From: Salinilacihabitans rarus
GTDB lineage: Archaea > Halobacteriota > Halobacteria > Halobacteriales > Natrialbaceae
DNA length: 64,000 nucleotides
Reading direction: 5' to 3'
Assembly: GCF_024296665.1 (NCBI RefSeq)
Contig: NZ_CP100762.1
Coordinates: 124,001-188,000, forward strand
Part shown: in pieces, positions 1 to 64,000 of the stretch
Layout of the letters: each line of letters starts with the position of its first letter
How positions within the stretch are numbered: position 1 is the first letter of the stretch
Made by a program: the position numbers and the translations under genes
The notes under the pieces: model-generated
Database searches by the model: none
Told to the model about the DNA's origin: nothing
What the model saw: only the letters and a program-made list of their open reading frames with translations

Positions 1-2
1 TC

Positions 3-818
3 TACGACCACGACGAGGACGAGGGGGGCGTCGAGTTCGACACCATCCGCGTCGAGTATCCCGGCGACATGGTCGGACACGTCGTCATCGACCGGCCCCA
101 CCGGATGAACACCATCAGCTCGGAGCTGCTCGGCGAGCTCTCGACCGCGATCGACCTGCTCGAAGACGACGACGAGGTGCGCGCGATCCTCATCACCGGC
201 GAGGGCGAGAAAGCGTTCTCCGCGGGCGCGGACGTCCAGAGCATGGCCGCCGGCGGCGCCGACTCGCTGGGCGCGGTCGAACTCTCGAAGAAGGGTCAGG
301 GGACGTTCGGCAAGCTCGAATCCTGTGACATGCCCGTCGTGGCCGGCATCGACGGCTACTGTCTCGGCGGCGGGATGGAACTCGCGACCTGCGCAGACAT
401 CCGCATCGCCTCCGAGCGCTCCGAACTCGGCCAGCCCGAACTCGACCTCGGGCTGATCCCCGGCTGGGGCGGCACCCAGCGGCTCAAGCACATCGTCGGC
501 GAGGGCCGCGCCAAGGAGATCATCCTCACCGCCGACCGCTACGACGCCGAGACGATGGAGTCGTACGGCTTCGTCAACGAGGTCGTCGGCAACGACGAAC
601 TCGAGGAGCGCGCGTTCGAACTCGCGACACAGCTCGCCGGCGGCCCGCCGATCGCCCAGAAGTTCACCAAGCGCGCGATGCTCGCCGGCCGCGACGACAC
701 CGAGGCCGGCCTCGAGTACGAGGCCTCGTCGTTCGGCCACCTGATGGCCACCGACGACCTGATGACGGGCATCACCGCGTTCATGAGCGGCGACGACCCC
801 GAGTTCGAAGGGAAGTAG
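3..818 (+). CDS. enoyl-CoA hydratase/isomerase family protein (crotonase), 5' end outside window
   Basis: Crotonase-fold enzyme that would hydrate or isomerise enoyl-CoA thioesters in the cytoplasm. Seen: the oxyanion-hole segments KAFSAGADVQSM and GYCLGGGMELA, then the QPELDLGLIPGWGGTQRL segment carrying the usual catalytic Glu region. The frame is open to the window edge and the residues before the first ATG (position 69), including FDTIRVEYPGDM, look like genuine coding sequence, so the real start lies upstream. The C-terminus is complete. Substrate cannot be told from sequence. An acyl-CoA dehydrogenase lies 0.8 kb away on the other strand, which fits fatty-acid or amino-acid catabolism. 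Confidence 0.9.
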   Translation, partial: YDHDEDEGGVEFDTIRVEYPGDMVGHVVIDRPHRMNTISSELLGELSTAIDLLEDDDEVRAILITGEGEKAFSAGADVQSMAAGGADSLGAVELSKKGQGTFGKLESCDMPVVAGIDGYCLGGGMELATCADIRIASERSELGQPELDLGLIPGWGGTQRLKHIVGEGRAKEIILTADRYDAETMESYGFVNEVVGNDELEERAFELATQLAGGPPIAQKFTKRAMLAGRDDTEAGLEYEASSFGHLMATDDLMTGITAFMSGDDPEFEGK

Positions 819-832
819 AGCCGCCCGACGCT

Positions 833-840
833 CGTTTTTT
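833..840 (+). terminator. T-run after the crotonase gene
   Basis: A run of six T follows the crotonase stop codon within 25 bases. Archaeal terminators are often simple T-tracts. The run abuts the stop codon of the convergent NUDIX gene. Confidence 0.35.
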
Positions 841-1244
841 CAGCGCCGCCGGAGCAGCGCCCGCAGTCGCTCGTTCATCGGCAGTTCCGCGGCCGCGGCC
901 GGTTCGACCCACGCGTAGTCGTCGATCGGTTCCTCGGGGTGGGGGTTCGACTCGACGTCGACCGTCCCGCCGAGCAGGTCGCAGTCGAAGACGACGGAGA
1001 CGGTCCCCTCCTCGCCGCCGGCCCACGTGACCGGGTACGCTTCGAGCGGGTCGCCGACGGCGACTTCGAGGCTCGTCTCCTCGCGCACCTCGCGGGCGAC
1101 CGCGTCGCGGGGCCGCTCGCCGACCTCGGCGCGGCCGCCGGGGGCGCCCCAGATCGGCCCCGATGGCATGTCGTGTCGCAGGAGGAGGTACGCGCCGTCG
1201 TCTTCGATCAGCCCGCGAACGGAGGCGTGTGCGAACTCGGACAT
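840..1244 (-). CDS. NUDIX hydrolase
   Basis: Cytoplasmic 134-residue hydrolase for nucleoside-diphosphate-linked substrates. The NUDIX box is visible: Gly at residue 37, Glu at 43 and REVREE at 51-56, with Thr replacing the Gly that often follows the last Glu. I chose the ATG at 1244 (MSEFAH) because the longer upstream reading is rich in Arg and Ser and has no haloarchaeal character. The gene is convergent with the crotonase gene. Substrate unknown; it could be a house-cleaning pyrophosphatase or an ADP-ribose type enzyme. Confidence 0.85.
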   Translation of the reverse strand: MSEFAHASVRGLIEDDGAYLLLRHDMPSGPIWGAPGGRAEVGERPRDAVAREVREETSLEVAVGDPLEAYPVTWAGGEEGTVSVVFDCDLLGGTVDVESNPHPEEPIDDYAWVEPAAAAELPMNERLRALLRRR

Positions 1245-1335
1245 GGGGGAACCGTCGACGCACGGACGAAAGCGGTTACGGTTTACGGGTTCGCGACCGT
1301 CCGACCGGAACGACTTTGGGTCGGGGGCTCGCGAC

Positions 1336-1640
1336 GTGGCGTCCACGAACGACAGCGATTCCGGGGCGGAGGCGGGGATCGATCTCGACCTCGACCTCGG
1401 GGTCACCGTCGGTCCGGGGATGTCGTTCGACGAGGCCGTCGGGTGGGCCGCGGACGAGGCGTTCGCGTTCGTCGAACTCCTGCTCGACGGCCCCTACGCA
1501 CGCGAGCGGATCGCCGACCGGCGCGATTCGATGCGGGCGACCCTCGCCGACGCCGGGGTCGGGATCGTCGTTCACCTGCCGTTCGCCGCCGACCCCGGAT
1601 CGCCGTTCGTGCCCGTCAGGGAGGGCGTCGTCGGCGCCGC
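1336..1640 (+). pseudogene. truncated sugar phosphate isomerase/epimerase-like (TIM barrel) fragment
   Basis: From a GTG at 1336 the frame encodes about 100 residues with good acidic haloarchaeal codon use, including LGVTVGPGMSFDEAVGWA, AFAFVELLLDGPYARERI and VGIVVHLPF. This resembles the first strands of xylose-isomerase-like sugar phosphate isomerase/epimerase proteins, which are usually about 250 residues. After about 1640 the frame turns into low-quality sequence and runs into the oppositely oriented acyl-CoA dehydrogenase gene. The C-terminal 60 percent is absent. I read it as the remnant of a gene cut by a deletion or rearrangement. Confidence 0.55.
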
Positions 1641-1663
1641 GCCGGGACCGCCGGACGGGAGCC

Positions 1664-2863
1664 TCAGCGCGCCTGCCGGTAGATCAGGTTGCGCTGGACC
1701 TCGTTGACCCCCTCGTAGATGACCGGAACGCGGGCGTCCCGGTAGACGCGGGCGATCCGGCGGTCGTCGAGGACCGACCGGCCGCCGTGGAGGCTCATCG
1801 CCCGCTCGGCGACGTCGACGGCCGTCTCGGTCGCCTTCGTCTTCGCCAGCGCGGCCCAGTACCCCGCGTTCTCGCGGCGCTGGACCTTCTCGCAGGCCCG
1901 CCACGTGAGCGCCCGCGCGCTCTCGAACGCGGCGAGCATGTCGGCCAGGTCGTGCTGGACCGACTGGAACTCGTTTACCGTCCGGCCGAACTCCTCGCGG
2001 TCGTGGACGAACGCCCACGCCTCCTCGATGGCCGCCGCCGCGAGCCCGAGGCCGTGGCCGGCGACGACGACGCGGCCGTGATTGAAGAAGTCCGCGAGCA
2101 GCATGAAGCCGGCCCCCTCGCTCCCGATCAGGTTCTCCTCGGGGATCCGGCAGCCGTCGAAGGTGATGTGGGCCTGTTTCGAGGCGCGCATCGCCATCTT
2201 CTCCGGGATGTGCTCGGCCTCGTAGCCGTCGGCGTCGGTGGGGACGATGAACGTCGAGTGGTTGCCGTATCGATCGTCCTCGTCGTCGCCCGTGCGGGCG
2301 TAGACGGTCACCCAGTCGGCCTCGACGCCGTTGCCGATCCAGTACTTCTCGCCGTCGATGACCCACTCGTCGCCGTCTTTCTCCGCGGTCGCGCCGCTCC
2401 GTTCCGAGGCGTCTCGCGCCTCGCTCTTCTCGGCGCGGGTCTCCATCCCCGCGAGGTCGCTGCCCGTCTCGGGTTCCGAGACCGCGAGCCCCGAAATCGC
2501 CTCGCCCTCGGCGACCGGCCGGACGTACTCCTCGCACTGCTCGTCGGTGCCGTACTCGTAGGTGATCTCGCAGCCGAAACTCGCGAGTTGCAGGGTGAGG
2601 GCGATACCGGCGTCGGCGCGGTAGAACTCCTCGGCGAGCGCCAGCGTCTCGGCGAGGTCGAGACCGCGCCCGCCCCACTCCTCCGGGATATCCTGGGCGA
2701 CGAGGCCGGCCTCCTGGCCCGCTTCCAGCACCTCCCACGGGTACTCCCCCGACCGGAAGTGGTCGGCGGCGTTGGGTGCGACGTGCTCGCGGGCGAACTC
2801 GCGGGCCTCGGCTTTCACGCCGCGGGCGCGCTCCGGGACGATGTCGTCGTCCAGTAGATCCAT
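1664..2863 (-). CDS. acyl-CoA dehydrogenase
   Basis: FAD flavoenzyme of 399 residues that would oxidise acyl-CoA to enoyl-CoA and pass electrons to ETF. Seen: GLAVSEPETGSD in the flavin-binding region, YWIGNG for the substrate loop, and a C-terminal GVNEVQRNLIYRQAR tail that fits the family pattern. I chose the ATG at 2863 (MDLLDDDIVPERA) over an upstream TTG, since family N-termini begin near there. Family length is 380-400, so the gene is complete. The chain-length class is not clear from motifs alone. Confidence 0.93.
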   Translation of the reverse strand: MDLLDDDIVPERARGVKAEAREFAREHVAPNAADHFRSGEYPWEVLEAGQEAGLVAQDIPEEWGGRGLDLAETLALAEEFYRADAGIALTLQLASFGCEITYEYGTDEQCEEYVRPVAEGEAISGLAVSEPETGSDLAGMETRAEKSEARDASERSGATAEKDGDEWVIDGEKYWIGNGVEADWVTVYARTGDDEDDRYGNHSTFIVPTDADGYEAEHIPEKMAMRASKQAHITFDGCRIPEENLIGSEGAGFMLLADFFNHGRVVVAGHGLGLAAAAIEEAWAFVHDREEFGRTVNEFQSVQHDLADMLAAFESARALTWRACEKVQRRENAGYWAALAKTKATETAVDVAERAMSLHGGRSVLDDRRIARVYRDARVPVIYEGVNEVQRNLIYRQAR

Positions 2864-2909
2864 GTCCCGGTAGTCGGGAGCCGGCGGCAAATAACGACGG
2901 CCTGACGGC

Positions 2910-3380
2910 TCACCTGATCTCCCGCAGGCGCTCCTCGGCCGGCAGTTCGGCCCCGCGGTCGAACTGCCGGATGTCCCAGCCGACGTCGGTCAGCACGTGG
3001 ACGTACAGGACGGCCCCGGTCACGACCGCGAGCGGGACGCTCGCGAGCGCGAGCGCCGGGACCGCGACGCCGCCCACGAGGAGGTGGCTGAGCAGTCGCG
3101 GGAGCACCCCCACCTCACCGCGGTCGAAGATCCGCCCCTGATCGGCGACGGCCGCCGCGGGGTTGTGCAGACAGAAGCGAACCGCGTCCCACCGGCCGGT
3201 CTTGAGCCGCGCGATGACGAAGTGATCGAGGTCGATCAGCACGCCGACGGCGGTCGCGTACGCGACGACGACCGCCGCGGGCACCGCGACGTCGAGGAGG
3301 ACGACCGGCCCGACGGCGTAGACCGCGAGCGCGCCGACGACCAGCGAGACGGCGGCGTGGTGTTTCGAGTAGATCCGTGC
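2910..3380 (-). CDS. multi-pass membrane protein with LIDLDHF motif, no canonical start codon
   Basis: Hydrophobic protein with about three or four membrane segments and the acidic-His motif LIDLDHF, reminiscent of membrane-bound DUF457/YdjM-like putative metal-dependent hydrolases. The good reading frame begins right after an in-frame stop at 3381-3383 and encodes YSKHHAAVSLVVG and a hydrophobic helix, but no ATG, GTG or TTG occurs until the GTG at 3284. A GTG at 3384 opens the neighbouring frame, so a one-base slip could restore a start. Either the gene starts at 3284 and loses a helix, or it has a frameshift at its 5' end. No function is assigned. Confidence 0.55.
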   Translation of the reverse strand, partial: ARIYSKHHAAVSLVVGALAVYAVGPVVLLDVAVPAAVVVAYATAVGVLIDLDHFVIARLKTGRWDAVRFCLHNPAAAVADQGRIFDRGEVGVLPRLLSHLLVGGVAVPALALASVPLAVVTGAVLYVHVLTDVGWDIRQFDRGAELPAEERLREIR

Positions 3381-3448
3381 TCACCCGTCCCGGAGGTCGA
3401 CGCGGACCCACTAAACCGTCCCGGCGTCGTGCGGCGTTCGCGGCGCTG

Positions 3449-3823
3449 TCAGCCGGCGAAACCGGTGACGAGCCACTCGCCGTCCTCGTCGTCGTCGCCC
3501 AGCCCCGGCGCGCTGACGAGGACGAACGCGCTCTCCTCGTCCCCGTTGCGGATCTGGCGGGTCGACTCCGGCGGGATCCAGAGGGCGTCCCCGGCCTCCA
3601 TCTCGACGGGGTCGTCGTCGACGACGACGGTCGCCGATCCCTCGATGAGGACGTACACCTCCTCGTGATCGTTGTCCGCGTGGTCGTGCGGTCGGCTCTT
3701 CCAGCCCGGGTCACAGCGGGCGACGGTGACGCCGACCTGCTCGGTCTCGAGCGGTTCGCTGAGAAAGTGCATCGCGCTGGAGACCTGCTCTACGTCCTCG
3801 TAGTTGACCTTCCTGTACGCCAT
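3449..3823 (-). CDS. cupin domain protein
   Basis: Single-domain 124-residue cupin. The first cupin motif is visible as RPHDHADNDHEEVYVLIEG (His, His and Glu metal ligands), and the second as GDALWIPPESTRQIRN, where the usual His is Thr or absent. Such small cupins serve as sugar isomerases, dioxygenases or ligand sensors; nothing in the neighbourhood decides which. It lies between a membrane protein gene and nikR on the same strand with gaps of 50-165 bases. Confidence 0.8.
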   Translation of the reverse strand: MAYRKVNYEDVEQVSSAMHFLSEPLETEQVGVTVARCDPGWKSRPHDHADNDHEEVYVLIEGSATVVVDDDPVEMEAGDALWIPPESTRQIRNGDEESAFVLVSAPGLGDDDEDGEWLVTGFAG

Positions 3824-3877
3824 GACCGATCGTTCGACGCGGCCGTAGTAAAACTCCCCGCTCGGCGTACGACGCGG

Positions 3878-4306
3878 TCACTCGCCCCGCGAGAGCGGGT
3901 CGAAGTCGTCGACCGGGTTCACCGAGTAGTCGACCGACAGCACGTCCCTGGTCGCGCGAATCTTCCCGACGAACGTCGAGATGTCCGCCAGTTCCCCCTC
4001 GAGGACGAACAGTTCCATACAGTAGTGGTCGCCGACGTGGCTGTGGAAGTTCGAGGCGACGAGGTCCTCGTGTTCGTGGCGCAGGTGCATCATCCGCTCT
4101 TCGACGCTCGTGGTCTCGTAGTCGAACAGCACCGTGACGATCCCCATGAGTTCGCGCTCCTCGAGGCGGGTGTCCTCGAACTCCCCGAGGAGGTTGCGCG
4201 AGGCCTCGCGGACGACCTCGCTGCGCCCGGTGTAGCCGTTCTCGTCGGCGAACTGGTCGAGGCGCTCGAGGAGTTCGTCCGGCATCGAGACGCTGACGAC
4301 TGCCAT
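3878..4306 (-). CDS. nikR: NikR-like nickel-responsive ribbon-helix-helix regulator
   Basis: DNA-binding repressor of 142 residues. Residues 1-45 form a ribbon-helix-helix domain ([15 protein letters not shown]). The rest matches the ACT-like NikR sensor domain. The high-affinity nickel ligands are conserved by spacing: His88, His90 and Cys96 in [10 protein letters not shown], with His77 in HLRHEHED. By family it would repress nickel uptake genes when nickel is bound, but no nickel transporter is in this window. It has its own promoter with a TATA-like element 25 bases before the ATG. Confidence 0.85.
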
Positions 4307-4328
4307 GTATTAATCCGGCCCCGATCGA

Positions 4329-4336
4329 CTATTAAG
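4329..4336 (-). promoter_or_regulatory. TATA-like element of nikR
   Basis: The reverse-strand sequence CTTAATAG ends about 23 bases before the nikR ATG, implying a leaderless or near-leaderless transcript. Confidence 0.5.
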
Positions 4337-4434
4337 CCTTATCATTCGGGGGCCACGGCCGGACGTCGGCGGTCGCGATCGCGGGCGGCGAATCGCGGAC
4401 ACAACGTTATGGGGGTTCGGACGGACCTGCGGGT

Positions 4435-5229
4435 ATGTACCTGCCCCACGAGACGTGGCCGGACCTCGACGAGTACGTCGCAAACGAGTCGCTCGCGGTC
4501 GTCCCGCTGGGGTCGACCGAACAGCACGGCCCCCACCTGCCCGAGGGGACCGACTACCTGATCGCCCGGGCGCTCGCGCGGGCCGCGACCGACCGGACGG
4601 GCCACCTCTGTACGCCGCCGGTGACGGTCGGCGTCAGCCCCCATCACCGCCAGTTTCACGGGACGACGTGGGTCGACCCGCCGGTCTTTCGCGACTACGT
4701 CGAGAACCTCTCGCGGAACCTCACCTACCACGGGATCGACCGCATCGTCTACGTCAACGCCCACGGCGGCAACGTCGTCCACCTCAGGGAGGTGGGCCGG
4801 CGGCTTCGCGACGACGGGACCGCGTTCGCCGTCGAGTGGATGTGGGACGAGTCCATCCCCGACCTGATCGACGAGCACTTCGAGCGGCCCGGTCCCCACG
4901 GCGGCCCCAAGGAGACGGCGATGATCATGCACGTCGCCCGCGACCTCGTCCGCGAGGGCCGCCTCGACGCCGCGCGCGACGGCGGCCGGCCCGAGTTCGA
5001 GTACGGCGAGATGGACGTCCACGGCGCCCGCGTCGTCTACGACGCGATCGAGAACAGCGACAACGGCGTCTTCGGCGACCAGACCGACGCGACGCCCGCG
5101 GTCGGCGAGCGACTGTTCGAGGCCGCGACCGACCAGCTGGTCGCGCTGCTGGAGTGGCTCGACGACCAGCCGTTCGACGCGCTGCTCCCGGAGCCACACG
5201 TCGACCCCCAGCCCGGTAGCGGCCGGTAG
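4435..5229 (+). CDS. creatininase family amidohydrolase
   Basis: Metal-dependent amidohydrolase of 264 residues. Metal-binding residues of the creatininase fold are visible: Glu29 and His31 in GSTEQHGPH, Asp40, the NAHGGN segment and a downstream Glu in GPKETAM. The archaeal family includes ArfB, the formamide hydrolase of riboflavin and F420 biosynthesis, and MftE-like peptidases. I cannot choose between them without phylogeny. It stands alone; the nikR gene is divergent from it. Confidence 0.85.
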   Translation: MYLPHETWPDLDEYVANESLAVVPLGSTEQHGPHLPEGTDYLIARALARAATDRTGHLCTPPVTVGVSPHHRQFHGTTWVDPPVFRDYVENLSRNLTYHGIDRIVYVNAHGGNVVHLREVGRRLRDDGTAFAVEWMWDESIPDLIDEHFERPGPHGGPKETAMIMHVARDLVREGRLDAARDGGRPEFEYGEMDVHGARVVYDAIENSDNGVFGDQTDATPAVGERLFEAATDQLVALLEWLDDQPFDALLPEPHVDPQPGSGR

Positions 5230-5918
5230 CGCCGCGCTCCGTGCCGGGTGCGCTCCCGGCGGCTAAACGCCCTCGCCGGCAGTCGCAGGTCGGTCCGGAG
5301 GCCGGTTCGACCCCCGTCGCTCAATCACTGATTACTTCGGCCGGAGGGTTCGGCGGCGTATCCGCCGGTACCGGCCGCCTCGGGCGCTCTCGACTCGATA
5401 TAACGTCGGTTCGGATCCCCCGAACGAATCGCCGATCGAAATCCGGAGATCGCCTGATTCGGGCCCTAAGGAACCCGATATCGGCAACTTCCCCGCCCCT
5501 CCGACGCCGCGAGTCGATCGGACCGCGAACCTGGCCCGCCGCGCGCGACCGGCGCGTCGAACCCGCTCTCGGACGCGACCTGTCCCGATTCGGAGAGTGC
5601 CCGAAACTCGAAAGGTTCGGCGCCGCGGCGTCGCGCCGCGTCGACGCCGCCCGCTCGCCCGTCGACGACCGGGTCGAGCGGCGTCTCGCCAATTCCCGTT
5701 TATCCGCACCCGGCGGCGCTCTCGGTCGGTCGCTCGCGAGCGAGTCGCTCGACGCGGCACCTCGCGTCCGGCGTCGATCCGTCACGGTCCGTTCGTCCCG
5801 CAATTCGCCGTAACGGACAGTTCAGTCGACCGGTCAGCCGGGGCCAACAATAGAAAAGTTTCTGATATATTAATAGCCACTGAATTACAAAGGCCGGTCC
5901 GGCGCGACGGTCGGTCGC
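5230..5918. other. 689-base gene-free stretch
   Basis: No convincing gene on either strand: the open frames are rich in Arg and Ser and lack the acidic bias of real genes here. The 5' part is GC-rich and featureless. The last 70 bases are AT-rich and hold the promoter of the downstream channel-like gene. A non-coding RNA is possible but nothing seen supports one. Confidence 0.5.
5865..5876 (+). promoter_or_regulatory. AT-rich TATA-like element before the MscS-like gene
   Basis: GATATATTAATA lies about 43 bases before the ATG at 5919, implying a short 5' untranslated region. It is the most AT-rich point of an otherwise GC-rich intergenic stretch. Confidence 0.5.
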
Positions 5919-6677
5919 ATGGTACGATTGCAACTCGCTCAACAGGTACAGGTACCAGACTGGCTGCAGGACCCAATCGCGAATTTGATCACGTTCGCAC
6001 CGCGACTGATCGGCGCGCTGGTGATCCTCCTCGTCGGCTGGGTCGTCGGCCGAGTCGCCGGCGGCGTCGTCCGGCGGATCGCCGACGGCGTCGAACTCGA
6101 CCGACTGGTGCTCGAGACGCCGCTCGGGCGGATACTCGGCGGGACGGAACGCGCGGCGTCGAGCGCGTTCGGCAAACTGGCGAAGTGGTTCGTCTACGCC
6201 CTCGCCATCCTCGCGGCGGCGAACGCGCTCGCGATTCCGACGCTGTCGGAGTGGATCTCGACGGCGGTCTCGTACCTGCCGGCGTTCATCGCCGGCCTGC
6301 TCGTGATCGTCCTCGGGTTCATCGTCGCCGACTTCATCGGTGACATCATCGAGCGCACGCGAGCGGCGACCGAGACGGTGTACACGAGCTGGTTCGCCAA
6401 CGGCGCGCGGGTCTTCCTCTACTTCACCGCGCTCGTCATCGGCCTCGACACGATGGGGATCGACGTCGGCATCCTCTACGTCTTCGCGCGGGCTCTCTCG
6501 TGGGGCATCGCCGCCGCCATCGCCATCGGTGCCGGCCTCTCCATCGGCCTCGGCGCCCGCGACTACGTCTCGGAGAACATCGGCCGGTGGGCCGGCCGCG
6601 CGGGAACCGTCTCGCCGTCCGGCCAGACCGGCTCGGAGCCCGGCGGCGGGCCGAGCCCCGGCGACGACGACGACTGA
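5919..6677 (+). CDS. mechanosensitive-channel-like protein with conserved TM-helix repeats
   Basis: Integral membrane protein of 252 residues. It has four or five hydrophobic segments, several of the type LIGALVILLVGWVVGRVAGG and LPAFIAGLLVIVLGFIVADF, the conserved-TM-helix repeat found in the membrane part of small-conductance mechanosensitive channel relatives. The cytoplasmic MscS beta domain is missing; a Gly/Ser/Pro/Asp-rich tail ends the protein. It may gate ions under osmotic stress, or only share the membrane module. The gene downstream is convergent, beginning two bases after this stop. Confidence 0.75.
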   Translation: MVRLQLAQQVQVPDWLQDPIANLITFAPRLIGALVILLVGWVVGRVAGGVVRRIADGVELDRLVLETPLGRILGGTERAASSAFGKLAKWFVYALAILAAANALAIPTLSEWISTAVSYLPAFIAGLLVIVLGFIVADFIGDIIERTRAATETVYTSWFANGARVFLYFTALVIGLDTMGIDVGILYVFARALSWGIAAAIAIGAGLSIGLGARDYVSENIGRWAGRAGTVSPSGQTGSEPGGGPSPGDDDD

Positions 6678-6678
6678 C

Positions 6679-7098
6679 TCACTTCGGCTCCGAGACCGGC
6701 GCCGCCCGCGTCCGTTTTTCGTCCGTCGACGGGAACAGCGGCCGCACCGGGACGACCACGGTCGAGCGCACGAGGCCGTCGTCGCCGTGGCGCCACGCGT
6801 GGTGGCGCGCGACCTCGTGGCTCCCCGCGTACCACGCTTCGAGGCGGCCGAGGAAGGCGTCGAACGCCGCCGCGTCGAACGTCTCGGCGGGGACGTCGTC
6901 GGTGACGGCGATCATCGCGTCGGCCGTGGCCCGGACGTCGAGGCGCCCCTCGAAGACGCGTTCGAGGTCGTCGATCAGGTCGCGGGCCTCGCCGACGTCG
7001 ACCGCGGCCGCCGCCGTCACCGGGAGGTTGACGTACGCCCGGTAGCGGTCCGGGTCGCGCGCGACGCGGCGCTGCCAGAGGCGGCGGAGTAATCCCAC
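6679..7098 (-). CDS. hypothetical protein
   Basis: Soluble protein of 139 residues that I do not recognise. I chose the GTG at 7098 (VGLLRRLWQRRVARD) because residues encoded further upstream have no coding character. It is mixed charged, with a central Ala-rich helical region and a HEVARHHAWRHGDDG His cluster. It has no membrane segment or signal. Convergent with the channel-like gene. Confidence 0.6.
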   Translation of the reverse strand: MGLLRRLWQRRVARDPDRYRAYVNLPVTAAAAVDVGEARDLIDDLERVFEGRLDVRATADAMIAVTDDVPAETFDAAAFDAFLGRLEAWYAGSHEVARHHAWRHGDDGLVRSTVVVPVRPLFPSTDEKRTRAAPVSEPK

Positions 7099-7334
7099 GT
7101 TGTCACCCCCCTCCGCCGTCGATCCGGGAGGCGTCTGCGACTCGGAGCGGGCGGGCGGCGGGGGTCCGAACGGGACGCATCGGTTGGGTTCCAGTCGGTG
7201 CCGGACGGTAATACGTGCTTCGTACTCGTTCGCGCGGATCAAACGGCTGTTACTGGCGGGCCGACGGCCCGCGTCGGGCGGCGTGTGGCCGGTTATCGTA
7301 CGATAGCACCGTCCGGGGGTCTCCGGAGCCAGTA

Positions 7335-7342
7335 TGTATTTA
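7335..7342 (+). promoter_or_regulatory. TATA-like element
   Basis: TGTATTTA sits 30 bases before the GTG at 7373. It overlaps an upstream in-frame ATG at 7334, which argues that the ATG belongs to the promoter and is not the start codon. Confidence 0.45.
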
Positions 7343-7372
7343 CGTGCCAGCGCTCTGGACCCACCAACAGCG

Positions 7373-7819
7373 GTGCACGACGTGATTCCGACACTGGGCC
7401 GATCGGATCGACTGGCGCTCTCCGTATCGCTCGCTTCCTTCGCCGTCGCCGGCGTGGCGAACACGTCCGTCGAGCCGACGGGCCGGGGGCTGCTCGCCGT
7501 CGCGCTCGCCGTCGCCGGCGTCTACGCGCTCGCGCGGTGTGCCCGGGGCGTCGACCGTCGGACGCTCGCGACGCTCTCGCTGGGGCTCTGGCTGGCGTTT
7601 CTCGCCGTCGCCGCCGTCCACGCGGTCGGCCTCGGGGCCGCCGCCGCGGCCGTCCCGGCGCCGACGGCGGCGGCCGTCCTCGCGCTCCACGGGGCCACCT
7701 GGGCGACCCTGCTCGGCGCGGCCGTCTCGAGTTCGTTCCTCGCCTTCCGCGAGTACGGCGCCCGCTCGGGCGTCGACGACCCGGAAGACCGGATCCTCGA
7801 AGGCGGCTTCGACCTCTGA
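7373..7819 (+). CDS. small membrane protein, unknown function
   Basis: Protein of about 148 residues with four hydrophobic, Ala/Val-rich segments (for example LALSVSLASFAVAGVA and LLAVALAVAGVYALA) and a short acidic C-terminus, DDPEDRILEGGFDL. No catalytic motif is visible and I do not recognise the family. The start is uncertain: ATG 7334 lies in the TATA-like element, so GTG 7373 or GTG 7382 is preferred. Convergent with the O-methyltransferase gene. Confidence 0.6.
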   Translation: MHDVIPTLGRSDRLALSVSLASFAVAGVANTSVEPTGRGLLAVALAVAGVYALARCARGVDRRTLATLSLGLWLAFLAVAAVHAVGLGAAAAAVPAPTAAAVLALHGATWATLLGAAVSSSFLAFREYGARSGVDDPEDRILEGGFDL

Positions 7820-7826
7820 ACCGTTC

Positions 7827-8495
7827 TCACTCGACCCGGTAGCTCACCGCGATGCCCTCCCCGAGGGGCAACACGACCGTCTCGAACGCCGGGTCTGTCC
7901 GCACGGCGTCGAGGTAGTCGGCGATCCCGCGGGTGTGCTCGTTTACCGCGTCCGGGTCGCCGCCCTCGGCGATCGCCAGCAGTTTCTCGAACTCGATGAT
8001 CCCGGCTTTCATCGCGTTGTCGGCGACGAGCGCGCCGCCGACCGGCACCTTCGGCCGGACGGCCTCGAACGCCTCCCGGTAGCGGTGTTTCTGGTGGTCG
8101 ATCAGGACGACGTCGAACGGGCCGTCGTAACGCTCGACGGTTTCGAGGGCGTCGCCGAGTTCGTAGCGGGCGCGGTCGTCGTACCCGCCCTCGCGCAGGT
8201 ACTCGCGGGCCAGTTCGAGTTCGTCCGCGTCGACCTCCGTGAGGACGATCTCGCCGTCGTCGGGCAGAGCCTCGGCGAACCAGTACGCGGAGTAGCCGTA
8301 GCCGGAGCCGAACTCGAAGATCCGCTCGGCGTCGACCATCCGGGCGACGAGCCGACAGACGGAGCCGACCGCCGGCCCCACGTGCGGGAACCCCTCGGCG
8401 GCGGCGTACTCGTCCATCTCGACCAGCGTCTCGTCCGGCTCCGGCGCGGTCGCCGCCACGAATCTGGCGACCTCGTCGGTCAGTACGCTCGACAT
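7827..8495 (-). CDS. class I SAM-dependent O-methyltransferase
   Basis: Methyltransferase of 222 residues similar to the catechol/caffeoyl-CoA O-methyltransferase group. The SAM motif I is IFEFGSGYGYSAYWFAEAL, an acidic residue follows in VLTEVDADELELA, and DVVLIDHQKHRY contains the metal-binding Asp of the family. The ATG at 8495 gives MSSVLTDEVARFV. Substrate unknown. It lies 104 bases from the alcohol dehydrogenase gene on the same strand, so the two might be co-transcribed. Confidence 0.88.
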   Translation of the reverse strand: MSSVLTDEVARFVAATAPEPDETLVEMDEYAAAEGFPHVGPAVGSVCRLVARMVDAERIFEFGSGYGYSAYWFAEALPDDGEIVLTEVDADELELAREYLREGGYDDRARYELGDALETVERYDGPFDVVLIDHQKHRYREAFEAVRPKVPVGGALVADNAMKAGIIEFEKLLAIAEGGDPDAVNEHTRGIADYLDAVRTDPAFETVVLPLGEGIAVSYRVE

Positions 8496-8599
8496 CGCGC
8501 GTACCCACCCGCCGCGAGCACAAAAAGCTCCGTCACGCGGGCGCGGTCGACGCCGCCCTCGGCGGCACCCGGTCCGTCGAGCGGGCGTGAACGCGGCCG

Positions 8600-9637
8600 T
8601 CAGGGCGTGATGACCGCCCGTCCCTCGATCTCGCCGTGTTCGAGTTTCGTCGCCACCTCGTTGATCTCGTCGAGCGCGTACTTCGAGGTGTGCAGGTCGA
8701 CGTAGCCGCCGTCGACGAGCGAGACGAGTTCCTGCAGTTCGGGGTAGGTGCCGACGAGCGTCCCGCGGAAGCTCATCTCGCCGTTTACGAGCGTCTGGGA
8801 CGGTTCGTGGACGTGGCCGCCGTAGCCGATCACGTGGTGGTCGCCGCCCTGGGCGACGACGTCGGGGCCGAGGGCGGTCGTCTCGTCGCGGCCGACGAAG
8901 TCGAGCACCTGGGTCGCCCCGTCGCCGTCGGTGAGGTCGTCGACGACCGACGCCACGTCCTCCTCGCTGGAGTCGATCGTGTGGTCGGCGCCACACTCCT
9001 CCGCGAGGTCGAGGGCCTCCCGCTTGACGTCGACGGCGATCAGGTCGGCCGCGGAGGTCGCGTCGAGCACCTGCAGGCCGATGTGGCCGAGGCCGCCGAT
9101 GCCGACGACGAGGCAGGCGTCCCCCGGGACGAGGTCGTCGGTGGCCTTCTTCGCGGCGTGGTAGGCCGTGATCCCGGCGTCGGCGTGGGGTGCGATCTCG
9201 ACGGGATCGAGGTCTTCGAGCGGGATCACCGACCGCTCGCTGGTCAGGAGGTACTCCGCGAAACCGCCGTCGGTCGTCAGCCCCGGGAACGTGAGGTTCT
9301 CGCAGTACATGTCCTCGCCGAGCCGACAGGGCCGACAGACCCCGCAGGTGGTCACGGGGTGGCAGATGACGCTGTCGCCCGCCTCGACGGTCCGGACCTC
9401 GTCGCCGACGTCGACGACGGTGCCGGCGTTCTCGTGGCCCAGCGTCATCGGCAGTTCCTGATCGACGTAGTCGGTCCACATCCCCTCGATGACGTGGTTG
9501 TCGGTCTGGCACCAGCCCGCGCCCTCGACCTCGATCACGACGTCCATCGGCCCGTCGGCGCTCGGGCGGTCGATCTCGTCGATCTCGAGGGCGGTCTCCA
9601 TCTCGTCCGTGTACTCGTGGAGGCGTGCGGCTTCCAT
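8600..9637 (-). CDS. zinc-dependent alcohol dehydrogenase (MDR family)
   Basis: Medium-chain NAD(P)-dependent dehydrogenase of 345 residues. Catalytic zinc ligands are seen in GWCQTDNHV and GHENAG, and the structural zinc loop as CGVCRPCRLGEDMYC (four Cys). The Rossmann motif is GIGGLGHIG followed by IAVDVKREA; the Asp after strand 2 favours NAD. The ATG at 9637 gives MEAARLHEY, the usual family N-terminus. It would oxidise alcohols or reduce aldehydes; the exact substrate is open. Confidence 0.92.
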   Translation of the reverse strand: MEAARLHEYTDEMETALEIDEIDRPSADGPMDVVIEVEGAGWCQTDNHVIEGMWTDYVDQELPMTLGHENAGTVVDVGDEVRTVEAGDSVICHPVTTCGVCRPCRLGEDMYCENLTFPGLTTDGGFAEYLLTSERSVIPLEDLDPVEIAPHADAGITAYHAAKKATDDLVPGDACLVVGIGGLGHIGLQVLDATSAADLIAVDVKREALDLAEECGADHTIDSSEEDVASVVDDLTDGDGATQVLDFVGRDETTALGPDVVAQGGDHHVIGYGGHVHEPSQTLVNGEMSFRGTLVGTYPELQELVSLVDGGYVDLHTSKYALDEINEVATKLEHGEIEGRAVITP

Positions 9638-9705
9638 GACGAGCGCTCTACCACGAATCCGGTCAAATAGCTTGTCCCCGGGCGAGACGCCTCGACGACC
9701 GCGGG

Positions 9706-10983
9706 CTACCGACCCGCCAGCCGCGCCAGCGCCTCGGCGAGCGTCCGCGTCGCCGTCGCGCAGTCGTCCCAGTCGGTCCACTCGCGAGGGGTGTGCGAGA
9801 CGCCGTCCCGCGAGGGCGCAAAGAGCATCCCGGCGTCGGTCACCCGCGAGACGTGCATCGCGTCGTGGGCCGCCCCCGAGTGCAACGCGAGCGACTCGAC
9901 GCCCGCGGTCTCCGCGCCGGCCGCGAGCGCCTCCCGGCAGCGCCCGCTCATCGGCGCCGGTTCGACGTCCAGGTCCCGGGCGAACGACGTCTCGACGCCG
10001 CGCTCGTCGGCGAGTCGGTCGAGCGACCGCTCGGCGCGGTCGAGCAGCGCCTCCATCGTCGCGTACTCGACGTCGCGAACGTCGACGCCGAGTTCGACCG
10101 CTCCGGGGACGACGTTCGTCGCGTTCGGCCGGACGTCACAGCCCCCGACGGTCGCCACGGCGGTGTTCTCGCCCGCAAGCGCGCGCTCGCGGCCCGCCCG
10201 CTCGACGTCGAGGACGAACTCGCTCGCCGCCGCCAGCGCGTCCGTCCGCTCGTCCATCGGCGTCGCGCCCGCGTGGTCGGCCTCGCCGTCGATCCGGGCC
10301 GTCGCCTGCGCGATCCCGGTGATCGTCGTCACGATCCCGACGGGGACGCCCGCCGCCTCCAGTCGCGTGTCCTGCTCGACGTGCAGTTCGAGGAAGGCGT
10401 CCCACGCGCTCGCGTCGAGACGCCCCGACCCGCGGTAGCCGATCGAGTCGAGGGCGTCCCCGAGGCGGACGCCGTCGCCGTCGGTCAGGGCGAGCGCCTC
10501 CTCGACGGACGTCCGGCCGGTCGCCACCGACGAGCCGAGCATCCCGCCGCCGAAGCGCGCGCCCTCCTCCTCGGTGAAACAGACGACGGCGATCGGTCGG
10601 GTCGGCTCGAACCCGTCCGCACGGAGCGCGCGGACGGCCTCCAGCGCGCCGTAGACGCCCAGCGGCCCGTCGAAGATGCCCCCCTCCGGAACGGAGTCGA
10701 GGTGGCTCCCCGCGGCGACCGGCGCCGCGTCGGGGTCGGCGCTCGCCGGCGCCCACGTCCCCGCGACGTTCCCGACCGCGTCCACGGAGACGTCGAGGCC
10801 GGCGTCCGCGAACCGCTCGACGAGGCGGTCCCGCGCCCGCCCGTTCGCCTCGGTCCCCGCGAGGACGGTTCGGCCGCGTCCCTCGGGGGCGTCGATCTCG
10901 CCGAAGGCGGCGTTCGCCTCGACGTCCGCGCGCAACCGGTCCCGGTCGACGTGCATGGGACGACCGTCGGCGTTGCGTCCCAT
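9706..10983 (-). CDS. M20 family Zn-dependent amidohydrolase (N-carbamoyl-amino acid hydrolase/allantoate amidohydrolase type)
   Basis: Peptidase-M20 enzyme of 425 residues. Metal and catalytic segments are visible: GSHLDSVPEGGIFDGPLGV, CFTEEEGARFGG, LELHVEQD, HAGATPMDER and, near the end, LHSGAAHDAMH. These match the hydantoinase/carbamoylase branch that cleaves N-carbamoyl amino acids, ureidoglycolate or allantoate. Two ATGs are possible (10983 and 10956); a TATA-like CAAAAATCC about 25 bases before 10983 favours the longer form. The gene is divergent from the dCTP deaminase-like gene and shares its short promoter region. Confidence 0.88.
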   Translation of the reverse strand: MGRNADGRPMHVDRDRLRADVEANAAFGEIDAPEGRGRTVLAGTEANGRARDRLVERFADAGLDVSVDAVGNVAGTWAPASADPDAAPVAAGSHLDSVPEGGIFDGPLGVYGALEAVRALRADGFEPTRPIAVVCFTEEEGARFGGGMLGSSVATGRTSVEEALALTDGDGVRLGDALDSIGYRGSGRLDASAWDAFLELHVEQDTRLEAAGVPVGIVTTITGIAQATARIDGEADHAGATPMDERTDALAAASEFVLDVERAGRERALAGENTAVATVGGCDVRPNATNVVPGAVELGVDVRDVEYATMEALLDRAERSLDRLADERGVETSFARDLDVEPAPMSGRCREALAAGAETAGVESLALHSGAAHDAMHVSRVTDAGMLFAPSRDGVSHTPREWTDWDDCATATRTLAEALARLAGR

Positions 10984-11038
10984 GGTCGTTTCGGGGTCGG
11001 GTGGATTTTTGGCCGTTCGGACCGTCGTCGAAACCGAG

Positions 11039-11482
11039 ATGTCCGCCGAGACAGAGCCCGACCTCACCGACGTCGTCGACAACCTGGTGTACGAACCCGT
11101 ACAGGTACACGACCGCGGGGTCGACCTCACGGTGGGTGCGATCTACGAGGTCGCCGCCCCCGGCCGGATCGACTTCGGCGGCGACGAACTCGAGGACGCC
11201 GACCTCGAACCGATCCCGACCGAGCCCCGGAACCCGGACGACGAGTACGAGTGGTGGAACCTCGACGGCGGCCGCTACGTGTTCCAGCACAACGAGTTCC
11301 TGACGGAGCCTGACGAGCCGCTGGTGCTCCAGCCGTCGAACGAACTGCTCGCCCGCGGCGGCTCGCACCCGACGGTGCGCGTGGGCTCGCACCTGCCGCT
11401 GCTGGCGCTGTCGGTCGCCGACGGCGGCCTCCGGATCAAGGAGAACGCGCGCATCTCGACGCTGCTGCCGGCCGACCGCTGA
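11039..11482 (+). CDS. dCTP deaminase/dUTPase-like fold protein
   Basis: Protein of 147 residues. The pattern VHDRGVDLTVGAIYEV, EYEWWNLDGGRYVFQHNEFL and LLARGGSHPTVRVGSHLPLL resembles the trimeric dUTPase/dCTP deaminase beta-barrel with its substrate-binding loops. I do not see the full set of catalytic residues of a true dCTP deaminase, so it may be a diverged nucleotide-binding relative. It would act on deoxypyrimidine nucleotides in the cytoplasm. The ATG at 11039 is the first in frame that gives acidic sequence. Confidence 0.6.
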   Translation: MSAETEPDLTDVVDNLVYEPVQVHDRGVDLTVGAIYEVAAPGRIDFGGDELEDADLEPIPTEPRNPDDEYEWWNLDGGRYVFQHNEFLTEPDEPLVLQPSNELLARGGSHPTVRVGSHLPLLALSVADGGLRIKENARISTLLPADR

Positions 11483-11640
11483 TCAGCCCTCGCCGGCCGC
11501 GGCTTCGAGGTCGAGCAACCGTCGCTTGAACCCGAGCGGGTCGTCGCCGCCCGCGGAGAAGCCGCCGAGGGAGTCGCGAGCCACGACGCGAGACGCGCTT
11601 CGTCCACGTCCACGCGCGTCCCCAGCAGGTCGATTCGCAT
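11483..11640 (-). pseudogene. small acidic protein gene with a one-base frameshift
   Basis: From ATG 11640 one frame reads MRIDLLGTRVDVDEARLASW; an adjacent frame continues RDSLGGFSAGGDDPL and then FKRRLLDLEAAAGEG to a stop at 11483-11485. Joined with a one-base shift near 11575 they make one acidic haloarchaeal-looking protein of about 52 residues; neither frame alone does. The length, 158 bases, is one short of a multiple of three. This is a real pseudogene or a sequencing indel. Convergent with the dCTP deaminase-like gene. Confidence 0.45.
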
Positions 11641-11781
11641 CGTCCGCGACGACGGCCCCCGAGGACGTATACCTGCCCCGCGGGGCGAAACTGGACGCGA
11701 CGGGCGACGACGCCCCTCCGTCCGCGGCAAACCCGTCGCCCATCGGGGCGGTTTTCACGCCGGCGCGGAAACACTCGGACG

Positions 11782-12870
11782 ATGACCGACCTGTTCTCCT
11801 CGCTGCGACTGCGCGACTGCGAGGTCCCCAACCGGATCGCCGTCTCGCCGATGTGCCAGTACTCCTGTGACGACCGCGACGGGATGCCCACGGAGTGGCA
11901 CCGCGTCCACCTCGGCAGCCGCGCCGTCGGCGGCGCCGGCCTCGTCCTGACCGAGGCGACGGCCGTCGAGCCCCGCGGGCGCATCTCGACGCACGACCTC
12001 GGCATCTGGAGCGACGAGCACGCCGCCGCGCTCGAACCGACCGTCGCGTTCCTCCGCGAGCAGGGCGCCGTGCCGGGGGTCCAGCTCGCCCACGCGGGCC
12101 ACAAGGCGAGCAAGAACCGCCCGTGGGACGGCAACGAGCCGCTCTCGCCGGACGAGGGCGGCTGGGAGGCCCTCTCGCCCTCCCCCGGGGCCTACCCGTT
12201 CGACGCCGCGCCGGCGATGCGGAAGGCCGACCTCGAAGACGTCCAGACCGTGATCGAGGCGTTCCGCGACGCCGCGCGGCGGTCGCTCGACGCCGGCTTC
12301 GAGGTCGCCGAGGTCCACGCCGCCCACGGCTACCTCCTCCACGAGTTCCTCTCGCCGGCCACGAACCGCCGCGAGGACGAGTACGGCGGCAGCTTCGAGA
12401 ACCGCACCCGGCTGGTCCGCGAGGTGACCGCGGCCGTCCGCGAGGTCTGGCCCGACGACAAACCGGTGTTCGTCCGCATCTCGGGGACCGACTGGCTCCC
12501 CGACCGCGAGTCGTGGGACATAGAGCAGTCGATCCGGCTCGCGGGCGACCTCGCCGACCTCGGCGTCGACCTGATCGACGTCAGTTCCGGCGGGATCCAC
12601 CCCGACCAGCGGGCGCCGACCGGGCCGAACTACCAGGTGCCGCTGGCGGAGGCGGTCCGCGAGCGCGTCGGCGACGAGGTCGCCGTCGGCGCGGTCGGCG
12701 GCGTCACCGAGCCCGAGCAGGCCGACGCGCTCGTGCGCAACGGCCGGGCCGACCTCGTCCTCGTGGGCCGGGAGTTCCTCCGGGACCCGTACTTCCCGCT
12801 GCGGGCGGCAGACCGACTCGATTCCGAGGACCCCGAGTGGCCGGTCCAGTACCGGCGGGCCGTCCGCTGA
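11782..12870 (+). CDS. NADH:flavin oxidoreductase, Old Yellow Enzyme family (YqjM-like)
   Basis: FMN enzyme of 362 residues that reduces activated C=C bonds with NAD(P)H. The TIM barrel begins with NRIAVSPMCQYSCDDRDGMP; the Cys and Tyr of this segment are typical of the YqjM (thermophilic-like) class. VQLAHAGHKAS carries the substrate-binding His pair, and EVHAAHGYLLHEFLSP is diagnostic. The FMN phosphate segment is near VGREFLRDPYFPL. The physiological substrate is unknown. It stands as a single gene. Confidence 0.93.
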   Translation: MTDLFSSLRLRDCEVPNRIAVSPMCQYSCDDRDGMPTEWHRVHLGSRAVGGAGLVLTEATAVEPRGRISTHDLGIWSDEHAAALEPTVAFLREQGAVPGVQLAHAGHKASKNRPWDGNEPLSPDEGGWEALSPSPGAYPFDAAPAMRKADLEDVQTVIEAFRDAARRSLDAGFEVAEVHAAHGYLLHEFLSPATNRREDEYGGSFENRTRLVREVTAAVREVWPDDKPVFVRISGTDWLPDRESWDIEQSIRLAGDLADLGVDLIDVSSGGIHPDQRAPTGPNYQVPLAEAVRERVGDEVAVGAVGGVTEPEQADALVRNGRADLVLVGREFLRDPYFPLRAADRLDSEDPEWPVQYRRAVR

Positions 12871-12936
12871 CGCGACCGCCCGTCGCCGGGGTCGGCTCGA
12901 CGGCCGCTTCGTCGTCGCCGTCGTCGTCGGCGCGGG

Positions 12937-13500
12937 TCAGTCCTCCCGCCACTTGATCGAACAGCCCTGCGAGGGCTTCCACTCGAGGTCGACCGCCTCG
13001 CCCGCGAGGACGGCCTCGATGGCCTCCCGGACGTGGAACCGCGTCGGCTCGTCGTCGGGGTTGAGCGCGTCGTCCAGCCGCCCCTGATAGACCAGCCGGA
13101 ACTCGCCGTCCTCCGCCGCGAAGAGGAACGGATCCGGCGTACAGACGGCGCCGTAGGCCGCCGCCACCTCCTGAGAATCGTCGCGGAGGTAGGCGTCGTA
13201 GGCGACCGTGCCGTCGGCGACGAGTTCGCGCATCCGTTCGAGGGAGTCCTCGGGGTACTCCTCGGCGTCGTTCGGGTTGATCCCGACCACGGCGACGTCG
13301 TCGTACTCGGCCGCCAGTTCGTTCAGGAGGTCGACTTTCGCCTTCGCGTACGGGCAGTGGTTGCAGGTGAACACGACCAGCAGCGCCTCGTGGTCGGCGA
13401 ACGAGTCGAGACCGTACGTCTCGCCGTCGGCTCCTTCGAGTTCGAAGTCGGGCGCGGGGTCGCCCGCATCGAGCGCGGATTCGGATTCTTTCAACACCAT
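12937..13500 (-). CDS. thioredoxin-fold redoxin/AhpC-type protein
   Basis: Thioredoxin-like protein of 187 residues. It starts with the peroxiredoxin-like entry GDPAPDFELEGADGETY, and the active-site segment is VVFTCNHCPYAKAK, a CxxC within the HCPY context of the redoxin family. No secretion signal is visible, so it is probably a cytoplasmic thiol reductant or peroxide-handling protein. It has its own promoter, with GTTTATAC 24 bases before the ATG. Confidence 0.82.
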   Translation of the reverse strand: MVLKESESALDAGDPAPDFELEGADGETYGLDSFADHEALLVVFTCNHCPYAKAKVDLLNELAAEYDDVAVVGINPNDAEEYPEDSLERMRELVADGTVAYDAYLRDDSQEVAAAYGAVCTPDPFLFAAEDGEFRLVYQGRLDDALNPDDEPTRFHVREAIEAVLAGEAVDLEWKPSQGCSIKWRED

Positions 13501-13523
13501 AGGCGACGGTTCCGTCCGTCCCC

Positions 13524-13531
13524 GTATAAAC
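13524..13531 (-). promoter_or_regulatory. TATA-like element of the redoxin gene
   Basis: GTTTATAC on the reverse strand ends about 24 bases before the ATG at 13500, implying a leaderless transcript. Confidence 0.55.
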
Positions 13532-13593
13532 GTCGTGCTCGCAGATCCGGCCGCCACGGTCCGTCGCGCGGCCGACCGGTCGGCCGTCGAACT

Positions 13594-13600
13594 ATTATAT
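13594..13600 (+). promoter_or_regulatory. TATA-like element of the acidic linker protein gene
   Basis: ATTATAT ends 24 bases before the ATG at 13624, the spacing expected for a leaderless transcript. Confidence 0.5.
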
Positions 13601-13623
13601 GTTCGCCCGCACATCGGTGAGGT

Positions 13624-14289
<666 letters not shown>

Positions 14290-14364
14290 TCCGGATTCCC
14301 GGCGCCCGGGGCCCGCCGAAACGCGGAAACGGGGGGTCGCCGTTCGATCCGTACGGACACCGAA

Positions 14365-15114
14365 ATGAGTTTGCGACTGTTCGAAATCGCCGAAGCCGAC
14401 CGCCGGATCCAGAACCCGTTCACCGAGGAGAAACTGCTGCTTCTGGGGGAGATCTGTGACGCCTCCGCGGACACCGAGGTACTCGACCTCGCCTGTGGCA
14501 AGGGGGAACTGCTCTGTCGGTGGGCCGTACGGTACGGCGCCGCCGGGACCGGCGTGGACCTCCACGACGCGTTCGTGGCGGACGCGCGGGCGCGGGCCGC
14601 GGAACTCGACGTCGCCGACCGGGTCGCGTTCGTGCAGGGGGACGCGAGCGAGTACGACGTCGCGGCCCACGACGTCGACGTGGCGAGTTGCATCGGCGCG
14701 AGCTGGATCGGGGGCGGGCTCGTCGGCACGCTGCGACTCCTCGAAGCGGCCGCCGCGGACGACGAGAGCCTCCTCCTCGTCGGGGAGCCGTACTGGACCG
14801 AGGAGCCGCCGTCGGAGGCCGTCGAGGCGCTCGCGGACGGCGACCGGGACCGGTACGGAACCCTGATCGAGACCCTCGACCGGGCCGAGGCGGGCGGCTA
14901 CGAACTCGTCGAGATGGTCATCGCGGACCGGGACGCGTGGGACCGGTACGAGGCGACCCAGTGGAAGACCGTCGACGACTGGCTCCGGGCACACCCCGAC
15001 GACCCCGACGCCGACGCCCTCCGGCGACACCGCGACGAGAACCGCCGGACGTACCTGCGCTACGGCCGGCGGTACTTCGGCTGGGGCGTCTTCGTCTTCC
15101 GCAGCGCGCGGTGA
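14365..15114 (+). CDS. class I SAM-dependent methyltransferase
   Basis: Methyltransferase of 249 residues. Motif I is VLDLACGKGELLCRWA, followed by the acidic GTGVDLHDAF and a motif IV-like VDVASCIGASWIGGG. The SAM-binding domain is clear; the acceptor is not. The C-terminal half is rich in Trp and Tyr, as in small-molecule methyltransferases. It is transcribed alone, upstream of the Lrp-family regulator. Confidence 0.8.
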   Translation: MSLRLFEIAEADRRIQNPFTEEKLLLLGEICDASADTEVLDLACGKGELLCRWAVRYGAAGTGVDLHDAFVADARARAAELDVADRVAFVQGDASEYDVAAHDVDVASCIGASWIGGGLVGTLRLLEAAAADDESLLLVGEPYWTEEPPSEAVEALADGDRDRYGTLIETLDRAEAGGYELVEMVIADRDAWDRYEATQWKTVDDWLRAHPDDPDADALRRHRDENRRTYLRYGRRYFGWGVFVFRSAR

Positions 15115-15187
15115 CGCCCTCGCCGCTCGCGCCGGAACGTTTGCATCGAAGTAAACGTTTTTACACGCCGTCGCGCTTTCGGGAGGT

Positions 15188-15673
15188 ATGAGCCAGCGCG
15201 AGGTGCTCGAGTTGCTCCGGGAGAACGCGCGATACGCCGCGGCGGACGTCGCGCGAATGACCGATCTCGACGAGTCCGAGGTCGAAGCAGCGATCGAGGA
15301 CCTCGAAGCCGCGGGGGTCGTCCGGGGTTATCAGGCGGTCGTCGACTGGGACCGCCTCCCCGACGAGCGCGTGCGCGCGGAGGTCGAACTCAACGTTACC
15401 CTCGACCGCGAGACGAGCTACGACGACATCGCCGAGCGCCTCGCGCGGTTCCCGCAGGTGAAGGCGTTGCGGCTGGTCAGCGGCGACTACGACTTCGACA
15501 TGGAGGTCGAGGGCGACTCGATCCGCGAGGTGTCGCGGTTCATCAGCGAGAAGGTCGCGCCCGTCCCCGAGATCACCCAGACGGTCACCCACTACGTGAT
15601 GACCTCCTACAAGGAGAACGGGATCGAACTCGGCGACGGCGACGACGACGACCGGCTCTCGTACACGCCATGA
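15188..15673 (+). CDS. Lrp/AsnC family transcriptional regulator
   Basis: Protein of 161 residues with an N-terminal winged HTH (VLELLRENARYAAADVARMT) and a C-terminal ligand-binding RAM/ACT-like domain (KALRLVSGDYDFDMEVEGDS). It probably senses an amino acid. Its stop overlaps the start of the aminotransferase gene by four bases, so it is probably the local regulator of that enzyme. The upstream stretch AAACGTTTTTACA is a candidate promoter. Confidence 0.9.
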   Translation: MSQREVLELLRENARYAAADVARMTDLDESEVEAAIEDLEAAGVVRGYQAVVDWDRLPDERVRAEVELNVTLDRETSYDDIAERLARFPQVKALRLVSGDYDFDMEVEGDSIREVSRFISEKVAPVPEITQTVTHYVMTSYKENGIELGDGDDDDRLSYTP

Positions 15674-16827
15674 CGCTCGAACCGTCCGAACGGGTCCGGG
15701 CGGTGCCGCCGTCGGGCATCCGCCGGTTCTTCGAGATCGCCGAGGAGCGCGACGACGTGATCTCGCTGGGCGTCGGCGAACCCGACTTCTCGACGCCGTG
15801 GGCCGCCCGCGACGCCGCGATCCACTCGCTTGAGCGCGGGCGGACCTCCTACACCGCCAACCGCGGGATGGCCGACCTCCGCGAGTCGATCGCGGCCTAC
15901 GTCGACGACCGCTTCGACCTCGCGTACGATCCCGGCGAGGAGATCATCGTCACCGCGGGCGCGAGCGAGGCCGTCGACCTCGCGTTCCGGGCGTTCGTCG
16001 ATCCCGGCGACGTCGTGGCGATTTCCCAGCCGTCGTACATCTCCTACGAGCCGGGGGTCACCTTCGCGGGCGGCGAGGTCCTGCCCGTGCCCACCCGCGA
16101 GGAAGACGAGTTCCGGCTAACCGTCGACGCGCTGGAGGCCGCGGGCGCGGCCGACGCCGACGCCCTCGTGCTCTGTTACCCGAACAACCCGACCGGCGCG
16201 GTGATGGACCGCGGGGACCTCGCCTCGGTCGCCGAGTTCGCCCGCGAGCACGACCTCGCGGTGTTCTCCGACGAGATCTACGCCGAACTCACCTACGAGG
16301 GCGAGCACGCCTCGATCGCGACGTTCGAGGGGCTACGCGAGCGGACGGTCGTCTTCAACGGCTTCTCGAAGGCGTACGCGATGACGGGCCTGCGGCTTGG
16401 CTACGCCCTCGCGCCCGCCGAGGCGGTGACGGCGATGAACCGCGTCCACCAGTACGGGATGCTCTCGGCGCCGACGACCGCCCAGCACGCGGCCCTGGAG
16501 GCGCTCGACTCCTGCGACGGCGACGTCCGGGAGATGGTCGACGCCTACGACCGGCGCCGGCGGTTCGTCATCTCGCGGTTCCGCGAGATCGGCATGCCCT
16601 GTTTCGAGGCCCGCGGCGCCTTCTACGTCTTCCCCGAGGTGCCCGACGGCTGGACCGCCGAGGCGTTCGCCGAGGAACTGCTGCGCGAGGAGGGCGTCGC
16701 CGTCGTGCCGGGCGACGTCTTCGGCACCGGCGGCGAGGGCCACCTCCGGGTCTCGTACGCGACCGGCCTCGAAGAGTTGCGCGAGGCGCTCGCCCGGATC
16801 GAGTCGTTCCTCGACGAGCGCGTCTGA
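15670..16827 (+). CDS. class I/II pyridoxal-phosphate aminotransferase (aspartate aminotransferase-like)
   Basis: PLP enzyme of 385 residues transferring amino groups, probably between aspartate or aromatic amino acids and 2-oxo acids. Seen: ISLGVGEPDFSTP at the N-terminus, CYPNNPTGAV, FSDEIYAELTYEG, and the PLP-lysine segment NGFSKAYAMTGLRLGY. Family length is normal. It is translationally coupled (ATGA overlap) to the Lrp-type regulator, a frequent archaeal pairing. Confidence 0.93.
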   Translation: MTLEPSERVRAVPPSGIRRFFEIAEERDDVISLGVGEPDFSTPWAARDAAIHSLERGRTSYTANRGMADLRESIAAYVDDRFDLAYDPGEEIIVTAGASEAVDLAFRAFVDPGDVVAISQPSYISYEPGVTFAGGEVLPVPTREEDEFRLTVDALEAAGAADADALVLCYPNNPTGAVMDRGDLASVAEFAREHDLAVFSDEIYAELTYEGEHASIATFEGLRERTVVFNGFSKAYAMTGLRLGYALAPAEAVTAMNRVHQYGMLSAPTTAQHAALEALDSCDGDVREMVDAYDRRRRFVISRFREIGMPCFEARGAFYVFPEVPDGWTAEAFAEELLREEGVAVVPGDVFGTGGEGHLRVSYATGLEELREALARIESFLDERV

Positions 16828-16910
16828 GGCGGGGCGGACAGCGGCCCGTCGGGTGTGGTCTGTGAACGTCCGTCAGGAATCTACTTGTCCCTCGGCGCTC
16901 CCCTCCCCCC

Positions 16911-18125
16911 ATGGTCGAGTACCGTCCCGTTCCCGAGGCGGAGCGGGAGACCTTCCACGAGTACGCGAGCTACGCGTTCAGCCCGGAGGACGGCCCGCCG
17001 GAGTACGACCCCGAGGAGCTACCGGAACTGGCGAAACTCGGCGCCATGCGGGGGCTGTACGAGGACGGCGCGCCGGACGACGACCCGCTGTGTGTCTGCA
17101 AACACTACTGGTTCGACGCCCGCGTCCGCGGCGACGTCCACCCGTCGCCCGGGCTCTCGGCGGTCGCCTCCCCGCCGGAGAACCGCCGCGACGGCCACGT
17201 CCGGCGGATGCTCGCCGCCTCGCTGGAGGAGTACCGCGAGCGCGGCGCCCGCTTTTCGGTCCTCTGGCCGTTTCGCTACCGCTTCTACCGGCGGCTGGGC
17301 TGGGACACCTGCAACAAGCGCACGACCTACGAGTGCGAACCGGAGGCACTGTCGTTCGCCGCCGACGAGGCCGGCGACGCCGGCCGGTACCTGAAAGTCG
17401 GGGCCGACGACTACGAGCGACTCGTCCCCGCCTACGAGGCCCACGCGGCCGACTACGAACTCTCGCTCGTCCGCGACGACGAGTGGTGGCGCCACCGCGT
17501 CTTCACCGGCTGGGAGAAAGACCCGTTCGTCTACGCCTGGGAGCGCGACGGCGAGGTCCGTGGCTACCTCGTCTACACCATCGACGGCGACTGGGGCGAC
17601 CGGACGATGCGCGTGCGCGAACTCGGGTTCGTCGACCGCGAGGCGTACCTCGCGCTGCTCGCGTTCTGTCACGACCACGACTCGCAGGTGTCGACGGTCA
17701 AACTCGGCGCGCCGGCGGAGTCGACCCTGCTCGACCTCGCGCCCGACCCCGAGGAGATCGACTGCGAGGTCGAGACCGGGCCGATGGCCCGACTCGTCGA
17801 CGTCGCCGAGACGCTGGCGGCGCTCTCGTACCCCGCGGTCGACGCGCGCGTCACGCTCGCCGTCGAGGACCCGCTGGTCGACTGGAACGACGGCGCCTTC
17901 GCGCTCGCGGTGACCGACGGCGCGGCGACCTGCCGCCGGGCGGACGACGCCGATCCGGACCCGGACGCGCGGGTCGACGTCGGCGCGCTCTCGCAACTCG
18001 CCGTCGGCTACCGCTCCGCCCGCGCTCTCGAACGGAGCGGTCGACTCGACGCCGACGCGGAGACGACGGCGACGCTCGACCGACTGCTCCCCGGGCGGCC
18101 GGTCTACCTCCGGGAGGGCTTCTAG
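16911..18125 (+). CDS. Eis-like GNAT N-acetyltransferase with SCP2-like C-terminal domain
   Basis: Protein of 404 residues with the tandem GNAT arrangement of the Eis/YjcK group. The first acetyl-CoA site lies around VASPPENRRDGHVRRML, the second GNAT half follows (VPAYEAHAADYELSLVRDD onward), and the last 110 residues form a sterol-carrier-like domain ending in VYLREGF. Relatives acetylate amines or lysines. The stop overlaps the convergent FAD oxidoreductase stop by four bases. Confidence 0.82.
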   Translation: MVEYRPVPEAERETFHEYASYAFSPEDGPPEYDPEELPELAKLGAMRGLYEDGAPDDDPLCVCKHYWFDARVRGDVHPSPGLSAVASPPENRRDGHVRRMLAASLEEYRERGARFSVLWPFRYRFYRRLGWDTCNKRTTYECEPEALSFAADEAGDAGRYLKVGADDYERLVPAYEAHAADYELSLVRDDEWWRHRVFTGWEKDPFVYAWERDGEVRGYLVYTIDGDWGDRTMRVRELGFVDREAYLALLAFCHDHDSQVSTVKLGAPAESTLLDLAPDPEEIDCEVETGPMARLVDVAETLAALSYPAVDARVTLAVEDPLVDWNDGAFALAVTDGAATCRRADDADPDPDARVDVGALSQLAVGYRSARALERSGRLDADAETTATLDRLLPGRPVYLREGF

Positions 18126-19273
18126 ACGACGTTCCGCTCGGTTCGCTTCTCGCCGGCCTCGAACCGGGCACTCGAGAGCCGCGAGGCGTCGACGAGCGAC
18201 GCCTCGCCGTCGAGGGCGAGTTCCGCGACGAGTTTCCCGGTCGCGGGGGCGTGCTGGAAGCCGTGGCCCGAGAAGCCCGCGGCGGTGACGAGGCCCGGAA
18301 CGGTCTCCTCGAGGATCGCGTGGTGGTCGGGCGTGACGGCGTACAGCCCCGCCCAGCCGCGCTTGATCCGCGCGTCCGGCCCGAAGTAGGTCGTCCAGTC
18401 GGCCGCCGCCTCGACGGCGTCGGCGGCCCAGTCGAAGTCGATCGATCCGTCGTAGGCGTCGGGGTCGCGGTCCGGGTCCGCGTCCGCGAAGTGCCCGCCG
18501 ACCAGCGCCTCGCCCCCGCGCTCGGGCCGGAAGTACGACCCCGTGTCGAGGTCGATCGCCAGCGGGTCCGTCTCCGGCACCGGCTCCTCGGGGTCGACGA
18601 CGGCGATCTGGCGCCGTTTGGGCGCGATCGGGAGCGAGACGCCCGCCAGTTCGCCCACCCGACGGGCCCACGGCCCCGCGGCGTTCACGACGTAGTCGGC
18701 GTCGATCCGGCCGTCGTCGGTCTCGACGCCGACGACGCGGCCCGTCGAGTCGGTCGGGACGTCCGTCACGGCGGTCTTCGTCCGGATCTCGGCGCCCTCC
18801 GCCGTGGCGGCCCGGGCGTACGCCTGCAGCGCCGAGTGGGGGTCGGCGAAGCCGTCGAGGGGGCAGTACGTCGCCGCGACGAACCGGTCGGCCCGGAGGC
18901 CGGGACAGCGCTCGCGCGCCGCCTCCGGGTCGAGCAGTTCGCTCGGCGCGCCCCGCTCGTTCTGCATCGCCACGTTCGCCTCGAACGCGGCCGCGGTCTC
19001 CGCCTCGCGGGCGAGAAAGAGGTAGCCGTTGGGCCGGTAGTCGATCTCGGCGCCGAAGCGCTCCTCGAAGGACTCCCAGACGCGCACGCTCGCGAGCGAG
19101 AGGTCGACGTTGACCGGCGTCGAGAACTGCGCGCGGATGCCGCCCGCGGCGCGCTCGGTGCTGCCGCCGCCGATCGATCCCTTCTCGCAGACGACGACGT
19201 CCGCGCCGCGGCGCGCCAGTTCGTAGGCGCTCGCACAGCCGACGATGCCGCCGCCGACGATCGCCACGTCCAT
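18122..19273 (-). CDS. FAD-dependent oxidoreductase (sarcosine/glycine oxidase DAO family), copy 1
   Basis: Flavoenzyme of 383 residues oxidising an amino acid or N-methyl amino acid. The Rossmann start is VAIVGGGIVGCASAYELARRG, with VVCEKGSIGGGSTERAAGG for FAD binding and AAGFSGHGFQHAPATGKL near the C-terminus, typical of DAO family oxidases. It follows a closely related gene on the same strand (51-base gap), with which it shares an exact 62-base segment. No GlyR/SoxA partner is seen. Substrate open. Confidence 0.88.
   Translation of the reverse strand: MDVAIVGGGIVGCASAYELARRGADVVVCEKGSIGGGSTERAAGGIRAQFSTPVNVDLSLASVRVWESFEERFGAEIDYRPNGYLFLAREAETAAAFEANVAMQNERGAPSELLDPEAARERCPGLRADRFVAATYCPLDGFADPHSALQAYARAATAEGAEIRTKTAVTDVPTDSTGRVVGVETDDGRIDADYVVNAAGPWARRVGELAGVSLPIAPKRRQIAVVDPEEPVPETDPLAIDLDTGSYFRPERGGEALVGGHFADADPDRDPDAYDGSIDFDWAADAVEAAADWTTYFGPDARIKRGWAGLYAVTPDHHAILEETVPGLVTAAGFSGHGFQHAPATGKLVAELALDGEASLVDASRLSSARFEAGEKRTERNVV
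18678..18739 (-). repeat. 62-base exact repeat, copy A (inside FAD oxidoreductase 1)
   Basis: Base-for-base identical to 19841-19902 in the neighbouring gene, in the same orientation. It encodes the GVETDDGRIDADYVVNAAG segment. Identity drops at once on both sides. Confidence 0.95.
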
Positions 19274-19323
19274 GCGGGTGACGAACACGTGACACGGGTT
19301 AAGCGTTCGCCGCCGGCCCCTGC

Positions 19324-20433
19324 TCAGAACCGGTCGGGCGCGAGTCGCCGTCCCGCCTCGGCGACGATTTCCGGGGGCTCCCTCGCTTCGATCGTCGCCG
19401 CGACGACGTCCGCGAGCACCGGCGCGAGCGTGATCCCGAGTCCGGTCGGTCCGCAGGCGACGAGGTAGCCGGGGGTCGCCGTCTCGCCGACGATGGGCCA
19501 GCCGTCCGGCGTCACCGTCCGGAGGCCGGCCCACTCGTCGACCGGCGTGGCGCCCGCGAGCGCCGGCACGATTCCGTCCACCTCGTCGACCGCCTGCCGG
19601 AACGCCGGCGGGAGTCGGAGGTCCGGCGGGTCGTACCGCTGGCCCTCGACGTACTCGGTCAGGAACTCCCCGACGTAGGCGCCCCGCTCGCCGACCGGGC
19701 GGACGTACCGCCGGGACTCGAGGATCGTGAACGGCGCCTCGACCGGCCGGTCGGCCTCGAGTTCGACCATCGGGCCGAGGGTGTGACACAGCGGCAGCGA
19801 GACGCCGACGCGCTCGTTCAGGTCGGGCGCCCACGGTCCGGCGGCGTTCACGACGTAGTCGGCGTCGATCCGGCCGTCGTCGGTCTCGACGCCGACGACG
19901 CGCCCGTCGCGAACGCGGACGTCGGTCACCTCGACGCCGGTCCGCAGGTCGGCGCCCCGGGCCCGCGCGCGGGCCGCGAGGACGTCGACGATTTCGGTCG
20001 GCTCGAACGCGAGGTCGTCGGGCACGTACAGGCCGCCGCGGCCGACGCCGGCCGCGACCCCGAGGTCGGTCAGCCCGTCGGCCGAGCGGTACGACGCCCG
20101 CACCCCGCGCTCGCGCAGCGACGCGGCGGCGGCTTCGAGTTTCTCGGCGTAGGCGTCGCCCTCGGCGACGTACAGCGCCCCGACCGGGTCGGCGTCGAGG
20201 TCGCCCGCCTCGCGGAGCGCGTCGTAACGCTTCCGGGCGTGCCCGCGGAGGCCGGCGTCGAGCGGCGTCGGGTCCGTCGAGGCCCGCAGGACCATCCCCG
20301 CGGAGGCGGCGGTCGTCTCCGCGCCGAGTGCCGAGCGTTCGAGCAGGGTGACCGCGTGGTCGCGGCCCTCCCCGGCGAGTCGCGCCGCGACGGCCGTCCC
20401 GACGATTCCCCCGCCCACGATGACGACGTGCAT
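19324..20433 (-). CDS. FAD-dependent oxidoreductase (DAO family), copy 2
   Basis: Flavoenzyme of 369 residues starting VVIVGGGIVGTAVAARLAGEG and ending with a YLVACGPTGLGITLAP flavin-binding segment. It is the same general family as the gene that follows but diverged over most of its length (different substrate-facing parts), so the two probably act on different substrates. The 62-base identical block in the middle points to recent gene conversion or a shared duplication. Probably the first gene of a two-gene operon. Confidence 0.88.
   Translation of the reverse strand: MHVVIVGGGIVGTAVAARLAGEGRDHAVTLLERSALGAETTAASAGMVLRASTDPTPLDAGLRGHARKRYDALREAGDLDADPVGALYVAEGDAYAEKLEAAAASLRERGVRASYRSADGLTDLGVAAGVGRGGLYVPDDLAFEPTEIVDVLAARARARGADLRTGVEVTDVRVRDGRVVGVETDDGRIDADYVVNAAGPWAPDLNERVGVSLPLCHTLGPMVELEADRPVEAPFTILESRRYVRPVGERGAYVGEFLTEYVEGQRYDPPDLRLPPAFRQAVDEVDGIVPALAGATPVDEWAGLRTVTPDGWPIVGETATPGYLVACGPTGLGITLAPVLADVVAATIEAREPPEIVAEAGRRLAPDRF
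19841..19902 (-). repeat. 62-base exact repeat, copy B (inside FAD oxidoreductase 2)
   Basis: Second copy of the block at 18678-18739, 1,163 bases away, direct orientation. Confidence 0.95.
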
Positions 20434-20470
20434 ACCCCGGGATCGGACTCGAACACGATAAAGCGTCCCA

Positions 20471-20493
20471 CGCCTCGCGCCCGGCGCGAGGCG
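20471..20493. repeat. perfect 10-base inverted repeat (hairpin)
   Basis: CGCCTCGCGC, a three-base spacer CCG, then GCGCGAGGCG. It lies in the divergent gap between the FAD oxidoreductase pair and the PAS/GAF gene. It could fold as a strong hairpin or serve as an operator. Confidence 0.6.
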
Positions 20494-20501
20494 CTTGCGA
20501 T

Positions 20502-20525
20502 CCGGACCCGGACCCGGACCCGGAC
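20502..20525 (+). repeat. four tandem CCGGAC hexamers
   Basis: Four exact CCGGAC units followed by a degenerate CCGGGA, directly next to the hairpin in the same divergent intergenic region. Confidence 0.8.
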
Positions 20526-20668
20526 CCGGGACCGGGGCGGGGTCGATCGGACCGCGGGACTGAAATACCGGGTTTCCGAACTAGGCGTCCAGCGACTCGC
20601 CCGATGACGACGACGACGACGCCGCGGCGGGGGGACGGGCGAACAGCCGCGCGCGGGGGTGTGCGGCG

Positions 20669-22540
20669 GTGATCCGCCGCTCGATCCCGGTCGTCGACCG
20701 GGTGGGCGACCCCTTCTTCGCGCTCGACACCGACTTCCGGTTCACCTACCTCAACGGCCGCGCGGAGGCACTGCTCGACCGCCCCCGGGGGGAACTGATC
20801 GGCCGCGTCATGTGGGACGAGTTCCCCGAGACGGTCGAGACGCAGTTCCCCGACGGCTTCTACCGCGCAATGGACGAACAGGTTCCCGTCTCCTTCGAGG
20901 TGTACCACACACCTCTGGAGACGTGGTTCGAGGCCCGCGCGTTCCCCGCCGAGAACGGCCTCTCGGTCTACATGCGCGACGTCACCGAGCGCAAGCAGCG
21001 CCGGATCGAACTCGCCCGCCACGCCGCGGTCGTCGAGGCGGTCAACGACGGCGTCGTCACGCTCGACCGCAACAGCCGCATCGTCTCGCTCAACGACGCC
21101 ATCCGGAGCGTCCTCGAACTCGACGGCGAGGACGTCGTCGGCGAACACGTCGAGACGCTCATCGACCGGGCGTCGATCGGCGCCGCCGACGCCGTCGAGA
21201 TCGGCCGGGCGATCAACGAGGTCGAGATCGGCAACGCCACCTACCGCAAACTCGAGATCCCGTTCGTCGACGCCGAGGGAACCGAACGCGTCGGCGAACT
21301 CCGGGTCGTCCCGATCGACTACGGGAAGGCGACCGTCGCCGGCGTCGCCCGCGACGTCACCGAACGCCACGAGTACGAGCGCGTGGTCACCTCCCTGCAC
21401 GAGATCACCCGCTGGCTGCTCGGCTCGGACGACCCCGAGGAGATCTGCGCCATCGCCGTCCACGCGGGCAGCGACCTCCTCGGATTGCCGATCAGCGGCG
21501 TCTGGCTGCTCGACGACGAGCGCGGCGCGCTCGAACCCGTCGCCGGCACCGCCGGCGCCTACGAGGAGTTCGGCGGCCTCCCCCGCTTTACCTCCGGCGA
21601 CAGCCTCGTCTGGAACGTCTTCGAGGCCGGCGAGATCGAGCGCTACGACGACCTCCACGCCGTCGACGGCGCCTACAACCCCGGGACGCCGATCCGCTCG
21701 GAGATCATCGCCCCGATCGGCACCCACGGCGTGCTCATGACGGGGTCGCTCGAACCCCACGAGTTCGACGAGACCGACGTCGACCTCGTCTCGACGCTCG
21801 TCGAGAACACGCGCGCGGCCCTCGACCGCGCCGCCCGCGAGCGGGTCCTCCGGGAGCGCACGCGCGAACTCGAGCGCCAGACCGACCGCCTCGAGGTCGT
21901 CGCGGAGATCCTCTCGACGGACCTCGCCGAGCAACTCGACGCCGTCGCCGCCGCGCTGGAGGACGACGGCTCCGACGACGAGTGGGAGTTCCCGTTCGCC
22001 GAGGACGACGTCGAGTCGACGCTCGACCGCACCGAGCGCCTCCTCGACGACGTCCGCGAGTTCGCCCGGAACGCGACCGCCGTCGGCCTCCGGTCCCGGA
22101 TCGACCTCGAGTCGGCGATCGAGGAGGCCGTCGCGGCCTCCCGGCTCGAGAACCCCCGGATCGTCGTCGAGGAGTCCGCGACCCTCCGGGCCGACCCCGA
22201 CCGGTTCGCCCGCCTGCTGGAGTCGATCCTCGACGACGCGGCGGCCCGCGCCGACGGGACGGTCACGATTCAGGTCGGCCTCCTCGGCTTCGAGGAACCC
22301 GTCGACGGCTCGCGCGGCTTCTTCCTGCTCGACGACGCCGCCGAGATTCCCCCCACCGACCGCGAACGCGTCCTCGACCCCGCGGCCGCGACCGACGACG
22401 CCGCCGACGGCTTCGGGCTCGGACTCGGCCTCGCGCGGGCCATCGCCGACGCTCACGACTGGACGCTCTCGGTGGCCGGCGGCGACCGCGGCGGGACGAG
22501 AATAGAGATCAGGGACGTGACGACGCTCGAACGCCGCTGA
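20669..22540 (+). CDS. PAS-PAS-GAF sensor protein with degenerate histidine-kinase core
   Basis: Cytoplasmic protein of 623 residues. PAS domain about 8-108, second PAS about 115-235, GAF about 240-390, a coiled linker (RTRELERQTDRLEVV), then a HisKA/HATPase-like region. The H-box position reads ILSTDLAEQL: Thr417 stands where the phosphoacceptor His should be. The N-box has no Asn (LLESILDDAAARA) and the G1 box reads DDAAEI at 555-560, while GFGLGLGLARAI is kept. No transmembrane segment is seen. It is probably a signalling pseudokinase or allosteric partner. The GTG start at 20669 is tentative. Confidence 0.75.
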   Translation: MIRRSIPVVDRVGDPFFALDTDFRFTYLNGRAEALLDRPRGELIGRVMWDEFPETVETQFPDGFYRAMDEQVPVSFEVYHTPLETWFEARAFPAENGLSVYMRDVTERKQRRIELARHAAVVEAVNDGVVTLDRNSRIVSLNDAIRSVLELDGEDVVGEHVETLIDRASIGAADAVEIGRAINEVEIGNATYRKLEIPFVDAEGTERVGELRVVPIDYGKATVAGVARDVTERHEYERVVTSLHEITRWLLGSDDPEEICAIAVHAGSDLLGLPISGVWLLDDERGALEPVAGTAGAYEEFGGLPRFTSGDSLVWNVFEAGEIERYDDLHAVDGAYNPGTPIRSEIIAPIGTHGVLMTGSLEPHEFDETDVDLVSTLVENTRAALDRAARERVLRERTRELERQTDRLEVVAEILSTDLAEQLDAVAAALEDDGSDDEWEFPFAEDDVESTLDRTERLLDDVREFARNATAVGLRSRIDLESAIEEAVAASRLENPRIVVEESATLRADPDRFARLLESILDDAAARADGTVTIQVGLLGFEEPVDGSRGFFLLDDAAEIPPTDRERVLDPAAATDDAADGFGLGLGLARAIADAHDWTLSVAGGDRGGTRIEIRDVTTLERR

Positions 22541-22543
22541 CGC

Positions 22544-24763
22544 TTACGAGTCGAGTTCGCGCTCCAGCACCGACCGCAGGTCCCGGATCGTCGCCGCGTC
22601 CGCCTCGACCGTCTCCTCGCCGGCCGCGATCGAGAGCATCCCGTCCTCGGTCGCCGTCCCCAGCGTCCGGACCGGCGCGACGCCGTCGAACGCCCCGCGC
22701 ACTTCCCCGGGGTCGGTCGTCTGGATCAGCACCCGGCCGGGCGCCTCGTGGAACAGCGCGCCCGCGGGGTCGTCGGCGGGCAGCGAGACGGACAGCCCCG
22801 CCTCGGGGGTGACCATCTCGGCCAGCGCGACGGCCAGGCCGCCGTGGCTGACGTCGTGGGTCGCGAGCGTCCCATCTGCGTCTGCGACCGCGGCGACCGC
22901 CTCGACGAACGCTTTCGGCTCGGCGGGCGGCCGCGGGAACCGGTCGCTCCCGCCGACCCGCGCGAGGTACTCGGAACCGCCGAGGCGGAACGCGCCGTCG
23001 GCGAGCGCGCGGTCCCCGACCAGCAGGAGGTCGGCCTCGGGTTCGGGCGCGGCCGCCAGCGGCGGCGCGTCGTACCCGGCTTTCGTGCCGACCATCGCGA
23101 CCGTCGGCGTCGGCGGGATCGGCCCCGCCGCGGAGTCGTTGTACAGCGAGACGTTGCCGCCGACGACCGGCACCGACAGCGCGGCACAGGCCTCGGCGAG
23201 ACCGTCGACGATCGCCTCGAACCCCCCGTACACGTCGGGTTTCTCGGGGTTGCCGCCGTTGAGGCAGTCGACCGCGGCCAGCGGCGTCGCCCCCTTCGCC
23301 GCGAGGTTCGTCGCGTTCTCGACCACGACCGCCTTCGCGCCCGCGTAGGGGGCCGCGTCGGTCCAGTTCGGCGCGGCGCCGGCGGAGATGGCGAGTCCCC
23401 GTTCGGCCTCCCGGATCGCCACCAGCGCCGCGTCGTCGCCCGGCCGCACGCTCGTGCGGACGCCCACCTCGTGGTCGTACTGGCGGTAGACCCACTCCTT
23501 CGAGGCGGTGTTCGGGCTCGAAACCACGGTCTCGAAGGCGGCCGCGAGGGCGGGGGCCGGATCGGGGCGGTCGACGTCCGGTTCGGCGGGTTCCGCGGCC
23601 GGGAGGTCGTTCATCGGCGCGCCCTCGCCGAGGAACTCGGCGTCGACGTCGACGACGACCTCGGGCTCTCGCGGCTCGCTCCGCTCGCCGCTCGCGTCGT
23701 CCGAGGTGCGCTGTGTCTCGCCTCCCTCGAAAGTACAGACGTAGTTGCCCTCCGTGACCTCGCCGATGACCGAACAGCCGAGGTCGAACGTCTCGGCGAT
23801 CTCGCGGACGCGCTCGACGTTCTCCGGGCGGACCTCGTAACACATCCGCTCCTGGGACTCCGCGAGCAGGATCTCCAGCGCGCTCATGTTCGGCTCGCGC
23901 TGGTGGACCCGGTCGAGTTCGATGCGCGCGCCGAGGCCCCCCTTCGCGACCAGTTCGCTCGACGCGCCGCCGAGACCGGCGGCGCCGAGGTCGCGCGCGG
24001 ACTCGACGAGCCCCTCGTCGAGCAGCGCCTCGTTGGCCTCGATCAGCAGTTTCTCGGCGTACGGGTCGCCGACCTGCACCGCGGGCCGGTCTTCGGTCTC
24101 GGCGTCCTCCGCTAGGTCCTCGCTGGCGAAACTCGCACCGCCGAGGCCGTCCCGGCCCGTCGCGTTCCCGACGAGGACGAGTTTGTTCCCCGGCTCCTGG
24201 GCCTCCGCCGTCACGAGACGCTCCTCGGTCGTCAGGCCGACGCAGGCGACGTTCACGAGCGGGTTCCCCTCGTAGCCGGGGTGGAAGTCGACGCTGCCGG
24301 CGACCGTCGGGACGCCGATGCAGTTACCGTAGTGGCTGATCCCCTCGACGACGCCCTCAAGCAGGTACCGCGAGTGCTCGCGGTCGAACGGGCCGAAGTG
24401 GAGGCTGTCGGCCAGCGCGATGGGGTAGGCGCCCATCGAGAGCGTGTCGCGGACGATGCCGCCGACGCCCGTCGCCGCGCCGTCGAACGGGTCGACGTAT
24501 GAGGGGTGGTTGTGGCTCTCGATGCCGAGGGTGACGTAGACGGCCTCGTCCCCGTCGGTCGGCAGCGCCACCACGGCGGCGTCGTCGCCCGGCCCGACGA
24601 CGACCTGCTCGCCCTCGCTCTCGAACGCCGAGAGCAGGGGTCTGGAGGAGCGGTACGCGCAGTGCTCGCTCCAGAGGTTCTCGAACAGCGCCGCCTCCGC
24701 CGGGGTAGGCTCGCGTCCGAGTTCGTCAGTGACGAGTTCGCGGTCCGATTCGGCGAGGCTCAT
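22544..24763 (-). CDS. purL: phosphoribosylformylglycinamidine synthase subunit PurL
   Basis: ATP-dependent synthetase of de novo purine synthesis that converts FGAR to FGAM together with PurS and PurQ. At 739 residues it is the normal length of the archaeal/small PurL. Seen: [17 protein letters not shown] at the N-terminus, [27 protein letters not shown] and [14 protein letters not shown] of the AIRS-like domains. ATG 24763 ([10 protein letters not shown]) is chosen over an upstream ATG whose extension is not family-like. A non-family Asp/Ser/Glu-rich insertion lies around the middle ([14 protein letters not shown]). Confidence 0.96.
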
Positions 24764-24915
24764 TGTCTTTCGCTTGCCACACGTCGGGTAAAGGGTTTCC
24801 ATCGGCCCCGCGCCGGGACGTGCGGCGGGTTGGCGAACGATCCGACGCTCGGGCCGGGACGCGGGACGGAACGGCTGGCGCGGCGGTCACGCTCGGCCAT
24901 CGCCCGCGAGCGCGC

Positions 24916-25848
24916 TCACGGGAACTTTGTGTCGAGGATCTCGTCTTGGGTAATCACGAGGTCGTTACCGTCCGGGTTGGTGTTGATGATCGCTTCATCA
25001 ACGTCGATATAGGGACTGAACGTCAGGCTCCACCCACCCGTACTCCAATTCGGCGTAACGCTAAGCCTGATGTCTGACCAGGAGTGGGTGTAGCTCCCCC
25101 AGACCCTGCGGTCGGAGTAGCTATGATCGCCCGTCGGCGTCAACATGACGCCGACGGTGCCGGCTCGCACGTACTCTTCCTCAGTGATAGAGTCAAGGTA
25201 CCCGCAGTCGGGGAGAGTATCTTTCCATTCATCGTAGACGCCACTGTCGTCGAACTTGAAGCCAGTCCGGCCGATGCCCGGCTCGTGGACGTCCTCGTCC
25301 CAAGAAGAGTGTGTGGAAGAGAACGTGGCGCTCTCTCCGCCGCCGTCGGCGAGTCTCCAGTACTCGGCCCACGGTGGATTCCACCGGAGCGCAGCGGCGT
25401 CTTTCGGGGGCGACCCGTGGGACTTATTGAAGTAGCCGACGTTTGTGTACGTACACGTGGCCTTGAACCAGTAATCAGTGGACAGGGACGCCGAATAGTA
25501 GTTCTCGTACGTGTCGTAGTAGCCGCCCATCGTCGCCTTGATGCCGCCGTCCTGCGGATCCTGAATTTTCTCAACGTCAACCGTGTCCTCGTCGTCCTCC
25601 CCGCCGAGCACGAGGGGAACCTCAATCGTTCTGCTGGCGTGTTTGTAGCCCCGCTCGTCGAGGAACCGGGCCTTCGCCTTCTCGCCGCTCTGCCACCCGA
25701 TTCGCTCGGCCACTAGAATATCGCGCTTCATCTGTTCGAATCTGTCCGGGCCCGATGCGAGCGTCGTTCCAGACAGCCCCGCGATCGCCGCGCCGCCTGC
25801 GAGGGTTCGTTTCAGGATGGTTCGCCTGTCACACGAATTGTCAGGCAT
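24916..25848 (-). CDS. secreted Tat-type hypothetical protein, AT-richer islet
   Basis: Protein of about 310 residues with an N-terminal Tat-like signal: CDRRTILKRTLAGG followed by a hydrophobic AIAGLSGTTLASG. The mature part is rich in Tyr, Trp, Ser, Thr and Asp (GGYYDTYENYYSASL, WRLADGGGESATF), has three or four Cys, and looks strand-rich. The family is not recognised. Codon use and base composition are clearly less GC-rich than the neighbours and both flanks are AT-rich, which suggests acquisition by transfer. The start at 25848 is preferred because a TATA-like TATTTATC lies 23 bases before it. Confidence 0.65.
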   Translation of the reverse strand: MPDNSCDRRTILKRTLAGGAAIAGLSGTTLASGPDRFEQMKRDILVAERIGWQSGEKAKARFLDERGYKHASRTIEVPLVLGGEDDEDTVDVEKIQDPQDGGIKATMGGYYDTYENYYSASLSTDYWFKATCTYTNVGYFNKSHGSPPKDAAALRWNPPWAEYWRLADGGGESATFSSTHSSWDEDVHEPGIGRTGFKFDDSGVYDEWKDTLPDCGYLDSITEEEYVRAGTVGVMLTPTGDHSYSDRRVWGSYTHSWSDIRLSVTPNWSTGGWSLTFSPYIDVDEAIINTNPDGNDLVITQDEILDTKFP

Positions 25849-25870
25849 ACACATTGTGTTCATAACCAAC

Positions 25871-25878
25871 TATTTATC
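25871..25878 (-). promoter_or_regulatory. TATA-like element of the Tat protein gene
   Basis: GATAAATA on the reverse strand, 23 bases before the chosen ATG at 25848, in an AT-rich stretch. Confidence 0.45.
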
Positions 25879-26141
25879 CGTTTCTATTTTGCCTAGATGT
25901 CGTTCATTGCTCGGACGCGTGCGCGTTCCATCCGTCGTCCCGGCGTCCGTTCGGGGTCGATCGAAGTGCGTTCTGGGAGACAAACACCGACGAATCGATC
26001 GTATAGCCCCCAGATCGAGACGTCGCGGGTGTCGTCACCGACTTACTTCGACCGTGATTGCGACGCCGTGGCTACCGGTCCGGACGACGCCGGACGTGTC
26101 GGGAGAACGTGACAACCTTGCGAGCGCAACGGTATCGAGAT

Positions 26142-26149
26142 ACTTTTGA
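26142..26149 (+). promoter_or_regulatory. TATA-like element of the PHP gene
   Basis: ATACTTTT ends 24 bases before the GTG at 26173. It contains the upstream TTG at 26146, which is therefore unlikely to be the start. Confidence 0.5.
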
Positions 26150-26172
26150 CGACCCTCCCGACACGTACGCCC

Positions 26173-26859
26173 GTGCTGTCGGTCGAACTCCACGTCCACT
26201 CGTCGCTGTCGTACGACGGTCGCGACCCCGTCGACCTCATCCTCGAACAGGCCGCCGCCGTCGGCCTCGACGCCGTCGCGATCACCGATCACGACGAGAT
26301 CGACGCCAGCCTCGAGGCCGTCGACCGCGCTCCGGAGTACGACCTCGTCGCCATCCCGGGGATGGAGATTTCGAGCAAGGCGGGCCACGTCCTCGGACTG
26401 GGCGTCGAGGAGGCGGTGCCGCCGGGGTTGTCCTACCGCGAGACGCTCGATCGGATCCGCGAGCAGGGCGGGCTGGCGGTCGTCCCGCACCCGTTCCAGG
26501 AGTCGCGCCACGGCGTGATGGCCCGCGTGACGCGCGAGGACCTCGCGGCGGCCGACGCGATCGAGGTCTACAACTCGCGGCTGCTCACCGGCCGGGCGAA
26601 CCGGCAGGCCGAGCGGTTCGCCCGCGCGCGGAACCTGCCGATGACGGCGGGCAGCGACGCTCACATCAGCGAGATGGTCGGGCAGGCCGTGACCCGCGTC
26701 GGCGCGAGCGACCCCGACGTCGACGCCATCCTCGACGCGATCGCCGCCGGCGAGACCACCGTCGAGGGCAAGCGGACGCCGTGGCACATCAGCTTCCGGC
26801 AGGCCGCCGGCGGCGCGAAACGCCGCGTGAAGAGCCGCGTCGCGGAGCTGTTCGAATGA
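26173..26859 (+). CDS. PHP domain metal-dependent phosphoesterase
   Basis: Protein of 228 residues of the PHP family (trinuclear-metal phosphoesterases). Metal-binding segments are visible: ELHVHSSLSYDGRD, ITDHDEID, PGMEISSKAGHVLG, VPHPFQESRHGV and TAGSDAHISEMVG. It could hydrolyse nucleotide 3',5'-bisphosphates or phosphorylated small molecules. The GTG start at 26173 fits a leaderless transcript. Its stop overlaps the downstream asparagine-synthase-like gene by four bases, so the two are co-expressed. Confidence 0.88.
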   Translation: MLSVELHVHSSLSYDGRDPVDLILEQAAAVGLDAVAITDHDEIDASLEAVDRAPEYDLVAIPGMEISSKAGHVLGLGVEEAVPPGLSYRETLDRIREQGGLAVVPHPFQESRHGVMARVTREDLAAADAIEVYNSRLLTGRANRQAERFARARNLPMTAGSDAHISEMVGQAVTRVGASDPDVDAILDAIAAGETTVEGKRTPWHISFRQAAGGAKRRVKSRVAELFE

Positions 26860-27959
26860 CCGTCCGCGGCGCCGACCCCGCGACGGTCCGCGCGGCCCTC
26901 GACGCCGGCGACCCCCTCCCGGGGACCGCGGGCTTCGCGGGCGACCTCGACGGCCGCCTCGTCCGGGACGTCCTCGGGCGCGTCCCGCTGTACGTCGAGC
27001 GCGGGGCCGCCGACCCGGCCAGCGAGGGGGCGTGGGCGTTCCGGCCGACCGACCTCGACGATCCCGCGCTCGTGCCGGGCGGCTCGGTCGTCGACGCCGC
27101 GGGGACGCACTCGGTCTGGGAACTCCCCGACCCCGACCCGGACGGCGACCGGGAGCGGGCGCTCGGTCGGGTCGAACGCGCGATCCTCGGGGCCGTCGAA
27201 CGGGAACGCGAGCGCGCCGACGACCGCGACGTCGCGGTCGCGTTCTCCGGCGGCGTCGACTCGGCGCTGCTCGCCGCCCTGCTGGACGCGCCGGCGTACG
27301 TCGTCGGCTTTCCCGACAGCGGGGACGTCGAGGCCGCCCGGGAGAGCGCCGCGGCGATGGGGATCGACCTCTCGGTCGTCGAACTCGACCACGACGACGT
27401 CGAGCGCGCCGTCCCGACGGTCGCGCGGGCGATCGGACGGACGAACGCCATGGACGTGGGGATTGCGCTCCCGCTGTACCTCGTCGCAGAGCGGGTCGCC
27501 GCCGACGGCTTCGACGCGCTGGCGGTCGGCCAGGGCGCCGACGAACTGTTCGGCGGCTACGAGAAGGTCGTCCACCTCGACCACCGGGTCGAGGCGGAGA
27601 CGGTCCGCGGCGCCGTCAGGGAGACGATCCTGACGCTCCCCGACCAGCTTCCCCGGGACGTCCTCGCGGTCGAGGCCGCGGGCGTCGACCCGGTCGCGCC
27701 CCTCGTCGACGACGGCGTCGTCGACGCGGCGCTGCGCCTGCCGGCGAGTCTGCTGGCCGACGAGTCGGAGCGAAAGAAGGCGCTGCGCGCTGTCGCGTCC
27801 GACTACCTGCCGTCGTCGGTCGCGCGACGGCCGAAGAAGGCGGTCCAGTACGGCAGCCTCGTCGCGCGGGAACTCGACCGGCTCGCACGCCGGGCGGGGT
27901 ACAAGCGCCGGATGGACGACCACGTCACCCGGTACGTCGAGTCGCTGCTAGAGGGCTGA
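26856..27959 (+). CDS. asparagine synthase-like amidotransferase without glutaminase nucleophile
   Basis: Protein of 367 residues. The C-terminal two-thirds is the ATP-pyrophosphatase domain of asparagine synthase: AVAFSGGVDSALLAALL (PP-loop), VGQGADELFGGYEKV and a C-terminal RRPKKAVQYGS. The first 110 residues retain only the end of a class II glutaminase-like fold (LVRDVLGRVPLYVE, HSVWELPDP); there is no Cys2 nucleophile. Full-length AsnB is over 550 residues. It may use ammonia or act on another acid. Coupled to the PHP gene. Confidence 0.8.
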   Translation: MTVRGADPATVRAALDAGDPLPGTAGFAGDLDGRLVRDVLGRVPLYVERGAADPASEGAWAFRPTDLDDPALVPGGSVVDAAGTHSVWELPDPDPDGDRERALGRVERAILGAVERERERADDRDVAVAFSGGVDSALLAALLDAPAYVVGFPDSGDVEAARESAAAMGIDLSVVELDHDDVERAVPTVARAIGRTNAMDVGIALPLYLVAERVAADGFDALAVGQGADELFGGYEKVVHLDHRVEAETVRGAVRETILTLPDQLPRDVLAVEAAGVDPVAPLVDDGVVDAALRLPASLLADESERKKALRAVASDYLPSSVARRPKKAVQYGSLVARELDRLARRAGYKRRMDDHVTRYVESLLEG

Positions 27960-27962
27960 GCC

Positions 27963-29072
27963 TCAGTCCTCGGTCTCGGTCGGGATGCTCTCGTCGACCT
28001 CCTCTTCCTCGTCGTCGGGGACTTCCACGTTCTCGGAGACGATCCGGTGGTTGACCGCGGCGATGCGGTCGGCGGTTTCCTCGACGAGGTCCGTCATGGC
28101 CTCCCGAACCGGGCTCTCGTCGTCCTTGACGACCACGCCGTCGCTGCCGTCGGCGCCGAAGTCCGGGTGGACCGGGATCCGCCGCAGCAGCGAGACGTCG
28201 TAGTTGTCGACGATGGTGTCCGCCCCCTCGCGGCCGAACACGTCGTGTTCGTCGCCGCAGCTGGGGCAGACGAACGAACTCATGTTCTCGACGATGCCGA
28301 GGACGGGCGTGTCGTGCTTCTGGAACATCCGCAGCCCCTTGCGGGTGTCGTCGAGCGCCATGTCCTGGGGCGTCGTGACGATCACCGCGCCGGTGACCGG
28401 CATCGACTGCAGGAGGTTCAGCGTCGCGTCGCCGGTCCCCGGCGGCAGGTCGACGATGAGGTAGTCGAGCCGCCCCCACTCGACGCCCTCCAGGAACTTC
28501 ATCATGAACTTGTTGACCATGGGCCCGCGAAGGATGGCGGGGTCGTCCTCGTTCTCCAGCATGAACCCCATGCTCATGACGCGGACGCCGTCCGAGCGCG
28601 GCGGGACGATTTCCTCGTTGGGCGTCACGCCCGGTTCGCCCTCGACCGGCAGCAGCCGCGGGACGTTCGGGCCGTGGATGTCGGCGTCGAGGATGCCGAC
28701 CATGGCACCCCGGGCCTCGAGGCCGGCCGCGAGGTTGGCCGCGACGGTGGTCTTGCCGACGCCGCCCTTGCCGGAGGCGACGGCGATCACGTTGCGCACC
28801 CGCGGGAGGACGTCGACGTCGATGCCGTGTTCCTCGCCGATCTGTGCGCGCAGGTCCGGCTCGAAGCCGGCCTCCGAGACGGCGTCGCGGATCCGGTTGC
28901 CGAGTTCCATCTCTGCCGGGGCGTACGGCGCGTTGAACGCCAGCGAGATGGTCGCGGTGTCGCCGTCTACCGAGACGTCGTTGACGAGGCCCAGCGAGAC
29001 GATGTCCTCGCCGAGCAGCGGGTCCTCGATCTCTGCGAGCGTCTGCCGGAGTTCGCGTTCAGTGGTACTCAT
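27963..29072 (-). CDS. Mrp/NBP35-type ATP-binding Fe-S cluster carrier
   Basis: P-loop ATPase of 369 residues that carries Fe-S clusters to target proteins. An N-terminal MIP18/DUF59 domain (LRQTLAEIEDPLLGEDIVSL) is followed by the deviant Walker A VASGKGGVGKTTVAANLA, a switch region VDLPPGTGDATLN and the CxxC pair in FVCPSCGDEHDVFG that holds the bridging cluster. An acidic tail of about 20 residues ends it. ATG 29072 gives MSTTEREL. It lies directly downstream of an Fe-S-rich respiratory operon on the same strand, separated by 95 bases. Confidence 0.93.
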   Translation of the reverse strand: MSTTERELRQTLAEIEDPLLGEDIVSLGLVNDVSVDGDTATISLAFNAPYAPAEMELGNRIRDAVSEAGFEPDLRAQIGEEHGIDVDVLPRVRNVIAVASGKGGVGKTTVAANLAAGLEARGAMVGILDADIHGPNVPRLLPVEGEPGVTPNEEIVPPRSDGVRVMSMGFMLENEDDPAILRGPMVNKFMMKFLEGVEWGRLDYLIVDLPPGTGDATLNLLQSMPVTGAVIVTTPQDMALDDTRKGLRMFQKHDTPVLGIVENMSSFVCPSCGDEHDVFGREGADTIVDNYDVSLLRRIPVHPDFGADGSDGVVVKDDESPVREAMTDLVEETADRIAAVNHRIVSENVEVPDDEEEEVDESIPTETED

Positions 29073-29167
29073 AGGCGGTCTTCTAGCTGAAGAAGGGAGC
29101 CGACTCTGATACGTGTGATGGTTCGGGCTCGCGCCCGTCGGACGGCTGAGGAAGGTGATCGCGGTCG

Positions 29168-29482
29168 TTACGGGCCGGGTGCGCCGATCGGTTCGGGCAA
29201 CCCGCCGTAGAAGACGACCCCGATGATCATCGTCAGGATCAGCATCCCGACCCACATCGACGTCGTCAGCCCGACGAGGTAGGTGACCCCGAGCAGTCCG
29301 GACTTCGTGTCGCGGGGTTTGCCGGTGAACCACGCGATCAACATGATGTAGATCGGCACCAGGACGACCGCGAAGATGATCCAGGTACCCTCGTTGGCGA
29401 AGCCCGTGAAGCCGTCGGTGCCGTCGTAGCCGTGGTAGAGCAGCTTCGACGGCGCGGTCGCGAGCAGTCCGGTCAGGCTCAT
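29168..29482 (-). CDS. small three-helix membrane subunit of the NrfD-type complex
   Basis: Protein of 104 residues with three predicted membrane helices (TWIIFAVVLVPIYIMLIAWF, LLGVTYLVGLTTSMWVGML, LILTMIIGVVFYGG). The ATG overlaps the stop of the NrfD-type gene by four bases, so it is the last gene of the halocyanin/Fe-S/NrfD operon and probably an accessory subunit of that complex. No cofactor-binding motif is evident. I do not know a family name. Confidence 0.7.
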   Translation of the reverse strand: MSLTGLLATAPSKLLYHGYDGTDGFTGFANEGTWIIFAVVLVPIYIMLIAWFTGKPRDTKSGLLGVTYLVGLTTSMWVGMLILTMIIGVVFYGGLPEPIGAPGP

Positions 29483-30837
29483 GCTTTCACCTCCGTCTCG
29501 GCGGGTTCACCGCCGTGTTCGTGCTCGCCGCGCATGTGTTCGACCGCGTGGAGTTCGACGACCGGAACCATCTTCGACAGGCTGAGGAACAGCAACACCA
29601 CCATGCCGATCGTTCCGGCCAGCGACAGCCACTCGATCGCACTCGGGAAGTACGCCCCGGGCGTGGCCGCGTAGATGTCGAAGTGCGGGTCCATGAACCC
29701 TTCCACGACGAACAGCAGCTTCTCGAGGAAGGTCGCGGTGAGGACGACGACGCCGGCGAGGATGGCGCGGGCCCGGCTGAACAGCGCGGGACGGATGCCC
29801 TGCAGGAAGATGAACGTGAGCGTCCCGAGCACCATCAGCATCGAGAGGATGTAGATCGGGTGTCCGAGCTTGTGCTCGGTGGCCCGGGCCGAATCGAGCG
29901 GCCCGAGGAACGAGCCGTTGATGAGCTGCTGGAGCTGGAACCACAGGAACAGCAGGCAGAAGAACCCGAGCCACAGGAGCAGCCCGCGGAAGATGTCGTC
30001 GGTGAAGATGTGATCCCAGTCGTACGCGCGCCGGAAGGCGGCCGCGATGAGGATCACGCCGCTGATCGCCGACGTCAGCGCGATCGAGAGGAACTGCGGC
30101 CCCTGAATCGCGCCGGTCCAGGCGGGCATCGCCGGCAGCAGCGCGAACAGCCACGGGATCACGCCGCCGTGGAGCAGCAGCGGGGCCATGATGATGACCG
30201 CCGCGGCGAGCCACCAGACCATGCGCTCGACGACCTCGTCTTCCTCCTCGGTGTAGCCGATCGTCAGCAGCTTGTAGATCGGTTCGAACCGGTCGGGGAG
30301 GTCGTCGCGCAGGCGGCTGACGTCGTAGCGCAGCGTCAGACCGAGGTACGTCGCGGTCATCACGAAGTAGGCCGTGATGACGGTCACGTCCCACACCAGC
30401 GGCGAGTTGTTGACCGTGATGTGGTAGTGGCCGATGACGCTCGTGACCATCCGGTCGGGCCGACCCATGTGGACGAGGATGTAGAACCCGGCCGCGGAGA
30501 GGCCGGCGATGGTCAGCATCTCGGCGAGCCGGGCGACCGGCATGTACCGGTCCATGCCCAGCAGGCGGACCGCGGCGGAGAGGATGATCCCGCCGTGGGC
30601 GATGCCGACCCACCAGATGAACGCGCCGATGTACAGCCCCCAGGTCGAGCCGCCGCCGGAGCCCCAGTCGCCGAGACCGGTGACGATCAGCCCCTGCTGG
30701 AGCTGGTAGGCCCAGGCGACGAGGAAGGCGACGAGGGCAAGCGTCGAGATCCCGTAGAGGGCGACGTACGTCTTCGTGAAGGTGTTGATCGGCCGGAGGA
30801 TGTCCTCCTCCGTCGGCAGCCTGGTCTCGGTGCTCAT
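29479..30837 (-). CDS. NrfD/PsrC-type quinol-interacting membrane subunit
   Basis: Integral membrane protein of 452 residues with about ten helices, for example IGAFIWWVGIAHGGIILSAA and LSMLMVLGTLTFIFLQG. The length, and the Gly/His/Trp-rich helix near the N-terminus, match the NrfD/PsrC/HybB family that binds quinol and passes electrons to a Fe-S partner. A His-rich C-terminal tail (MRGEHEHGGEPAE) is unusual and may bind copper. It overlaps both neighbours by four bases in an operon with a four-cluster Fe-S protein and a halocyanin. Confidence 0.88.
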   Translation of the reverse strand: MSTETRLPTEEDILRPINTFTKTYVALYGISTLALVAFLVAWAYQLQQGLIVTGLGDWGSGGGSTWGLYIGAFIWWVGIAHGGIILSAAVRLLGMDRYMPVARLAEMLTIAGLSAAGFYILVHMGRPDRMVTSVIGHYHITVNNSPLVWDVTVITAYFVMTATYLGLTLRYDVSRLRDDLPDRFEPIYKLLTIGYTEEEDEVVERMVWWLAAAVIIMAPLLLHGGVIPWLFALLPAMPAWTGAIQGPQFLSIALTSAISGVILIAAAFRRAYDWDHIFTDDIFRGLLLWLGFFCLLFLWFQLQQLINGSFLGPLDSARATEHKLGHPIYILSMLMVLGTLTFIFLQGIRPALFSRARAILAGVVVLTATFLEKLLFVVEGFMDPHFDIYAATPGAYFPSAIEWLSLAGTIGMVVLLFLSLSKMVPVVELHAVEHMRGEHEHGGEPAETEVKA

Positions 30838-32504
30838 AGCGAGACCCCCGCGTCACCGACGGTTCCGTTGTCGAGGACCTCCTCCTTGCGGTTGTCCCCG
30901 AGGCCGATGCGCTCGTACTGGGTGGGCCCTTCGACCTGCTCGGCCTCCGGCCCGGGCTCCTGTCCGAGGTACGTGACGTTCGGGTGGGTGCCGACGTCCT
31001 CGAGCAGCTTGAACTTCGAGCTGGGGTTGCCGGCGAACTGGCGCAGACGGGCGTTGGCGTCGTCCTCGCTACCGTCGCCGAGCCCCAGTTCGAGGAGGGC
31101 GTCCTCGCTTTCGAGGTCGACGTACTGTTCGAGCGCGTCGACGGAGGCGAGGACCGTCTGCTCTTTCTCGAGGACGCTGTTGTTCTCCCCCTCGCCGGGT
31201 TCGAGGCGCTCGCTGACGATCCCGACCGCCTTCATGACGCCGACGAGTTCGCGGTCGAGCCCGTCGATCGCCTCGATCGCGGCGTCGAGGTCGTCGCCCT
31301 GGCCGAGGTTCTCGTCGATCGTCTCCGGCGAGGGCACGTCGTTGTGGATGTCGATGACCGTCCGGCTCTTGGTCGGGTGCTCGCGGTGCTGGTAGGGGTC
31401 GCTCCGCTCGTCTTTGACGTTGCCGAACTGGATCGCGTTGGGCGGGCAGGCCGTCTCGCAGGCGGTCGTCCCGACCATCTCCTCGCCGCGGGAGCCGTCC
31501 TGGTGGGACGGGCACATCGTACACTTGCTCATCACGCCGCGGGGCGCGCGGCTGTCGACCCAGCGCTCCTCGCCGTGTTCGTACTCGGAGTGGGTGACGT
31601 CCCGCGGCTCCTCGGCGTTCTGCTGCCCCTCGTGGAGCTGTTCGTACGGCGTGTCGGGCTCGTCCCACTGGAAGTAGTTGACGCCGTACGGACAGGCCAC
31701 CTGACAGTACCGGCAGCCGATGCAGACGTCGTAGTCGGTCAGGACGAGGCCGTCCGAGTCCCGCGTGTGGCGGGCGGTCGTCGGGCAGACCTTCTCACAG
31801 GGGGCGTCCGTGCAGTGCTGGCACGGGCGGACGAGCATGTTGTAGTCGCTCGTCCCGCCGATCACGTCGGGTGCCGGGGACGGCGAGGAGGTGAGCTCGT
31901 CCTCGAAGGCCATCACGTACATCCAGTTGACGCCCTGATCGAGCTGGTTCTCCTGGCTACAGGCGACCATACAGGAGAGACAGCCGTCACAGCGCTCGAG
32001 GTCGATCGTCATCCCCCACTGGACGTCGGAGTCCATCTGGGCCTCCGTATTCGACTCCGACTCGGCCGCGGCGAGGGCTCCCTCGGGCTTACCGTCGTCG
32101 ACGGTGCCCCACGCACCGAGGCCGACCGCGGCGGCGCCGACGCCCATCTTCTTCATCACTTCGCGGCGGCTCTCGTCGTCCTCGCCGTCGAGCCTCGCGA
32201 GGGCGTCCGTGAGCCGGTCGCGGCCCTCGTCGACGCGCTCTTCGAGTTCCTCGAAGGCCTCGGCGGTCGGTCGGTCGTCGACGCCGAACTCGTCGAGGAC
32301 CGACTCGTGGTACTTCGCGTGGAACTCCGCCTCGGAGAGCTCGCCTTTGGTGACCCGCATGGCGTCGCGGGCCATGTCGATCCCGAGATCCGTGTCGTAC
32401 TCGGTGTCGTCGAGCATCTCCTCGAGTTCCGACTCCCACTCGGCGCCGAGGGGGTGGAACGATTCGTCTTCGTCGTCCGGGAATGTCGTATCGTCAGCAC
32501 TCAT
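30834..32504 (-). CDS. four-[4Fe-4S]-cluster protein (NrfC/PsrB/ActB type) with internal Tat-like motif
   Basis: Protein of 556 residues. Cluster motifs in order: CDGCLSCMVAC, CQHCTDAPCEKVC, CIGCRYCQVACPYG and a final CTMC with later CETACP, the DmsB/PsrB pattern. A twin-arginine-like motif, ESRREVMKKMGVGAAAVGLGA, lies about residue 110-130, after a 110-residue acidic domain, not at the N-terminus. The C-terminal 170 residues are helical and acidic and do not match standard NrfC. It would relay electrons from the NrfD-type quinol site to halocyanin. Translationally coupled to its membrane partner. Confidence 0.85.
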   Translation of the reverse strand: MSADDTTFPDDEDESFHPLGAEWESELEEMLDDTEYDTDLGIDMARDAMRVTKGELSEAEFHAKYHESVLDEFGVDDRPTAEAFEELEERVDEGRDRLTDALARLDGEDDESRREVMKKMGVGAAAVGLGAWGTVDDGKPEGALAAAESESNTEAQMDSDVQWGMTIDLERCDGCLSCMVACSQENQLDQGVNWMYVMAFEDELTSSPSPAPDVIGGTSDYNMLVRPCQHCTDAPCEKVCPTTARHTRDSDGLVLTDYDVCIGCRYCQVACPYGVNYFQWDEPDTPYEQLHEGQQNAEEPRDVTHSEYEHGEERWVDSRAPRGVMSKCTMCPSHQDGSRGEEMVGTTACETACPPNAIQFGNVKDERSDPYQHREHPTKSRTVIDIHNDVPSPETIDENLGQGDDLDAAIEAIDGLDRELVGVMKAVGIVSERLEPGEGENNSVLEKEQTVLASVDALEQYVDLESEDALLELGLGDGSEDDANARLRQFAGNPSSKFKLLEDVGTHPNVTYLGQEPGPEAEQVEGPTQYERIGLGDNRKEEVLDNGTVGDAGVSL

Positions 32505-32573
32505 TGAGTGTGATCACCTCCGGAACGGTGGTGACCGGGTCGGTCCGCGAGCGGAGCCCGGCGTCGGTCGTCC

Positions 32574-33065
<492 letters not shown>

Positions 33066-33143
33066 GGTATGGACTCTACACCCGGCTTTTGAATAGGTTG
33101 CGATTGAAGGCTCGTGACGATTCCCAGATGGTGGTAACCTAGC

Positions 33144-33157
33144 CGAATACGTTCGAA
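33144..33157. promoter_or_regulatory. CGAA-N4-TTCG palindrome upstream of halocyanin operon
   Basis: CCGAATACGTTCGA, about 79 bases before the halocyanin ATG, followed on the plus strand by an AT-rich GTATATAC. It is one of a set of identical-architecture sites in this island. Confidence 0.6.
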
Positions 33158-33355
33158 CGTATATACGCGATCGAACTCCCGTCGGCGGCTGCGACTGTCG
33201 GTTCGGGTTGCAAAACGGGAGTCGACGACGGCCGAGTGGCCCAGTCGCGGCAGTTTGCCGTCAGTTTCGGCCCGTCGGGTGGTGTACGCGCGGTGATACG
33301 TCGCCGGCTGGAGCCGTCGACGCGCCGGAAGTTTCGGGGAGCGGACGTCACGGGC

Positions 33356-34045
33356 TCACTCGCTCGTCGCGGGCTCGTTCGCGAGTCCATCTTCGAGCGC
33401 GTCGGGCTCGTCGGCGGTCGGGAGTTCGCGGACGAACCGCTTGATGATGGCTTCCTCGGCGCGGTGGAGCGTCTCGCTGCACGTCGACTTGGCGATGCCG
33501 AGGCGGCCGGCCAGTTCGGTCAGCGAGCAACACCGCGGGGTGTCGTAGTACCCCTCCTCGACCGCCGCCATCACGACCTCGCGCTGGCGCTCGGAGAGCA
33601 ACTGGCTGTCGTGGACCCGCTCGCGGACGTGCTCGATCCGGTACTGGAGGCCGAACCGTTCGAGTTGGCCGGCGAGTTCCGAGAGCCGCTCGCGCGAGCC
33701 GGTCACCTCGACGATGGCCTCGCCGTCCTGGATCTCGACGGGGAGTTCGATCGGCATCCCCGAGTCGCGCGAGGAGAACATGAGCAGCGGTGCGGTCGTC
33801 TCGAAGTGGATCGTCGCCTCGTTTTCGCTCCACTGCGCGAGGGTGAGTTCGGTGATCTGTGGGTGCTCGTCCATGTCCTCGAGGACGCTTGGCACGTCGG
33901 GGCCGGCGATCCGGACGAGCGCGAAGCCCGACTCGGAGCCCGGAACCGCCGCCAGCACCCGGAGCGTCGCCTCCGGGTGTGCCGTCGACACCTGTTGCAC
34001 CCACACCTCTTCCGGCATCGTCACCGCGAGTGTAGCCTGGGCCAT
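33356..34045 (-). CDS. HTH-10 (bacterioopsin-activator type) regulator with Cys-bearing HTH
   Basis: Regulator of 229 residues. An N-terminal sensor-like domain of about 140 residues (mixed alpha/beta, no Cys) is followed by LLSERQREVVMAAVEEGYYDTP and the HTH LTELAGRLGIAKSTCSETLHRAE of the Bat/HTH-10 family. The only three cysteines of the protein, Cys172, Cys173 and Cys189, are all in the HTH, a natural place for a redox, metal or NO switch. The gene is divergent from the first DUF2249 gene, and palindromes lie 1-14 and 38-51 bases before its own ATG, which suggests autoregulation and control of the island. Confidence 0.85.
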   Translation of the reverse strand: MAQATLAVTMPEEVWVQQVSTAHPEATLRVLAAVPGSESGFALVRIAGPDVPSVLEDMDEHPQITELTLAQWSENEATIHFETTAPLLMFSSRDSGMPIELPVEIQDGEAIVEVTGSRERLSELAGQLERFGLQYRIEHVRERVHDSQLLSERQREVVMAAVEEGYYDTPRCCSLTELAGRLGIAKSTCSETLHRAEEAIIKRFVRELPTADEPDALEDGLANEPATSE

Positions 34046-34059
34046 ACGAACACGTTCCC
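34046..34059. promoter_or_regulatory. degenerate palindrome abutting the regulator start
   Basis: ACGAACACGTTCCC, CGAA-N4-TTC with one mismatch in the right arm, directly adjoining the regulator ATG at 34045. It could block transcription or translation initiation. Confidence 0.4.
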
Positions 34060-34082
34060 GATAAGGGTACATACGCCCACCT

Positions 34083-34096
34083 CCGAATATGTTCGG
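34083..34096. promoter_or_regulatory. CGAA-N4-TTCG palindrome, regulator side
   Basis: CCGAATATGTTCGG, perfect five-base arms, 38 bases before the regulator ATG. Confidence 0.7.
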
Positions 34097-34128
34097 GTTC
34101 CCGTCCGCGGCCCGCGCGACGACGTCAC

Positions 34129-34142
34129 CCGAACATATTCGT
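34129..34142. promoter_or_regulatory. CGAA-N4-TTCG palindrome, DUF2249 side
   Basis: CCGAACATATTCGT, directly followed by the TATA-like TCTTAATAG and 38 bases before the ATG at 34181. This is the typical position of an archaeal activator site next to BRE/TATA. Confidence 0.7.
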
Positions 34143-34150
34143 CTTAATAG
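34143..34150 (+). promoter_or_regulatory. TATA-like element of first DUF2249 gene
   Basis: CTTAATAG, adjoining the upstream palindrome and 30 bases before the ATG. Confidence 0.6.
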
Positions 34151-34180
34151 CCAACCGCGGCCGCGTCGAACGCTCGCACG

Positions 34181-34408
34181 ATGGCAACCGACTCCGCCGA
34201 ACGACTGCTCGACGTCCGAGAGATAGACGGCCCGCCGTTCGACGACATCGTGGCCGCGCTGGACGACCTCGGCGCCGACGAGCGCCTCCGCCTCGTCGCG
34301 CCCTTCGAGCCAGCCCCGCTCTACGAGGTCCTCGAGGAGCGTGGCTTCGACTACGAGAGCGAGCGGCGCTCGGGGGACCTCTGGCACGTCCTCGTCCGGG
34401 AGGCCTGA
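34181..34408 (+). CDS. DUF2249 domain protein 1
   Basis: Soluble 75-residue protein with the DUF2249 fold (a SirA/TusA-like small alpha/beta domain): LLDVREIDGPPFDDIVAAL and RLRLVAPFEPAPLYEVLEERGF, where PF-PAPL replaces the common HDPxPL motif. DUF2249 genes are common beside denitrification and hemerythrin genes, but their role is unsettled. It has its own palindrome/TATA promoter shared divergently with the regulator. Confidence 0.85.
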   Translation: MATDSAERLLDVREIDGPPFDDIVAALDDLGADERLRLVAPFEPAPLYEVLEERGFDYESERRSGDLWHVLVREA

Positions 34409-34412
34409 GTTG

Positions 34413-34426
34413 CCGAACGTGTTCGG
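34413..34426. promoter_or_regulatory. CGAA-N4-TTCG palindrome before DUF2249 gene 2
   Basis: CCGAACGTGTTCGG, perfect five-base arms, 39 bases before the ATG at 34466 and just after the previous stop codon. Confidence 0.7.
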
Positions 34427-34465
34427 ACGAACGCCGATGGTCGCGGGGGGTCGACGTTCGTCCGC

Positions 34466-34699
34466 ATGACGCGACTCGACGTCAGGGACGTTCCGCCGGT
34501 GAACAGACACCCCCGGATCCACGACGCGTTCGACGAACTCGACCCGGGCGAGACGCTCACCATCGTCAACGACCACGAGCCCAAGCCGCTGTTCTACGAG
34601 TTCCAGGCCGAGGTGGAGAGCTTCGACGCCGACGGCTACGAGGTCGAGCGGGTCGCCGACGACGAGTTCGTCGCCCGGTTCCCCAAACGCGAGGACTGA
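34466..34699 (+). CDS. DUF2249 domain protein 2
   Basis: Soluble 77-residue protein. TRLDVRDVPPVNRHPRIHDAF and LTIVNDHEPKPLFYEFQAE carry the DUF2249 core with the H-x-P-x-PL motif intact. The separate palindrome before it suggests it is transcribed on its own, not from the first DUF2249 promoter. Possible roles: sulfur or metal-cofactor transfer or NO-related maturation; none is proven by sequence. Confidence 0.88.
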   Translation: MTRLDVRDVPPVNRHPRIHDAFDELDPGETLTIVNDHEPKPLFYEFQAEVESFDADGYEVERVADDEFVARFPKRED

Positions 34700-34726
34700 C
34701 CACGCGCGGCGACGGCCGCGACGATG

Positions 34727-34740
34727 GCGAACACGTTCGG
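34727..34740. promoter_or_regulatory. CGAA-N4-TTCG palindrome before DUF2249 gene 3
   Basis: GCGAACACGTTCGG, 37 bases before the ATG at 34778. An ATG at 34724 overlaps it and is thus unlikely to be a start codon. Confidence 0.65.
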
Positions 34741-34777
34741 GAGTACGGATAGGGGGCGGCGGGGACGACCCTCCTCC

Positions 34778-35038
34778 ATGGAACAGGCCGCCGTCGTCGA
34801 CGCGACAGGGGCACCGTCGGGCCGGCCGCGGGAGTCGATCGACGTCCGCTCTTGCGGGCCGCCGGAGCCGCTCAGGCGGACCCTCGAACTGCTCGCCGAC
34901 CTCCCGGACGAGACGGTCCTCGTCCAGCGCAACGACCGCGTCCCGCAGTTTCTCTTCCCGAAACTCGACGACCGCGGGTACGCCTACGAGACGGTCGAAC
35001 GCGACGACGACGTCGTGACCGTCATCTGGCGCGAGTGA
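34778..35038 (+). CDS. DUF2249-like protein 3
   Basis: Protein of 86 residues, the most diverged of the three. ESIDVRSCGPPEPLRRTLELL and TVLVQRNDRVPQFLFPKLDD keep the domain outline, but the HDPxPL motif has become RNDRVPQFLF. I chose ATG 34778 because it lies 37 bases after the palindrome, the same spacing as at the other two genes. It is followed by the CtaA-CtaB fusion gene 103 bases downstream. Confidence 0.75.
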   Translation: MEQAAVVDATGAPSGRPRESIDVRSCGPPEPLRRTLELLADLPDETVLVQRNDRVPQFLFPKLDDRGYAYETVERDDDVVTVIWRE

Positions 35039-35141
35039 GCTCCCGACGCGACGGACCGGCCGACGGACCGACGACGAACCGGTCGCCCGCGGGGCCCTCG
35101 CGGGCTCGATTCCCGCGACGAACCACCGACGTTACCGACCG

Positions 35142-36575
35142 ATGATCGACGCACTCGACCGACGGCGGTTCGCCGACCTGCTCGCGGCGACGACGATCGC
35201 CGCGTACGTCCTCGTCGCGTTCGGCACCGCCGTCTCGACGACCGACGGCGCGACCGCCTGCACGACCTGGCCGACCTGCTCGACGGCGCCGGCGCTCGGC
35301 CCGGCCGCCGGCGACTCGCTCCTCTTCTGGGGCCACCGCGCGGCGGCGCTCGTGGCCGGCCTCCTGCTCGCGGCCGCCGCCCTCGCGGTTCGCCGCGTCG
35401 CCGTCGGCCGCCGCGTCGCCGTCCTCGTCGGCTGTGCGGCCGCCCTCTACCCGGTTCAGGTCGTCCTCGGCGCCGCGCTCGTCGTCGGCGGCCCCGGCGC
35501 GGCCTCCGGCCTCCACCTCGCGCTCGCGACGGGCATCTTCGCCTGCCTGCTCGCCGCGCTCGTGTGGACCCTCGAGGACGCCGTCGATGCCGACGTCGCG
35601 GAACCGGCACGTTCGGCGATCGCCGACCCGGAGGCCGTCGAACCGGCGCCGAGTGCGTCCGCGGTCGGGACCGACCGCCCGGACGGCCGACTCGCCCGCC
35701 TGCGCCGACTGGCCGGCGGCTACCTGACGCTCACCAAACCGCGGTTGATGTGGCTGCTCTGTCTCGTCGCGGTCGCGGGGATGGGGCTGGCGACGCTGAC
35801 CGGCGAACCCCTGGAGGCGTCGACCGCGGTCGCGACGCTCGCCGGCGGCGTCCTCGCGATCGGCGCGAGCGGCACCTTCAACCACGTCTACGAGCGCGAC
35901 CGCGACCGGCGGATGAACCGCACGGCCGACCGGCCGCTGGTCCACGACCTCGTGCCGGCCCGGAACGCCCTGGCGTTCGGCCTCGCGCTCGCGGCCGCGT
36001 CCGCGGTCGTCCTCTGGACGTGGGTGAACGCGCTGGCGGCCGCGCTCACCCTCGTCGCCGTCGCCTACTACGCCGTCGTCTACACGGTGGTGTTGAAGCC
36101 GCACACGGCCTGGAACACGGTCCTCGGCGGCGGCGCGGGGGCGCTCCCCGCGATCATCGGCTGGGCGGCCGTCACCGGGGACGTCGGCCTCCCCGCGGTC
36201 GCCCTCGCGGCGGTGATCTTCCTGTGGACGCCCGCGCACTTCTACAGCCTCGCGATCGCCTACCGCGAGGACTACGCGCGCGGGGGGTTCCCGATGTTCC
36301 CCGTCGTCGAGGGGACCCTCGCCGCGCGGCGCCACGTCGCCTTCTACCTCGGCGCGACCCTCCTGGCCGCGAGCCTGCTGGGCTGGCTGGCCGGCCTCGG
36401 CTGGCTGTACGCGACGACGTCGGTCGCCCTCGGCGCCGTCTTCCTCCGGTCGGTGGTCCGCCAGTACCGCGTCCGGACCGACGAGGTCGCGCTGCGCTCG
36501 TTCTACGTCTCGAACTACTACCTCGGGGCGATCCTGCTGGCCATCGTCGTCGAAACGCTGGTCGTCGCCGCGTGA
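35142..36575 (+). CDS. ctaB: CtaA-CtaB fusion: heme A synthase-like domain plus protoheme IX farnesyltransferase
   Basis: Membrane protein of 477 residues making heme O and heme A for terminal reductases. Residues 1-150 are a four-helix half-size CtaA domain with the external Cys pair CTTWPTC and heme-ligand His candidates in FWGHRAAAL and SGLHLALA. After a charged linker, residues 190-477 are the UbiA-type CtaB domain: LTLTKPRLMWLL, NHVYERDRDRRMNRTADRPL and FLWTPAHFYSLAI. Fusion puts both steps in one chain. Its place between regulator and reductase genes suggests supply of an a-type heme to the heme-copper enzyme here. Confidence 0.9.
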   Translation: MIDALDRRRFADLLAATTIAAYVLVAFGTAVSTTDGATACTTWPTCSTAPALGPAAGDSLLFWGHRAAALVAGLLLAAAALAVRRVAVGRRVAVLVGCAAALYPVQVVLGAALVVGGPGAASGLHLALATGIFACLLAALVWTLEDAVDADVAEPARSAIADPEAVEPAPSASAVGTDRPDGRLARLRRLAGGYLTLTKPRLMWLLCLVAVAGMGLATLTGEPLEASTAVATLAGGVLAIGASGTFNHVYERDRDRRMNRTADRPLVHDLVPARNALAFGLALAAASAVVLWTWVNALAAALTLVAVAYYAVVYTVVLKPHTAWNTVLGGGAGALPAIIGWAAVTGDVGLPAVALAAVIFLWTPAHFYSLAIAYREDYARGGFPMFPVVEGTLAARRHVAFYLGATLLAASLLGWLAGLGWLYATTSVALGAVFLRSVVRQYRVRTDEVALRSFYVSNYYLGAILLAIVVETLVVAA

Positions 36576-36679
36576 CGTCCTCGACCCTCCCGATCGAACC
36601 GCTCCGCGTCGCGGGGCCGCGGGGAGCGTGACTTAAAAGACCGCCGTATCACGGGGGTCGCTTATGAGTTAAACTATGG

Positions 36680-36693
36680 TTCGAACACGTACG
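36680..36693. promoter_or_regulatory. degenerate palindrome upstream of nirK
   Basis: TTCGAACACGTACG: CGAA-N4-TACG, one mismatch in the right arm, 73 bases before the nirK ATG. Further short palindromic words follow (for example CCGATCGTCGG). Confidence 0.35.
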
Positions 36694-36765
36694 TAGGGGT
36701 TTCCGATCGTCGGGAATCGTCGGTACTGTTGAACGTATGTCCATACCTAGACGGAGGAGAGGACC

Positions 36766-37857
36766 ATGACCCAGTATCGATCCAACCGACGGCGATTCGT
36801 GCAAGCGATGGGGGCGGCCGGCGCAGTCGCGGTCGCCGGCTGCCTCGGCGGCGATGAAACGGACGACGCCGACCAGGGCGCCGACGACGAGTCCGAAGAC
36901 GACGGGCTGCCGGCGGCCGAGGACGTCGATGTCGACCGCATCGCCCGCGACCCGACCGACATCCCCGACCCCGTCGACTGGGACGAGCCCCGCGAACACG
37001 ACATCACGATCCGGACTCAGGACGTGACCGCCGAGATCGAACCCGGCGTCACGTTCGACTACATGACCTTCGAGGGGCAGGTCCCCGGTCCGATGGTCCG
37101 CGTCCGCCAGGGCGACCGGGTCAACCTCCGGTTCGAGGTGCCGGAGGACTCGAACATGAACATCCACAACATGGACTTCCACGCGGTCTACGGTCCGGGC
37201 GGCGGCGCCGACGCCACGACCATCGGCCCGGGCGACAACGCCGCGGAGATCGCCTTCACCGCCGAGTACGCGGGGGCGTTCATCTACCACTGCGCGGTCC
37301 CGAACATGGACCAGCACATCAGCGCCGGCATGTTCGGTTCGATCCTCGTCGAACCCGAGGACGGCCTCCCCGAGGTCGACCACGAGTACTACCTCGGCCA
37401 GCACGAGATCTACACCGACGGGCAGGTCGGTCAGGAGGGTCACCACACCTTCGACTTCGACGCCATGGCGATGGAGCACCCGACCTACGTGGTGTTCAAC
37501 GGTCAGGCCTACGGGTTCACCGAGGACGGCGTCGGTCCGATGAAAGCCGAGGTCGGCGACACGGCCCGGGTCTACTTCGCCAACGGCGGCCCGAACCTGC
37601 TGAGTTCGCTGCACCCGATCGGGAACGTCTGGAGCAACTACTACCGCGACGGCGACCTGCTCACCGAACCCGACCGGAACATCGAGACGGCGCCGGTCGC
37701 GCCCGGCACGACCACCGTCGGGGAGATGGAGTTCCCCGTCCCCGGCCCGGTCAAGATCGTCGACCACGCGCTCAGCCGCGTCGTCCGCAAGGGCGCGCTG
37801 GCCGTCGTCGACGTCGAGGGCGAGGAGAACCCCGAGGTCTACGAGGAGGACCCCTGA
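36766..37857 (+). CDS. nirK: copper-containing nitrite reductase NirK
   Basis: Secreted lipoprotein-type enzyme of 363 residues reducing nitrite to nitric oxide. Tat-like start (SNRRRFVQAMG) and lipobox VAGC (Cys26). Two cupredoxin domains. Type 1 copper: His134, Cys176, His184, Met189. Type 2 copper: His139, His175 and a C-terminal His334. The catalytic Asp137 and His283 are also present. All ligands are intact, so it should be active. Electrons would come from a halocyanin; the next gene encodes one. The NO produced can be used by the heme-copper reductase 3 kb downstream. Confidence 0.95.
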   Translation: MTQYRSNRRRFVQAMGAAGAVAVAGCLGGDETDDADQGADDESEDDGLPAAEDVDVDRIARDPTDIPDPVDWDEPREHDITIRTQDVTAEIEPGVTFDYMTFEGQVPGPMVRVRQGDRVNLRFEVPEDSNMNIHNMDFHAVYGPGGGADATTIGPGDNAAEIAFTAEYAGAFIYHCAVPNMDQHISAGMFGSILVEPEDGLPEVDHEYYLGQHEIYTDGQVGQEGHHTFDFDAMAMEHPTYVVFNGQAYGFTEDGVGPMKAEVGDTARVYFANGGPNLLSSLHPIGNVWSNYYRDGDLLTEPDRNIETAPVAPGTTTVGEMEFPVPGPVKIVDHALSRVVRKGALAVVDVEGEENPEVYEEDP

Positions 37858-37918
37858 TCCGATCGGGCCGCCTCGCCCGCCCGCCTGCCTCGCCCGTCGA
37901 TCGCACACCCGAACCACC

Positions 37919-38494
37919 ATGACACCCACGTCACGTCGTAGCGTCCTCCGGTCGTCCGGTTGCGCGGCCGTCGTCGCCCTCGCCGGCTGTCTCGGCGACC
38001 TCGCCGACCGCGCGAGCGGCGAGGCCGACGGGACCGGCGAGATGGGCTCGCCCACCGAGCGGATCACCGTCACGGCGACCTCGCAGCCGTACCCGGAGTT
38101 CGACCCGCAGGTCGTCCACCTCGCCGTCGGCGGGACCGTCGAGTGGCTCGTCGAGACGGGCCGTCACGACGTCACCGCCTACCACGGGGACGTCCACGGC
38201 CCCCACCGGTCGCCCGCGGGCGTCGAACCCTGGGGGAGCGGCCGTCTCACGGGCGTCGGCTCGTCCTACGAGCACGCGTTCGACCGGGAGGGCGTCTACG
38301 ACTACGTCGACACCCAGCAGGTCTGTACCTCCCACGAGATCGCCGGGAACATCGGCCGGATCGTCGTCGGCTGGCCCGACCCCGACGAGGAGCCGGGAAT
38401 GACCGACCCCCAGCCCGAACTGCCGTCGCAGGCCGCTCGGGCGATCGAGACGTTCAACGAGGAGACCCGCCCCGTCCTCGAAGCGGGGCCGTAG
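37919..38494 (+). CDS. halocyanin-like lipoprotein lacking the axial Met
   Basis: Protein of 191 residues with a Tat-like start (SRRSVLRSSG), lipobox LAGC (Cys24) and one cupredoxin domain. Copper ligands His83, Cys136 and His139 are present, but the position of the axial Met (His+5) is Asn144 in CTSHEIAGNIG. A Cu site with Asn or no axial ligand would have a changed potential and colour. It lies 61 bases after nirK on the same strand, so it is probably co-transcribed and a candidate donor to NirK or to the CuA subunit. Confidence 0.82.
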   Translation: MTPTSRRSVLRSSGCAAVVALAGCLGDLADRASGEADGTGEMGSPTERITVTATSQPYPEFDPQVVHLAVGGTVEWLVETGRHDVTAYHGDVHGPHRSPAGVEPWGSGRLTGVGSSYEHAFDREGVYDYVDTQQVCTSHEIAGNIGRIVVGWPDPDEEPGMTDPQPELPSQAARAIETFNEETRPVLEAGP

Positions 38495-38600
38495 CGGTCG
38501 GCCCTCCCGCCATCGATGGAACGGGCATGGGTCGTTTTCGCGTCGGCGGCCGATCCCGTCGACCGGGCCGACTGTCGCTGATTCGAACATCAACGACGAC

Positions 38601-38614
38601 CCGAACGCATTCGG
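38601..38614. promoter_or_regulatory. CGAA-N4-TTCG palindrome upstream of sco
   Basis: CCGAACGCATTCGG, perfect five-base arms, 66 bases before the sco ATG. Confidence 0.6.
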
Positions 38615-38680
38615 CGCGTTCCCGGTCGTCGGGAATCCTGACGGCGTTTTAGCGGTCGGAATGCCGAGAAAGAGACGACC

Positions 38681-39433
38681 ATGACCCACACACCATCCGG
38701 CCCCGACAGGCGAACGGTCCTGCGCGCGGCGGGCGCGGCCGCGATCGGGGCGTCCCTCGCTGGCTGTTCACAGGCCAACGTGTTCGGGTCGGAGGACGAC
38801 GGCGTCGTCCTGCCGCCGCCGGAGAACTACGAGAAGGTCGCCGACGTGGACCTCCCACACCCCGCCTACGGCGAGTCGCTGCCGGAGGCGACGGTCCCGG
38901 CGCCGCTGCACGACCGGACGGTCACGACGACGGAGTTCGTCGGCGAGCGCCACGCGATGTTCACGTTCATCTTCACCAGTTGTACGACCGTCTGCCCGGG
39001 GCTGACCGCGACCCTGCGACGCGTCCAGGCCGACGCGACCGAGGAGGGCTACGCCGACGAGGTCGCGTTCCTCCCGGTCACGTTCGACCCCGAGTACGAC
39101 ACGGCCGCGGTCCTCGAGGAGTACGGCGAGGACCACGGCGTCGACTTCGAGGCGGGCAACTGGTACTTCCTGCGCCCGGAGACCCCCGCGGACGCCCGCG
39201 ACGTCGTCGAGGACACGTTCGGCGTCGCCTTCGAGCGGGCCGACGACGCGGACGACGAGATGGACGACGGCGAGATGGACCACGACGAGATGGGCCACGA
39301 CCGCCACTTCGTCCACTCGTCGCTGATCCTGCTGGTCAACGAGGACGGCCTCGTCGAGCGGGCCTACACCGGCGGTCCACCGGGCGCGAACACCGTGATC
39401 GAGGACGCCCGCGCCGTCGTCGAGGGGTGGTAA
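38681..39433 (+). CDS. Sco family copper chaperone
   Basis: Lipoprotein of 250 residues that would deliver copper to the CuA site. Tat-like PDRRTVLRAAG, lipobox SLAGC (Cys29), thioredoxin fold with the copper Cys pair Cys101/Cys105 in SCTTVCPG and the third ligand His212 in HFVHSSL. Residues 188-209 hold a Met/His/Asp-rich insertion (DEMDDGEMDHDEMGHDRH) that looks like an extra copper-binding arm. First gene of a tight run sco-tlpA-ccdA, just upstream of the CuA-type oxidase-like genes. Confidence 0.93.
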   Translation: MTHTPSGPDRRTVLRAAGAAAIGASLAGCSQANVFGSEDDGVVLPPPENYEKVADVDLPHPAYGESLPEATVPAPLHDRTVTTTEFVGERHAMFTFIFTSCTTVCPGLTATLRRVQADATEEGYADEVAFLPVTFDPEYDTAAVLEEYGEDHGVDFEAGNWYFLRPETPADARDVVEDTFGVAFERADDADDEMDDGEMDHDEMGHDRHFVHSSLILLVNEDGLVERAYTGGPPGANTVIEDARAVVEGW

Positions 39434-39436
39434 ACG

Positions 39437-39967
39437 ATGCGCCGTCGCGAGGTCGTCGCGGGCGCCGCCGCCCTCGCGGTCCTCGGCGGCGGCGCGGCCG
39501 CGGTCGGCGAGTGGGACCTCCTCGACGGCGACGCGGTCGTCGACCCGGTCGAACTGGAGACGATCGACGCCCCCGGCAGCGAGGCCGGCACCGCGACGGT
39601 GCCCGAGCGCGGCCGGGTGACGTTCGTCGAACTGTTCGCCACGTGGTGTTCAGTCTGCGAGGCGATGATGGGCCCCCTCTCCCGGGTCCACGCCGACGTC
39701 GGTGACGACGTGCAGTTCGTCTCCGTGACCAACGAACCGATCGGCAACACCGTCACCCGCGCGGACGTCGCCGACTGGTGGCGCGAGCACGGCGGGAACT
39801 GGCCCGTCGCGCTCGACGCCGACCTCGAACTGAGCGAGGCACTCGACGCCTCGGGGGTCCCCTACGCGTTCGTCCTCGACGAGTCGAACGCCGTGACGTG
39901 GTCCGGACGCGGCGAGAAGTCGGCCGACGAGATCCGCACGGCCCTCGACGCGGCCGGTGGTGGCTGA
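39437..39967 (+). CDS. TlpA/ResA-like extracytoplasmic thioredoxin
   Basis: Protein of 176 residues with a membrane-anchoring N-terminus (RRREVVAGAAALAVLGGGAA) and a thioredoxin domain with active site FATWCSVCEAM (Cys71, Cys74). It would reduce the disulfides of Sco and CuA cysteines outside the cell. It begins three bases after sco and overlaps ccdA by one base (TGATG), so the three are one operon. Confidence 0.9.
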   Translation: MRRREVVAGAAALAVLGGGAAAVGEWDLLDGDAVVDPVELETIDAPGSEAGTATVPERGRVTFVELFATWCSVCEAMMGPLSRVHADVGDDVQFVSVTNEPIGNTVTRADVADWWREHGGNWPVALDADLELSEALDASGVPYAFVLDESNAVTWSGRGEKSADEIRTALDAAGGG

Positions 39968-40626
39968 TGGCCGGCGGCGACCTCCTCGGGGCGATGCTGT
40001 TCGCCCTCGGCACGGGCGTCGCGACGTTCTTCTCCCCGTGTGCGTACGCGCTGTTGCCCGGCTACGTCGGCTACTACGTCGCCGCGACCGGCGAGGAGAC
40101 GCCGCCGCTGTCCGGCACGCTGGCGCGCGGCCTCGCGGCGGCGGGCGGCGCGATGGCCGTCCTCGGCGCGCTGTCGCTCGCCTCGATCGTCGCCGGCGAG
40201 GCGCTCGGTCGGGCGCTGCCGTACATCGAGTACGGCGTCGGCGTCGCGCTGATCGCCCTCGGGGCGTGGGTGCTGTACGGCGGGAGCGGCGCCGTCCACG
40301 TCCTCCTGCCCGAGCGCCGGTCGACCGTCGCCGGCTTCGGCGTCTTCGGCGCGATGTACGCCCTCGCCGCCACGGGCTGTGTCCTCCCGCTGTTTCTGGC
40401 GCTGGCGTTCCGGTCGATGACGATGCCGCCGGTCGAGGCGGCGCTCGTCCTCGGCACGTACGCCGTCGGCTTCGGCGCGCTCACCGTCGCGATCACGGTG
40501 GCGACGGCGTTCGGCTACGCCCTCGGCGCCGGCCGCGTCGCCGGCTACGTCGACCGGGTGATCCGCATCGCCGGGGCCGTCCTCGTGGCCGCCGGCGTCG
40601 GCCAGCTGTACGTCGCCGTCCCCTGA
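39967..40626 (+). CDS. ccdA: CcdA-type thiol-disulfide transporter
   Basis: Six-helix membrane protein of 219 residues carrying reducing equivalents from cytoplasmic thioredoxin to the outside. The redox Cys pair is Cys25 in TFFSPCAYALLPGY and Cys138 in LAATGCVLPLF, at family positions. Its partner is the TlpA-like protein just upstream. No cytochrome c maturation genes are seen, so its client is probably the copper site machinery and not cytochrome c. Confidence 0.92.
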   Translation: MAGGDLLGAMLFALGTGVATFFSPCAYALLPGYVGYYVAATGEETPPLSGTLARGLAAAGGAMAVLGALSLASIVAGEALGRALPYIEYGVGVALIALGAWVLYGGSGAVHVLLPERRSTVAGFGVFGAMYALAATGCVLPLFLALAFRSMTMPPVEAALVLGTYAVGFGALTVAITVATAFGYALGAGRVAGYVDRVIRIAGAVLVAAGVGQLYVAVP

Positions 40627-40714
40627 CGCGGCTCGTCCCTTCTCCGCCCTGCGGGCCGCTCCCCTCCCCGTCCCGGACCCTCCCGACGCCCCGCGATCCT
40701 CCGGCGCGCGCCGG

Positions 40715-40728
40715 GGGAATATGTGCGG
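40715..40728. promoter_or_regulatory. weak palindrome upstream of the heme-copper reductase operon
   Basis: GGGAATATGTGCGG: matches CGAA-N4-TTCG with one mismatch in each arm, 47 bases before the ATG at 40776. Supported mainly by position and by the company of the stronger sites. Confidence 0.3.
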
Positions 40729-40775
40729 GACAATGAATAGGGGGGTAACGCGACGACTGCCGGCCGAACGGAGTC

Positions 40776-40925
40776 ATGACTACGTCACATTCGAGCGAAT
40801 CGGCACCGATGATGCAACGGCTGTACGACCGCATCTGGTTGCTCGCGGCGGCAGCGCTGACGTTCTTCCTGCTCTCGTACGTCGTGTGGGGCTGGATGGA
40901 CGTCTTCTCGATTCCAGCGGGGTGA
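40776..40925 (+). CDS. 49-residue single-helix subunit of heme-copper reductase
   Basis: Tiny membrane protein with one central helix: WLLAAAALTFFLLSYVVWGW. It precedes the CuA subunit gene by four bases. Bacterial and archaeal ba3-type reductases carry a small one-helix subunit (IIa/CbaD-like) of this size, so this is the likely equivalent. The start ATG at 40776 is the first in frame after the promoter region. Confidence 0.75.
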   Translation: MTTSHSSESAPMMQRLYDRIWLLAAAALTFFLLSYVVWGWMDVFSIPAG

Positions 40926-40929
40926 ACGG

Positions 40930-41472
40930 ATGACGTCACCGATCAAACCCCCGAGCGGAAACTGGTGGAACCAGCCGGTCAACCGTCGCGAGTCGATCTG
41001 GCTCGGCCTCGGCGTCGGGTGGTCGCTGATCCTCTTTGGCTGGATGAGCGCGTGGACGCGCATCGGCGATCAGAACCCGATCGGCGAGACGTTCCGCGTC
41101 GACGCCGACGAGTACCGCGAGAAGATGGACGCCTACAAGGAGGCGGCGACCGAAACCGACGACGGTCTCGTCCCGGACGGGACCGACGTCTACATCGCCG
41201 CCATGCGCTTCCAGTGGGACGGCGCGCCGGTCGTCCTCGAAGCCGGAACCGAGTACGACATCCACCTCAGTTCCCTCGACGTCCAGCACGGCTTCTCGGT
41301 GCGGCCGGAGGAGACGCTGAGCAAACAGATCAACCTGCAGGTCCTGCCGGGCTACGAGTGGGTCGTCCCGATGACCTTCGACGAACCCGGGACGTACCAC
41401 ATCATCTGTAACGAGTTCTGCGGCGAGGGCCACCGCACGATGCACGGCACGTTCGTCGTGACGGAGGGATGA
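40930..41472 (+). CDS. heme-copper reductase subunit II with CuA site
   Basis: Membrane-anchored protein of 180 residues. One N-terminal helix (WLGLGVGWSLILFGWMSAW), then a cupredoxin domain with the complete binuclear CuA ligand set: His120, Cys160, Glu162, Cys164, His168 and Met171. It accepts electrons from a halocyanin and passes them to subunit I. The short form with one helix is that of ba3-type enzymes. The ATG of subunit I overlaps its stop codon (ATGA). Confidence 0.93.
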   Translation: MTSPIKPPSGNWWNQPVNRRESIWLGLGVGWSLILFGWMSAWTRIGDQNPIGETFRVDADEYREKMDAYKEAATETDDGLVPDGTDVYIAAMRFQWDGAPVVLEAGTEYDIHLSSLDVQHGFSVRPEETLSKQINLQVLPGYEWVVPMTFDEPGTYHIICNEFCGEGHRTMHGTFVVTEG

Positions 41473-43220
41473 CGATGGCACACAGATTCGACGTTCTCGG
41501 CCTGTTCGACAACGAGTACCGCGACGACGGCTACCGGACCTGCTCGGTGACGGGTCTGGAGGTCCACCGCTCCGTCGAGAACCACGTCAAACTGTTCGGC
41601 CTCACGGCGGTCGTCGCGTTGCTGTTCGGCGGCGTCTTCGCGCTCACCGTCGCGACGACTCGCTGGGAGCTGATCGGCCTCCTCGAACCCGGCGACTTCT
41701 ACACGCACCTGAGCATGCACGCCTGGAACCTGCTTATCTTCTGGATGGTGTTCATGGAGGTCGCCATCCTCTACGTCGGCGGGCCGATGGTGCTCGGCCG
41801 GCGCCTGCCGCTGACGGCGGTGGCGAAAGCCGGGTGGGTGACGATGGTCGCGGGCGCGGTCTCGATCAACTACGCCATCTGGACGACCTCGGGGGTCAAC
41901 GAGGCGCCGCTTCTGACCTCGTACGTCCCGTTGCCGTCCGAACCGCTGTTCTACGCGGGCGCGGTCGTCTTCATCCTCGGCACCGTCGTCGCCGCCCTGC
42001 CCTTCTTCGTCGCGATGTGGCGCGAGAAACGCGAGAATCCCGGCGAGACGCTCCCGCTCGTCAGCTTCGGCGCCTTCGTCACCTCGATCATCGCCGTCGA
42101 GGCGCTGCTGGGCGGTCTCGCCGCGTTCGTCCCGACGCTGCTGTGGCGCATCGAGTACATCGCGTGGTGGGACGCCGCCTGGTACCGCCAGATGTACTGG
42201 ATCATCGGCCACGGCTCCCAGCAGATCAACCTCGTCGCGATGATCACGGTCTGGTACTTCCTGACCCACGTCGTCGCCGGCGCCGAGGTCGTAAGCGAGA
42301 AGGTCTCGCGGACGGCCTTCATCCTCTATCTCTTCTTCATCAACCTCGGGGCGGCCCACCACCTGCTCTCGGACCCGGCCGTCTCGACCGGCTGGCGCAT
42401 CTGGAACACCTCCTACGCGTTCTACGGCGCGACGTTCGCGAGCCTCATCCACGCGTTCGCCATCCCCGCCGGCCTCGAAGCCGGCCGCCGCAAGCGCGGG
42501 AAGGGCCGCGGGCTGTTCGGCTGGCTGACGTCGGCACCGTGGAAGAACCCGGTGTTCTCCGCGACGATCTTCTCGATCATCCTGTTCGGCTTCCTCGGCG
42601 GCACCACGGGCGTGATGATGGGCCAGCTCCAGCTCAACATGACCTGGCACAACACGTTCGCGACGGTGGGCCACTTCCACGGGACGGTCGTCCTCGGGAC
42701 GACGGTCGCGTTCATGGGGCTGGTCTTCTTCGTGATCCGGACGATGTTCATGCGCCAGTACGTCTCCGAGCGGCTGGCGTCGGTCCAGCCGTTCTTCTAC
42801 TCGGCCGCGATGGGCGTCGCGGTGCTGATGATGATGTACGTCGGCATCCTCTACGGCGTCCCCCGGCGGACGGCCGAGGTCGTCGAGAACATCCCCGGCA
42901 CCGAGTTCAGCCTCGCGGCCGCCTCGCCGCTGTTCGCCATCTTCGGCGTCTTCGCGCTGCTGGCGATCACCGGCGGGATCCTCTTCGGGGTCGTCGCGGT
43001 CGGCTCGCTCCTGTTTGGCGACCGCGTCGAGGGGCGCGAGGACAACGCGGATCTGGTCGCCGACGGCGGGCTGGCGATGGCGGATGACCCCGACGACCCG
43101 GTCCACGCCTACGAGATGCGCGGGACGTTCGTCCTCTGTCTGGTCTTCCTCGCCGCGTTCGCGACCACGTACGCGCTGAACTGGTACCTGCTGACCCAGC
43201 TCTGGTCGATCGGCGCCTGA
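41469..43220 (+). CDS. heme-copper reductase subunit I, probable nitric oxide reductase
   Basis: Membrane protein of 583 residues with 12-14 helices. Low-spin heme ligand candidate His84 (THLSMHAWN) pairs with one of His402/His404 in VGHFHG; the CuB ligands are His248 and His297-His298. In oxygen reductases the His of helix VI is followed at +4 by the cross-linked Tyr; here the segment is GHGSQQ, so Gln252 replaces it. No nearby Tyr can substitute. Loss of this Tyr is the mark of NO reductases in the superfamily. With nirK next door the most likely reaction is 2 NO to N2O. A low-activity O2 reductase is the alternative. Confidence 0.8.
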   Translation: MTMAHRFDVLGLFDNEYRDDGYRTCSVTGLEVHRSVENHVKLFGLTAVVALLFGGVFALTVATTRWELIGLLEPGDFYTHLSMHAWNLLIFWMVFMEVAILYVGGPMVLGRRLPLTAVAKAGWVTMVAGAVSINYAIWTTSGVNEAPLLTSYVPLPSEPLFYAGAVVFILGTVVAALPFFVAMWREKRENPGETLPLVSFGAFVTSIIAVEALLGGLAAFVPTLLWRIEYIAWWDAAWYRQMYWIIGHGSQQINLVAMITVWYFLTHVVAGAEVVSEKVSRTAFILYLFFINLGAAHHLLSDPAVSTGWRIWNTSYAFYGATFASLIHAFAIPAGLEAGRRKRGKGRGLFGWLTSAPWKNPVFSATIFSIILFGFLGGTTGVMMGQLQLNMTWHNTFATVGHFHGTVVLGTTVAFMGLVFFVIRTMFMRQYVSERLASVQPFFYSAAMGVAVLMMMYVGILYGVPRRTAEVVENIPGTEFSLAAASPLFAIFGVFALLAITGGILFGVVAVGSLLFGDRVEGREDNADLVADGGLAMADDPDDPVHAYEMRGTFVLCLVFLAAFATTYALNWYLLTQLWSIGA

Positions 43221-43303
43221 CCGCCGACTCCCGGCACCGACCGCCCCTGCGGGCGAACCGACGCTTCCCGTCAACGCACGACCGCACGACTCGCGCACGA
43301 ACG

Positions 43304-43345
43304 CGAATCCGAATCCGAATACGAATCCGAATACGAATACGAATG
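43304..43345 (+). repeat. seven tandem CGAATN hexamers running into a start codon
   Basis: Seven uninterrupted units (C, C, A, C, A, A and G at the sixth position). The last unit contains the ATG of the next gene at 43343, so repeat number sets the distance from the promoter to the start. Confidence 0.9.
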
Positions 43346-44068
43346 GCTTCCCACTCCGACGCAGACGCGACCGCATCGCCCCTCGAGTTCGTCAGGCGGG
43401 TCATCGGCCGGGCCTGGCGGGACCTCCTGAGCGTCTTCTACACGAACACGCCGATCTGGCGGCTGCTCAAGAGCGTCGGGTTGCTCTTTTTCGGCTTCTT
43501 TTGCTGGTCGGCGAGCAACCTGCTTTTCTCCTACGGCGTCGACTGGACGATCCTCCAGTACGTCCGCGCCTACGGGTTCGTCCTCATCTTCTGGGGGCCG
43601 CTGACCCACGCCGTGATCGTCCCGTACGTGATCCGCCTCCGCCGGAACGCCCGGCGACCGCTCGCCCGGACGCTCGCCCGGCAGGGTTCGAAGCTCACCA
43701 TCGCGGTCTTCCTCGTGCTCGTGCTGGTGCTCGGGACGTATCCGATCGGAGCGATGACCCTCGACTTCGGCTCGTCGCTGCAAGGCGGCGACGGCGGGTC
43801 GGACGTCGACCCCGACCTGCTGTGTACGCAGACGGACGGAACCGTCGACTGTCGACTCTCGGAGTCGGACGGGATCGACCACGTCGTCGTGCTCAGCGGC
43901 GACCGCGAGGTCGACCGCGCCGACGAACCCCCGTTCGAGGTCGCGTTCCACGAGGACGACCTCGAGGAGGTGGTCGGCCAGAAGGAGTTCGTCGTCGAGT
44001 TGCGAGACGAGGACGGCGACACCCTGCGGCGCTACCGTCGGTCGGTGGCGACGATCCCGGAGGGGTAG
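43343..44068 (+). CDS. membrane protein with extracytoplasmic domain, denitrification island
   Basis: Protein of 241 residues. Residues 1-40 are cytoplasmic, then three helices (VGLLFFGFFCWSASNLLFS, VRAYGFVLIFWGPLTHAV, LTIAVFLVLVLVLGTYPIG) and a soluble acidic domain of about 110 residues, strand-rich with a Cys pair in LLCTQTDGTVDCRL. Not recognised. It is 122 bases after subunit I on the same strand, so it may be an assembly factor or extra subunit of the reductase. Confidence 0.65.
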   Translation: MASHSDADATASPLEFVRRVIGRAWRDLLSVFYTNTPIWRLLKSVGLLFFGFFCWSASNLLFSYGVDWTILQYVRAYGFVLIFWGPLTHAVIVPYVIRLRRNARRPLARTLARQGSKLTIAVFLVLVLVLGTYPIGAMTLDFGSSLQGGDGGSDVDPDLLCTQTDGTVDCRLSESDGIDHVVVLSGDREVDRADEPPFEVAFHEDDLEEVVGQKEFVVELRDEDGDTLRRYRRSVATIPEG

Positions 44069-44136
44069 CCGACCCGTTCAGTTCTCGCCGCCCTCGCCCG
44101 TCGAGCGGAGCGACGGGCCCCGAAGTAACACTTCGA

Positions 44137-46560
44137 TCACTCGTCGAGCACCGACCGCGAGGAGTTGGCGACGACGAGCACGCTGCTGGTCGCCATCGCG
44201 ACCGCGGCGAAAAGCGGGTTGATCGCGCCGGCCGCCGCGAGCGGGATCGCGACGGCGTTGTACAGCAGCGCCCAGCCGACGTTCTCGCGGATGCGACGGC
44301 GCGTGGCGGTCGCGAGGTCGAACACCGACCGGACGTCCCGGAGGTCGCTCGACGCGACGACCGCGTCGGCGGCGTCGGTCGCGCGGGCCGTCCCGCTGCC
44401 GAGCGCGATTCCCACGTCGGCCGCGGCCAGCGCCGGGGCGTCGTTCGTCCCGTCGCCGACCATCGCCGTCACGCCCTCGCGGGAGAGCCGACGGACGGTC
44501 TCGACTTTCCCGTCCGGCGGGACGCCCGCGAACACCCGGTCGACCGCGGGGTGCTCGCGGACGGTCGCCGTCGCGGCCTCGTCGTCGCCGGTCAGCACCA
44601 CCACCTCGCGGTCGGCGACCGCGTCGAGGACGTCCCGCCACTCCGCCCGCGTCCGGTCGCCGACGACGGCGACGGCCCGCGCCCGCCCGCCGTAGCCGAC
44701 CACGGCGGGGAGGCGGCCCCGCTCGCGGGCGTCCGCGACGGCCGCCGCGAGGGCTTCGGGCAGCGGGCCGACCAGCCGTTCGACGAGCGCGGGCGTGCCG
44801 ACGACGACGCGCTCGCCGTCGACCGTCGCGCTCACGCCCTCGCCGGGGTGGCGCTCGAAGTCGGTCGCCTCGGGGCCGGACCCCGTCTCGCCGTCGCCGC
44901 CCGCTTCGAGGCGGCCGCCGTCGGCCGCGACGCTCCCGTCGACCCCCTCGCGCTCGCCCGTCGCGGACGCCACGATGGCGTCGGCGACGGGGTGTTCGGA
45001 GAGTCGCTCGACGGCCGCGGCGCGCTCGACCGCGCCCTCGTCCCCGCGGACGTCGAGGACGGTCATCTCGCCGGCGGTGAGCGTGCCGGTCTTGTCGAAG
45101 ACGACCGTCTCGACGGCCGGGGCCGCCTCGAACAGGGTGGCGTTCGCGACGACGATCCCGCGTCGCAGGGCGTCGCGCAGGCCGGAGGCGACCGCCAGCG
45201 GCGTCGCAAGCCCCATCGCGCACGGGCAGGAGACGACGAGCACCGTCAGCCCGGTCAGCGCGGCGTCGGCGACCGGGGTCCCCGTCGCCAGCCGCCAGCC
45301 GGTGACGGCGACGGCGACCGTCAGCACGAGCGGGACGAAGATCGTCGCCAGCCGGTCCGCGAGGCGCTGGACGCCCGGAGTGGCACTCTGGATCTCCCAC
45401 ATGAGCGAGGCGATCCGGTCGAGCGTGCTCTCGGCGTCCTCGCTCACTTCGACGACGAGCGCGCCGTCGGTCGCGACCGCGCCGCCGACGACCCGGTCGC
45501 CCGGCCGCTTCGTCACGGGCAGGGACTCGCCGGTGAGCACCGACTCGTCGACGGCCGCCGTCCCGTCGAGGACCGTGCCGTCGACGGGGACCCGCTCGCC
45601 GGGTCTGACGAGCACCTCGTCGCCCGGCGCGAGCCGATCGATCGGGACCGTCTCGGTCCCGTCGGCCGTCCGGCGGGTCGCCTCCCGGACCCGCGCGGCG
45701 GTCACGTCCGCGAGCAAATCGGTCGCCCGGCGCTTGATCCGGCGCTCGTAATAGGTGCCGAGGGAGACGACCACGATCACGGCGACGGTGACGTCGTAGT
45801 AGAGGTGCGTGCTCCCGGTCGCGAGCGCGACGGTGCTGTAGGCGTACGCCGAGACGGCCGCGATGGCGATCAGCAGGTCCATGTTCGGCTGGCCGACCCG
45901 CAGGCTGACGTACGCCCCCCGCAGGACGGGGTAGCCGGTGTAGAGGAGGACGCCGCCGGCCAGCAGGCCGATCATCGCCAGCGGGAGGTAGACGCCGACC
46001 GGCGTCGTCGCGTCGACGTCGAGGATGCCCGTCTCGATGCCGACGTAGCTCGGGTAGAGGTAGAACAGGTACCACGGCATGACGAGCATCGCGAGGAAGC
46101 CCCCGACGAGCAGCCGCTGGACCAGTTCTTCGTCGGCGCGGGGGTCGCGCCCCTCGCCGTCGCGGAACCGCGCCCCGTAGCCGTAGCCCGACACCGCCTC
46201 GGGGAGGTCCGTTTCGTCCAGCCGGTCGGGGTCGTAGACGACGCGGGCGGTGTCGGTGGCGTAGCTCGCTTCGACCGCCAGAACCCCGTCCTCGCGCTCG
46301 CCGAGCAGGGAGACGAATCCCTCGCAGGTCGCACAGTGCATCCCGTCGACCGCGAGGAACGCCTCCGCGGCGCCGTCGGGGACCTCCCGCGTGCCCCCCT
46401 CGGCCGCCCGTTCGACGACGTCGTCGGCCCGGACGTCGTCGACCGCGTCGAGGGTCGCGCTCACCTCGAGACAGCCCCGACAGCAGAAGGTCCCGTCGAC
46501 GCCCTCCGCGGTCACCGGCTGCTCGGGCGTCGGGAGGTCACAGAGCGAGCAGGAACTCAT
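44137..46560 (-). CDS. copper-translocating P1B-type ATPase (CopA/FixI-like)
   Basis: Membrane pump of 807 residues. N-terminal Cys-rich metal site (CSLCDLP, then TFCCRGCLE), a heavy-metal-associated domain with GMHCATC, the membrane metal site SCPC, phosphorylation motif [15 protein letters not shown] (HP motif) and [11 protein letters not shown]. The Cys-rich N-terminus ahead of the HMA domain is that of FixI/CtpA-type exporters that load copper into extracytoplasmic enzymes. This fits NirK, halocyanins and CuA next to it. A palindrome lies 42 bases before the ATG. Confidence 0.93.
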
Positions 46561-46601
46561 CCCACGGCCGAGGTTCGGCCACGGGGCGGGTAGCCGTGGC
46601 G

Positions 46602-46615
46602 CCGAACACCTTCGG
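46602..46615. promoter_or_regulatory. CGAA-N4-TTCG palindrome upstream of the copper ATPase
   Basis: CCGAACACCTTCGG, perfect five-base arms, 41 bases before the ATPase ATG at 46560. Confidence 0.65.
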
Positions 46616-46645
46616 GGCGGGCCCGCGGCCGTCGGTGCGGGGCGG

Positions 46646-47086
46646 TCACCGCCGGCGGCGTCGGCGGAGTCCGACGGTCACGGCCAGCCGCCACGGGAGG
46701 ACGAACCCGAGGCCGAAGACGGCGTTGACGAGCAGGAACTCGGGGGGTGCCCCGCCGGGGAACAGCGACGAGGCGCGGATGGCCCCGCCGACGACCGAGG
46801 CGGCGATCCACGCGAGGCCGACGACGGCGACCGTCCGCCGGGCCGACGCGAACGCCCGGTCGCCGTACGCGCCGACGAGCGGAGCGACGAGCGCCCACGC
46901 GATCACGAACGGCGTCGCCGTCCGGAGGGTGTGTGCCGGGAACGCCCACGGCTCGATGGCGTGCGTGTAGAGGCCGTACCCGATAAACGCCGTGACGACG
47001 AGCGCGTCGGCGACGAGGAGGGCGAGGACGGACGGTTCGCGGACGACGCGGCCGACCGACTCCGGGCGCGAGCGGGATTCGAACAT
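46646..47086 (-). CDS. DUF3054 family membrane protein 1
   Basis: Protein of 146 residues with four helices ([74 protein letters not shown]). The pattern, including the FIGYG and GAIRAS turns, is that of DUF3054. Function unknown. ATG 47086 is chosen ([12 protein letters not shown]). A palindrome lies 51 bases upstream, which links it to the denitrification island. A second family member is encoded at 57910-58332. Confidence 0.8.
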
Positions 47087-47137
47087 GGCTCTCGGGGCTC
47101 GGGCGAACGCACGCGTGCCGGTCACGCGGCTCCTCTC

Positions 47138-47151
47138 CCGAACACGTTCGC
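47138..47151. promoter_or_regulatory. CGAA-N4-TTCG palindrome upstream of DUF3054 gene
   Basis: CCGAACACGTTCGC, eight-base core exact, 51 bases before the ATG at 47086 and directly after the stop codon of the small zinc protein. Confidence 0.6.
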
Positions 47152-47152
47152 A

Positions 47153-47281
47153 TCAGGTCCAGACCTGGAGGCAGTCGGCCGAGCAGAAGTGCAGGCTCAC
47201 GCGCTCGTCGGCCGTATCGCGGACGTAGGTGGTCAGCGTGTACGCGATCTCGGCCTCGGCGCCGCAGTTGTCACAGCGCAT
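47153..47281 (-). CDS. 42-residue zinc-ribbon protein
   Basis: Very small protein: MRCDNCGAEAEIAYTL, a short charged middle, and HFCSADCLQVW. The two Cys pairs (CxxC and CxxxC) form one treble-clef or ribbon-like zinc site. Haloarchaea have many such mini zinc fingers of unknown role. It has its own upstream region and lies between TFB and the DUF3054 gene. Confidence 0.7.
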   Translation of the reverse strand: MRCDNCGAEAEIAYTLTTYVRDTADERVSLHFCSADCLQVWT

Positions 47282-47369
47282 ACCGCCGTCGGCGACGGAG
47301 AGCCCCTTGAGTATGACGTCGTTAGCGTCGCGAGCCGCGACGTGGAGCCGGGTAATACGGGATTGAGTC

Positions 47370-48359
47370 TCAGGCCGCGGCGCCGCGCTCGGCGTCGAGC
47401 AGTTCGTGGTAGCGGTTGCGGATGGTGACTTCGGAGATGTTGGCGACGTCGCTGACGTCGTTCTGGGTGACCTTCTCGTTGGTCAGCAAGGCGGCGGCGT
47501 AGACGGCCGCGGCCGCCAGCCCCACCGGCGACTTCCCCGAGTGGACGCCTTTCTCCTTGGCGGTCCGGAGGAGGTCCCGCGCCCGGCGCTCGGTCTCCTC
47601 GGAGAGGTCGAGCCCCGAGGCGAAGCGGGGGACGTAGCTCTCGGGGTCGGCGGGCTGGACTTCCAGACCTAGCTCTCGTACCACGTACCGGTAGGTGCGC
47701 GCGATTTCGTCCTTCTCGACGCGGCTGACGGCGGCGATTTCGTCGAGGCTGCGGGGGGTGCCGGCCTGGCGGGCGGCGGCGTAGAGCGCGGCCGTGGCGA
47801 CGCCCTCGATCGACCGGCCGGGCAGGAGGTCCTCGTTGAGCGCCCGGCGGTAGATGACGCTGGCGGTCTCGCGGACGTTCTCGGGGAGGCCGAGCGCGGA
47901 GGCCATGCGGTCGATCTCGCCGAGCGCCTGTTTGAGGTTGCGCTCCTTGCTGTCGCGGGTGCGGAAGCGCTCGTTCCAGGTGCGAAGCCGCTGCATCTTC
48001 TGGCGCTGGCGCGAGCTGAGCGCCTTCCCGTAGGCGTCTTTGTCCTGCCAGCCGATGTTCGTCGACAGCCCTTGGTCGTGCATCATGTTGGTGGTCGGGG
48101 CGCCGACGCGGCTCTTCTCGTCTTTCTCGCTGGCGTCGAACGCGCGCCACTCCGGCCCGCGGTCGATCTCGCCTTCCTCGACGACGAGACCACACTCCTC
48201 GCAGACGGTCTCGGCGTGCTCGGCGTCCGACACCAGCCGGCCGCCACACTCCGGACAGCGCTCTCGCTCGCGTTCTTGCTCGTCTCGTTCGCTCGCGGCT
48301 TCGTCCGCGTCGGTTCGGCGTCGCTGTTCGCCTCGCGTTCGGATCGGGGAATCTGTCAT
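47370..48359 (-). CDS. tfb: transcription initiation factor TFB
   Basis: General factor of 329 residues recruiting RNA polymerase to TBP-bound promoters. N-terminal zinc ribbon Cys35/Cys38/Cys53/Cys56 (CPECGG and CEECGL), B-finger region GPEWRAFDASEKDEKSRVG, then two cyclin-fold repeats (for example SVIYRRALNEDLLPGRSIEG and AVYAAALLTNEKVTQ). The highly charged first 34 residues are a haloarchaeal extension. Haloarchaea hold several TFBs; which one this is cannot be told here. It is divergent from gatC. Confidence 0.95.
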   Translation of the reverse strand: MTDSPIRTRGEQRRRTDADEAASERDEQERERERCPECGGRLVSDAEHAETVCEECGLVVEEGEIDRGPEWRAFDASEKDEKSRVGAPTTNMMHDQGLSTNIGWQDKDAYGKALSSRQRQKMQRLRTWNERFRTRDSKERNLKQALGEIDRMASALGLPENVRETASVIYRRALNEDLLPGRSIEGVATAALYAAARQAGTPRSLDEIAAVSRVEKDEIARTYRYVVRELGLEVQPADPESYVPRFASGLDLSEETERRARDLLRTAKEKGVHSGKSPVGLAAAAVYAAALLTNEKVTQNDVSDVANISEVTIRNRYHELLDAERGAAA

Positions 48360-48541
48360 CGTGCTGTGGGCGGGGATGCGGCTCTGGGAAAACGCTCCGG
48401 GCGTGAAAGTACGGACGGGCGAAGTCGTCTTAAAACCTGTGCCTGACCCGTTATAAGACGGTCGTGTTGTCGGCGTCCGGGGGTCGAGCGTGGGTATCGG
48501 GTATCGAAACCCTTACTCCCTGCAGGCCGGTCCGTTCGGGT

Positions 48542-48820
48542 ATGAGCGACGACGTCGTCAGTCCCGAGGACGTCCGCCACGTGGCGGCGCTGGCGCGAGT
48601 CGATCTCGACGACGAGGAGATCGACCGCTTCACCGGCCAGTTCGCGGACATCCTCGAGTACTTCGAGACGCTCGACGAGGTGCCGGCGGTCGACCGCGAG
48701 GCCGACCTCGCGAACGTGATGCGCCCCGACGAGGAGCGGGCGCGTCTCGACGCCGAGGAGGCGCTCCGGAACGCCCCCGAGACCGAGGACGGCTACTTCA
48801 AAGGTCCCAACGTCTCCTGA
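48542..48820 (+). CDS. gatC: aspartyl/glutamyl-tRNA amidotransferase subunit C
   Basis: Small 92-residue subunit stabilising the GatCAB amidotransferase that makes Asn-tRNA (or Gln-tRNA) from misacylated Asp/Glu-tRNA. VSPEDVRHVAALARVDLDDEE and an ILEYFETLDEV segment are characteristic. It precedes gatA by two bases; gatB is not in the window. ATG 48542 is the family start. Confidence 0.92.
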   Translation: MSDDVVSPEDVRHVAALARVDLDDEEIDRFTGQFADILEYFETLDEVPAVDREADLANVMRPDEERARLDAEEALRNAPETEDGYFKGPNVS

Positions 48821-48822
48821 CC

Positions 48823-50091
48823 ATGTCGGGGAACGTCTTCATCACCGAGGAGAGGATCGAGGGCGCCGACGACGGCCCCCTCGCCGGGCGGACCGTCGCC
48901 GTCAAGGACAACATCTCGACGGCGGGCGTCAGGACGACCTGTGGCTCCGCGATGCTCGAGGAGTACGTGCCGCCGTACGACGCGACGGTCGTCTCCCGGC
49001 TGAAGGAGGCCGGCGCGACGATCGTCGGCAAGGCCAACATGGACGAGTTCGGGATGGGGACGACCAACGAGACCTCCCACTTCGGCCCCGTCGACAACCC
49101 GGCCGCGCCGGGTCGCGTTCCGGGCGGCTCCTCCGGTGGCTCCGCCGCGGCGGTCGCCGCCGGCGAGGCCGACCTCGCGCTCGGCTCCGATACGGGCGGC
49201 TCGATCCGCTGTCCCGCCGCGTTCTGCGGCGTCGTCGGCATCAAACCCACCTACGGGCTGGTCTCCCGGTACGGCCTCGTCGCGTACGCCAACAGCCTCG
49301 AACAGATCGGCCCGCTCGCCCCCTCGGTCGAGGAGGCCGCCGAACTGCTCGACGCCATCGCCGGCAGCGACGAGCGAGACGCCACCACGCGCGCGGCGGG
49401 CGAGGACTCGAACTACGCCGCCGCGGCCGACGGCGACGTCGACGGCCTGCGGGTCGGCGTCCCCACCGAACTGCTCGACGGCGCCGACGAGGGCGTCGTC
49501 GAGACGTTCTGGGACGCCATCGCCGACCTCGAAGACCGGGGTGCCGAGTACCACGAGGTGAGCCTCCCCTCCGTCGAACACGCCGTCGAGGCCTACTACG
49601 TGATCGCCATGTCGGAGGCCTCCTCGAACCTCGCGCGGTTCGACGGCGTCCGCTACGGCCGCTCGGGTGGCTACGAGGGCAACTGGAACGAGGCGTTCGC
49701 CCGCGCCCGCGAGGAGGGCTTCGGCGACGAGGTCAAGCGGCGCATCCTCCTCGGAACGTACGCCCTCTCGGCGGGCTACCACGACAAGTACTACAAGAAA
49801 GCACAGGACGCCCGCGCGTGGGTCAAACAGGACTTCGACGAGGCGCTCGCCGAGGCCGACGTGCTCGCCTCTCCCACGATGCCCGTCCCGCCGTTCGAAC
49901 TCGGCGAGAGCCTCGACGACCCGCTGCAGATGTACCTCGCCGACGCCAACACCGTGCCGGTGAACCTCGCGGACCTCCCCGCCATCTCCGTACCGGCCGG
50001 CGAGACCGACGGTCTCCCGGTCGGCCTGCAACTCGTCGGTCCCGCCTTCGACGAGGAAGAGATTATTCGGGCGGGCAGCGCGCTCGCCTGA
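48823..50091 (+). CDS. gatA: aspartyl/glutamyl-tRNA amidotransferase subunit A
   Basis: Glutaminase subunit of GatCAB, 422 residues, amidase-signature family. Catalytic Lys28 in VAVKDNIST, the Gly/Ser-rich GRVPGGSSGGSAAAVAAG and LGSDTGGSIRCPAAFCG with the catalytic Ser residues are present. It releases ammonia from glutamine for tRNA-bound Asp/Glu. Slightly shorter at the C-terminus than bacterial GatA, as usual for haloarchaea. Confidence 0.95.
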   Translation: MSGNVFITEERIEGADDGPLAGRTVAVKDNISTAGVRTTCGSAMLEEYVPPYDATVVSRLKEAGATIVGKANMDEFGMGTTNETSHFGPVDNPAAPGRVPGGSSGGSAAAVAAGEADLALGSDTGGSIRCPAAFCGVVGIKPTYGLVSRYGLVAYANSLEQIGPLAPSVEEAAELLDAIAGSDERDATTRAAGEDSNYAAAADGDVDGLRVGVPTELLDGADEGVVETFWDAIADLEDRGAEYHEVSLPSVEHAVEAYYVIAMSEASSNLARFDGVRYGRSGGYEGNWNEAFARAREEGFGDEVKRRILLGTYALSAGYHDKYYKKAQDARAWVKQDFDEALAEADVLASPTMPVPPFELGESLDDPLQMYLADANTVPVNLADLPAISVPAGETDGLPVGLQLVGPAFDEEEIIRAGSALA

Positions 50092-50095
50092 TCGG

Positions 50096-50269
50096 TCAGG
50101 CCTTCGCGCCCGCGACGCCCCCGCCGACGGCGGCGCCGCACTCGGCGCAGGCGACCACGTAGAACCGCTTCGACGCCGCGAAGAGCCCTCCGGCCGCGGC
50201 GTCCATCTCGACGAATTCGACGTCCGATTCGTCCACGAGGTCCGACTCGCACTCGGGGCAGTGAACCAT
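50096..50269 (-). CDS. 57-residue zinc-ribbon protein
   Basis: Small protein with MVHCPECESDLVDE at the start and VVACAECGAAVGGG at the end: two CxxC pairs forming one zinc ribbon, separated by a short helix. Function unknown. Convergent with gatA (four-base gap). Confidence 0.7.
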   Translation of the reverse strand: MVHCPECESDLVDESDVEFVEMDAAAGGLFAASKRFYVVACAECGAAVGGGVAGAKA

Positions 50270-50381
50270 GCCGGGCGATCGGTCCCCCGGCGTATATGTC
50301 TTGAGGCCCTGACATCCTCCCCGATCGAAGTTACGAGAGCAAGTACGACGGTTGCCCGGCTCCCGGCCCCGTCTTCGGCCG

Positions 50382-50541
50382 ATGAGCGACACAGCATCGC
50401 CGCTCGATGGCGCGACGGCCGCCGCCTTCGCCGCGCCGGCGGGCACGGAGGAGGTCGAGTTCACCGAACCGAGGCGTGCCGTCTCGGAGGCCGGACGTCG
50501 AGGTCCTCGGCACCGAAGCGAACGCGGCCTACTCCTGGTAG
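50382..50541 (+). pseudogene. small frameshifted gene remnant
   Basis: From ATG 50382 one frame reads MSDTASPLDGATAAAF and then AAPAGTEEVEFTEP with good third-position G/C. A second frame ends with PDVEVLGTEANAAYSW and a stop at 50539-50541. The two halves fit one acidic protein of about 52 residues if one base is lost or gained near 50475-50500. The last bases overlap the stop of the convergent regulator gene. Family not recognised. Confidence 0.35.
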
Positions 50542-50888
50542 GCCAGGTTCATGATCCACTGCGAGAAGGCGTCGCTGTTGGGGTCGACCTCCTCCTCGCC
50601 GATAAACGGCGAGAGCATGTCGCCGGCCATGAGCAGCGTGAAGTCGAGGTCGCGGGCGGTCGGCGTGATGTAGTAGGTGTTGTGGCCCGCGTAGACCGTC
50701 TCCTCGCGGTCGACCAGCCCCTGCTCGACGAGCGACTCGACGATGCGACTCCCCTTGCGCGAGGAGACGTCGAGTTCCTTCCAGAAGTCGCTCTGGTGGA
50801 TGCCGCCCGTCTCGCGTACGAGTTCGAGGCCGGCGCGCTCGTCCTCCGTGAGGTCCGCCTCGGCCGCGGTCGCGCTCACGAGTACCAC
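50529..50888 (-). CDS. winged-HTH regulator (MarR/Lrs14-like)
   Basis: Protein of 119 residues. TEDERAGLELVRETGGIHQSDF, then DVSSRKGSRIVESLVEQGL (recognition helix) and a wing DREETVYAGHNTYYITP, the layout of single-domain archaeal winged-HTH regulators. No ligand domain. Target unknown. A GTG start at 50888 is assumed. Confidence 0.8.
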   Translation of the reverse strand: MVLVSATAAEADLTEDERAGLELVRETGGIHQSDFWKELDVSSRKGSRIVESLVEQGLVDREETVYAGHNTYYITPTARDLDFTLLMAGDMLSPFIGEEEVDPNSDAFSQWIMNLAYQE

Positions 50889-50954
50889 CTCGGGGCCGTG
50901 CTCGACGCTGCTGAGAGGGGTCCGTCCATGTCACACAGACGGAGCGCGAACCGC

Positions 50955-51710
50955 TTAAATGTGGCTTTCGAGGTCGACGGGGTCGTACGGCGTGTGACAC
51001 GGCGGCCCGTCGGCGAAGGCGTACCCGACCTCGTCGCCGAGTTCGATCAGCGACGACGAACGCGTCCCGAAGCCGTCGCCGTGGACGCAGACGCCGTAGT
51101 CGTGGTCGCCGAGTGCCTCCCCCGCGCGGTCGAGCCACGCGCTCGCGTCCTCGTCGCGGTCGGGTTCGAGGTCCCGCCGGAGGCAACCGGCGTTCTCCCG
51201 CTGGCGCTCGCCGAACGCCTCGCGGGCCGCGGGAACCGCGAAGCGCGACCCGCTCTCGGCGGCGACGCCGACGTTGACGACGACGTGGACGCCGGGGTCG
51301 AAGGCGGTCCGTTCGAGGCCGCCGTCCCACGCGAGGTGGACCGCGTCGTCGGCGTCGGCGACGACGAGGTTGAAGCCGTCGTACTCGCGCTCGGCCGTCT
51401 CGCGTTCGACGAGCGCGGCGGCCTCGCGCGCCGACTCACACGCGAGGACGTCGGCGACGAGCAGGCCCCGCGAGCGTTCGCCCGCGAGGTCGGCGTCGAG
51501 CCAGCGGTTGGTGATCCCGGCGAAGACGCCGTGTTCGTTGACGCCGATCCACGTCCCCCCGACCTCCCCGTCGCGGGGCGCGACCGTCAGCGGCTCCTCG
51601 CGGTAGATTCCCGGCGGCTCGGAGGGGCGTCCGAGCGCCTCGTCCCGGTTCGCGGCGACGGCCACCGGCGCCTCCTCGAAGACCCGCCAGGCGAGCGTGA
51701 GCGTGCACAC
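50955..51710 (-). CDS. TANGO2/NRDE family protein
   Basis: Protein of 251 residues with the family marks MCTLTLAWR (GTG start gives Met), AVAANRDEALGRPSEPP, the NRDE motif itself, GGTWIGVNEHGVFAGITNR and a Cys2 position that suggests an N-terminal nucleophile hydrolase fold. The family has been linked to heme or lipid handling in eukaryotes; the archaeal role is unknown. The start at 51710 is fixed by the conserved CTL. Confidence 0.88.
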   Translation of the reverse strand: MCTLTLAWRVFEEAPVAVAANRDEALGRPSEPPGIYREEPLTVAPRDGEVGGTWIGVNEHGVFAGITNRWLDADLAGERSRGLLVADVLACESAREAAALVERETAEREYDGFNLVVADADDAVHLAWDGGLERTAFDPGVHVVVNVGVAAESGSRFAVPAAREAFGERQRENAGCLRRDLEPDRDEDASAWLDRAGEALGDHDYGVCVHGDGFGTRSSSLIELGDEVGYAFADGPPCHTPYDPVDLESHI

Positions 51711-51790
51711 GGCTCGACGGAGGGGTGCCAGGGGCTTGGGCGTAACGCCCTCCGCCGCTCGGGCGCGGCCCGCCCGCGACCGGGACAGCG

Positions 51791-51798
51791 CTTTATCC
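51791..51798 (+). promoter_or_regulatory. TATA-like element of small zinc protein
   Basis: CTTTATCC, 21 bases before the ATG at 51820, consistent with a leaderless transcript. Confidence 0.5.
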
Positions 51799-51819
51799 GG
51801 GGGCCGCCTACGAGCGTCG

Positions 51820-52002
51820 ATGACCGACGAGTTGACCTGTCCGGGCTGTGGTAACACCGCGGAGTCGAAAGCGCACCTGGAGGAGGCCCACGAGGTGGCG
51901 GAACTGGAATTCGACGGCGAGGAGATCGCCCTCTACGGGAACCGGAACCTGTTCCTCTGCCGAAGCTGCAAGCGGCCGCTGGGGGTCGGCGAACGGAAGT
52001 AG
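51820..52002 (+). CDS. 60-residue zinc-finger protein
   Basis: Small soluble protein with ELTCPGCGNTAES, HLEEAHEVAELEF and LFLCRSCKRPLGVG: two CxxC pairs for one zinc site. Function unknown. Convergent with the menE gene (one-base gap). Confidence 0.75.
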   Translation: MTDELTCPGCGNTAESKAHLEEAHEVAELEFDGEEIALYGNRNLFLCRSCKRPLGVGERK

Positions 52003-52003
52003 G

Positions 52004-53527
52004 CTATCTGCCGGACGCAACGTCCGTGCCGTCCTCGCGCAGCCGTTCCCGGACCGCCTCGCGGTCGACCGTCCCCGAGGGGGTCCGCGGGAGGGCGTCG
52101 GCGAACCCGACGGTCTTCGGCCGTTTGAACCCCGCGAGGCGCTCGTCGCAGTGGGCGAGCAGCGATTCGAGCGACGGTCGCCGCTCGGTCGCCGGCACGA
52201 CGAGCGCGGCGACCCGCTCGCCCCACTCCTCGTCGGCGAGACCGACGACCGCGGCGCCCTCGACCCCGGGGTGGGTCGCGAGGACGTCGACAACCTCGTC
52301 GGGGTCGACGTTCTCGCCGCCGGTGACGATCCGGTCGGCCCGCCGGCCGACCACCCAGAGCCGACCCACCTCGTCGCGGTAGCCGACGTCGCCGGTGTGC
52401 AGGCCCCGCTCGCCGAACGCCGCCTCCGTGTGTTCGTCGTCGAGGTAGCCCGGCGTCACCGTCGGCCCCGACACCACGAGTTCGCCGCGCTCGCCCGGGC
52501 CGACCGGCTCGCCGGTTCCGTCGACGACCGACACCTCGGTGAACTGGAGCGGGTGGCCGACGGTGCCGCGGTGGGCCAACGCCTCCTCGGGGGTCGCCGT
52601 CGCGACCTGCGAGGCCGTCTCGGTCATCCCGTAGGTCGGGTAGACGGGCACCCCCGCGGCCTCACAGCGGTCGAGCAACTCGTCGGAGGCGGGCGCGCCG
52701 CCCAGCAGGACGAACCGCAGCGACGCGGGCGGCCGCCAGCCCTCGTCGAGCAGTCGGCCGAGCATCGTCGGGACGAGCGAGACCCCCGTGACGTCGTGCT
52801 CGTCGACGACGCGGGCCGTCTCGGCGGGGTCGAACTCGCGCTGGATCACGACGGCCGTCCCGTACAGCGTCGAGCGGATCACGGGCGCCAGCCCGCCCAT
52901 GTGGTACATCGGGAGACAGCAGAGCCACCGATCGTCGGGGAGAACGCCGAGGCGGAACGCCGAGGCGGTTGCGCTTGCGACGAGGTTGTCGACGGTCAGG
53001 CGGACGCCCTTCGGCTCGCCGGCGGTACCCGAGGTGAACATGACCAGCTGGGTCGTCCCCCGTCGAATCCGCTTGGGGAAGATCGTGAACTCGGAGACCG
53101 GCTCGAACAGCGGTTCCGCGGCGTCGGTCGTCGGCTCCCCGACCGAGCGGACCGGCGCGTCGACGAGGTCGACGGCCCGGTCTTCCGTCTCCGGCCCGCA
53201 GACGAGCGCGTCGACGTCGAGGCGATCGAGCTTCCGATCGAGTTCGGCGTCCGTCTCGCGGACGTTCAGCGGGGCGACGGTCGCGCCGCGGCGCATCGCG
53301 CCGAAGAACGCGGTCGCGAACGCCCGCCCGCCGTCCAGCAGGAACGCGACCCGGCCGTGCGAGAACGGGTCGAACCCCAGCGCCGCGTGATCGGCCTGCC
53401 GGTGGAACTCGCGGTAGGTCCACGCCTCGCCCGCGTCGGCGTCGATCACCGCGGTCTTCTCGGGCGTCGCCCGGGCCCGGTGGGTCAGCAGGTCGTACCT
53501 CGGCGCGTCGACCGGCCCGTCCGTCAT
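52004..53527 (-). CDS. menE: o-succinylbenzoate--CoA ligase
   Basis: ANL-superfamily adenylating enzyme of 507 residues activating o-succinylbenzoate to its CoA ester in menaquinone synthesis. AMP motifs: MFTSGTAGEPKGV, YPTYGMTETASQV, LHTGDVGYRDE and the C-terminal PRTPSGTVDR with the lysine replaced by Ser-Gly context. The assignment rests on being in one operon with menC and menA (four-base overlap with menC). Confidence 0.9.
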   Translation of the reverse strand: MTDGPVDAPRYDLLTHRARATPEKTAVIDADAGEAWTYREFHRQADHAALGFDPFSHGRVAFLLDGGRAFATAFFGAMRRGATVAPLNVRETDAELDRKLDRLDVDALVCGPETEDRAVDLVDAPVRSVGEPTTDAAEPLFEPVSEFTIFPKRIRRGTTQLVMFTSGTAGEPKGVRLTVDNLVASATASAFRLGVLPDDRWLCCLPMYHMGGLAPVIRSTLYGTAVVIQREFDPAETARVVDEHDVTGVSLVPTMLGRLLDEGWRPPASLRFVLLGGAPASDELLDRCEAAGVPVYPTYGMTETASQVATATPEEALAHRGTVGHPLQFTEVSVVDGTGEPVGPGERGELVVSGPTVTPGYLDDEHTEAAFGERGLHTGDVGYRDEVGRLWVVGRRADRIVTGGENVDPDEVVDVLATHPGVEGAAVVGLADEEWGERVAALVVPATERRPSLESLLAHCDERLAGFKRPKTVGFADALPRTPSGTVDREAVRERLREDGTDVASGR

Positions 53528-54561
53528 CCGTCCCACACCTCCGGGACGCCGAGCCCCTTCGCCTGCGGGACGAGGGCGTTCCCGCGCTCGAACCGCACCG
53601 GATCGCGCCCGACGTCCTCGGCGAGCAGATCGGCCGTCGCGAGGCCGCAGGCGGGCACGTCGGGGATCGCGGCCGCGAGGTGGACGGCGGCCGTCCGGGC
53701 GACGACCGCGTCGATGGTCGTCGTCACGACCGGGAGGAGGTCGGCCTCCTGTGCCCACGCGGCGACCTTTCGCGCGACGTCGACGCCACCAAGCGCCATC
53801 GGCTTGAGGACCACGGCGTCGGCGGCGTCGGCGTCGACGATGGCGTCGACGCCGTGTTCGAGCAACCCCTCGTCGAGTGCGATCGGGACGTCCCGACCCC
53901 GCAACGCGGCGTGACCTTCGAGCGCGCCGGCCGGGAGCGGCTGTTCGAGCAGGTCGACGCCGAGGTCGGCGAACGCCTCGACCGCCCGCGTCGCCTCGTC
54001 GAACGTCCACGCGCCGTTGGCGTCCGCGCGGAGTTCGACCGACGGGCCGACCGCCTCGCGGACCCGTCGGAGGCGTTCGACGTCCTCGTCGACGGGGCCG
54101 ACGCCGACCTTGAGCTTGCAACAGGAGAAGCCGCGGTCGACGGCCCGGCGGGCGGCCGCGGCCGCCGCGGCCGGGGAGCCGCCGCCGACGGTGGCGTTGA
54201 CCGGGACGCGCCCGACCCGCGCTGGCTCGCCGAGGTGGTGGTACAGCGGCGTCGACGCCCGCCGGGCGACGAGGTCCGCGAGGGCGAGCGCGACGCCGTG
54301 TCGGGCCGCGGCGGTCCGGTCGACCGCGTCGAGGGCGGCGGGCGTGCCGTCGCCGGCCATCGCCTCGCGGGCCCGTTCGAGGGCGGCCTCGCACTCGTCG
54401 AGCGACTCCGTCCAGCCGGGCAGCGGGGTGGCCTCGCCGACGCCGACGTCGTCGCCGTCGATCACCCGGACGAGGAACCCCTCGCGGCGCTCGATCGTCC
54501 CCCCGGCCGTTTCGAGCGGTTCGACGAGGTCGAGGGCGAAGGGTCGGTACGACAGCTCCAT
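53524..54561 (-). CDS. menC: o-succinylbenzoate synthase
   Basis: Enolase-superfamily dehydratase of 345 residues making o-succinylbenzoate. The first catalytic lysine is in CCKLKVGVG, the metal ligands in ELRADANGAW and VPIALDEG, and the second lysine in VLKPMALGG. The operon setting (menA-menC-menE) supports MenC over N-acylamino acid racemase, which has the same motifs. Stop and start overlap the neighbours by four and one bases. Confidence 0.92.
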   Translation of the reverse strand: MELSYRPFALDLVEPLETAGGTIERREGFLVRVIDGDDVGVGEATPLPGWTESLDECEAALERAREAMAGDGTPAALDAVDRTAAARHGVALALADLVARRASTPLYHHLGEPARVGRVPVNATVGGGSPAAAAAAARRAVDRGFSCCKLKVGVGPVDEDVERLRRVREAVGPSVELRADANGAWTFDEATRAVEAFADLGVDLLEQPLPAGALEGHAALRGRDVPIALDEGLLEHGVDAIVDADAADAVVLKPMALGGVDVARKVAAWAQEADLLPVVTTTIDAVVARTAAVHLAAAIPDVPACGLATADLLAEDVGRDPVRFERGNALVPQAKGLGVPEVWDG

Positions 54562-55496
54562 CAGATCACCAGCCCGGCGGCGAGCAGGACCGCGTACAGC
54601 ACCAGCAGCTTGCCGGTCCCCTCCAGGGCGGGGTTGAGCGCCTCACCGTCGGTCCGGGTGCAGACCGTCCGCGCGACGGTCGCGGCGTACGGCAGGGACA
54701 CGAGCGGCAGGAGGACGGTGGGCCCGAATTCCCACGCGAGCCAGAACCACGGCGGGACGACGTACGCCAGCGCGAGGAGGCCGACGTACTCGAAGCGGCT
54801 GAAGCGGTAGCCAAGCCGGACCGCGAGCGTCCGCTTGCCCGTCTCGGCGTCGGTTTCGAGGTCGCGGACGTTGTTGACGACGAGGATGGCCGTCGAGACG
54901 CCGGCGACGGGGAGGCTCGCGACGACCGACTCGGGGGTGATCGTCCCCGGCGGGATCGACGTCGGGAACGGGTCGACGAGGACCGCGGCCGCCTGCACGT
55001 AGAAGGTACCCGTCACGGCGACGAGGCCGAAGAAGACGAACACGAAGAGGTCGCCGAGGCCGTGGTAGCCGAGCGGGTACGGGCCGCCGGTGTAGGCCCA
55101 CCCACAGAGGACGCTCACGAGGCCGATCACGAGGATGGGGAGCCCGCCCTCGTAGACGAGGTAGGTCCCCGAGAGGATCGCCAGCCCGAAGGTGACGATC
55201 GTGGCGAGTTTCACCCGCTCGGGCGGGATGAGCCCGGACTGGGTAACCCGGGTGAACCCCTCGCGGTCGTCGGTGTCGGCGCCCTTGATCGCGTCGTAGT
55301 AGTCGTTCGCGAAGTTGGTCCCGATCTGGATCAGCGCCGCGCCCACGAACGCGAAAAGCGCCGGGAGCGGCGCGAACACTCCCTCGTGGACGGCGAGTCC
55401 CGTCCCCACGATCACGGGCGCCGCCGCCGCCGGCAGCGTCTGGGGACGGGCCGCCATCAGCCAGGCCCGTGTCCGGGAGACCTCGGACGTACTCAT
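54561..55496 (-). CDS. menA: 1,4-dihydroxy-2-naphthoate polyprenyltransferase
   Basis: UbiA-family membrane prenyltransferase of 311 residues with about eight helices that attaches the polyprenyl tail in menaquinone synthesis. Motifs [20 protein letters not shown] (first Asp-rich) and [15 protein letters not shown] (second) are diagnostic. It is first in the menA-menC-menE operon. The menaquinone made here is the probable electron donor of the NrfD-type complex encoded 25 kb away. Confidence 0.95.
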
Positions 55497-55591
55497 CGAT
55501 CGAGAGTCCGGTTCGAAGAAGTGTCAACGTTGGCATTGCGGTCGGCCCGTCGCGGTCCGGCGAACGCACCCGGCGACGGCCGCGTTCGTCC

Positions 55592-56236
55592 TCAATCCTC
55601 CGACGCCGCCGCCGCGAGCGCCGCCGTCGCCGCCGTCGGGTCCGCGGCCGCGGTGATCTCGCTGATGACCGCGACGCCCGTCGCGCCCGCCTCGACGACG
55701 GCGCCCGCGTTCTCGGCCGTGATGCCGCCGATCCCGACGACGGGGACCGGGACCGCCTCGGCGATCGCCGCGACGCGCTCGGTGCCGATGCCGTCCGTGC
55801 CCTCCTCGACGTCCTTCGAGTCGGTGCCGTAGACCGCGCCGACGCCGAGGTAGTCGGCGCCGTCGGCGACCGCCCGCTCGGCCGCCGCGACCGTCGCGGC
55901 CGAGCAGCCGACGACGGCGTCGGGGCCGAGCAGGTCGCGGGCGACGTGCACGGGGAGGTCCGACTGGCCGAGGTGGACGCCGTCGGCGTCGACCGCCTCG
56001 GCGAGGTCGACCCGGTCGTTGACGATCAGGTCGACGCCCGCCGCCGCGGTGCGCTCGCGGAGTTCGCGGCCGAGTTCGTACCGCCGGCGCGCGTCGGTAC
56101 CCTTCTCGCGCAACTGGACGACGTCGATCCCGCCCTCGATCGCGGCGCGGACGACCTCCGGCGTCGACCGCCCCGCCGAGAGCGATGCCTGCGTCACGAG
56201 GTAGGTTCGCCACGTCGCGGGGTCCGCCGTATTCAT
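55592..56236 (-). CDS. thiE: thiamine phosphate synthase
   Basis: TIM-barrel enzyme of 214 residues joining the thiazole and pyrimidine moieties. Seen: VVQLREKGTDARRRYELG, LIVNDRVDLAEAVDADGVHLGQ with the pyrophosphate and metal residues, VGCSAATVAAAERA and VGIGGITAENAG. The ATG at 56236 gives MNTADPATWR. It stands 47 bases before the stop of the ornithine cyclodeaminase-like gene on the same strand, so the two might be co-transcribed. Confidence 0.95.
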   Translation of the reverse strand: MNTADPATWRTYLVTQASLSAGRSTPEVVRAAIEGGIDVVQLREKGTDARRRYELGRELRERTAAAGVDLIVNDRVDLAEAVDADGVHLGQSDLPVHVARDLLGPDAVVGCSAATVAAAERAVADGADYLGVGAVYGTDSKDVEEGTDGIGTERVAAIAEAVPVPVVGIGGITAENAGAVVEAGATGVAVISEITAAADPTAATAALAAAASED

Positions 56237-56283
56237 GCCCGATACCATCCGGTGGCGGCACAAAGCCGCTTCGGTCCCGCCGG

Positions 56284-57288
56284 TCAGGGGTCCCGGCCCG
56301 TCAGCGCCTCGCTCGCCGGCGCGAACGAGATGTCGGTGCCGCGGCCCGCCTCGCGGGCGCGCTCGTAGAGCATGTAGGCGGCGGCGACGGTCTCGATGCC
56401 GGTGCCGCCGCTGTCGAAGACCGTGACCTCGTCGTCGCTCGTCCGCCCCGGTTCGACGCCCGCGACGACCTCGCCGAGTTCGGCGTGGACGTGGTCCTCG
56501 TCGACGACGCCGGCGTCGAGGGCCGCGAGGAACGACCCCGCGTCGTAGGTCGCCCGCTCGCGGAGGTCGGGGACGTACGTCGCGCGCTCGATCGTCGTCG
56601 CGTCGAGTTCGCGCTTCTCGGGGTGGTACTGGCCCATCGCGGTGACGTGGGCACCGGGGTCGAGCAGGTCGCCGTCGAACACCGGGTCGCTCGCGGTCGT
56701 CGCCGTGATCACGACGTCCGCGCCGGCGACGGCGTCCGAACTCGCGTCGACCGCCCGTACGTCGGCCGCGAGCAGGTCGTCGAACTCGGCGGCGAACGCC
56801 GCGCGGTGCTCGCGGGTGGGCGAGAAGACCCGGACCTCGTCGAACTCGCGGACGGTCGCCGTCGTCCGCACCTGGCCGCGGGCCTGCGGGCCGGTGCCGA
56901 TCACCCCGAGGACGCTCGCGTCCTCGCGGGCGAGTTCGTCGACGGCGACCGCGCCGGCGGCGCCGGTCTTGAACGGGTTCATGCTCGCGCCGTCGATCAC
57001 GGCGAGCGGTTCGCCGCTCCCGGCGTCGAAAAGCGGCGTCATAAACCAGGCGTCGCCGGCGCCGAAGCCGGCGTCGTACGTGTAGCCCCCCATCGCGCCC
57101 GTCTCCGGGAGGACCGCGGTGTAGGTCGTCAGCAGGCCGCCGGGATCGGCGTCGAACAGCTTCGTCCGGGGTTTTGCGGGCGCACCCTCGCCGCGCTGGC
57201 GGTAGCCCTCGCGGACGGCGTCGACGTAGTCGGCTGGCGAGGCGAGACCGGTGACCTCGTCGCTCGTGAGGAACAGGGCGTCGGTCAT
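56284..57288 (-). CDS. ornithine cyclodeaminase/mu-crystallin family protein
   Basis: NAD(P)-dependent enzyme of 334 residues. Seen: GGLLTTYTAVLPETGAMGGY, VIDGASMNPFKTGA (substrate lysine region PFKTGAAGAVA) and the Rossmann ASVLGVIGTGPQARGQ. Archaeal members act as alanine dehydrogenase or ornithine cyclodeaminase; the sequence alone does not decide. ATG 57288 gives MTDALFLTSDEV. Confidence 0.9.
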   Translation of the reverse strand: MTDALFLTSDEVTGLASPADYVDAVREGYRQRGEGAPAKPRTKLFDADPGGLLTTYTAVLPETGAMGGYTYDAGFGAGDAWFMTPLFDAGSGEPLAVIDGASMNPFKTGAAGAVAVDELAREDASVLGVIGTGPQARGQVRTTATVREFDEVRVFSPTREHRAAFAAEFDDLLAADVRAVDASSDAVAGADVVITATTASDPVFDGDLLDPGAHVTAMGQYHPEKRELDATTIERATYVPDLRERATYDAGSFLAALDAGVVDEDHVHAELGEVVAGVEPGRTSDDEVTVFDSGGTGIETVAAAYMLYERAREAGRGTDISFAPASEALTGRDP

Positions 57289-57358
57289 GCACGACGCGTT
57301 CGAACCGGACGGGGAAAAAGGAGGGAGATCGAAGACGGGCGGGGACCGGTGGCCGGAC

Positions 57359-57574
57359 TCAGTCGGCGTTGATCGGCGGGCGGCTGGTAGCGGACTCCTC
57401 GGTTGCATCGATGGGGCCGTTGACGAACATCGCGTGACCGATGAGGCCGGCCGCGAGCAGCGAACCGATCGGTACCGCGGTCGTCAGCGAGACGCCGACG
57501 ACGGTGAGGGCGGCGGTGACTCCGAGCAACGCGACCGGGATGAGCCCGAGAACAATGTCGTAATATCCAGCCAT
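57359..57574 (-). CDS. 71-residue two-helix membrane protein
   Basis: Small protein with two hydrophobic helices, YYDIVLGLIPVALLGVTAAL and VPIGSLLAAGLIGHAMFVNG, and a short polar tail. The start (MAGYYDIVLG) is typical of a widespread small haloarchaeal membrane protein without known function. The upstream region is strongly AT-rich. Confidence 0.75.
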   Translation of the reverse strand: MAGYYDIVLGLIPVALLGVTAALTVVGVSLTTAVPIGSLLAAGLIGHAMFVNGPIDATEESATSRPPINAD

Positions 57575-57909
57575 AATCTATCTCATAGTATGGGATATAG
57601 GGATATAAGCGTTTCCCATAATTGGCAGATACCAGATTCGTCCCTGATCCGTATTTTGGAGGAACGATTCTCGTAACTTATGACGCTGTTATTCTTGGGT
57701 GTAGAGCAATGTAATATGTGGCAGATTCGATGAAACATTCGCGGTCGAGATTCCCGTGCGAGCGACGCGAATCGAAAACCACCGGACTGCGGCGGGACGA
57801 AACTGTCGTACGTAATAACCTAACTATTTGCATACATAACGTTCTATCGTACACTATATTTCGAGGCGGACTGGCTCGTATCCGAACTGTGATAGCTCCG
57901 GGAAACCTA
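57575..57909. other. 335-base AT-rich gene-free stretch
   Basis: Markedly lower G+C than its surroundings, with many short AT words (ATATAGGGATATAAGC, GTAATATG, TACACTATA). It holds the promoter of the small membrane gene; no convincing gene or known RNA is seen. It could be a remnant of inserted DNA. Confidence 0.5.
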
Positions 57910-58332
57910 TCAGGAACCCGTATAGGTGGCGTACCCCACGCGCCACACGACCAGCACGACGAGGCCGGTGCCGGACAGGACGAGGGTGAACGGCCAGGTC
58001 ACCCCGCCGTCGAACGCGTTCGAGGAGCGAAGGATGAACCCCACGTTCGCCGCCGCCAGCCACGTCACCGCGGTCACCCGCGCCGCGGTCGCCGGCGACC
58101 GGACGACGCGCTCGGCGTAGACCCCCGCCAGTCCGGCGGCGATCAGCCAGCCGACCAGAAACGGAATCGCCGTTTCGAGTGCCGCCAGCGGCTGGACGAG
58201 CGGATTCGTTCCGTGCGACCCGACGCCGACGGCGATCAGGCCGACGAGCAGTCCCACGTCGGCGGCGCCGACGACTCCGGTCTCCCGGTCGACGACGACT
58301 CGATCCCGTCGGTTCCGCGTGACTTCGTCCAT
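57910..58332 (-). CDS. DUF3054 family membrane protein 2
   Basis: Protein of 140 residues with four helices (GAADVGLLVGLIAVGVGSHG, IPFLVGWLIAAGLAGVYAE, VTAVTWLAAANVGFILRSS, LVLSGTGLVVLVVWRVGYA). It has the same helix pattern and DUF3054 turns as the gene at 46646-47086 but is well diverged. Start ATG 58332 (MDEVTRNRRDRVVV); residues encoded upstream are Pro-rich and non-family. Confidence 0.8.
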   Translation of the reverse strand: MDEVTRNRRDRVVVDRETGVVGAADVGLLVGLIAVGVGSHGTNPLVQPLAALETAIPFLVGWLIAAGLAGVYAERVVRSPATAARVTAVTWLAAANVGFILRSSNAFDGGVTWPFTLVLSGTGLVVLVVWRVGYATYTGS

Positions 58333-58682
58333 ACCCCACACTGGGGGGACGGATAACCATCGTTCTCCCGGTTCGTGGGAGGGAGGAGGAACCGCGGCGA
58401 CTGGCGTCGCCGCGTCGTCCAACGGACGGAGCGTCGTGCGAGGTCGACCCTCGCACGGCAGGCCGTACGGCCACCGGGGACTTTGTTATCGACGTCTTTC
58501 GACGGCGCGGGTCGTCGCGGCCGGTCGCCCGCCGCGAAGTAATTCGCTGTTGGTCGCGGCCGCGGCCGCGGTCGCGGCGCGCCTGCCGGGAGCGATCCGC
58601 CGGCGTCCCGCGGCGCGGTCGCGCCGGCACCGATCACGAGTACGACAGGACTAATATAGGAAGAAATCCAACTCCTAACCCG
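58333..58682. other. 350-base divergent gene-free stretch
   Basis: Lies between the divergent DUF3054 and J-domain genes. It is GC-rich with a GCGGCC-rich tract at about 58556-58575 and an AT-rich promoter stretch (GACTAATATAGG) about 30 bases before the ATG at 58683. Nothing else is seen. Confidence 0.5.
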
Positions 58683-59333
58683 ATGGCTGTCGCCGACGAA
58701 CGGCGCGAAGGCTGTGACGGCTGCGGACGCGTCGTCTCCCTCGAGGAGTTGACGACGGTGACGATGCCCGACGGCGACTCGGTCGCCTGCTGTCCGTCCT
58801 GCGCCCCACACGCCCGCGAGGCCGCGCGCAAACTCTCCTCGCTCGACCAGCGGCGCGGCGACTGCGACGGCTGCACCCGGACGGTGCCGCGGACCGACCT
58901 CGAGGACGTGGTGCTCCCCGACGGCACCGTCGTGACCGTCTGCCCGCGCTGTCTCTCCGAGGTCCCCGGGCGCTCCTCGGAGGCGAAGGCGGGCACGGGC
59001 GCCGGGTCGGACTCGCCGGCCGAAGCCGAGGCCCGCTGCAGTCAGTGTCGAGAGCCCGTCGCCGGGGAGCCGTTTCGCGTCCGGACGATCGACGACCGCA
59101 CCGAGGAACTGTGTCGGTCCTGCAAGGAGGCCGCCGAGGAGCGCGGCGTCGTCGCCGACGTGGCGATGCAGGCGGCCGAGGCCCGCGAGATCCTCGGCGT
59201 CGACGCCGACGCCACCGACCGCGAGATCAGGGAGGCGTTCCTCACGCAGATCAAACACGCCCACCCCGACAGGAAAAGCGGGAGCCGGTCGGCGTTCAAA
59301 CTCGTCAAGGACGCCTACGACCGGCTGTCCTAG
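58683..59333 (+). CDS. zinc-ribbon/J-domain protein
   Basis: Protein of 216 residues with three zinc-ribbon modules: Cys11/14/37/40, Cys61/64/87/90 and Cys119/122/144/147. They are followed at residues 163-216 by a short J-domain (EAREILGVDADATDREIREA) with the HPD tripeptide at 194-196. The J-domain is C-terminal, the reverse of classic DnaJ. It may recruit DnaK to clients bound by the zinc modules. Its stop overlaps the convergent TIR gene by four bases. Confidence 0.82.
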   Translation: MAVADERREGCDGCGRVVSLEELTTVTMPDGDSVACCPSCAPHAREAARKLSSLDQRRGDCDGCTRTVPRTDLEDVVLPDGTVVTVCPRCLSEVPGRSSEAKAGTGAGSDSPAEAEARCSQCREPVAGEPFRVRTIDDRTEELCRSCKEAAEERGVVADVAMQAAEAREILGVDADATDREIREAFLTQIKHAHPDRKSGSRSAFKLVKDAYDRLS

Positions 59334-59932
59334 CGCTCGCGGCGGACGAACCCGATCGTCGCCGGCTCGAAGTAGTACGTCGCCCGGCAGACGTCGCAAC
59401 TCGTCTCGAGGAGCTTCCCGTGCTGGTGGAGCCGCCACAGTTTCGGCTGGTCCTGTTCGATGGCCAGCGTCACCGGGTGGCCGCAGTCGGGGACCGTACA
59501 CGGGAAGCGGACGTACCAGTTCGGCACCGACAGCGCCCCCAGCGGTTCGAGTTCCGCGCGCAGCCGACAGAGCAACTCGAAGATGGTGCGCGTGAGGTCG
59601 TTCCGGTCGATCGTCACCCCCTCGACGCCCTCGACGAAACCGGCGGTGAGCCCCGGCCGGTCGTACAGCGGGACGACCGAGATGTCCCGTGCGAGGGCGT
59701 AACCGATCTCCTGGTTGATCCACGTGTCGTCGGCCGATCCCTCGGTGAGGACCGCGACGACGACGTCGCTGTTGGCGAGACGCCCCTCGAGTCGCCCCCT
59801 CGACCCCGCCGACTCGACGTCCTCCAGTGCGATGTGGACCCCGAACGGGAAGTTCTTCACCGTCGAGAACAGCTCCCCGACCAGCGTCAGGTCCCCCTCC
59901 GCGTGCGAGACGAACACCTGCTCTCCGGTCAT
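59330..59932 (-). CDS. TIR-domain protein with C-terminal zinc ribbon
   Basis: Protein of 200 residues. Residues 1-115 match a TIR-like fold: QVFVSHAEGDLTLVGELF (strand A and helix), SDVVVAVLTEGSADDTWINQEIGYAL with the candidate NADase Glu75, and ISVVPLYDRPG. Residues 140-200 carry a four-Cys zinc site (Cys145, Cys150, Cys179, Cys182). TIR enzymes cleave NAD or make cyclic ADP-ribose signals, often in anti-phage defence. No defence partner is adjacent; the only close neighbour is the J-domain protein. A non-catalytic adaptor is possible. Confidence 0.75.
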   Translation of the reverse strand: MTGEQVFVSHAEGDLTLVGELFSTVKNFPFGVHIALEDVESAGSRGRLEGRLANSDVVVAVLTEGSADDTWINQEIGYALARDISVVPLYDRPGLTAGFVEGVEGVTIDRNDLTRTIFELLCRLRAELEPLGALSVPNWYVRFPCTVPDCGHPVTLAIEQDQPKLWRLHQHGKLLETSCDVCRATYYFEPATIGFVRRER

Positions 59933-59969
59933 CTGCAGGTACGCGGGCGGCGAACCGTAATCAATGTGC

Positions 59970-60344
59970 CTATATCTCGCCGTCAGGAACGCTAATTGTA
60001 TCGAGAACTCGCTGGGAGAATTCCACCTGCGAGAGGTCGTCGCCGAGACGCCGGAACCACTCGCCCTCGACGCGCCAGGTCCCGCGGCGGTCGCCGTCGG
60101 TCGTCGTCGACGTCGCTTCGAGCGTCCCCGGCGACCAGTCGCGCTCCTCGGCGAGCGCGAGCAGGGTCCGGACGACGACGCCGACCTCGCGGCTGGTGAT
60201 CGTCCGCGCCTCGCTGACGACTTCGTACTCGAGGGTGACGTCCTCGCCGTCGCCGTCGTCCGCCCGCTCGAACTCGGTGAGGTAGATGCCGTCGCCCATG
60301 AGTCGGTTCTCGAGTGCGACCGGGAGGGGACGCTCCTCGCTCAT
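59970..60344 (-). CDS. hypothetical protein
   Basis: Acidic soluble protein of 124 residues, strand-rich (GIYLTEFERADDGDGEDVTL, RGTWRVEGEWFRRLGDD). No motif or signal is seen. It lies 37 bases upstream of the TIR gene on the same strand, so it might be co-transcribed with it. Family not recognised. Confidence 0.65.
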   Translation of the reverse strand: MSEERPLPVALENRLMGDGIYLTEFERADDGDGEDVTLEYEVVSEARTITSREVGVVVRTLLALAEERDWSPGTLEATSTTTDGDRRGTWRVEGEWFRRLGDDLSQVEFSQRVLDTISVPDGEI

Positions 60345-60392
60345 ACCTTCGCATTCGCTCCCGGGTAGAAAAGCGGTGCGGCGCGCGCCGTC

Positions 60393-61037
60393 TCAGAGCG
60401 GGTCGACCAGGTCCGCGAGCGCGGCCTCGGGGTCGTCGGCCTTCGCGACGCCGCTGGCGAGCAACACGCCCTCGGCGCCGAGGTCGGCCGCCGCGACGAC
60501 GTCGTCGCCGGTGCTGATGCCCGCGCCACAGAGGACCGAGACGTCCTCGTCGACCGCCCGGGCGGCGGCGACGGCGTCCTCGACGACGTCGGGGTCGGCC
60601 TGACTGACCGGCGTGCCGGTGCCGATCAGTTCCGGCGGTTCGACGGCGACGGCGTCGGGGCCGAGCGCCGCGGCCGCACCGATCTGTGCGGGGTTGTTCG
60701 CGCAGACGACCGTCTCGAGGCCCGCGCGCTCGGCCGCCCGGAGCGAGCCGTCGACGTCCGCGAGTTTGAGCCGGTTCTCCGAGTGGTTGACCAGCGTCCC
60801 GACCGCGCCCGCGTCGGCGGCCGCCTCCGCCAGCGCGTGGCCGGTGTTGCTCCCGTACTCGATGGGATCTACGTGCTGGGCCCAGGTCTCGACGCCCGTC
60901 TCGGCGACGCGTTCGAGGTGGGCCGCCTGCGGCGCGACGGCGACGCGGGCGTCGGTGGTCTCGTTTACGTCCCGCGCGGCCTCCGCGACGGCGACGGGGT
61001 CACACGGGTACGTCTTCAGGTTGACGAGGACGAACAT
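60393..61037 (-). CDS. tpiA: triosephosphate isomerase
   Basis: Glycolytic/gluconeogenic TIM barrel of 214 residues, the shortened archaeal form. Catalytic residues: Lys in [10 protein letters not shown], His in LVNHSENR and Glu in [11 protein letters not shown]. The phosphate loop is [12 protein letters not shown]. Complete, with its own short upstream region. Confidence 0.96.
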
Positions 61038-61082
61038 ATCGGAGAAGGGGCCCGCAGGGGGGAAATAGGTTTCGTGTGTCGG

Positions 61083-61646
61083 TCAGTCCTTGCGCTTGAC
61101 GACGTCGCCGAGCGTGTAGCTACCCGTCGAGGAGCCGCCCTCCCACTCGGCGTCCTCGGGGGCCTCGGCCTCGCCGGTGAGGCTCACGTCGAGGAAGCGT
61201 TCGAGCTTCGACTGGACCTGATCGCTCGGCAGGGTGTCGCCGCGTTCGAGTTTGCGGATGAGGCTTGCCTTCTCGTTGAGTTCGTTCGCGAGGTCGGACT
61301 GGCTGAGGCCTTTCCCCTCGCGGGCCCGCCGGATGCGCTCGTCGTAGTCCGTCGCGATGTCGTCCATGTCGTCGAACATGTCCCGGCGCCGGCGCGAGCC
61401 GCCGGAACTCGAACTCGACGACGACCCGCTCGCGCCGCCGGACCCGGAGCCGGAGCCGGAGCGGCCGCCCGAGGAGGCGCCGCTCGACCCCGTCGAGTAC
61501 TTCGTGGAGGTACTGGAACCGGAGTCTTGCGTGCGGACCTCCGTTCCGAAATCGGTGCAGTTCGAACAGACGTCCAACTTCGCACCCTCGACCTTGATGG
61601 TCTTCGGGGACGACGTCTCGGCGCCACACATCTCGCACTGGACCAT
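61083..61646 (-). CDS. multiprotein bridging factor 1 family regulator
   Basis: Protein of 187 residues. N-terminal zinc ribbon (CEMCGA and CSNCTD), a Ser/Gly-rich linker of about 50 residues, then a cro-type HTH (AREGKGLSQSDLANELNEKASL, IRKLERGDTLPSD). It is the archaeal MBF1 homologue, which binds transcription or translation machinery. The linker is unusually long and almost pure Ser/Gly. Confidence 0.92.
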   Translation of the reverse strand: MVQCEMCGAETSSPKTIKVEGAKLDVCSNCTDFGTEVRTQDSGSSTSTKYSTGSSGASSGGRSGSGSGSGGASGSSSSSSSGGSRRRRDMFDDMDDIATDYDERIRRAREGKGLSQSDLANELNEKASLIRKLERGDTLPSDQVQSKLERFLDVSLTGEAEAPEDAEWEGGSSTGSYTLGDVVKRKD

Positions 61647-61707
61647 GCAACCGAGTAGATTCCCGCGAGGTATAAAGGATACGCCGGAACCGTGCGGGAT
61701 TTTTCCG

Positions 61708-62319
61708 TCACTCCAGCGCGCTCCACGCGTGGACGAACCGCTGGAGCGCGGTGACGTGGCCGACGACCGCGAGGAAGACGAGCAGCCAGCCGACGAGCGT
61801 GAGTCCGGCGTACGCCCCCGACAGCGGGTACGCGAGGAAGCCGACGACGCCGATGATCGCCAGACGGTCGGCCCGGCCGACGAGGCCGCCGTAGACCCGG
61901 TCGAGGCCGACCGCCTGCGCCTGCGTACCGAGGTAGGAGGTCATCACGACGCCGGTCACCGCGAGAAAGCCCAGCAGGTAGTCCTCGACGCCCGCGGCCA
62001 GTCCGCCGACGATCACGATGTCGGCGTACCGGTCGAGGACGTGGTCGAGCAGGTCGCCACCCTCGGAGGCGACCCCCTGCTCGCGCGCGAGCGCCCCGTC
62101 GACGATGTCCAGCCAGCCGTTGACGAACACGAGCGCCGCGGCGCCCGCGTACCAGACGGGGTGGGCCCGTCCGCCGAGCAGGAACGCCGCCGCGGCGGCG
62201 ACCGCCACCCCGAACGCGAGCGCGCTCACGCCGTCCGGCGACATCCCGATGCGGTCGAACCCCTTCACGAACGGGACGAGAAACCGCGACGCGTAGGGGC
62301 GGAGTCTGTCGAGGGTCAC
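61708..62319 (-). CDS. CDP-alcohol phosphatidyltransferase (archaetidylinositol phosphate synthase type)
   Basis: Membrane enzyme of 203 residues with about six helices making polar lipid head groups from CDP-archaeol. The signature D-x2-D-G-x2-A-R-x8-G-x3-D-x3-D is complete (starting DIVDGALAR). Archaetidylinositol phosphate synthase is the common archaeal assignment. Its start overlaps the adenylate kinase stop by four bases. Confidence 0.9.
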   Translation of the reverse strand: MTLDRLRPYASRFLVPFVKGFDRIGMSPDGVSALAFGVAVAAAAAFLLGGRAHPVWYAGAAALVFVNGWLDIVDGALAREQGVASEGGDLLDHVLDRYADIVIVGGLAAGVEDYLLGFLAVTGVVMTSYLGTQAQAVGLDRVYGGLVGRADRLAIIGVVGFLAYPLSGAYAGLTLVGWLLVFLAVVGHVTALQRFVHAWSALE

Positions 62320-62834
62320 GCCAGATACCCCACGAAGTCGACCTCGCCCGCGCTCGGTTCGCGCTCGCCGCGGACCACCGCCTCGAGTTCGTCGGCGACC
62401 GCCTCGGGGTCGCGGTCGGTGGTGTCGACCTCGTAGACCGAGTCGAGGCCGTGGCGTTCGACCGCCTCGGCGAGGATCACGTCGAGCGCCTCGCTCTCCG
62501 AATTTTCGGCGGCTTTCGCCTCGCTCTCGCCGCGCTCGCGCAGGCGCGTTTCGAGGTCGGCGGGCGCACAGCGCAGCACCGCCACCCGGTCGGCGTCGAG
62601 GTGGTGGGCGAGGTGGGACTCGATCACGACGTCGTCCCGGTCCTCGAAGCGGGCCGCGAGCGCGTCGAGGTCCGCGACCAGACTGTCGCGCTCCGCGTCG
62701 ACCTCGGTGTAGAGCCCCTCGCGTTCGAGGACGGCGTTGAGGTGGACCACCTCGAACTCCTCGATGCGGGCGGCGAGCAGGTCGGTCGCGGTCGTCTTCC
62801 CCGTACCGGGGGTGCCGGTGACGGCGACCCTCAC
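62316..62834 (-). CDS. AK6/Fap7-type adenylate kinase-like NTPase
   Basis: P-loop kinase of 172 residues with Walker A GTPGTGKTTATD and VVIESHLAHHLDADRVAVLR. This is the archaeal AK6/Fap7 family, which combines adenylate kinase activity with a role in small-subunit ribosome maturation. It overlaps hisC and the phosphatidyltransferase by four bases each in one operon. Confidence 0.92.
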   Translation of the reverse strand: MRVAVTGTPGTGKTTATDLLAARIEEFEVVHLNAVLEREGLYTEVDAERDSLVADLDALAARFEDRDDVVIESHLAHHLDADRVAVLRCAPADLETRLRERGESEAKAAENSESEALDVILAEAVERHGLDSVYEVDTTDRDPEAVADELEAVVRGEREPSAGEVDFVGYLA

Positions 62835-63961
62835 GCGTCGGTCACCCCCCGGCGGTCGGCCTGGCGGTCGCGGTCGGCGAGCACTTCGTTGAGCGTCTCG
62901 ACGGCGCGCTCGGTCTCGGCCTCGGTGCCGCAGGTGATCCGGATACAGCCCGGCAGGCCGAAACTCGTGCAGTCGCGGACGATGACGCCACGCTCTTGCA
63001 TCGCCTCGGCGACGGCCGTCGCCTCGCCGACGTCGACGAGGACGAAGTTACCCTCGCTCGGCCAGACGTCCGCGTCGATCCCCTCGCGCATGTACTCGCG
63101 GGCCTCGCGGGCGGTCTCGACGGTCCGCTCGACGTGCTCGTCGTCGCCGAGCGCCGCCAGCCCGGCCCGGCAGGCGATCTCGCTGGCCGCGAACGGGGTG
63201 TTCACGCGCGCGTAGGCGTCGGCCCACGCGTCGGGGACGATCGCGTATCCCAGCCGAATCCCCGCCAGCCCGTAGACCTTCGAGAACGTCCGGAGGACGG
63301 CCACGTCCTCGCGGGCGTCGAAGCCGTCGCGGCCCTCGATCAGGGCGACGGCGCTCTCGCGGTCGGCGAACTCGCCGTAGGCCTCGTCGACGACGACCAG
63401 CGCGTCGTCGCCCGTCCCGTCGGCGACTTCCGCGACGTCCGCGAGGGGGATCGTCGACCCGGAGGGGTTGTGCGGGCTCGTGAGGTAGACGACTCGCTCG
63501 CCGTCGTAGGCGTCGAGGACCGTTTCGGCGGTCTGGACGAAGTCGTCCTCGCGGGAGAGGCGGTACTCCTCGACCCCGCCGTGGTGGAAGCGGGCGCTCA
63601 TCCCGTAGTAGGCAAAGCCCGGCGTGGGGACGAGGACGCCGTCCCCGGGTTCGAGCGTCGCCCGCGAGAGGTAGTCGATGGCGCCGTCGCCGCCGTTGGC
63701 GAGCCACACCTGTTCGCTCGCGACGTCCCACCGCTCGGCGACGGCGTCGGTGAGGTCGGCGTGGGCGGCCGTCGGGTAGGAGCTAGCGCCGTCGGCGGCC
63801 TCGCGGATCGCCACCGCGGCCGCCGGCGAGGGGCCGTGGGGGTTCTCGTTGGAGGCGAGTTTGACGAACTCGTCGGGGTCGCGCCCGAGTTCGCGGGCGA
63901 CCTCCTCGATCCCCCGGCCGGCCTCGTAGGCGACGTGCTCCGACAGGTCGCGCGGTTGCAT
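62831..63961 (-). CDS. hisC: histidinol-phosphate aminotransferase
   Basis: PLP enzyme of 376 residues in histidine synthesis. Seen: LASNENPHGPSPAA, SSYPTAAHADL, TSPHNPSGSTIP, VVDEAYGEF and the PLP lysine segment LRTFSKVYGLAGIRLGY. First gene of a three-gene operon with AK6 and the phosphatidyltransferase. The ATG at 63961 follows a TATA-like element by 23 bases. Confidence 0.95.
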   Translation of the reverse strand: MQPRDLSEHVAYEAGRGIEEVARELGRDPDEFVKLASNENPHGPSPAAAVAIREAADGASSYPTAAHADLTDAVAERWDVASEQVWLANGGDGAIDYLSRATLEPGDGVLVPTPGFAYYGMSARFHHGGVEEYRLSREDDFVQTAETVLDAYDGERVVYLTSPHNPSGSTIPLADVAEVADGTGDDALVVVDEAYGEFADRESAVALIEGRDGFDAREDVAVLRTFSKVYGLAGIRLGYAIVPDAWADAYARVNTPFAASEIACRAGLAALGDDEHVERTVETAREAREYMREGIDADVWPSEGNFVLVDVGEATAVAEAMQERGVIVRDCTSFGLPGCIRITCGTEAETERAVETLNEVLADRDRQADRRGVTDA

Positions 63962-63984
63962 ATCAGGACCGTTCGCCTCGCGGC

Positions 63985-63994
63985 TCTTAAGAAT
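63985..63994 (-). promoter_or_regulatory. TATA-like element of hisC operon
   Basis: ATTCTTAAGA on the reverse strand, ending 23 bases before the hisC ATG, implying a leaderless transcript. Confidence 0.5.
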
Positions 63995-64000
63995 GCTCTC

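Follow-up and report, generated by a model that had tools for sequence, protein, structure and literature searches.

The heme-copper NO reductases called eNOR were proposed in 2008 (Hemp & Gennis), and eNOR clusters across the Halobacteria were reported in 2022, in a study that described the family as having a Gln in place of the active-site Tyr together with a cupredoxin subunit II (PMC8756737). The published description of the family predicts one conserved proton channel, and one eNOR from another organism has been biochemically characterized as a NO reductase, according to a passage of PMC11388526 that refers to Murali et al. 2024. In the literature we found no report of NO reductase activity for any haloarchaeal eNOR. 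A 2021 survey held that qNOR was the only NO reductase class in haloarchaea, and counted 12.8% of the potential haloarchaeal denitrifiers as ending at NO (PMC8400030). The bNOR (CuA-NOR) of Bacillus, which lay outside our tree set, is described in the literature as another CuA-fed NO reductase of oxidase ancestry, with Asn at the Tyr position where eNOR has Gln (PMC8756737, Table A4).

The window that we analyzed, the whole 64,000-nucleotide stretch of the Salinilacihabitans rarus genome, contains the genes of a two-subunit eNOR and of the copper nitrite reductase NirK, surrounded by genes for putative accessory proteins (Table 1). The sequence comparisons below support well a reading in which nitrite would be reduced to NO by NirK and then to the greenhouse gas N2O by eNOR, and we consider it highly probable that the two form an outward-facing nitrite-to-N2O module, with the electron and proton routes and accessory supply proposed here.

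Table 1. Features of the nirK-eNOR region, in window coordinates.
Feature	Coordinates	Strand	Evidence
Divergent HTH_10 (Bat-like) transcriptional regulator	33356..34060	-	Pfam HTH_10, 63 bits, over cut-off
DUF2249 protein	34724..35038	+	Pfam DUF2249, 53 bits, over cut-off; syntenic in close relatives
Fused half-CtaA + CtaB (heme O/A synthesis)	35142..36575	+	TIGR01473 heme o synthase, 292 bits, over cut-off
NirK copper nitrite reductase	36766..37857	+	TIGR02376, 370 bits, over cut-off
Cupredoxin-like lipoprotein, degenerate halocyanin type	37919..38494	+	Halocyanin profile, 27.9 bits, below 93.8 cut-off
Sco copper chaperone	38681..39433	+	Pfam SCO1-SenC, 57 bits, over cut-off
TlpA/redoxin-like thioredoxin	39437..39967	+	Pfam Redoxin, 48.6 bits, over cut-off
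CcdA-like membrane protein	39964..40626	+	Motif FSPCAYALLPGY and context
eNOR subunit II (CuA cupredoxin)	40930..41472	+	CuA ligands; alignment with bacterial subunit II
eNOR subunit I (heme-copper NO reductase, Gln252 at Tyr position)	41469..43220	+	Alignment, tree, residues, fold
Haloarchaeal eNOR-associated protein	43343..44068	+	31/32 eNOR genomes; fold
Copper-translocating P1B-ATPase (FixI/CtpA-like)	44137..46560	-	TIGR01511, 433 bits, over cut-off

The genes have the coordinates and reading frames that were first given. Subunit I is 583 amino acids long. The earlier note had read from this sequence a complete set of metal-ligand histidines (His84, His248, His297-298, His402 and His404) and a GHGSQQ motif with Gln252; all of these are at the positions given there, Gln252 being four residues past the CuB ligand His248. 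Alignment with the Thermus ba3 oxidase by phmmer (E ~5e-35) set GHGSQQ on GHPIVY and thereby Gln252 on Tyr237, a placement also returned by MAFFT, indicating that the Tyr of helix VI, which in B-family O2 reductases is cross-linked to one of the CuB histidines, is replaced here by the Gln characteristic of eNOR. In the MAFFT alignment every relative had Gln at this position (32/32 haloarchaeal, 83/83 bacterial), and every ba3-type protein had Tyr (8/8). The Q motif played no part in retrieving the 32 haloarchaeal and three plasmid sequences; the remaining 80 bacterial sequences were partly picked by a QQ-containing pattern, and their Gln is not independent evidence. A second possible location for an active-site Tyr, at HH minus 6 on helix VII, which we take to be the position used by cbb3 enzymes, was considered and rejected, as it holds Ile or Leu in all eNOR (Ile291 in subunit I). 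The gene for subunit II lies beside that for subunit I and overlaps it, and its product aligns at 39-44% with its counterpart in bacterial eNOR. All CuA ligands are present in it (H120, C160, E162, C164, H168 and M171), as the complete CuA site of the earlier note requires.

A superfamily tree had been proposed in the same note as a check on this assignment. In our IQ-TREE analysis of 52 subunit I proteins, which left out sNOR, gNOR, nNOR and bNOR, the haloarchaeal and bacterial eNOR formed a single clade (support 100/99) and the haloarchaeal sequences their own subclade within it (100/99). The clades of ba3 (100/99), aa3 (99/98) and cNOR/qNOR (100/100) were separate, so that the S. rarus enzyme grouped apart from the O2 reductases and from the classical NO reductases. 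No sequence in the tree set was formally labelled eNOR, and the bacterial members were recognized by their Gln and subunit II. From its sequence, S. rarus subunit I belongs to the published eNOR family, as a further member of a family that was itself known. Orthologues were found in 32 of 194 haloarchaeal genomes, across 14 genera and at 63-89% identity; the next matches in these genomes were ba3 proteins at 32% identity or less, leaving a clean gap, and the pattern is therefore not due to chance. The earlier note had given eNOR as a name for archaeal members; this stands for the S. rarus enzyme, and the family extends beyond archaea, with plasmid-borne relatives (38-42% identity) in Thermus, Defluviimonas and Thermomicrobium. 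Numerous MAGs and isolates from Pseudomonadota, Gemmatimonadota, Nitrospirota, Chloroflexota and other groups have relatives as well. Bacterial and haloarchaeal eNOR share the Gln, a CuA subunit II encoded directly upstream and the B-family relationship. They differ in their surroundings, since a cytochrome b gene accompanies 64/80 bacterial loci and haloarchaeal loci have blue-copper neighbors instead.

Relative to cNOR and qNOR, the S. rarus enzyme falls in a distant clade, and it has a CuA subunit II rather than NorC or a fused N-terminal domain. The qNOR (NorZ) shares the predicted reaction of eNOR and is present in one copy in S. rarus (L005); it is a single quinol-fed subunit of about 785 amino acids without CuA, is distant in the tree, and is unlinked to nirK in this genome. 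The same features bear on the idea that the enzyme carries out dismutase-like chemistry (2 NO to N2 and O2) instead of reduction. The proposed Nod enzymes belong to the same superfamily as divergent homologues of NOR; they are, however, qNOR-derived, single-subunit and without CuA. Given the CuA subunit for electron entry in the S. rarus enzyme and its place in a different clade, we regard dismutation as extremely improbable.

The AlphaFold model of subunit I was confident (mean pLDDT 85.1, pTM 0.89), and its top PDB fold matches were ba3 oxidases. The Thermus thermophilus ba3 enzyme (1EHK/1XME) shares with it the fold (E 4e-18 to 9e-18), the metal-ligand histidines, a CuA subunit II and some K-channel positions. 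Three residues of the ba3 channel, Tyr248, Ser261 and Ser309, are kept as Tyr263, Ser276 and Ser325, whereas Tyr237, Tyr244 and Thr312 are changed to Gln252, Ile259 and His328, and Trp239 to Asn254. The residues that were invariant and specific to eNOR in our alignment include Glu97, Asn254, Tyr287, Tyr316 and His328. These changes probably reflect a remodelled proton path, and it is conceivable that Tyr287, on helix VII at HH minus 10, may take over part of the role of the lost tyrosines. The invariant tyrosines Tyr287 and Tyr316 (helix VIII) are a possible point against the NO-reductase reading.

That the closest solved structures by both sequence and fold are Thermus ba3, that three K-channel residues are preserved, and that a CuA subunit II, CtaAB and Sco are usual for oxidases would all suit a true high-affinity, ba3-like O2 reductase, which has lost its Tyr, still reduces O2 in vivo, and lies near nirK by coincidence. 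We find this very unlikely, because Gln252 is invariant, the eNOR clade is set apart from every ba3 tested, and S. rarus already encodes one ba3 with a normal Tyr (GHPVVYF) and three aa3-type oxidases. The characterized family member reported as a NO reductase in the passage of PMC11388526 cited above also speaks against it, as do the two genomic patterns that follow.

To quantify the association with nirK, we compared gene content across the 194 haloarchaeal genomes. All 32 genomes with eNOR had nirK, compared with 104/194 overall (Fisher p=2e-10, with relatedness ignored). Among genera whose eNOR-positive and eNOR-negative members differed in nirK content, nirK was more frequent in the eNOR-positive members in 8/8 (sign test p=0.004). 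The two genes lay within 10 kb of each other in 13 genomes of six genera, in several gene arrangements; in S. rarus, the single nirK found is 4.7 kb from eNOR. Ten genomes had nirK and eNOR with no qNOR detected by homology. A further 17 nirK genomes had neither eNOR nor a detected qNOR, indicating that nirK can occur without either NO reductase, and no nirK or nirS was present in the fetched flanks, many of them short, of 64/80 bacterial eNOR loci; both observations count against the module.

The second pattern comes from plasmids of Thermus thermophilus. In strain JL-18 the locus holds norC-norB-norH and nirS, and at the same locus in strain SNM6-6 are genes for eNOR subunits II and I and a NirK-like protein. 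Genes for an Rrf2 regulator and a DUF542 protein lie in the flanks, which share 97% identity over 7.0 kb on one side and 96% over 3.6 kb on the other. A cassette of eNOR and NirK is thus swapped here for one of cNOR and NirS, as would be expected if eNOR is a NO reductase, providing independent genomic evidence that eNOR can substitute for cNOR. The presence of nirK in 32/32 eNOR genomes, the ten nirK genomes in which eNOR was the only NO reductase found, and the Thermus exchange together support a NO-reductase function. With the eNOR clade, they also support the earlier proposal that NirK feeds an eNOR-like NO reductase with a CuA site. What the present analysis adds to previous work is how strongly nirK is linked to eNOR, the Thermus exchange and the conserved third protein discussed below.

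In S. rarus itself, eNOR is not the sole NO reductase, as the conventional qNOR is encoded 2.3 Mb away from eNOR and nirK by coordinate. Removal of NO therefore does not require eNOR, which is a further point against the module. This arrangement would suit a division of labor in which eNOR is bifunctional, reducing both NO and O2 at the oxic-anoxic border, where it would serve in NO detoxification under microoxia. Heme-copper enzymes often cross-react, and this possibility overlaps with the nitrite-to-N2O module that we favor; the loss of the Tyr speaks against efficient O2 chemistry, and we hold bifunctionality to be rather unlikely. In its favor, PMC11388526 states that NO reduction by eNOR takes place under microoxic conditions. 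S. rarus also has a NosZ over its family cut-off, and a type II protein of the DMSO-reductase family could be its archaeal-type nitrate reductase. The organism may therefore denitrify completely and do so with two NO reductases.

Public annotation names eNOR genes cytochrome oxidases, as has been reported previously (PMC8756737), and they are therefore easily missed. Our finding of eNOR in 10/27 nirK genomes without a detected qNOR, among the 194 haloarchaea, suggests that part of the class with NO as end product probably produces N2O. The statement that haloarchaea have qNOR only (PMC8400030) needs to be amended, as PMC8756737 already implied.

The neighboring genes suggest how such a module could be supplied and regulated. 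NirK scored 370 bits against an NCBIfam cut-off of 296. It has all of the type-1 (H134, C176, H184, M189) and type-2 (H139, H175, H334) copper ligands and the catalytic pair D137 and H283, with roles assigned to these positions as in the NirK family. Profiles confirmed Sco, the thioredoxin-like protein, the CtaAB fusion and a halocyanin upstream. Two neighbors are less certain than in the earlier note. The CcdA-like protein had no match in Pfam or NCBIfam and is recognized by its motif only, and the supposed halocyanin directly after nirK fell far below the cut-off, with Asn instead of the axial Met in a CxxHxxxxN motif that is preserved in the orthologues found. The N-terminal COX15-CtaA match of the fusion was also below cut-off (20.5 bits), and the fusion adjoins eNOR in most relatives. 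The P1B-ATPase, which adjoins eNOR in most loci of family f1 and in several others, is a probable supplier of copper to the module. The HTH_10 protein, with a weak BAT domain match, adjoins the module in many close relatives and is likely its local regulator.

In the mechanism that we propose, NirK would reduce nitrite to NO, and two NO would be reduced to N2O by the adjacent eNOR, with its heme-copper subunit I and CuA subunit II. The CuA site would receive electrons from a small blue copper protein, for which a halocyanin is a candidate, and pass them through the low-spin heme (His84/His404) to the heme (His402)/CuB (His248, His297, His298) site, in which Gln252 would stand in place of the O2-reductase Tyr. 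Protons would enter by the remodelled K-type channel, made up of Tyr263, Ser276 and Ser325 retained from ba3 and the eNOR-specific Tyr287 and His328. Heme and copper may be delivered by CtaAB, the Sco-, TlpA- and CcdA-like proteins and the P-type ATPase.

A conserved third gene, overlooked in the first reading of this DNA, encodes the eNOR-associated protein of Table 1. At all haloarchaeal eNOR loci with available flanks it comes after subunit I, either directly or a short distance on. Orthologues occur in all eNOR genomes but one (31/32); in that one, G034, the locus stops at a contig edge. It was not seen at the 80 bacterial eNOR loci, a difference that sets the haloarchaeal subclade apart. 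The protein has N-terminal helices with predicted membrane segments, and its C-terminal part, a putative outer domain with an invariant Cys pair (C161 and C170), is an Ig/FN3-like sandwich (pLDDT mostly 80-92 there; pTM 0.39 for the single-sequence model). Fold matches were to generic Ig/FN3 domains only, and no family emerged from searches of Pfam, NCBIfam, plasmids and, by profile, the PDB. The protein probably serves haloarchaeal eNOR specifically, as a third subunit or in assembly, a concrete and testable question. We give about even chances to a broader reading, in which haloarchaeal eNOR would have three components, the third being an obligate subunit or a docking/assembly factor that fits a CuA-type NO reductase to blue-copper donors, and in which eNOR would be the physiological partner of NirK, replacing qNOR or working beside it. 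Among the 162 haloarchaeal genomes without eNOR there was no intact orthologue of the third gene; the single hit was a truncated, frameshifted remnant in a genus-mate (G036) without eNOR and nirK, as would be expected on loss of the partner.

Minus-strand genes encode an NrfD-like membrane protein, a DsrO-like Fe-S protein and a well-matching halocyanin. Several relatives retain the NrfD-like and DsrO-like genes next to the NirK/eNOR module, and the set could form a quinol:halocyanin oxidoreductase supplying NirK and eNOR. The cupredoxin 3' of nirK is missing the axial Met (CxxHxxxxN), and the Asn of this motif is conserved among the orthologues found. This sets the protein apart from ordinary halocyanins, and its function may go beyond, or differ from, plain electron transfer.

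Coordinates of features discussed in this section
Feature	Location	Remarks
NrfD-like, DsrO-like, halocyanin	window 29479-33065	minus strand; halocyanin 142 bits
Cupredoxin	window 37919-38494	3' of nirK
qNOR (L005)	G000:C1:2495754-2498108	S. rarus; far from module
Third-gene remnant	L180 9381-9873	genome G036
eNOR+NirK-like segment	L071 5814-10692	Thermus thermophilus pTthSNM6-6b
eNOR subunit I	L071 8983-10668	GHFK
norCBH+nirS segment	L163 8197-12457	Thermus thermophilus pTTJL1801

Gene content indicates that Salinilacihabitans rarus has two NO reductases differing in kind, eNOR and a second, conventional qNOR. Neither was detected in 17 haloarchaeal genomes with nirK (e.g. G008, G019, G050, G062), which are either true NO producers or hosts of another unrecognised NOR. 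In G036, searches for eNOR and nirK found neither, and two genus-mates carry both; this genome retains a truncated, frameshifted remnant of the eNOR-associated third gene (43343-44068 in the window).

The two Thermus plasmids share flanks of 96–97% identity enclosing eNOR+NirK-like genes in pTthSNM6-6b, in place of norCBH+nirS in pTTJL1801, so that one denitrification module has been cleanly swapped for another as a cassette. Subunit I of the pTthSNM6-6b eNOR and three further bacterial ones (4 of 83 bacterial eNOR) have GHFK, not GHFH. Lys here takes the place of the histidine that ligates the low-spin heme, equivalent to His386 of ba3, and the motif suggests a His-Lys ligated heme in these four.
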